Shown here: positions 1-20,696 of the stretch, one piece after another
Position numbering within the stretch: the first letter of the stretch is position 1
How the letters are laid out: each line of letters begins with the position of its first letter
Source of the DNA: a virus
Virus record (IMG/VR): IMGVR_UViG_3300020154_000020
Location: 1 to 20,696 of that record
Strand: one strand, 5' to 3'
Length of the DNA stretch: 20,696 nt
Made by a program: the position numbers and the translations under genes
The notes under the pieces: model-generated
Told to the model about the DNA's origin: nothing
What the model saw: only the letters and a program-made list of their open reading frames with translations
The model's database searches: none

Positions 1-96
1 TGGATGTGTGGCCCCAAATTTTTCGATTCGTTCGTGCAGGGAATAGCTTGAACGTCTTTTTTTCTTTTTGTTCAAATACGTTCTCTTGTAAGGGGG

Positions 97-119
97 TAAA
101 AACGAATGGGTACAATTAT
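97..119 (+). repeat. A-rich motif at the left end, copy 1
   Basis: TAAAAACGAATGGGTACAAT (97-116) plus TAT is nearly the same as the motif at 13105-13129, differing mainly in the two bases after CGAA. A candidate protein-binding site, function unknown. Confidence 0.45.
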
Positions 120-194
120 GTATTATATAAAAAGTGCAAAAAATGCACAAAACAGGCCGGAAACGCCACTTTTGGCCGGTTAGCGCCTGGTGGT

Positions 195-217
195 CTAAAA
201 AAACGAAACGTTCAACT
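195..217 (+). repeat. A-rich motif at the left end, copy 2
   Basis: CTAAAAAAACGAAACGTTCA (195-214) plus ACT shares CTAAAAA.ACGAAACG with 13105-13129 and then diverges. It ends in the ACGTTCAA core that also occurs inverted at 48-55. Confidence 0.4.
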
Positions 218-226
218 CAGTTCCAT

Positions 227-1102
227 TTAGCTTCCATTTCCGGGGAGTAGCTTTTTCATGTTTTTTTCGAGCAGGATGAGCCGCGCTTCATGATCTATTA
301 AGTGATTGCGGACCTCTCCAGGAGGGCGCATCTGGCGCGTAAATCTTCCAACGATATACCATACTTCTAACACCTCATCCGGGGCGATTACGATGGGCGG
401 ATACTCGCGTGGGTCCTTCTGGTTATCGCTATTCAGGATCAGTTTTTCATCACTTACAACCCGGTTAAAGACCCGTTTAATCAGGAGGCCATCATGCTTC
501 GTAATGATGATATGGACCCTGTCATTGCGGATTTCGGCCAAATTTTCAACGAATTTGCCAATTACAATATCGCTATCCTCGAAGGTTGGAATCATGGAAT
601 GGCCTTCAACTTCAAACATGCGAAAAGTCTTATTGGAGTAGCCCGGAAGGCTGTAGGTTGGAAGCTGCGAAACGAATTCAGGATCAGCAAAACCGGATAG
701 GTATCCCGCCTTGGCCCGGACCGGAACATATACAATATTCTCCCTCCCTTGATGATCGACGGTTATCACATGCGGGACCCTTCCCCAAGTGGTTAAAGAA
801 GGCTCCGAAACCTGAATAGGTGTGCGGTTAGGTGTGCGTTTAGGTGTGCTTTTAGGTAGTTTTTTCGCGTCTGGCTCTTCGGTTAATAGGTGTGCATCGC
901 TTAAATCATTTTGTAACAACTGTGTTACCGTTATTCCGAAAAATTCGGCAATTACTAATAATCCGTCAATATTGGGTTGTGAAACCGATGATTCATAGCT
1001 ACTCCAGGTAGTTCGCGGAAATCCTAGTTTTTCGGCCAATTCAGCTTGTTTAAGGCCTTTTTTAGTCCTCAAGGCTTTTATATTCTGCGCAAAGAAGTTC
1101 AT
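227..1102 (-). CDS. Phage repressor, HTH-XRE plus S24 (LexA/CI-like) self-cleaving domain
   Basis: This 291-aa protein has an N-terminal XRE-type helix-turn-helix (about residues 5-65), a linker, and a C-terminal S24 peptidase domain (about 125-255). The S24 signatures are complete: an Ala132-Gly133 cleavage site in RAKAGYL, nucleophile Ser169 in EGHSM, and general-base Lys209 in LLIKR. Family knowledge says such repressors hold the prophage silent and self-cleave when RecA filaments form after DNA damage. Here it sits at the left end, divergent from the early operon, as repressor c does in Mu; Mu c itself is not S24, so the immunity logic is lambda-like. The linker carries a short TP-rich repeat (TPKRTPNRTP) encoded by tandem 9-base units near 817-850. 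An operator-like palindrome lies inside the gene at 933-949. Confidence 0.92.
   Translation of the reverse strand: MNFFAQNIKALRTKKGLKQAELAEKLGFPRTTWSSYESSVSQPNIDGLLVIAEFFGITVTQLLQNDLSDAHLLTEEPDAKKLPKSTPKRTPNRTPIQVSEPSLTTWGRVPHVITVDHQGRENIVYVPVRAKAGYLSGFADPEFVSQLPTYSLPGYSNKTFRMFEVEGHSMIPTFEDSDIVIGKFVENLAEIRNDRVHIIITKHDGLLIKRVFNRVVSDEKLILNSDNQKDPREYPPIVIAPDEVLEVWYIVGRFTRQMRPPGEVRNHLIDHEARLILLEKNMKKLLPGNGS
933..949. promoter_or_regulatory. Operator-like palindrome inside the repressor gene
   Basis: ATTCCGAAAAATTCG at 933-947 is identical to 1144-1158 in the switch region. With the next bases it forms a cleaner palindrome, CCGAA-AAA-TTCGG (936-948). It lies in the repressor coding sequence, in codons around residues 52-58, about 200 bp from the main operators. 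That spacing would suit DNA looping or autoregulation, but a shared codon constraint or chance cannot be excluded. Confidence 0.4.
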
Positions 1103-1209
1103 ACGGGCTAGGGTCTTAAAAATTTCTTGACGAATTATTCGTCATTCCGAAAAATTCGTCTTACTTTAGCTGTCGCGTTAAACGAGACAAAAATAAAGGT
1201 ACAGAAAAA
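1103..1209. promoter_or_regulatory. Divergent immunity switch region with operator-like palindromes
   Basis: This 107-bp gap separates the leftward repressor from the rightward early operon, so both promoters should lie here. A perfect 15-bp palindrome GACGAATTATTCGTC is at 1129-1143. A related 15-mer TCCGAAAAATTCGTC is at 1146-1160, 17 bp further on, with 11 of 15 positions identical. A distinct 19-bp palindrome with one mismatched pair, TGTCGCGTTAAACGAGACA, is at 1171-1189, just before the small HTH gene. TACTTTAG at 1162-1169 resembles the Bacteroidota -7 box TAnnTTTG, but no good -33 partner is obvious. The first two sites are inferred repressor operators; the third may belong to the Cro/Ner-like protein. 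Confidence 0.6.
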
Positions 1210-1428
1210 ATGGTGAACTCATATAAACCAAGCCGTAAGCGCGATGATTTGGCCACAATTGTCGCCGATATACATGGGGTTACGGCGGACTACGTTAGGA
1301 AGGTCCGGAACGGCGAGCGGGAAAATGAAGAAATACTCGCCACGTACATGGATATCCTGGAAGGGAAGACCGCCCTTATTGAAGCTGTTAAGAAAACCGT
1401 TCCGATTCATGACAATAAAAAAGACTAA
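1210..1428 (+). CDS. Small HTH-like DNA-binding protein, Cro/Ner analogue
   Basis: This 72-aa basic protein is the first gene of the early operon. Residues about 14-50 (DLATIVADIHGVTADYVRKV, then NGER) resemble a helix-turn-helix in which the second helix is followed by an xNGxR turn, as in XRE/Cro-type regulators. Its position next to and divergent from the repressor is that of Ner in Mu and Cro in lambda, which damp early transcription and block repressor synthesis. That role is inferred from context and weak motif similarity. The 19-bp palindrome at 1171-1189 just upstream is a natural candidate operator. The start follows an A-rich stretch with no Shine-Dalgarno, and the 3' end overlaps the next gene by 20 bp. 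Confidence 0.7.
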   Translation: MVNSYKPSRKRDDLATIVADIHGVTADYVRKVRNGERENEEILATYMDILEGKTALIEAVKKTVPIHDNKKD

Positions 1429-1744
1429 GAGCGGCAAATTCAGCTTTGGGCTTTCAGCTCAAGACCGTGCAGATCTTTACTTCGATCTGGCCGGATTTAT
1501 CGAATCCGAATCAGTGAATATCATGTTCTGCAAGCTGAAGGATGGCAACGATGTACTAAGGCACTTATTCTATTGCGCCATTAACACCCTAATCGTTCGC
1601 CAGCACACAAAATTTTTTATGCCTGAACAAAACTTCGTGGTGACCCGAGCGGAGGCGATTGCGCTGCTCTGGTTTCTCCGTGAGAAGGTTAACGGGCCTC
1701 TTTTGAATCTGAAATCACAACTACATAAACACCTACTATCATGA
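1409..1744 (+). CDS. Early hypothetical protein
   Basis: This 111-aa protein is not recognised. The ATG at 1409 is preferred over the longer open frame from 1244 because the upstream part only reads antiparallel to the preceding gene's real frame, and the protein-like composition starts at MTIKKTKSGKFSFGLS. The sequence alternates helices with a hydrophobic central part (about residues 50-65, RHLFYCAINTLIV) and has no transmembrane span or catalytic motif. It overlaps the HTH gene by 20 bp and the next gene by an ATGA junction, so it is translationally coupled in the transposition operon. Small unknown genes in this position are usual between ner and A in Mu-like phages. Confidence 0.7.
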   Translation: MTIKKTKSGKFSFGLSAQDRADLYFDLAGFIESESVNIMFCKLKDGNDVLRHLFYCAINTLIVRQHTKFFMPEQNFVVTRAEAIALLWFLREKVNGPLLNLKSQLHKHLLS

Positions 1745-1851
1745 TGAACCCTGAAGAAGAAGAACGTTTAGCGAAAGCCATTCAAAAAGTACTCCTCCTG
1801 GCATTAGTAGCAGGTCTGGTAATGATTGTAATAAGCTTTTTCCAATCCTAA
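1741..1851 (+). CDS. Very small single-span membrane protein
   Basis: This 36-aa reading frame has an acidic N-terminus (MMNPEEEERLAKAIQK) followed by one strongly hydrophobic segment, residues about 17-34, ending FFQS. It begins at the ATGA overlap with the preceding stop codon, and its own stop (TAA, 1849-1851) overlaps the transposase ATG at 1851. It therefore bridges the two genes with no gap, which supports real translation. The function is unknown. The topology of a short charged head and a single helix would suit a small inner-membrane regulator or an anchor. It could also simply be a coupling ORF for transposase translation. Confidence 0.6.
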   Translation: MMNPEEEERLAKAIQKVLLLALVAGLVMIVISFFQS

Positions 1852-3812
1852 TGAAGTACGTAAACAATAGTTTGTACCTCGAATGGAAGGAAGCTTTAGA
1901 TAGCGGTCTGTCGGAGAATACTCTGAAGAACGCTAAGCTCCGGAAGTCTCCGTCCTGGTCGTTCATTGATGACCCCGAGGATAAGCGTAAGGTGCTGATT
2001 GAGTTCGAAAAACTGAAGGACGATTACAAGAAGAAGGTCGTTGCGCGGTTCGGCAATCCCTACGAATTCATGGCTAAGAAGCCTATTCGCGACTTAATAA
2101 AGTGGGATGAGAAAGCGGAGGAATTTTACCTCGCGTATCGCTATGACGAGGACAAACCGCTCTCTATTGAGCACGTAAAAAAGTACACTTCTGCCGCAAG
2201 TATGCTCAACATGCTGAAGTATATCACTTCGGACAAAAAGCAACTGAAGAAGATTTTAAACCTCAGCCTTGACCAGTTCTATACGCATGTAATTGAGATT
2301 ATCAAGACCGATAAACTTGACCTTCCATCATCATACCGACGACTTCTCGCAACCTGTAAGGAGTATAATGAAACCGGATATTCGGCACTAATCGATTGGC
2401 GATTTGGGAATAAACTGGCTGCGAAAATCAAAGATGAGCTAAGCGAAAGTGTGCTTTTAGCGATGATTGAGCACCCTGATCAATACGATGATGTGTTCAT
2501 CGGGATGCAGTATAACCGCTGGGCTAAGGAGCATAACTATAAGGAGATTGACGAGGCTACAGTTGGTGTATGGAGACGGAAAAAAGAGGCAGAAGTTACC
2601 ATGTCACGTGCCGGCAACTCGGCTCTGAAGGGCAAGTTCCTGCGCCAGGCCAAAGGCTTCAGACCGACCGCTCCTTTATATCTGGTTGAATCTGATGATA
2701 ACCACCTCGACTTATTATTTGAGGATCCTGACGATCCGCAAGCCACTAAACGCTACATCGCGATTGTTGTAACCGACTCATTTAATGATTATGTGCTTGG
2801 TTATGCTTACGCACTTGCTGGCGAACTGAAGGAAGGACAAAGTCTTGATCTCGTACGCGCTGCCTACACGAATGCGATGTACTATATAAGGAGCATAACC
2901 AGCTCATGGTATTTGCCACATGAAATCAAAACGGACCGTTGGGGATTGAAAAACCTTCAGCCCTTTTATGAGTCGATTGGTAAGTATTTCCCGACTCCGG
3001 TAGGTTCTAAAAATCGCGGATACATTGAAAACTTCTTTGGCAGTCACCACTGGAAGCGCTGCATGAAAATCAATGCGAACAATTACAGCGGTAACAACAT
3101 GACCGCGAAAAATCGCGGAGTAAACGTGGAGGTAGTAGCGCGAAATAAAAAAGTGCGTCCTCTGATTGGCAATGAAGCGATCAATCAGATTGAGAATTTC
3201 TTCCATCGCTTGCGCCACATGGAGCAGACCAACGGTGTGAGTAAGCATGCTGAATGGATGGAAGCATTCCACGCAATGTCTGTTGATAAAAAGCGCAAGA
3301 TCACGGACGAACAATACCTTTTAAACTTCGGTGTAGTTCACAACGAAGGCACTGGGCGCAAAATCAGAATTACAAACCGTGCTGTTGAACCGCAGATTTC
3401 TGGTGTGCGCTACTCCTACGATTTTATTGAAACCGATTGGATGAAACATGTAGGTAAGGAGGTGCAAGTACACTATGATCCTTATGACATGAGCCGCATC
3501 CTGGTAACCGGTGATCAGGTTCGCCTGATGGCAACCGAAGCCCGACTTAACCCACGCGCGCTGGAAGATGGAGATGTAAACAGCCGCACTTACCTCAATG
3601 CAGTTCTTCAGGAACGTAAACGTGATGTTGAATATATCGCTGCGAAGGTTGATAAGCGTAAGCAGATTCTTGCTGAGTCGGCTATTGATGCTGAAACACT
3701 TCTCACATCCGGAGTGATGGTGAAGGAAATCAAACAAAGCGCTGAGCACCGGTTGTTGGAGCAAACGGTAAACCCGCAACAGTATCCCGAAGACTTGTAT
3801 GACCAAATGTAA
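1851..3812 (+). CDS. Mu-like DDE transposase (MuA analogue)
   Basis: This 653-aa protein catalyses DNA cleavage and strand transfer of the phage ends. It has an N-terminal helical DNA-binding region (about 1-270), an RNase H-fold rve core (about 275-400), and a C-terminal part. The core shows a plausible DDE triad: Asp282 in VESDDNH, Asp362 in IKTDRWG and Glu393 in GYIENFF. Residues about 535-555 (VQVHYDPYDMSRILV) look like the Mu transposase C-terminal beta-barrel. The tail beyond 585 is charged and helical, a plausible contact for the ATPase encoded next. Length matches the MuA family (663 aa in Mu). The start codon overlaps the stop of the preceding small gene. Confidence 0.95.
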   Translation: MKYVNNSLYLEWKEALDSGLSENTLKNAKLRKSPSWSFIDDPEDKRKVLIEFEKLKDDYKKKVVARFGNPYEFMAKKPIRDLIKWDEKAEEFYLAYRYDEDKPLSIEHVKKYTSAASMLNMLKYITSDKKQLKKILNLSLDQFYTHVIEIIKTDKLDLPSSYRRLLATCKEYNETGYSALIDWRFGNKLAAKIKDELSESVLLAMIEHPDQYDDVFIGMQYNRWAKEHNYKEIDEATVGVWRRKKEAEVTMSRAGNSALKGKFLRQAKGFRPTAPLYLVESDDNHLDLLFEDPDDPQATKRYIAIVVTDSFNDYVLGYAYALAGELKEGQSLDLVRAAYTNAMYYIRSITSSWYLPHEIKTDRWGLKNLQPFYESIGKYFPTPVGSKNRGYIENFFGSHHWKRCMKINANNYSGNNMTAKNRGVNVEVVARNKKVRPLIGNEAINQIENFFHRLRHMEQTNGVSKHAEWMEAFHAMSVDKKRKITDEQYLLNFGVVHNEGTGRKIRITNRAVEPQISGVRYSYDFIETDWMKHVGKEVQVHYDPYDMSRILVTGDQVRLMATEARLNPRALEDGDVNSRTYLNAVLQERKRDVEYIAAKVDKRKQILAESAIDAETLLTSGVMVKEIKQSAEHRLLEQTVNPQQYPEDLYDQM

Positions 3813-3842
3813 AAAAGGCCCTGCCGCGCTAACGACAGAGCC
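3811..3842 (-). terminator. Intrinsic terminator-like hairpin reading the minus strand
   Basis: A 10-bp stem (3817-3826 with 3833-3842) with a 6-nt loop lies just after the transposase stop. As plus-strand RNA it has two C-A mismatches and no U-run. As minus-strand RNA both become G-U wobbles, giving a full stem, and the A-run at 3811-3816 becomes UUUUUU directly after it. The geometry fits a terminator for leftward transcription, although no leftward gene is known nearby. Confidence 0.5.
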
Positions 3843-3880
3843 AAGTAATAAAAATGTAAAACTTAAATCTGAACAAAGTT

Positions 3881-4756
3881 ATGACAGACTCAATCAAAAA
3901 GGAAATTCAAACGCTGCTGAAACAGCACATTGAACGGTATCCTTCTCAAAAGAAAGCAGTCGAGGCCTTAAAAAGTGTATCTGAAGCCACGGTGATCAAC
4001 GTTCGCAACGGGATTTGGGAAAATATTTCGGACGACATGTGGCGAAATATTGGTAAGCAGGTAGGCTTTTCTACCAAAGGCCTCTGGCAGTTCGTACCAA
4101 CTTATGACTCTTTATGCCTGATCAGCTTTTTCGAAGATGCCCGCGAGTTTGGTAATGTATTCGCGATCACAGCCAAATCAGGATCCGGCAAAAGTGCTAC
4201 AGCGGAATACTTCGCTTCGAAGTCGCCGAATGTGTATCACATCGAATGCGCTGAATATTTCAACCGGAAGGTATTCCTTCAGAAACTCCTGGAGAAGATG
4301 GGACACCAGAACACCGGGTACAACGTGGCCGAGATGATGGACTTTATAGTAGAGCGCCTGATGCGCCAGGAGTCGCCACTTGTCATAATGGATGAGGTTG
4401 ACAAGTTACCCGACACGGTGCTGTACTTCTTCATCACCTTTTACAATCAACTGAAAAACAAATGCGGCATCGTGCTGCTCAGCACTGACTATTTGGCGAA
4501 GCGCATTCAACGTGGTGTACGCCTGAACAGAAAGGGTTATAACGAAATCTATAGCCGCATCGGCAGGAGGTTCGTAAGCCTTCGCGGCACAAGCAAGGAA
4601 GAGGTTGAAGATATCTGCAAGGAGAACGGTTGCCCCGACCCGCTCATGATCACCAACATATATAAGGAGTATGAGGGCGATTTAAGACGCCTCGAACGGG
4701 GTGTTCACAAATTCAAGATGAAGAAGCAAAAAAACTCCGCTCAAAAGGCCGCTTAA
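3881..4756 (+). CDS. AAA+ ATPase, MuB-like transposition target protein
   Basis: This 291-aa protein directly follows the transposase, the position of MuB, an ATP-dependent DNA-binding protein that captures target DNA and activates the transposase. Residues about 20-70 form a helical, HTH-like N-terminal domain. The ATPase domain begins near 90 with Walker A AKSGSGKSA (98-106, Lys104) and Walker B LVIMDEVDKL (167-176, Asp171-Glu172). A sensor-1-like strand follows (GIVLLSTD, 196-203), then an arginine-rich stretch RIGRRF (226-231). The C-terminal end is lysine-rich. Length is close to MuB (312 aa). It is separated from the transposase by 68 bp carrying the hairpin described at 3811-3842. Confidence 0.93.
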   Translation: MTDSIKKEIQTLLKQHIERYPSQKKAVEALKSVSEATVINVRNGIWENISDDMWRNIGKQVGFSTKGLWQFVPTYDSLCLISFFEDAREFGNVFAITAKSGSGKSATAEYFASKSPNVYHIECAEYFNRKVFLQKLLEKMGHQNTGYNVAEMMDFIVERLMRQESPLVIMDEVDKLPDTVLYFFITFYNQLKNKCGIVLLSTDYLAKRIQRGVRLNRKGYNEIYSRIGRRFVSLRGTSKEEVEDICKENGCPDPLMITNIYKEYEGDLRRLERGVHKFKMKKQKNSAQKAA

Positions 4757-4767
4757 ACCCGCTTAAA

Positions 4768-5196
4768 ATGAAAGATGCTATAAAGACCGGTACAATGTGC
4801 CGGAAAACCAGAACAATCGATCTGAAGGCCGCTATTGTCAAATTCCTTGGATGGACCGAAATGGAGTACGCTGAAATGCAATATGAGCACGGTTTGCTGT
4901 ACCTGACGACCTACCTGGAGCAGGATACGGCCTATGCCAACCTGCTTAGCGGATGCAAAATATACTGGAGCTGGTGGAAAAACCATTGGGCCAACCGCGA
5001 CCAGGACTTTTTGCGCATGATGGAAACGGTGGATGCACCGCTTGAATTACGGCGCATTCTATATAGTGATTACCACGATGGCGCGAAGCTGGCCGAGATG
5101 ATTCACCCCAATAGCGTGGTATTGAATGAAAGCTATACCGAAATGATCGGTGCTGTGATTGTATCAGAAAAGAAGAAGGAGGTGAGCCATGGCTAA
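4768..5196 (+). CDS. Early hypothetical protein
   Basis: This 142-aa protein follows the MuB-like gene by 11 bp. It has no motif I can name. It is helical, with an aromatic cluster near residues 65-77 (KIYWSWWKNHW), a feature of several Bacteroidota phage proteins of unknown function. The start follows an A-rich GCTTAAA repeated twice. The last 19 bases contain a perfect 10-base match to the anti-Shine-Dalgarno sequence (AAGGAGGTGA, 5176-5185) that serves the next gene, whose start overlaps this one by 8 bp. The two are therefore coupled. Confidence 0.75.
   Translation: MKDAIKTGTMCRKTRTIDLKAAIVKFLGWTEMEYAEMQYEHGLLYLTTYLEQDTAYANLLSGCKIYWSWWKNHWANRDQDFLRMMETVDAPLELRRILYSDYHDGAKLAEMIHPNSVVLNESYTEMIGAVIVSEKKKEVSHG
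5178..5196 (+). repeat. 19-bp start-site repeat, copy 1 (upstream of the ASCH gene)
   Basis: GGAGGTGAGCCATGGCTAA contains the Shine-Dalgarno and first codons of the ASCH gene, plus the previous stop. It matches 5611-5629 at 17 of 19 positions, and together the two copies bracket the ASCH gene. Confidence 0.85.
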
Positions 5197-5629
5197 AGTA
5201 CTCACCGTAATGCAGCCCTGGGCTGAGCTACTTGTAATCCCTGGAGCGAAAGAATTTGAGACACGCCCGATGCGTATCAACTATCGCGGTACTCTCCTGA
5301 TTCATGCCGGGATGAAGTTCGACTTCGGTGATCTGGAGCTTTGCCACTCCGACAAACGATTCAACAAGTTTATTCCTGATCCTACGAAGCTTGTCACCGG
5401 TGCGATCATCGGTAAGGTCGATATCATAGAATGCCTGCCAGTAGAGGAAGCGTTGAAAGTCATTTCGGCAACAGAGAAAGCCTTTGGTGATTATCGCCCA
5501 GGACGATATGCCTGGATGTGTGCGGGTGCTGTGAAATTCAAAAAACCAATACTTGGAATTCGCGGTCAACAAGGCATCTGGAACTATGACCTGAGTGAAG
5601 CTGAAGAAATGGAGGTGTGCAATGGCTAA
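5189..5629 (+). CDS. ASCH domain protein
   Basis: This 146-aa protein is a single ASCH domain, a PUA-like beta-barrel fold associated with RNA binding and, in some members, ribonuclease activity. Diagnostic stretches are MQPWAELL near the N-terminus (8-15), GAKEFETRPM (19-28), YRGTLLIHAG (32-41), GAIIGKVDI in the middle, and GDYRPGRYAWMC with a C-terminal GIRGQQGIWNYD. Phage-borne ASCH proteins are common accessory genes, and the substrate cannot be deduced. It has an unusually strong Shine-Dalgarno (GGAGGTGA) for a Bacteroidota gene. It is bracketed by near-identical 19-bp direct repeats at 5178-5196 and 5611-5629, each containing a Shine-Dalgarno and start, which suggests it was inserted as a cassette. 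Confidence 0.85.
   Translation: MAKVLTVMQPWAELLVIPGAKEFETRPMRINYRGTLLIHAGMKFDFGDLELCHSDKRFNKFIPDPTKLVTGAIIGKVDIIECLPVEEALKVISATEKAFGDYRPGRYAWMCAGAVKFKKPILGIRGQQGIWNYDLSEAEEMEVCNG
5611..5629 (+). repeat. 19-bp start-site repeat, copy 2 (end of the ASCH gene)
   Basis: GGAGGTGTGCAATGGCTAA holds the Shine-Dalgarno and start of the gene at 5622 and the ASCH stop. It differs from 5178-5196 at two positions. Confidence 0.85.
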
Positions 5630-5942
5630 GTTCATTAATAACAATCGCATTAAGCTTACCGGTAAGGATGCTAACGACTTCTTTAAAGTGTTAACAGGTC
5701 AACTTAGGACTGAGGATAGTGGTGTATTGACTTTTAAAAAGCCTGAGACAGTAGAAATGCCAGCCAGAGACTTCACGCTTCAGCAGCAGATTGACTTCAT
5801 CAGCGAAGCAAGGAAACTTCTCCTTGAAAATCCGAAACATGAAATAAGGTTTTCGCAAGCGAATGTGGAGATGTTGAAAAAGATTGAAGAAAATCTACTC
5901 GCAGTAAAACTGTACACATGGAAAGAGGATACGAATGGATAG
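5622..5942 (+). CDS. Early hypothetical protein
   Basis: This 106-aa protein is not recognised. The ATG at 5622 is chosen over an in-frame ATG at 5595 because it lies 5 nt after GGAGGT (5611-5616) and reproduces the start context of the preceding gene (GGAGGTGnGCnATGGCTAA). The N-terminal part (MAKFINNNRIKLTGKDANDF) looks beta-rich, and the C-terminal half is helical and charged. The start overlaps the ASCH stop by 8 bp and the end overlaps the DnaA-like gene by 25 bp. It belongs to the replication/transposition operon by position only. Confidence 0.75.
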   Translation: MAKFINNNRIKLTGKDANDFFKVLTGQLRTEDSGVLTFKKPETVEMPARDFTLQQQIDFISEARKLLLENPKHEIRFSQANVEMLKKIEENLLAVKLYTWKEDTNG

Positions 5943-6253
5943 TGGTAAAACCGGTTAATGCGAACCGCGAAAATATAAAGCGGTTGGTATGCGAAGAGTT
6001 TGGAATCACCGAAGCCGGGCTACGAAGCAAAGTACGGAAACGCAATCTTGTTGACGCACGAATGGTTTTTGCGAACCTAACACGAAAGCACTTGAACGAC
6101 ACTATTATGTGCATTGCTATTGAGTTGAACACGCATTACTCGCAGGTAATCAGGTATCAGAAACAACTGGAAGATTTAATAAGTGTGAATGATGCCGTTG
6201 GGCATGCAGTAGCCAGGATAGAAAAGCAACTTTTAAACCCCATAAATAAATAA
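5918..6253 (+). CDS. Stand-alone DnaA domain IV-like DNA-binding protein
   Basis: This 111-aa protein matches the C-terminal DNA-binding domain of DnaA without the AAA+ motor. Residues about 20-92 follow the family pattern: EEFGITEAGLRSKVRKRNLV, then DAR, a middle helix LTRKHLNDTIMCIAIEL, and the helix-turn-helix NTHYSQVIRYQKQLEDLI, which aligns with the DnaA signature region (usually RDHTTV followed by a helix). The signature residues are altered to THYSQVI, so classical DnaA-box recognition is uncertain. Such proteins occur in Bacteroidota mobile elements, and roles in replication or transcription are unproven. The N-terminus MERGYEWIVVKPV overlaps the previous gene. Confidence 0.75.
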   Translation: MERGYEWIVVKPVNANRENIKRLVCEEFGITEAGLRSKVRKRNLVDARMVFANLTRKHLNDTIMCIAIELNTHYSQVIRYQKQLEDLISVNDAVGHAVARIEKQLLNPINK

Positions 6254-6256
6254 CAA

Positions 6257-6697
6257 ATGAGAACAACAAAAACGAAAACCAAATCAGCATTTCAAAAAGA
6301 CTTAGAAAATGCTCAACAAACCTTTAATGCCTATGTGAGCATGAAGAAAGAAAAGGCATCCATAGATGCAAGTATGAAGGCAGCAAAGTCAACCCTTGAG
6401 GCCTTTGGGAAAAAGTACAAGGAGGCGCAATTCGATGACAATGGTCGGCTTGAGCTTGATGGAGGGTACTTGAAATTCGGAAAGGAATCAGAGGTTATCA
6501 TCGATGATAAAAAATTCTCATGGGAAAAAATGATCAAGAATTTTCCAAAGCTGGTCAAGCTTGATTTTAACCGGAGCCCCATGCAGAAGATTCTGGTTGA
6601 TGGTGACAAACGCAAAGGGCTGGATGCCATTGGTGTGGATATGAAGTTTAAAGACAAGTTCGACATCAAAGTACAGGGCGAAGAAGAAGAATCTTAA
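6257..6697 (+). CDS. Gam-like host-nuclease inhibitor
   Basis: This 146-aa protein has the layout of Mu Gam-type proteins, which bind double-stranded DNA ends and protect them from RecBCD/AddAB-type nucleases. An N-terminal coiled coil (about 12-58) precedes a beta-hairpin (LELDGGYLKFGKESEV, 65-80). Then comes the part most like Gam: FSWEKMIKNFPKLVKLDF (87-104), a lysine-rich helix (110-122), and a final GVDMKFKDKFDIKV (126-139). Mu gam is likewise downstream of A and B. The match is a pattern judgement, not a strong motif. The protein ends in an acidic EEEES tail, and it is the last protein gene before the 495-bp non-coding segment. Confidence 0.6.
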   Translation: MRTTKTKTKSAFQKDLENAQQTFNAYVSMKKEKASIDASMKAAKSTLEAFGKKYKEAQFDDNGRLELDGGYLKFGKESEVIIDDKKFSWEKMIKNFPKLVKLDFNRSPMQKILVDGDKRKGLDAIGVDMKFKDKFDIKVQGEEEES

Positions 6698-7192
6698 CGA
6701 AAGGGAAGCAAATGCATAGGACCATCCCCTTGTCGGGGGCTGAGTGGCATTGGATGCTAACATGGACTGGAACCCTTTCAAATACTACGTGGTAAAGTCC
6801 TCCATGCATGCATAAACCTGGATTTGCTTGAAGTCATGACCGGGAATCCAATGTAAAGACTGACGCCGATAAATCGGCACTTGGCAGATGAAATAAGGTG
6901 TTTGGAGGATGGTTGAAAGTTTCCATCTGGTGAACGTGACCAGTAAAACTATACACTTCAATCGGCGGGTTCGAATCCCGCACCTGCCACATGAGCCCCC
7001 AAACAAAGGAAGGAATCAGGGCATAGAAAACAGGAATATGGACACGGCTTGACCCCTGATAGAGCCGGTTTATAGCTGGGCTTTTTGACCAGAAAGGGCA
7101 GAATAAGTGGGGGGGTTTTACCCTTTTATAGCGAATAAAATGCCCGAAAGGGACACAACTAACTTTAACTATTTCAACGATTTACGAACACA
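6698..7192 (+). other. 495-bp protein-free segment with dense RNA-like structure
   Basis: No convincing ORF is present; the longest frame on the minus strand (6785-7006) reads CGIRTRR, the classic false translation opposite a tRNA T-arm. Visible complementarities are CCCC/GGGG at 6726-6738; AGCAAAT (6709-6715) with ATTTGCT (6824-6830); CATTGGAT (6748-6755) with ATCCAATG (6846-6853), interleaved with the former as in a pseudoknot; GCCGA/TCGGC at about 6865-6878; and the tRNA-like part at 6883-6989. Further right, ATCAGGG (7015-7021) pairs with CCCTGAT (7054-7060), and GGG-TTTTA-CCC followed by TTTT (about 7113-7125) is a weak terminator candidate. A promoter for the ATPase gene at 7193 probably lies near 7150-7190. 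The segment probably expresses a structured RNA, but its ends are unknown. Confidence 0.55.
6883..6989 (+). tRNA. tRNA-like element (canonical T-arm and acceptor, atypical body)
   Basis: GCGGG-TTCGAAT-CCCGC (6965-6981) is a perfect tRNA T-arm with a consensus 7-nt loop. It is followed by ACCTGCC plus A as acceptor strand and discriminator (6982-6989). The best 5' partner is GGCAGAT (6883-6889), pairing 6 of 7. Between them are CTGGT/ACCAG with a 7-nt loop GAACGTG (6927-6943) and TTGA-A-AGT (6913-6920) pairing with ACTTCAA (6955-6961). The 7-nt loop lacks the U33 of a normal anticodon loop, no D-arm is evident, and the total of 107 nt is too long for a tRNA. It is better read as a tRNA-like structure, a degraded tRNA or part of a larger RNA than as a working tRNA. 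CCA is not encoded. Confidence 0.4.
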
Positions 7193-7933
7193 ATGGCGCG
7201 GGTACTTGGCTTAAAACAACTATTACAGAAGAATTACCGATTTCTTAAAGACCTGCCGGAACCCATAACCGACAGTTTCGGCAAGCTGGTGGATAACTTC
7301 ATTATGATCGTGTGGGGCATGAGCGGAAATGGCAAGAGCAATTTCATCATGCAATTTCTGAAAGCAATTATGCCGTATGGGAAGGTGCTTTATGTGGCGC
7401 TGGAAGAAGGCTTTGAAGCTACCACGCAAATGACCGCACTCCGGCAACTTGACGAAAAAGAGCATGGCGGCAAGATCGAATTTGCAGACCATGAAATGAC
7501 CTACGATGAGTTGTGGAAGAAGCTGGAAAAAAAGAAGTCGCCGCGCTTCATCGTGATCGACAGCATTCAGTACTGGAAGATCAATTACGAGCAGTACAAA
7601 AGGCTTAAGGAAAAGTTTGCAAAAAAGTCATTCATTTTCATAAGCCATGCTTCGGGCAAATTACCAAAAGGAAAAACGGCTGAAGACATCATGTATGATG
7701 CTGGCATCAAGACCCGCATTGAGGGTTATGTATGTACAACTGTGATAAGCAGGTATGGAGGCAACAAGCCCTATGTGATTTGGGAAGAGGGCGCGAAAAA
7801 GTATTGGGGTAAGAACTACAAAAAAGTGATTGCTGGAGTGGAGCCTCCCAAGGAGAAGAAACTTAATCCCAAAAATACCCATGACGAAACACCCGTACAG
7901 GAAACGCCACTACTTAAACTGGAAGCGATATGA
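7193..7933 (+). CDS. RecA/RadA-like P-loop ATPase
   Basis: This 246-aa protein has a RecA-fold ATPase core. Walker A is GMSGNGKS (42-49, Lys48), and the following strand is KVLYVALEEG (64-73), with a Glu pair typical of RecA/RadA/DnaB-type enzymes. Walker B is RFIVIDSIQ (118-126, Asp123), and FIFISHASG (148-156) resembles a sensor strand. The C-terminal 30 residues are polar and probably disordered. It lacks the extra domains of RecA or DnaB, so it is a minimal core. Phage relatives act in recombination or as helicase-like motors, and which applies here cannot be told. It opens the second early gene cluster, after the structured segment, and overlaps the next small gene by ATGA. Confidence 0.8.
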   Translation: MARVLGLKQLLQKNYRFLKDLPEPITDSFGKLVDNFIMIVWGMSGNGKSNFIMQFLKAIMPYGKVLYVALEEGFEATTQMTALRQLDEKEHGGKIEFADHEMTYDELWKKLEKKKSPRFIVIDSIQYWKINYEQYKRLKEKFAKKSFIFISHASGKLPKGKTAEDIMYDAGIKTRIEGYVCTTVISRYGGNKPYVIWEEGAKKYWGKNYKKVIAGVEPPKEKKLNPKNTHDETPVQETPLLKLEAI

Positions 7934-8100
7934 TTGAACGAATATCCGAGCGCATCGAATATTTAAAGCAACAGGAATTAAAGGCTTTAAAGGATATCGA
8001 TACGATGCCTGCGCCCTCCATTGAGCGTAAACTTCATTGGCTATTAATTAACGAACTGGCTGCACGTAGGAATGAATTAGAACAATTACTGAAACCGTAA
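7930..8100 (+). CDS. Small coiled-coil-like hypothetical protein
   Basis: This 56-aa frame starts at an ATGA overlap with the ATPase stop and ends 7 bp before the next gene. The sequence is almost wholly helix-forming (MIERISERIEYLKQQELKAL near the start; LLINELAARRNELEQLLK at the end), with heptad-like leucines broken once by MPAPS. This suggests two helices forming a small antiparallel coiled coil. The function is unknown. Coupling to the ATPase hints at an accessory subunit, but that is inference. Confidence 0.65.
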   Translation: MIERISERIEYLKQQELKALKDIDTMPAPSIERKLHWLLINELAARRNELEQLLKP

Positions 8101-8107
8101 AAAGTTT

Positions 8108-8386
8108 ATGACACCGAAAATACATAGAGAAATATTTATCACGCAACGGCTCTCGAATGGTGATGAAGTCACAATGCTTAAAGCGCTTGGAACGGATGTG
8201 TATTCTGCCAACAGGGCCGCGAAAGATGATCTATACAACTTCGCATTTTATTTCCTGTGCGAAATCACAAAAGTAAATGGAGCGAAAGTAGACCTGACAT
8301 ACTTAAGGACTCTCCCCGTTGACGACTTGCTTCTATTATTTGATGTAGTGGATTCACAAACTGCAAAGATCAATTTCAAGAAATGA
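8108..8386 (+). CDS. Hypothetical protein
   Basis: This 92-aa protein is not firmly recognised. A predicted beta-strand start (HREIFITQRLSNGDEVTM) leads into helices, with a hydrophobic LYNFAFYFLCEITKVNGAKV and an acidic VDDLLLLFDVVDS. The overall pattern distantly recalls small phage tail-assembly (gp41-type) proteins, but the early-operon location argues against that, so no function is assigned. Its stop overlaps the next start by 4 bp (ATGA). Confidence 0.7.
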   Translation: MTPKIHREIFITQRLSNGDEVTMLKALGTDVYSANRAAKDDLYNFAFYFLCEITKVNGAKVDLTYLRTLPVDDLLLLFDVVDSQTAKINFKK

Positions 8387-8811
8387 ACCGCTACATCATC
8401 ACCTCACCAAAATTTACCGGCGAGATACATGTGTTGTACGGGCCGGACAACAAGCTGCTTATGCTTGACTTTATGAACTGTGATTGCAATGAGGTTCAGA
8501 TAACCTACTTCAAAAAACAAGTGCCGGTGTTTTATACCGATCAGTTTGCTGAAGCTTTTGGCACAAGCAGGCTTACGATTATTCAGGAAGGCTACCGGGT
8601 TTCATTCGACCAGTGGTGGAGCCGCTACAATGTGAAACGCAATAAAGACCGGTGCATCAAGCTTTGGGAAAAACTTAGTGAGGCTGAACAGGTAAACGCA
8701 TTTGCCGGGTTAATAACCTATGAGCGGTTTTTGAGCCTGAACACCTGGAGAACAAAGGCCGAGCCGGATACCTACCTCCGTAAGCTGATGTGGAAAAATG
8801 AATGGAAGTAA
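8383..8811 (+). CDS. Hypothetical protein with phage replication-protein-like C-terminal part
   Basis: This 142-aa protein has a beta-rich N-terminal half (RYIITSPKFTGEIHVLYGP) and a helical C-terminal half with a recognisable spacing: SFDQWWSRYNVKRNKDRC, then LWEKLSEAEQ, ending in DTYLRKLMWKNEWK. This pattern (aromatic-rich W..Y.....K, then W.KL, then TYL...W) is often found at the C-terminus of phage replication-initiation and primosome-type proteins. The N-terminal DNA-binding domain of those proteins is absent. A replication role is possible but unproven. Confidence 0.7.
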   Translation: MNRYIITSPKFTGEIHVLYGPDNKLLMLDFMNCDCNEVQITYFKKQVPVFYTDQFAEAFGTSRLTIIQEGYRVSFDQWWSRYNVKRNKDRCIKLWEKLSEAEQVNAFAGLITYERFLSLNTWRTKAEPDTYLRKLMWKNEWK

Positions 8812-8812
8812 A

Positions 8813-9043
8813 ATGAAACGAATAATAAGAAAAATCATAAGAATACTTCCAGATCACCCCTACGATCTAGTGATTATAGTGATCGCAGCGATTTGGACCG
8901 GGATCATCACTTTAACAAAAAACAGTAATGAGAAACATCAAAAAAATCAAATGCCTTTACAACGGTTACCTGATCACCGATCACCAGGGCGAATTTGCCG
9001 AAACAGATTCCGCAACATTGGTAAAGGATCATTTCGTCCGTAA
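8813..9043 (+). CDS. Possible small membrane protein overlapping the next gene
   Basis: Starting 1 nt after the previous stop, this 76-aa frame has a basic N-terminus (MKRIIRKIIRIL), one clear transmembrane segment (about residues 18-36, YDLVIIVIAAIWTGIITL), and a polar tail. After about residue 40 it overlaps the following gene in another frame by 116 bp, where its sequence looks less protein-like. The membrane part may be real with an incidental tail; an ATG further upstream at 8798 would only add five residues. The function is unknown. Confidence 0.4.
   Translation: MKRIIRKIIRILPDHPYDLVIIVIAAIWTGIITLTKNSNEKHQKNQMPLQRLPDHRSPGRICRNRFRNIGKGSFRP
8908..8924 (+). repeat. 17-bp direct repeat before a start codon, copy 1
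   Basis: CACTTTAACAAAAAACA occurs here and again, identical, at 9160-9176. Both copies end 3 bases before an ATG (8928 and 9180), so each supplies the A-rich leader used for initiation in Bacteroidota. The pair brackets the intervening gene exactly. Confidence 0.85.
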
Positions 9044-9167
9044 CATTTTAGGCGAAATAAAGGAAATGAATCGCAATGATGTATTGACGGTTGAAATTGT
9101 TATCACAAAGCATTCTTCAACCGATTTGAAGGTTCCAAATCCCTACGATATAGAACGACCACTTTAA
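8928..9167 (+). CDS. Hypothetical protein bracketed by repeated leaders
   Basis: This 79-aa protein is unrecognised. It begins MRNIKKIKCLYNGYLITDHQ and has a predicted beta-rich first half and a strand-forming VLTVEIVITKHSS near the end. Its leader (8908-8924) is repeated before the next gene (9160-9176), the second copy covering its own last codons and stop. Loss of the gene by recombination between the repeats would leave the neighbours intact. The function is unknown. Confidence 0.65.
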   Translation: MRNIKKIKCLYNGYLITDHQGEFAETDSATLVKDHFVRNILGEIKEMNRNDVLTVEIVITKHSSTDLKVPNPYDIERPL

Positions 9168-9176
9168 CAAAAAACA
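9160..9176 (+). repeat. 17-bp direct repeat before a start codon, copy 2
   Basis: This is identical to 8908-8924 and lies at the 3' end of the preceding gene and just before the ATG at 9180. Confidence 0.85.
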
Positions 9177-9179
9177 AAT

Positions 9180-9731
9180 ATGAACACACCAGGATTAAAC
9201 TTAACAATCTTTAGCGCAGAGGTAGAGAAAATGCGCATCGCTCAGAAGCGATATTTTGAACTGATGGGCAAAGCTAAAAAGAGTAAGAACAGCGATGCTT
9301 TCGACGAAGCCCGGAAGATGCTTATCATGAGTAAGGAACTTGAAAGCAATGTTGATCAGATGGTCTCTGTTATCAACTCATTCAAAGAGGATTTGTCAAG
9401 GCCGCAAAATGATCCAATCATAACACCGCGCCTTGCGACTGACCAGATTACTGCTGATGAACGGTTTCTTGTGAAGCTGGAAGATGCCGTTGAGAAATGG
9501 AAAGCCGAATTGGAGCTGATCGAAAAAGAACTGATTGATCAGGCCTTAATTGACACAAAAGCAGGTGAGCGAAGCAATCGGTACCTCGCCCTGGAGAAGC
9601 GTGAGAAGGACCTGAAATATTCTATTAACGAAGCTAACGTAAGGCTTGGCAGAGTAACGGAGCGGGTTGCTAATCCGGTGTTTGCAAATCAGGTGGAGGA
9701 AGTTGTTTCTAACACGAAGCGTCATGGATAA
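9180..9731 (+). CDS. Coiled-coil hypothetical protein
   Basis: This 183-aa protein is highly charged and almost entirely helical. The N-terminus NLTIFSAEVEKMRIAQKRYF leads to a lysine-rich helix. A proline-containing hinge (about 85-95, SRPQNDPIITPR) is followed by two long helices with heptad patterns (about 105-170, e.g. KLEDAVEKWKAELELIEKEL). No catalytic or metal motif is seen. It could be a structural or single-strand DNA-associated accessory protein, but nothing in the sequence decides. It starts after the second copy of the 17-bp leader repeat. Confidence 0.7.
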   Translation: MNTPGLNLTIFSAEVEKMRIAQKRYFELMGKAKKSKNSDAFDEARKMLIMSKELESNVDQMVSVINSFKEDLSRPQNDPIITPRLATDQITADERFLVKLEDAVEKWKAELELIEKELIDQALIDTKAGERSNRYLALEKREKDLKYSINEANVRLGRVTERVANPVFANQVEEVVSNTKRHG

Positions 9732-9748
9732 GTCAAAATTTTATTGTC

Positions 9749-9847
9749 GTGGAAAGGAAACCGAAACCAACTGAATGCCTCTGCGGCAAGAACCTGACAA
9801 AGCCAGGAGCGAAACACTGCTGGTTTTGTCCTCACAGACCTAAATAA
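9749..9847 (+). CDS. Tiny zinc-ribbon-like protein (GTG start)
   Basis: This 32-aa frame fills most of a 124-bp gap. It carries two closely spaced cysteine pairs, ECLCGKNL and HCWFCP, the spacing of a minimal zinc ribbon. No ATG is in frame; the GTG at 9749 is the plausible start, and the ATG at 9724 is in a different frame and stops after 16 codons. The next gene is also a zinc-ribbon protein, which supports a real pair. The function is unknown. Confidence 0.4.
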   Translation: MERKPKPTECLCGKNLTKPGAKHCWFCPHRPK

Positions 9848-9855
9848 AATAAAAC

Positions 9856-10104
9856 ATGTACTATCGCTGTATAAAATGTAACGCGGCTATTGAAAGCCCA
9901 CATGGCCAATGGCCAGAAGAATGCGCTTGTGGCTCTAAAGAACTCGCCCGTGCTGAACGCAACCGTACCCTTATGACAAAAGATGAGGTATACAACTCAA
10001 CAAAGGGAAGTGGATTGTGGATGCTCACTGCCAACAAAAAAGCCTTCATTCCATATACCAAGTTCAGTAAGGCGGAGATCAAAAAATATAGTCGTCCCGA
10101 ATAG
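9856..10104 (+). CDS. Zinc-ribbon hypothetical protein
   Basis: This 82-aa protein has an N-terminal zinc ribbon: CIKCNAAI (Cys5, Cys8) and ECACGSKE (two further Cys near 28-30), separated by about 20 residues. The rest (MTKDEVYNSTKGSGLWMLTA and a basic tail) is of unknown fold. Small zinc-ribbon proteins of this type are common in phage early regions and often bind nucleic acid or act as protein adaptors. It ends 1 nt before the next start codon at 10106. Confidence 0.7.
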   Translation: MYYRCIKCNAAIESPHGQWPEECACGSKELARAERNRTLMTKDEVYNSTKGSGLWMLTANKKAFIPYTKFSKAEIKKYSRPE

Positions 10105-10105
10105 T

Positions 10106-10411
10106 ATGGCAACAGTCCTTCAAAGATTTCAGAAGCTCGGCCTCGCTTACAGTAATCCAATACTGCAACGCGCAGGGAGCCATGTATCGTCGATCATGAG
10201 CCGATATAGCCACATGCCTTTTTACGTTACTAAAGTAAGGCAAGTTGAAGGCAACGAGGTCTACCTTGTCAATAACTATAGTGACAAGCTTACGGACCGA
10301 TTGGATGATATTATTCTCTCCTGGATAAACCAACGGCGAACTGAAAAAGATATGTTCTGGATTCGCGACTGGTGGAAGCATGACTACAAACAATTACCTC
10401 GTTACCGATGA
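10106..10411 (+). CDS. Hypothetical protein
   Basis: This 101-aa protein starts MATVLQRFQKLGLAYSNPIL. The ATG at 10106 is chosen because the longer open frame upstream (from 9983) runs inside the preceding zinc-ribbon gene. The middle contains PFYVTKVRQVEGNEVYLVNN, suggesting a small beta-barrel. The C-terminus is aromatic and charged (DMFWIRDWWKHDYKQL). There is no known family. It overlaps the next gene by 4 bp. Confidence 0.65.
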   Translation: MATVLQRFQKLGLAYSNPILQRAGSHVSSIMSRYSHMPFYVTKVRQVEGNEVYLVNNYSDKLTDRLDDIILSWINQRRTEKDMFWIRDWWKHDYKQLPRYR

Positions 10412-10815
10412 TCACATCAGCACAACTCCAAACCATACACGTCCTTCTTAACAAGCAAGGCTTGAAAGATCAGAAGGATAGCATTGTTGAAACGTTTACC
10501 AATGGCCGTACTATCAGCAGCCGCGAGATGATGAAGGATGAAGCTGCTGCGCTCATTGGTCACTTAAAGAGCCTGGAACCAACGGAAAAAGGAGCGCTTA
10601 AAATGCGCAACAAGATTCTGAGCATGGCCCACGAAATGCGGTGGACAAAACCCAGCGGTTCTGGCGTTCACATTGTGGACATGGACCATGTAAACAGTTG
10701 GTGCAAGTCTCGCGGCTATTTAAAGAAGCCTCTGGATCAGTATTTATATGCTGAACTACCAAAGCTGGTGAGCCAATTTGAAGCGGTTTATAAGGACTTT
10801 TTGAAAGGGGTATGA
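10408..10815 (+). CDS. Phage gp16-like (DUF1018-type) protein
   Basis: This 135-aa helical protein resembles Mu gp16-like regulatory-region proteins. The N-terminus reads AQLQTIHVLLNKQGLKDQKD. A middle helix carries SSREMMKDEAAALIGHLKSL, and the C-terminal part has KMRNKILSMAHEMRW followed by HVNSWCKSRGYLKKPLDQYL and LPKLVSQFEAV. The family is widely conserved in the middle region of Mu-like phages, and its biochemical role is unknown. The position, late in the early cluster, fits. It overlaps the preceding stop by 4 bp and the HNH gene by 4 bp. Confidence 0.6.
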   Translation: MITSAQLQTIHVLLNKQGLKDQKDSIVETFTNGRTISSREMMKDEAAALIGHLKSLEPTEKGALKMRNKILSMAHEMRWTKPSGSGVHIVDMDHVNSWCKSRGYLKKPLDQYLYAELPKLVSQFEAVYKDFLKGV

Positions 10816-11606
10816 GAAAAAAAGTTTGGACACCTGAGATGTTGGAACGATTGGTTAAGATATATCCGACACAACCCGCTGCGCTTACAGCCAAAGAGCT
10901 CGGTATGAGTGTAAGTTCTGTGAAGAGCCGAGCGCGCCGGCTTGGCGTATCAATTCGTGTTTTGTTCTCCGAACAGGAAATTGCATATATAAAAAAACAC
11001 TTTTCAAATTCACCTTCAAAAATGATTGCTAAGGCATTAGGAAAAAACCTTTCCTCAGTCCATAACATCGCTCACAGACTCGGGATAAGGAAAAGCGAAG
11101 CTTATCTTAAAACGCCTGAGGCGGGCCGAATACAAAAAGGTGAGCGTATTGGGTCAGCTACCCAATTCCGAAAAGGTGTTGCTCCGGTTAACAAGGGAAA
11201 AAAGCAACACGAATTCATGAGCGTCGAAGCAATTGAACGGACAAAATCAACACGTTTTAAAAAGGGAAGCATCCCTCATAACGCAAAACAAAAGGACGGC
11301 GAAATAAGCATCCGCAAGAGTAAAGGCAGACCATACCAGTACGTGCGGATCAAACTTGGCGTTTGGCGGGAACTTCATCGAGTGCTTTGGGAGAAAGCCA
11401 ACGGACCTATTCCGAAAGGGTATAATGTGCAATTTCGTGATGGCAATACAATGAACTGTGTATTGGAAAATTTATATCTCATCGACCGCAAAAAGCAATT
11501 GCTTCAGCACAACACGATTCAACGGTTCCCTCCGGAATTGAAGAAGACTATTAGAACACTATCAAAATTGAAAAGAAAAATTAAACACTATGAGAAACAA
11601 GATTGA
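10812..11606 (+). CDS. HNH endonuclease with two N-terminal HTH repeats
   Basis: This 264-aa protein has two tandem helix-turn-helix units at the N-terminus (about 5-46, with TAKELGMSVSSVKSRARRLG, and about 52-91, with IAKALGKNLSSVHNIAHRLG). Basic linkers follow, containing QFRKGVAPVNKGKK and RFKKGSIPHN, which recall NUMOD-type modules. A C-terminal HNH_3-like nuclease spans about 184-225. Its motif reads LHRVLWEKANGPIPKGYNVQ, then FRDGN and ENLYLI, giving His189 and Asn220. The position often held by a second histidine is Gln207-Phe208, so catalytic competence is uncertain. The layout suggests a free-standing homing endonuclease or a site-specific nicking enzyme. It overlaps both neighbours. 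Confidence 0.8.
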   Translation: MRKKVWTPEMLERLVKIYPTQPAALTAKELGMSVSSVKSRARRLGVSIRVLFSEQEIAYIKKHFSNSPSKMIAKALGKNLSSVHNIAHRLGIRKSEAYLKTPEAGRIQKGERIGSATQFRKGVAPVNKGKKQHEFMSVEAIERTKSTRFKKGSIPHNAKQKDGEISIRKSKGRPYQYVRIKLGVWRELHRVLWEKANGPIPKGYNVQFRDGNTMNCVLENLYLIDRKKQLLQHNTIQRFPPELKKTIRTLSKLKRKIKHYEKQD

Positions 11607-11823
11607 AGATTTGAGAAATCACATGTTTGCGGCACTCGAAAAACTGAGCGATGCTGAAGGAGCAGAAGAGATTAAAAATGAGCTCGACCGGAGCAAGGCC
11701 ATTGCTGAATTAGGCAAGGTAATTGTTGAAAGTGCAAAAGCAGAGGTTGACTTTGTTAAAGCAACAAAGGGCGAAATAATTACTACGGAGTTCTTTAACG
11801 AAGGGATGAAGCAGCTGCAGTAA
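11590..11823 (+). CDS. Small helical hypothetical protein
   Basis: This 77-aa acidic helical protein (MRNKIEDLRNHMFAALEKLS at the start, then AIAELGKVIVESAKAEVDFV) overlaps the HNH gene by 17 bp. The composition suggests a helical bundle or coiled coil. No motif identifies a function. Similar short proteins accompany phage early clusters in Bacteroidota, by general impression only. Confidence 0.65.
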   Translation: MRNKIEDLRNHMFAALEKLSDAEGAEEIKNELDRSKAIAELGKVIVESAKAEVDFVKATKGEIITTEFFNEGMKQLQ

Positions 11824-11827
11824 CATC

Positions 11828-12055
11828 ATGAACTGTCACTACTGCAAGAAAGACCCAGGCACGAAGGAAAATGGAGTCTGGAAGGGCTTCCGGGATGGCG
11901 ATATGCATCTGTTTGTTTGCCGGGGTTGCCTGAGGCATCATTACAGGACGAAGTTTGCTATCCCGGAGTTCAAAGGGCTTTACAGTGAGTTTCCAGTAAT
12001 GGGAAGAATCACCGCTCAACTGTCATTAAATTTTAGATTATATTCAAACCAATAA
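11828..12055 (+). CDS. Small zinc-finger protein
   Basis: This 75-aa protein carries two CxxC pairs, CHYCKK (Cys3, Cys6) and CRGCLRHH (Cys31, Cys34), with a 24-residue spacing typical of a treble-clef or zinc-ribbon fold. The C-terminal half (FKGLYSEFPVMGRITAQLSL) is not informative. Nucleic-acid or protein binding is likely but not demonstrable. It is the third small Cys-pair protein in this cluster. Confidence 0.65.
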   Translation: MNCHYCKKDPGTKENGVWKGFRDGDMHLFVCRGCLRHHYRTKFAIPEFKGLYSEFPVMGRITAQLSLNFRLYSNQ

Positions 12056-12069
12056 AAAAACCTGTTACT

Positions 12070-12597
12070 ATGAATCTTGTTAAGAAGGACGAATTAACCA
12101 CCAAGATCGGAAAGCCTAGTGTCTGGACACCGAAACGCGTTGTAGATGTATGCGAGTATGTTGCAGGCATTGAGGACCTGGACGACCTTATCGGCGCTCA
12201 AAACTTTTTGAAGGTGAAGCCGATTATCAACTTTGAGGTATATCCTGAAGGTCTCGGATTGACGATCATGCATAATTTCAAGATGCATCACGCCGGAATC
12301 AAAAACGACCAGATCAAAAGCATTGCGTTTGAACGTGGATCGGTAATCGCAACGGAGAATAAGTCGGTGATCGGAAGGGCCATCGTTGGAGGCCTTCTGT
12401 TGGGACCGCTGGGTGCCGTGATCGGCGGGCTGAGCGGAGTCGGCAGCAATACGTTAAAAGATCACGACAAGCTTATCATTATCGTCGACATTGACGGAAC
12501 TGAACAAGCAATTTTGTTCGACGTGAAGAAGGGAAGGGAATCGGGAGTGATTCAGTTCTTCAAACAACATTTTAGAGATAAATTTTCAATAGCATGA
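12070..12597 (+). CDS. Glycine-zipper protein with PH-like flanks
   Basis: This 175-aa protein has a helical N-terminal region (about 1-55) and a beta-rich stretch with FEVYPEGLGLTIMHNFKM. A striking glycine-zipper hydrophobic segment follows at about 100-126 (GRAIVGGLLLGPLGAVIGGL). The C-terminal strands (KLIIIVDIDGTEQAILFDVK) resemble a bacterial PH-type sheet interrupted by the zipper. Glycine-zipper segments insert into or assemble at membranes. Proteins with this layout occur in phages and mobile elements, with roles not established as far as I can tell. Possibilities are membrane-associated host interference or superinfection exclusion, both inference. It overlaps the next gene by 4 bp (ATGA). 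Confidence 0.7.
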   Translation: MNLVKKDELTTKIGKPSVWTPKRVVDVCEYVAGIEDLDDLIGAQNFLKVKPIINFEVYPEGLGLTIMHNFKMHHAGIKNDQIKSIAFERGSVIATENKSVIGRAIVGGLLLGPLGAVIGGLSGVGSNTLKDHDKLIIIVDIDGTEQAILFDVKKGRESGVIQFFKQHFRDKFSIA

Positions 12598-13091
12598 CAA
12601 AAATAGGTACAAGGCAGTTCATTGAACTGCCAAGTGGAAAACAGATCGCAGAGATGCTTCAAACCCTCTATGAACGTGCCTATTCGTTTAAAATGCGCAG
12701 GGAAAATGGTTGGTTCTTTTACGTGCCTAAGTTCATTAAACCGTATTTATCAGAGGAATTACTGAGTGGTCCAAATGGCTTTTTAGAAAGCCAAAAATTA
12801 ATGGAAACAGGAAAGCTTTTTTACCGTGGAGTCGAAATACTGGATGGCTATGAGATGGCGATCGTACTTATGCATGAATCTGCGTTGCTGTATCCTGAAG
12901 ATCAACTTGTTTTTAAAATTGATATTCAACAACCAGCCCCTCAAACGTTCGAGGAAGTGACAAGACCGCTAATCAAATGGCTATGCGAACATCATCATCC
13001 TCATGTGACGGTAATTGTAACGCCAACTGATGCACAGTTATTCAAAGGCGTTCAATCCACAGGCCGAATAATGGACTACGTGAAGGATTAA
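12594..13091 (+). CDS. Last early-operon hypothetical protein
   Basis: This 165-aa protein closes the rightward early cluster. The N-terminal half is helical (GKQIAEMLQTLYERAYSFKM), and the middle is mixed. The C-terminal part shows a conserved-looking LIKWLCEHHHPHVTVIVTPT, a histidine-rich turn followed by a buried strand and ending TGRIMDYVKD. The His cluster could bind metal but no enzyme family is recognised. It is translated from an ATGA overlap with the glycine-zipper gene and is followed after 65 bp by the terminator. Confidence 0.7.
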   Translation: MTKIGTRQFIELPSGKQIAEMLQTLYERAYSFKMRRENGWFFYVPKFIKPYLSEELLSGPNGFLESQKLMETGKLFYRGVEILDGYEMAIVLMHESALLYPEDQLVFKIDIQQPAPQTFEEVTRPLIKWLCEHHHPHVTVIVTPTDAQLFKGVQSTGRIMDYVKD

Positions 13092-13104
13092 AAAACAAAC
13101 TTTA

Positions 13105-13129
13105 CTAAAAAACGAAACGGTACAATTTT
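13105..13129 (+). repeat. A-rich motif shared with the left end
   Basis: CTAAAAAACGAAACGGTACA (13105-13124) plus ATT matches 97-119 over AAAACGAA..GGTACAATT, and matches 195-217 over CTAAAAA.ACGAAACG. It lies between the last early gene and the terminator. Transposase-binding or regulatory use is conjecture. Confidence 0.5.
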
Positions 13130-13155
13130 CAAACGATCTACAGTCAGGAGTCCGC

Positions 13156-13187
13156 AAAAAGCCCTCGCATCTTACGAGGGTTTTTTT
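13156..13187 (+). terminator. Strong intrinsic terminator ending the early operon
   Basis: A 6-bp GC-rich stem CCCTCG (13162-13167) and CGAGGG (13175-13180) encloses a 7-nt loop and is followed by seven T (13181-13187). An A-run (13156-13160) precedes it, so the element could also act on leftward transcription. It separates the early cluster from the gene at 13267. Confidence 0.88.
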
Positions 13188-13266
13188 ATGTGCATATCTT
13201 TTTAACTATCGAACAGCCTTTTTTCCGTAATTTGTCGTTACAACTCCAAATAGCCTAACTTTTTTA

Positions 13267-13584
13267 ATGCAACAACGGCGGTCCGTAAAGATTTTCGACG
13301 AGGTATTTCAAACCCTGCCTGCTGACATCGAGCGGAAAAAAGGGCGGTCGGCTCAGCTCCACAACCGCCGCAATGAATGCCTGATCGATCGTTATTACTA
13401 CTACGGCAAGTTTACAGACAAACGCTACCTTGATATCCTGGACGATCTCTCACGCGAATTTTTCCTTTCACCCGTTACAATCCCGGATCTGATTGCTGAT
13501 AACATTTCTATGCTGACAAAACTGAAAGCGCAGCAACCTTCAAAAAGTTATTTCTCAAAGAAGTGGAATCACCTTATGTGGTGA
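13267..13584 (+). CDS. Small possible regulator (Mor/C analogue by position)
   Basis: This 105-aa basic protein stands alone between the early terminator and the convergent morphogenesis operon. A central part, RNECLIDRYYYYGKFTDKRY, is followed by ILDDLSREFFLSPVTIPDLI, a helix-turn-helix-like arrangement. In Mu, the activators Mor and C sit between early and late genes, so a late-gene regulator is a reasonable contextual guess; sequence similarity to Mor is not evident. TAATTTG at about 13229-13235 could be its -7 promoter box. Its stop codon overlaps the 3' end of the leftward gene by 11 bp inside a hairpin. Confidence 0.6.
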   Translation: MQQRRSVKIFDEVFQTLPADIERKKGRSAQLHNRRNECLIDRYYYYGKFTDKRYLDILDDLSREFFLSPVTIPDLIADNISMLTKLKAQQPSKSYFSKKWNHLMW

Positions 13585-13586
13585 TT
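13567..13586. terminator. Hairpin at convergent gene ends
   Basis: AATCACC (13567-13573) and GGTGATT (13580-13586) form a 7-bp stem with loop TTATGT. The stem-loop contains the stop codons of both convergent genes (TGA at 13582-13584 on plus, TAA at 13574-13576 on minus). There is no long T-run, so it may be a weak bidirectional terminator or an RNA 3'-end stabiliser. Confidence 0.45.
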
Positions 13587-14107
13587 TCCCCATCTACTTC
13601 AAGCGCTGGTTTAGGTGCTTTCGTGTACTTCATGGCAGCGCTATGATCTTCGAACGAAGTCGTAAATAAAAGCACCCTAACGCGAAGCCCCGAAGCATCC
13701 TGAGAGCCACTGGCGGAAACCCGCTGCTCTGTTTGACTGTTGGTCCGGTTCAATGGCTGACAGTGATCGTTATGCCATCCCTGTACTTTTTCATAAACCT
13801 TTTGTTCGAGGGTATAGTACTCCAGGGCTTTTTCACGAACGTTGAGCGGTGCCCCGTGATGACTTTGAGCGAATGGAGCGAACCCGAGCCGCACACTGAT
13901 CAGGATGTCGCCGAGTTGTGACAACTCTGAAAGATTTGAGAATTGCGCCTGTGGAAAGTCGATCAATACGCAGGGAAAAGCAACATCTGGCCGATACTCA
14001 AAAACTTCAAGCTGACCAAAGTCCTGGTCTATCCATCTGAGTTCCGGTACCTCGGCTTTAAGAAAGGTTGAGAGGTCAAGAAAAAGCGTTCCAAAGAAAT
14101 TATCCAT
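13574..14107 (-). CDS. Probable tail terminator / head-tail completion protein
   Basis: This 177-aa protein is the last gene of the leftward morphogenesis operon. The N-terminal region (LFLDLSTFLKAEVPELRWID) and the strand-rich middle (PCVLIDFPQAQF, GDILISVRLGFAPF) give the alpha-beta pattern of tail-terminator or neck proteins, which close the tail tube and join it to the head. Those proteins typically follow a gpG/gp10-like gene, as here. The C-terminal LRVRVLLFTTSFEDHSA adds strands. Recognition is by pattern and position only, so another connector class is possible. It lies 11 bp from the upstream gene. Confidence 0.55.
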   Translation of the reverse strand: MDNFFGTLFLDLSTFLKAEVPELRWIDQDFGQLEVFEYRPDVAFPCVLIDFPQAQFSNLSELSQLGDILISVRLGFAPFAQSHHGAPLNVREKALEYYTLEQKVYEKVQGWHNDHCQPLNRTNSQTEQRVSASGSQDASGLRVRVLLFTTSFEDHSAAMKYTKAPKPALEVDGEITT

Positions 14108-14118
14108 AAGTAAGTTGT

Positions 14119-14610
14119 TTATTTAAGTGACTTCATAAATTCTGCCGTAAACACCCTGACTATTCTCGCGTTCAGGTATGGGCTTTCGCCGAGGAACTGC
14201 CTGCGTGGAATACGCTGATCTATTCTCCTGGTATGCGGTTTCACTTCGCTTCCGTTCTTCCTGGTGAAACCCTTCACGGTTTGTATTAATCCGATGCGCA
14301 GGCCTTCGTTGTGTGCCTTGGCATACTTCACATCGGATCCTACAGTAACGGAGGTTTGTGTGAGAGAAACAATACGGATGGACCTCCTTAACCTTCCGGT
14401 ATCTATGAGCAGATTGCGGCCCTTACGGCGATCTTTCTTCCACCCGACCTTACGTATTGCCCACGGCTGAAATGCATGCCCTAAAAAGCCCTGACGCTTG
14501 AAATTATCCAATGCAAAGTTTACCGCCTCGTTACCTGCCAGGAGCGGAAGCCGAGGAAGGACCGATTTGAACTTCTGTTCCAGTAATTTGATACCTTCTG
14601 CGGGTTCCAT
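14119..14610 (-). CDS. Virion morphogenesis protein, Mu gpG / HK97 gp10-like
   Basis: This 163-aa protein shows the signature of the phage virion morphogenesis family. A basic N-terminal region has FQPWAIRK near 47-54, then LLIDTGRLRRSIRI (67-80) and VGSDVKYAKAHNEG (90-103), and RRQFLGESPYL (136-146) near the end. In Mu, gpG acts in tail or head-tail assembly; HK97 gp10-like proteins join tail to connector. It follows the MuF-like gene on the minus strand, separated by 1 nt, the same relative order as Mu F then G. The length is normal for the family. Confidence 0.85.
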   Translation of the reverse strand: MEPAEGIKLLEQKFKSVLPRLPLLAGNEAVNFALDNFKRQGFLGHAFQPWAIRKVGWKKDRRKGRNLLIDTGRLRRSIRIVSLTQTSVTVGSDVKYAKAHNEGLRIGLIQTVKGFTRKNGSEVKPHTRRIDQRIPRRQFLGESPYLNARIVRVFTAEFMKSLK

Positions 14611-14611
14611 T

Positions 14612-15367
14612 TTAGCGGATGAAGTAAGGGTGATCTTCCGGGAATATCAGTCCGCGTTTGCCCAGGTTCGTTTGAAACATCGGCGGTATTTCGCTGGATG
14701 GAATCTTATCTTCCTGGGTAACGGTTCCAGACGGAAGCTGACGGACCGTGCTCCTGCAGTTAAAATGGTTCGGTGGATAGAAGCGATTCCAAAACGGATG
14801 ATCGATGGGAAGAATGGTACCGTCCAAGCCTCTGCAAAGATCGGTGGTCTGACTATCCAGAACAGCATCAAACTGAAGCAATGGAAGTATTCCAGCATCG
14901 GCAGAAATCCTCACCCACTTAGACGCCATTTGAGCACCGTTTACAGCGAGGTCATATTCCGTTTTGAGCCAAGTTTTTAAATACTTGTCGTTGATCAAAC
15001 GCGCTGCGTCTCTGAATTCTTCGAAGCTTTTCAGGTTGCCATTTGCATCCAACAGGGCATCGCTTAATTCGCGCATCTGCGAATAGTTCTTGGCCGAACT
15101 GAATTGCCATACGTTTTCTTTCAGGGCCTTCAGCATGTTGTAATCAGGCGTATCGAAATCGAATGACGCGAGATCACCGCCAAATCCTTTCACCACTCCG
15201 GACCATAACTTGTCGGAGATGTGTTTTGTTACAGCCTCATTGATACTTCCATCAGTACCCTGTAGGTTGTAAATGTTGAGGATCATTTCATCCAAGATGG
15301 CATTGATACCATCAGCAAGATTGATTTCTTCGATGCCATGGCCATGGTCGCAACAGCCCTTATACAA
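14612..15367 (-). CDS. MuF-like minor head protein (start uncertain, possibly frameshift-expressed)
   Basis: This is the minor capsid protein of the Mu F / SPP1 gp7 family, found inside the head near the portal. The C-terminal MuF signature is intact: DSQTTDLCRGLDGTILPIDH (171-190) then PPNHFNCRSTVRQL (198-211), with Cys178, His201 and Cys204. The N-terminal half is helical. The coordinates use the only conventional start in frame, TTG at 15367, with no Shine-Dalgarno. Coding-like sequence (ISALNDQINEL) continues upstream in frame to 15433, with no ATG or GTG before a stop at 15434-15436. That extension joins the portal frame by a -1 shift at TTTTTTC (see 15400-15433), so the usual product may be a portal-MuF fusion. 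Confidence 0.85.
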   Translation of the reverse strand: MYKGCCDHGHGIEEINLADGINAILDEMILNIYNLQGTDGSINEAVTKHISDKLWSGVVKGFGGDLASFDFDTPDYNMLKALKENVWQFSSAKNYSQMRELSDALLDANGNLKSFEEFRDAARLINDKYLKTWLKTEYDLAVNGAQMASKWVRISADAGILPLLQFDAVLDSQTTDLCRGLDGTILPIDHPFWNRFYPPNHFNCRSTVRQLPSGTVTQEDKIPSSEIPPMFQTNLGKRGLIFPEDHPYFIR

Positions 15368-15399
15368 TTCGTTGATCTGATCATTAAGCGCGGATATCT

Positions 15400-15433
15400 C
15401 CAGCCCCCTTATCAGGGGGCCGGGTCGAAAAAA
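15400..15433 (-). promoter_or_regulatory. Candidate -1 programmed ribosomal frameshift signal
   Basis: Read on the minus strand: slippery heptamer T-TTT-TTC (15433 to 15427), whose zero-frame codons TTT and TTC encode portal Phe443-Phe444. A spacer GAC follows, then a 9-bp stem CCGGCCCCC (15423 to 15415) pairing with GGGGGCTGG (15408 to 15400, one G-U). The loop TGATAA (15414 to 15409) holds the portal stop plus a second in-frame stop. If only the inner 6 bp pair, the spacer is 6 nt. After a -1 slip, translation reads CGA CCC GGC CCC CTG and runs straight into MuF. These are the three elements of a classical -1 site. One missing T in the sequence would look the same. Confidence 0.6.
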
Positions 15434-16758
15434 TCAGCAAGCAATGTTCGGAGCCTTACCAGGGCATTGAGATTTTTTACCGGCTTCTTAACCGGAGGCT
15501 TTTTCGCGATCGGAGGCTTACCGGGTTTGGGCGGTGTGTTCTCATCATCAAGCCCGTTCCTCATTGCCTTGTCGGCTTCCATCTGCGCTTTCAGCTCGTC
15601 GTAATTGTCGGGCTTTGGTATGCCATAGGTTTCATACCAATAGTCGTCAGCGATCGGAACCTTTGAAGAAACCTTGATATCGATCTCGACCTTTGTCTTT
15701 AACTCCTCCAGGTTGGTTTCAATCTCGTATTCAAAATACCCGCCGTCTACAACGGGTAAACCATAGCTTTTCAGGATAGTCGTGAATTCGTCGCTGTTCA
15801 GGTCGTCGATAACATCGAACATGTCGCTTTCGGTTTTTGCGACTTGTTGCTTTCCATGTTCTTTGCTTTGCGCGTAACCACTGCTGGAGCTGCTCTTCGT
15901 AGTTTCGGTGTTACCCAATACCACGATCGACATTTCTTCATTGCAGACGCCATAGAACTTTTCCTGCAGCTCACCCGTTCCATTGCTCTGCTTGCCGTCC
16001 TTCATATCGAACTGAGCCTGCTTCGGAATCATCATCGTGAGGCTACTTCCAGATTCATCAAGCACCTTGCGCAGTTCTGTGCGTGTCTTCTGATCGTACA
16101 CATCGTAGTAGATGATACGAACCGGTTGCCCGAATATCTCGATGTATTGCGCCCAGTCGGCCATGTTGCCGCGCTTCCAGATTGCATAAAACGAGCACTT
16201 CAAAAGATATCCTAAATCCTTTTCGTCACCCAGAATCCAGACGTTTGAAACGCCATCGTAACTGGTTCCTTCCTCGCCATACTGATCGATTGAAATAGTT
16301 TTCTTGTGCGGCTTAATGTGCTTGCGCGGCAGTTCCTTGAACTTCATTTTCGGTCCGGGAATGAACTCCAGACCGGATAGGCCCCACGCCTTTGTTTCCA
16401 TGATCTTCTTGATCACAGCGCGGAATACTTTGCTCTTAATGGTTTTGTCCATCAAGTCAACTTTCTTTCCACCTGAATCCTTGTAGATAAGCTTTTTATT
16501 CAGGATGGAATCAGCACGCTTTTCAATGATACCGGTAAGGTGACCGTCAATCAAAACATCGTCGTACAAATCGTATAGCCTTACACGTTGAGGGTAATGA
16601 ATACTCTCGGCCGATTGTAAAGCCATTTTGAAATCACCAATATCTTTTTGGCTACGGTCTGCACTCATGATGTTCAGTTCCTGAACGATCAATGGAGCGT
16701 TTTTAGGTTCTTCCGTTTTGGTTACGGCACCTTTCTTAGTCTTTCTTCGTGAGGCCAT
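15412..16758 (-). CDS. DUF935 portal protein (Mu gp29-like)
   Basis: This 448-aa protein forms the dodecameric ring through which DNA enters the head and to which the tail joins. It is recognised as the DUF935/Mu gp29 type by its length and by DWAQYIEIFGQPVRIIYYD (201-219). Helical stretches around 45-90 (DLYDDVLIDGHLTGIIEKRA) and the C-terminal PIADDYWYETYGIPKP also fit. The C-terminus is a Pro/Lys-rich tail (about 405-430) ending FFDPAP. The gene begins 2 bp after the gp36-like gene. Its 3' end carries the slippery T-run and hairpin described at 15400-15433, and the stop TGA is followed at once by an in-frame TAA. Confidence 0.93.
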   Translation of the reverse strand: MASRRKTKKGAVTKTEEPKNAPLIVQELNIMSADRSQKDIGDFKMALQSAESIHYPQRVRLYDLYDDVLIDGHLTGIIEKRADSILNKKLIYKDSGGKKVDLMDKTIKSKVFRAVIKKIMETKAWGLSGLEFIPGPKMKFKELPRKHIKPHKKTISIDQYGEEGTSYDGVSNVWILGDEKDLGYLLKCSFYAIWKRGNMADWAQYIEIFGQPVRIIYYDVYDQKTRTELRKVLDESGSSLTMMIPKQAQFDMKDGKQSNGTGELQEKFYGVCNEEMSIVVLGNTETTKSSSSSGYAQSKEHGKQQVAKTESDMFDVIDDLNSDEFTTILKSYGLPVVDGGYFEYEIETNLEELKTKVEIDIKVSSKVPIADDYWYETYGIPKPDNYDELKAQMEADKAMRNGLDDENTPPKPGKPPIAKKPPVKKPVKNLNALVRLRTLLADFFDPAP

Positions 16759-16760
16759 TT

Positions 16761-17192
16761 TTAAAAATGCTGTTTGCGTTTGCGATTAGAATTCCACTGT
16801 ACTCCTGAGCTTTCGTCAACATCCGTATCAGGATTGTCGGTTTTGTAAGGCCATCCATCCGGATCAGCCTGACCCTTCATGATCTTGTCGAGAAACTTTA
16901 AAGCGTCCTGATACATTGTTCGGAACAATTCAAGGTTTACGTTCGGGTTGGAAAGTTTCACCAAGTGCCAGCATGCGATATCGGCGATGAGGCTTTTAAG
17001 ATGTTCACGATCAAAACCCGGATCCTCCTCACCAAAGAGTATAGTAAGGTCAAATCTGCTGAGGTAGCTTTTTGCCTCGGATACAGCGTTTGCAATTGCC
17101 CTGGTAACTAGATCGTCATTTTCCCTTGTGATGGAATTGATGACTTCGGCATATAAGTGCGACTCAAGGTCGGCTTTGGTTAGAAATGGCAT
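16761..17192 (-). CDS. DUF1320-type (Mu gp36-like) head-tail connector protein
   Basis: This 143-aa protein matches the gp36-like family by its start FLTKADLESHLYAEVINSIT, the helix AIANAVSEAKSYLSRFDLTI (52-71), and the middle LIADIACWHLVKLSNPNVNL. These helical proteins are thought to work in head completion or the neck. The C-terminal 35 residues are polar and probably disordered (NPDTDVDESSGVQW). In Mu, gp36 follows the major capsid gene; here it lies between terminase and portal, a rearranged order. It is 2 bp from each neighbour. Confidence 0.75.
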   Translation of the reverse strand: MPFLTKADLESHLYAEVINSITRENDDLVTRAIANAVSEAKSYLSRFDLTILFGEEDPGFDREHLKSLIADIACWHLVKLSNPNVNLELFRTMYQDALKFLDKIMKGQADPDGWPYKTDNPDTDVDESSGVQWNSNRKRKQHF

Positions 17193-17194
17193 GG

Positions 17195-18739
17195 TTAAAA
17201 TCGTTTGGCGTTTGGCTTGCGTTTCATGAAGTGTAATCCATTGTCAGTGGCAATGGCGACTTTGTTCTTGGCAATGTGTACACCGCCCTCCACTGAGTCA
17301 GGTCCGTCCATGGTTCGGCTGTTCGGGCTTACTGATTTGAATTGCGTTTCCATCCGCTTCATGTGCGGATTATCCTTCTCATCGATATTGAAGACCAGGA
17401 GACCCATCCGGTTTAATGGTTCAAGCGTTCCCTCGATACGGAAGTATTTGTCTGGCTTTGCGCGATCGTCCGGAGTAACAGGAAGGATGTCGTTTCGGCG
17501 TTCGCCTTCCGCGAAAATCAACGGCAAAAGAACCTGCTGGTAAAAGGGATCCTGCAAGGTGTTGTTTTCGATGTAGCAGTATAGCTGCGTTCTTTCTTTC
17601 ACAAAGTCGCGCCCTGCATACATCCAGTCGATGAACTTTGCGTTCGTGGTAACGTCGACAAAACACTTGTAAACGTAGAACGTCAAATCTTTGAAGCCGA
17701 TTATTGAAACTGCTTTGCAACTGTTTGTTGCCTTAGACCTGGCAGTCGGTTTATCCTTGTTAGACGGTGATGGATCGGCGTACATGATCACAAAAGGAAG
17801 CTCACTCAATGGCGGACATTTGCCATAGGTGATTTCTTTGAATGCCTTACCCTCACTGATCGGATTGTTGAAATACTCGCCTTGGGCCGACTCGTATGAC
17901 ATTAAACGAAGCATATCATCGATATCAGCTTCGCTGTTCTTCTGAGGCCAAGTGCTTTTTCCGTACTCATCCCGAATGTTTACTGTCTCTTCATCGGTAG
18001 CATATTCACTGAACAGGCTTGTACAGCTGTATTCCGCGAAAAGGTTGTTGTCAAACGCGATTCTGTAATCCGAACTTATATCTACTGTTGGAAGTACGGC
18101 CTTTTGAATCCATTTGAATCGCTGGAATACACGCTCGGGATTTCTACACACTTCATCATCATCCACATCGTCAAAAACAATGATAGTTATACGTAATTCT
18201 TCCAATCTGGAGCCGCGGGGATTCTGGTCAGCACCAACAGCCCTAAACGCACAGCCACCACGAGTTACGAACTCGTATTCGGACCAACTTCCCGGTTTTT
18301 CCTGAACTCCATAATCGTTTATTAAGCGCTGATTAGCCTCAAGGTTTGCCCTATATGGTTTAAGAAGTCTGACTGCATTGTCTTCCGACTTACTGATCAT
18401 AAGCATGTTTGTCTTAAACTTTTTTGCGAAAGTCAAGTAGAAGATTTCAAACATTCTGCGGGTCGACTTCGATAACCCACGCGCCCATTTACGACTTTGA
18501 GCAATGCGCCGAGTGTTTATAAAACGATTCGCACTATGCTTGTGGAATTCAGCAGGTTCAGCAAATGAATACTTCGGGAAGTAGTATTTAAACCATTCCT
18601 CCGGATCAGCTTCAAGGCGTTTAATCCGTTTGGCTTTTTCTTCTTCGCTCTCGTTGATATCAACAGGCGTACTATTCCTGATGCTCTCAAGAAAGTCCTC
18701 CCATTTTAACAACGCTTGTTTGTCGGTCTGCTCTATCAT
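17195..18739 (-). CDS. Terminase large subunit (Mu gp28-like)
   Basis: This 514-aa protein is the ATP-driven motor and nuclease that packages phage DNA. The start at 18739 is used because it overlaps the preceding stop as ATGA; an upstream TTG at 18772 would add 11 residues. A viral-type Walker A is ARGLSKST (86-93, Lys91). Walker B is IIVFDDVDDDE (186-196, Asp190-Asp191). The nuclease domain begins near IMYADPSPSNKD (318-329), with Asp322 a likely metal ligand. In Mu-like phages the motor cuts beside an end site and packs the phage plus flanking host DNA. The operon context (small terminase, gp36, portal) is consistent. Confidence 0.92.
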   Translation of the reverse strand: MIEQTDKQALLKWEDFLESIRNSTPVDINESEEEKAKRIKRLEADPEEWFKYYFPKYSFAEPAEFHKHSANRFINTRRIAQSRKWARGLSKSTRRMFEIFYLTFAKKFKTNMLMISKSEDNAVRLLKPYRANLEANQRLINDYGVQEKPGSWSEYEFVTRGGCAFRAVGADQNPRGSRLEELRITIIVFDDVDDDEVCRNPERVFQRFKWIQKAVLPTVDISSDYRIAFDNNLFAEYSCTSLFSEYATDEETVNIRDEYGKSTWPQKNSEADIDDMLRLMSYESAQGEYFNNPISEGKAFKEITYGKCPPLSELPFVIMYADPSPSNKDKPTARSKATNSCKAVSIIGFKDLTFYVYKCFVDVTTNAKFIDWMYAGRDFVKERTQLYCYIENNTLQDPFYQQVLLPLIFAEGERRNDILPVTPDDRAKPDKYFRIEGTLEPLNRMGLLVFNIDEKDNPHMKRMETQFKSVSPNSRTMDGPDSVEGGVHIAKNKVAIATDNGLHFMKRKPNAKRF

Positions 18740-19191
18740 TTTTTGATACTTACCTGAATGAATGAGTTCCAAAGATCTGCGACCTCAATTACCTGTTCTG
18801 TTGTACCTACTTTTTGCAGGAACTTGATGAAGCGCATTCCGCTTTCAACCAAATCCGCAATACCCAAATCAGTTTCGAGGTTTCGAATTGCAGCGGTGTA
18901 TTTGATCATGATGTCGGCTTGTTTGGAATCGCCGTGGCCGAGCTTTGCTTCATCAATTGCCTTATTCAGGTTTTCAAGATGTTGATAGTATTTGTTTATC
19001 AACTCCTCCTTTGACAACAACAGGCGATTTCGCAACATCTTCCAGTTGCCTTCATTCACCCACTTACTCATTGTTTTTTCACTCACGCCAACGCGCTTTG
19101 CAATAACCTTTTGATCAAGCTGCTCTCGTGTAAAAAGAATCTTAGCGAGATACTGCTTGTCAGCAATAGAAGTCTTCGTGTTTGCCATCAT
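18736..19191 (-). CDS. Small terminase subunit (Mu gp27-like) with HTH
   Basis: This 151-aa protein is the first gene of the leftward operon. An N-terminal helix-turn-helix (about 12-52) is clear: DQKVIAKRVGVSEKTMSKWV followed by NEGNWKMLRNRLLLS. The rest is helical (YYQHLENLNKAIDEAKLG, LETDLGIADLVESGMRFIKF), suiting oligomerisation. Small terminases recognise the packaging site and load the large subunit, and Mu gp27 holds this position before gp28. The start may be either of two adjacent ATGs (19191 or 19188). Its stop overlaps the large-subunit start by 4 bp. Confidence 0.8.
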   Translation of the reverse strand: MMANTKTSIADKQYLAKILFTREQLDQKVIAKRVGVSEKTMSKWVNEGNWKMLRNRLLLSKEELINKYYQHLENLNKAIDEAKLGHGDSKQADIMIKYTAAIRNLETDLGIADLVESGMRFIKFLQKVGTTEQVIEVADLWNSFIQVSIKK

Positions 19192-19366
19192 GCAAAAATG
19201 CCTATGAAATGGGCCTTATGAGAAATTGAAAATGTATGATGCCGAATAGAAGAAGCATGATGCCGAGTATGTGCAGCATGATAAAAAGCCGGTTTGTAAA
19301 AGGGCCTCTTCACAGTTCATTTTTGTCTCCACGAAAACGCAAAACGAAAATGTTTTAATCGCGAAA
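19192..19366. promoter_or_regulatory. Divergent late promoter region with 21-bp-spaced repeats
   Basis: This 175-bp gap separates the leftward terminase-portal operon from the rightward protease-capsid operon, so both late promoters should be here. ATGATGCCGA occurs at 19236-19245 and 19257-19266, and a shortened ATGAT at 19278-19282, each 21 bp apart. The first two units also share a TA after the core and end AGC. Repeats every two helical turns place binding sites on one DNA face, a usual layout for an activator or repressor array. No confident -7/-33 pair is identified. Confidence 0.55.
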
Positions 19367-20353
19367 ATGGAGAAGTTCAAAAAGATCGATAAGCCCTTTC
19401 TACTATCTGACAGCAGTGTGAACAGCTACGGTTTCAGATTACTCACCGAAGGTTATCTGAAGGATGAGTATCAAAAGAACCCTATCGGTTTTCACATGCA
19501 TGGCAGAGACGCGGGAGTTCTTGTTAAATGGGACGATCTCACAGTTGACGGAGACAAAGTTTTTGGAAAGCCTGTTATCAACATGAGCAATTCACGTGCT
19601 CAACAGACCATTGATGAAATTGAAAACGGTTTTTTGAACGCCGCATCAATGGGGCACTTCGTTGTTCTCGAATTTTCTGACGACCCCGCCCTAAAGCTTC
19701 CGAATCAGACAGGCCCTACCGTAACTAAGTGGTTCAACCGTGAATGCAGTCTTGTTGACATTCCAGGAAACTTCAATGCCCTGGCTCTTTTCGATAAGGA
19801 TGAAAACCCCATCAACCTCGCCGATTTCACAAAACCAAAAATTGAAAAAAATAGTATGAAGCAAATCTTCTTTACTGCCGCGCAGATCGCGGCCATGAAT
19901 CTCAAGGCTGACGCTGAAGACAGCGCAGTAAATGTAGCCTTCAATAATCTGGTAGCTAAGGCAGCCGAGGCGGACGGTCTCAAGACCAAAAACAACGAGC
20001 TCACCACAGAGATTTCCAATCTCAAAGCTGAAGCTGAAACAAAAGAAATCTCCGGCCTTACACAGGCTGCCTTAGCGGCTGGGAAAGTGACGAAGGAAGT
20101 AGCTGATCAACTTGCAACTGCCTACAAAGGAAACGCAACAGGTTTAAAGAATTTGATTGACGCAATGCCTGTGCACAAATCAATTGCCGATTCAATCGAC
20201 AAAGGAAAAGGTGGTAACGACAAGTTCGCTGCACTGATGGCGAAATCATGGGACGACCTTTTCGCTTCAGGTGAAACAGAAGTGTTGAGAAAAGGCGCTC
20301 CTGATCTGTACAAGCAAAAGTTCAAAGAAGAGTTTGGTACCGATCCAAAATAG
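19367..20353 (+). CDS. Prohead protease fused to scaffold (Mu gpI/Z-like)
   Basis: This 328-aa protein combines an N-terminal prohead protease domain (about 1-155) with a scaffold-like helical part (about 165-290) and a conserved-looking C-terminal tail (WDDLFASGETEVLRKGAPDL). In the protease domain, GFHMHGRDAG (41-50), NGFLNAASMGHFVVLEF (87-103) and ECSLVDIPGNFNALAL (126-141) match the pattern of phage maturation proteases; His43 or His45 with Ser94 or Ser128 are candidate catalytic residues. ATG 19367 is preferred to a GTG at 19271, which lies in the repeat array and adds a non-conserved N-terminus. An internal in-frame ATG (19856, MKQIFFTAAQ) after an A-rich leader could give free scaffold. 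Confidence 0.88.
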   Translation: MEKFKKIDKPFLLSDSSVNSYGFRLLTEGYLKDEYQKNPIGFHMHGRDAGVLVKWDDLTVDGDKVFGKPVINMSNSRAQQTIDEIENGFLNAASMGHFVVLEFSDDPALKLPNQTGPTVTKWFNRECSLVDIPGNFNALALFDKDENPINLADFTKPKIEKNSMKQIFFTAAQIAAMNLKADAEDSAVNVAFNNLVAKAAEADGLKTKNNELTTEISNLKAEAETKEISGLTQAALAAGKVTKEVADQLATAYKGNATGLKNLIDAMPVHKSIADSIDKGKGGNDKFAALMAKSWDDLFASGETEVLRKGAPDLYKQKFKEEFGTDPK

Positions 20354-20432
20354 ATCATAACACGACCCGGATAAAAAAAAGGATAAGACTGAAAAAAACC
20401 AATTGTAAAAACTTAACGAAAGAATAGAAAAG
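20354..20432 (+). other. Short A-rich intergenic leader of the capsid gene
   Basis: This gap of 79 bp is more than 50 percent A, with runs of A at 20375-20382 and 20393-20399. It probably serves as the translation enhancer for the highly expressed capsid gene, as A-rich leaders do in Bacteroidota. No hairpin terminator or clear promoter is seen. Confidence 0.45.
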
Positions 20433-20696
20433 ATGGCAGTACAAACCGAAATCTGGGTTAAATACATTATGACTCGCCTCTGGAAGGACAACTCCTTCCT
20501 GAAGTTCGCCTTCAACGATGATCAATATGTTGTCGGTGGTAAGATTGTTCACATTCCACAGCCTGGTGCTAAACCTACGGTTGTAAAAAACCGAACCGTT
20601 TTCCCGGCGGTGACCGTGAAGCGTACAGATACCGACATCACGTATACGCTTGATGGCTATACCACTGACCCTACTCACATCGAGAAGGCTGAGATG
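20433..20696 (+). CDS. Major capsid protein, 3' end outside the window
   Basis: The first 88 codons are present and the frame is open to the window edge. The start is MAVQTEIWVKYIMTRLWKDN. Further stretches, GGKIVHIPQPGAKPTVVKN and ITYTLDGYTTDPTHIEKAEM, fit the N-arm and early beta-strands of the major head proteins of Mu-like Bacteroidota phages. Position supports this strongly: it follows the protease/scaffold gene directly, as Mu T follows I/Z. It forms the icosahedral shell after scaffold removal. Confidence 0.85.
   Translation, partial: MAVQTEIWVKYIMTRLWKDNSFLKFAFNDDQYVVGGKIVHIPQPGAKPTVVKNRTVFPAVTVKRTDTDITYTLDGYTTDPTHIEKAEM

What the first reader, a model, noticed from the sequence alone, without database searches (positions are those of the whole stretch)
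15365..15440. Likely -1 ribosomal frameshift making a portal-MuF fusion
Seen directly: the MuF frame has no ATG or GTG between its upstream stop (15434-15436) and a TTG at 15367, yet protein-like sequence fills that space. The portal gene ends with T-TTT-TTC, a short spacer, and a 9-bp GC-rich stem whose loop carries tandem in-frame stops (TGA TAA). A -1 slip on that heptamer enters the MuF frame exactly. Known: these are the classical elements of -1 frameshifting, used in many phages for tail chaperones. I know of no such signal described between a Mu-type portal and MuF. Inference: a minority of portal subunits (about 715 aa: 444 portal, 20 linker, 251 MuF) would carry MuF at the C-terminus, fixing its copy number at the portal vertex.
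Basis: partly seen in the sequence, partly recalled or inferred. Interest (0 to 1): 0.86.

Follow-up and report, generated by a model that had tools for sequence, protein, structure and literature searches.

The report
Frameshift linking phage portal and MuF
A large group of phages of Bacteroidota bacteria carries a conserved signal that makes ribosomes slip one base at the end of the portal gene, so that each phage is predicted to make both a plain portal protein and a portal carrying a second protein (MuF, often with a toxin-like cargo) at its tail; in some relatives the same signal works the other way round, which suggests that having both forms is what is selected.

Summary
In the window the Mu-type portal gene ends T TTT TTC - 6 nt - GC hairpin - stop, and MuF lies in the -1 frame with no ATG or GTG near its start. 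I collected relatives by MuF homology. Of 121 unique junctions where MuF overlaps the portal in the -1 frame, 92 have T_TTT_TTC in the portal frame inside the overlap (codon-shuffle null 1.9; synonymous-redraw null 6.6). Of 77 non-redundant T-class junctions, 70 have a stem of at least 6 bp starting exactly 6 nt downstream (shuffles 5). Other lineages use A_AAT_TTY plus a different covarying stem, or A-runs. A protein-blind search of IMG/VR for heptamer + 6 nt + GCCCC...GGGGC gave 120 hits: 84 were portal with MuF at -1, and 22 more lay in a portal gene. In at least 17 of those 22 the portal-MuF fusion is in the zero frame and the -1 frame soon stops, an inverted, dnaX-like arrangement; the tree forces at least five changes. 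In that class the -1 tail is more conserved than the zero frame. Programmed -1 frameshifting making both portal and portal-MuF is strongly supported by comparison. No protein evidence was available. I found no earlier description in the papers searched.

The parts
15412..16758 (-). Portal gene (Portal_Mu, PF06074), zero frame, 448 aa; last ~50 aa a Pro/Lys-rich linker ending LADFFDPAP
   Evidence: Pfam E 1.6e-56; ORF
15427..15433 (-). Slippery heptamer T_TTT_TTC in the portal frame
   Evidence: sequence; same heptamer in frame in 92 of 121 unique -1-overlap junctions
15421..15426 (-). 6-nt spacer GACCCG between heptamer and conserved stem core
   Evidence: stem of 6 bp or more at offset exactly +6 in 70 of 77 relatives versus 5.1 in shuffles
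15400..15423 (-). Stimulatory hairpin: 5' arm 15423-15414, loop GATA 15413-15410, 3' arm 15409-15400; conserved core GCCCCCT (15420-15414)/AGGGGGC (15409-15403)
   Evidence: fold, best-stem scan, covariation
15409..15414 (-). Tandem zero-frame stops TGA TAA ending the short portal product, inside the hairpin
   Evidence: sequence
14612..15433 (-). MuF frame (PF04233), open from the slip site; no ATG or GTG near its start; reached by -1 slip; no C-terminal cargo domain
   Evidence: translation; Pfam E 7.5e-12; start-codon scan
15365..15367 (-). TTG, the first possible bacterial start codon in the MuF frame; not conserved in position in relatives

Best explanation
The site is a programmed -1 ribosomal frameshift. 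Ribosomes finishing the portal gene meet T_TTT_TTC with a GC hairpin 6 nt downstream at the mRNA entry. A fraction re-pair one base back and continue in the MuF frame, giving a portal-linker-MuF fusion; the rest stop at TGA TAA and give plain portal. Both forms would co-assemble in the 12-subunit portal ring, so MuF (and in many relatives a C-terminal toxin-like cargo) is covalently delivered to the capsid at a ratio set by the RNA signal. Shown by sequence comparison: the signal, its conservation, its frame logic, its phylum bias, and the inverted version in which the fusion is the default and the slip truncates it. Inferred: that slippage occurs at a useful rate, that the fusion enters the virion, and the copy number.
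For: Heptamer in the portal frame inside the overlap in 92/121 unique -1 junctions; codon-shuffle null mean 1.9, synonymous-redraw null 6.6, and only 6 TTTTTTC in 148 kb of portal body. The preceding codon varies (GAT, CGT, GGT, CCT, AGT, AAT, TCT...) but ends in T, and Phe-Phe is TTT TTC. Stem of at least 6 bp at exactly +6 in 70/77 versus 5.1 in shuffles; pair 6 covaries among G-C, T-A, C-G, A-T (70/76 paired versus 33 permuted). Independent architecture A_AAT_TTY + NNNTAA + GGAAACAACC/GGTTGTTTCC in another clade. Protein-blind pattern search of viral contigs: 106 of 120 hits have a portal in the zero frame, 84 with MuF at -1. In 395 Bacteroidota genomes 5 of 10 hits are this junction; in 299 Bacillota genomes 0 of 6. 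First ATG/GTG more than 100 nt after the heptamer in 37/75. Fused single-ORF relatives keep heptamer and stem, with a quick -1 stop; their -1 tail is more conserved (0.64) than the zero frame (0.36).
Against: No ribosome profiling, reporter or mass-spectrometry evidence could be obtained here (the Hankyphage virion MS table exists but supplements were not readable). About a third of T-class relatives have an ATG or GTG near the portal stop (26/75 within 25 nt; ATG in 12/75), so separate MuF may be made as well in those phages. A-run junctions (e.g. L005, L013, L063) mostly lack a clear stem and could be transcriptional slippage.
Confidence: 0.93

Rival explanations
1. MuF is translated separately, by coupled re-initiation at TTG 15367 or a non-standard start after the portal stop; the heptamer and hairpin are incidental.
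For: Portal and MuF are separate genes with ATG in phage Mu and in L003, L016, L021 and others; Hankyphages have an ATG overlapping the portal stop and GenBank annotates two genes.
Against: TTG position is not conserved (66 versus 81 nt in the closest relative); half of T-class junctions have no ATG/GTG for 100 nt; MuF-frame residues FFR upstream of any start are conserved; it explains neither heptamer, 6-nt spacing, covariation nor the inverted class.
Confidence: 0.04
2. Transcriptional slippage on the T or A run makes mixed mRNAs, and normal translation of the minority mRNA gives the fusion.
For: Plausible for the A9-A10 junctions (L005, L006, L013, L063, L136) which mostly lack a stem; sister junctions L038 (-1 relation) and L032 (+1 relation) both have an A-run.
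Against: The main class has only six T, a length at which slippage is usually weak (general knowledge), a base-paired stem at a ribosome-typical distance downstream, a fixed codon phase, and an A_AAT_TTY variant that is not a homopolymer.
Confidence: 0.03
3. Sequencing error or decayed prophage: a lost T split a single portal-MuF gene.
For: Single-ORF fusions exist in relatives, and a +1 base would fuse the frames here.
Against: 92 unique junctions from isolates, genomes and metagenomes have exactly T6C; both frames remain intact.
Confidence: 0.005

Closest known systems
Lambda gpG/gpGT tail-chaperone -1 frameshift (and SPP1 17.5/17.5*, predicted at UUUUUUC)
   Same: Phage structural operon, -1 slip on a heptamer near the end of one gene, minority extended protein; SPP1 uses the same heptamer (PMC6316719)
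   Different: Different genes (tail chaperones, not portal/MuF); chaperones are not in the virion (general knowledge)
Frameshift-extended virion proteins (Lactobacillus phage A2 and T3 major capsid, Listeria PSA; reviewed PMC5009743)
   Same: Frameshift gives two forms of a virion protein sharing the N-terminus
   Different: They extend capsid or tail-tube protein; the held part of that review has no mention of portal
E. coli dnaX tau/gamma frameshift
   Same: Model for the inverted class: full-length product by default, -1 slip gives the short product (general knowledge)
   Different: Cellular polymerase gene; its slip site and stimulators differ (general knowledge)
SPP1 gp6 portal and gp7 MuF
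   Same: MuF is bound to the portal and carried in 1-2 copies per capsid (PMC5576092; PMC6316719)
   Different: Separate genes, non-covalent binding, no frameshift described for this pair
Natural portal-MuF gene fusions (Microbacterium phage clusters EA3, EB; PMC7302621)
   Same: Covalent portal-MuF protein
   Different: Described as plain single genes; no frameshift described for the fusion

Membership tests
-1 programmed ribosomal frameshift site | X_XXY_YYZ heptamer in the zero frame | tested here: met
   T_TTT_TTC at 15433-15427; 92/121 unique -1 junctions against null 1.9-6.6
-1 programmed ribosomal frameshift site | Stable RNA structure 5-9 nt downstream | tested here: met
   10-bp hairpin here; stem at +6 in 70/77 versus 5.1 in shuffles; covariation
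-1 programmed ribosomal frameshift site | Zero frame ends soon after and -1 frame continues into a conserved coding region | tested here: met
   TGA follows 12 nt after the heptamer; -1 frame is MuF, PF04233
-1 programmed ribosomal frameshift site | Measured production of the trans-frame protein | not testable with these tools
   needs reporter or proteomics
Mu-type portal (PF06074) | Profile match above curated cut-off over full length | tested here: met
   192.5 bits against cut-off 23.9, profile 1-336/336
MuF family (PF04233) | Profile match above cut-off; gene next to portal | tested here: met
   46.4 bits against 29.6; directly follows portal
dnaX-like inverted frameshift (relatives only) | Full-length ORF in zero frame, -1 frame stops soon after the signal, signal retained | tested here: met
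   17 T-class examples among pattern hits plus L015, L050, Hymenobacter L043/L046/L048; the window itself is not of this class

The most novel reading that the evidence does not exclude
Across Bacteroidota tailed phages a ribosomal-frameshift module at the portal/MuF junction holds a two-product output (portal and portal-MuF-cargo) under selection. It has flipped several times between 'slip makes the fusion' and 'slip prevents the fusion', and has been rebuilt with at least two unrelated slip-and-stem architectures. It would set how many portal subunits carry MuF and its toxin-like cargo into each virion.
Probability: 0.75. Interest if true: 0.9.

Novelty: new variant of a known kind. Interest (0 to 1): 0.86.

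Why it matters
It adds the portal vertex to the phage structures built with a recoded subunit, and gives a concrete answer to how a 12-fold ring could hold a few copies of an internal protein: some subunits are made already fused to it. It covers the Hankyphage family, widespread in Bacteroides, whose GenBank records annotate two separate genes. In several relatives the fused MuF ends in CdiA-C, papain-fold deamidase or LPD3 domains, so the signal would also set the dose of proteins proposed to be delivered at infection (Jamet 2017, PMC5576092; PMC6316719). The inverted class makes a rare test possible: whether evolution conserves a ratio rather than a reading direction. Annotation pipelines will miss the fusion and mis-start MuF.

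Tried and rejected
Lost-T or assembly error: rejected, the T6C run is conserved in 92 unique junctions. Separate start at TTG or by coupling: not conserved, does not explain the signal. Transcriptional slippage: unlikely for T6 with a downstream stem, left open for A-runs. First stem script had a loop bug; its numbers are superseded. AlphaFold of a natural fusion (L302) gave mean pLDDT 56 with a shallow alignment: portal core and MuF core modelled, the joining region (381-518) very low, consistent with a flexible linker but weak; not searched further. Literature searches found no description of a portal/MuF frameshift; the library lacks most subscription papers, so this is not proof of novelty.

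Full report
What is in the window. The window is a 20.7-kb virus record of a Mu-type transposable phage (Mu transposase C-domain, AAA ATPase, Mu-like protease). Its packaging genes lie on the minus strand in the order terminase, gp36-like, portal (PF06074), MuF (PF04233), gpG-like. The portal ends ...CTT GCT GAT TTT TTC GAC CCG GCC CCC TGA TAA. The MuF frame opens right at the heptamer (stop TGA 15436-15434) and has no ATG or GTG near its start; the first possible start is TTG at 15367. RNA folding gives a 10-bp hairpin, 24 nt long, with the tandem stops across its loop.

Relatives found by MuF homology. Searches of IMG/VR, GTDB genomes and INPHARED gave 183 loci, and with the window 184 were classified: 112 have MuF in the -1 frame of the portal with T_TTT_TTC in the portal frame inside the overlap, 31 have a -1 overlap with another heptamer or none, 16 have MuF in the +1 relation (mostly with a nearby ATG), 11 are single-ORF fusions, and the rest are contig edges or other cases. 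The T class includes Hankyphage p00 and kin (L012, L018, L022), Elizabethkingia phage TCUEAP3 (L014), Chryseosolibacter, Riemerella, Prevotella, Bacteroides and Alistipes prophages. The closest relative, L001 (66% MuF identity), keeps TTTTTTCGACCCGGCCCCC and AGGGGGCT while the loop has grown from 4 to 19 nt. L049 has GCCCGCT/AGCGGGC, a compensated change.

Statistics. Among 121 unique -1-overlap junctions, 92 hold the heptamer in frame; shuffling codons gives 1.9 and redrawing synonymous codons 6.6. In 148 kb of portal body outside the overlap the seven bases occur 6 times, once in frame. Of 77 non-redundant T-class junctions found by homology, 70 have a stem of at least 6 bp at offset +6; shuffles give 5.1, and the counts fall off on both sides of +6. 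Stem pairs 3, 5 and 6 show compensatory change; pair 6 is G-C 37, T-A 15, C-G 9, A-T 6, T-G 3. The stem partner was chosen to maximise pairing, so these pair counts lean towards the structure; the shuffle test does not have this weakness.

Other slip signals in the same place. A clade with Dysgonomonas, Tannerella and Flavobacterium members uses A_AAT_TTT or A_AAT_TTC exactly 10 nt before the portal stop; in most of them CAGTAA, AAGTAA or similar (6 nt) is then followed by GGGAACA/TGTTCCC, GGAAACAACC/GGTTGTTTCC or GGAAGCAACC/GGTTGCTTCC. L051 (Pontibacter) has A_AAA_AAG and GCCACTGTAA/TTACAGTGGC. About ten lineages have A-runs, mostly without a convincing stem; these could be transcriptional slippage. 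L002, L042 and L140 lack a heptamer and have a start codon at the portal stop.

Protein-blind test. In 395 Bacteroidota genomes 5 of 10 matches are the junction and the other 5 look random; in 299 Bacillota genomes none of 6 is. So this motif is largely a signature of this one junction in phages of Bacteroidota.

The inverted class. Of the 22 'portal only' hits, 17 have the upstream portal, the signal and 165-483 further residues in one zero-frame ORF; L188 is a truncated further case. There normal decoding gives the fusion, and a -1 slip ends 19-30 codons later, giving a portal with a short tail. The P. gingivalis phage portal annotated as one gene of about 854 codons (L015) and the Tannerella locus L050 are of this kind, and three Hymenobacter loci have an A_AAT_TTT version with an immediate -1 stop and a stem such as GCCCGTGGCGC/GCGCCACGGGC. 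On the portal tree the inverted T class needs 6 changes, at least 5 forced by well-supported branches, so the direction has switched repeatedly. The -1 tails of nine inverted loci share W(K/Q/R)SPH; over those seven codons identity is 0.64 in the -1 frame, 0.36 in the zero frame and 0.35 in a third reading that, in this script, is again the zero frame one codon earlier and so is not an independent control. A second subgroup shows 0.46 in the -1 frame against 0.30 in the zero frame and 0.23 in the true third frame. I take this as evidence that the -1 frame is translated there. The motif was picked by eye before measuring, so the size of the difference is inflated.

How it probably works. [quoted passage not shown] Here the same stoichiometry could be obtained covalently: a fraction of portal chains carry MuF on a flexible, Pro/Lys-rich linker. 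In Hankyphage, L066, L006, L099 and L023, MuF continues into papain-fold deamidase, CdiA-C or LPD3 domains; the window's MuF has no such part. Bacteroidota ribosomes rarely use Shine-Dalgarno pairing (general knowledge), which fits a signal relying on a downstream stem. The fraction shifted is unknown; the inverted class argues that it is not always small.

Novelty. The review of recoding (PMC5009743; only its first 300,000 characters are held) and the PRFect paper (PMC10885494) do not mention portal; PRFect notes MuF only among false positives next to VIP2 fusions. GenBank records of p00 annotate two separate genes. The frameshift mechanism itself is classical, so this is a new variant of a known kind: a new target, and a module that switches direction.

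Noticed in passing
L015 (BK068094.1, Porphyromonas phage013a) slip site at 2859-2865 of the locus; L050; pattern hits L191-L304: Single-ORF portal-MuF fusions keep the full frameshift signal, with the -1 frame stopping soon after: an inverted, dnaX-like use of the same element.
   Followed up: yes
L012:3001-4479, L066, L006, L099, L023: MuF proteins downstream of the slip site end in Gln_amidase (papain-fold), CdiA_C or LPD3 domains, so the frameshift would control the dose of a cargo domain.
   Followed up: partly
L005, L006, L013, L063, L096, L136, L178; L032 versus L038: A9-A10 runs at the same junction, mostly without a stem; sister loci L032 (+1 relation) and L038 (-1 relation) suggest transcriptional slippage.
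   Followed up: partly
L043, L046, L048 (Hymenobacter): A_AAT_TTT followed by an immediate -1 stop and a strong stem (e.g. GCCCGTGGCGC/GCGCCACGGGC) inside an intact portal-MuF ORF.
   Followed up: partly
window 13574-19191 versus 19271-20353: The packaging module (terminase to gpG) is on the minus strand while the protease and early genes are on the plus strand; the packaging genes of Hankyphage p00 are likewise on the minus strand of its record.
   Followed up: no
window 5189-5629: 146-aa ORF matching a PHROG family of unknown function (phrog_3193) between the transposition and structural modules.
   Followed up: no
PHROGs phrog_35074 and phrog_220 (matched by window 14612-16758): Profiles that span both portal and MuF, so these families mix fused and separate proteins.
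   Followed up: no
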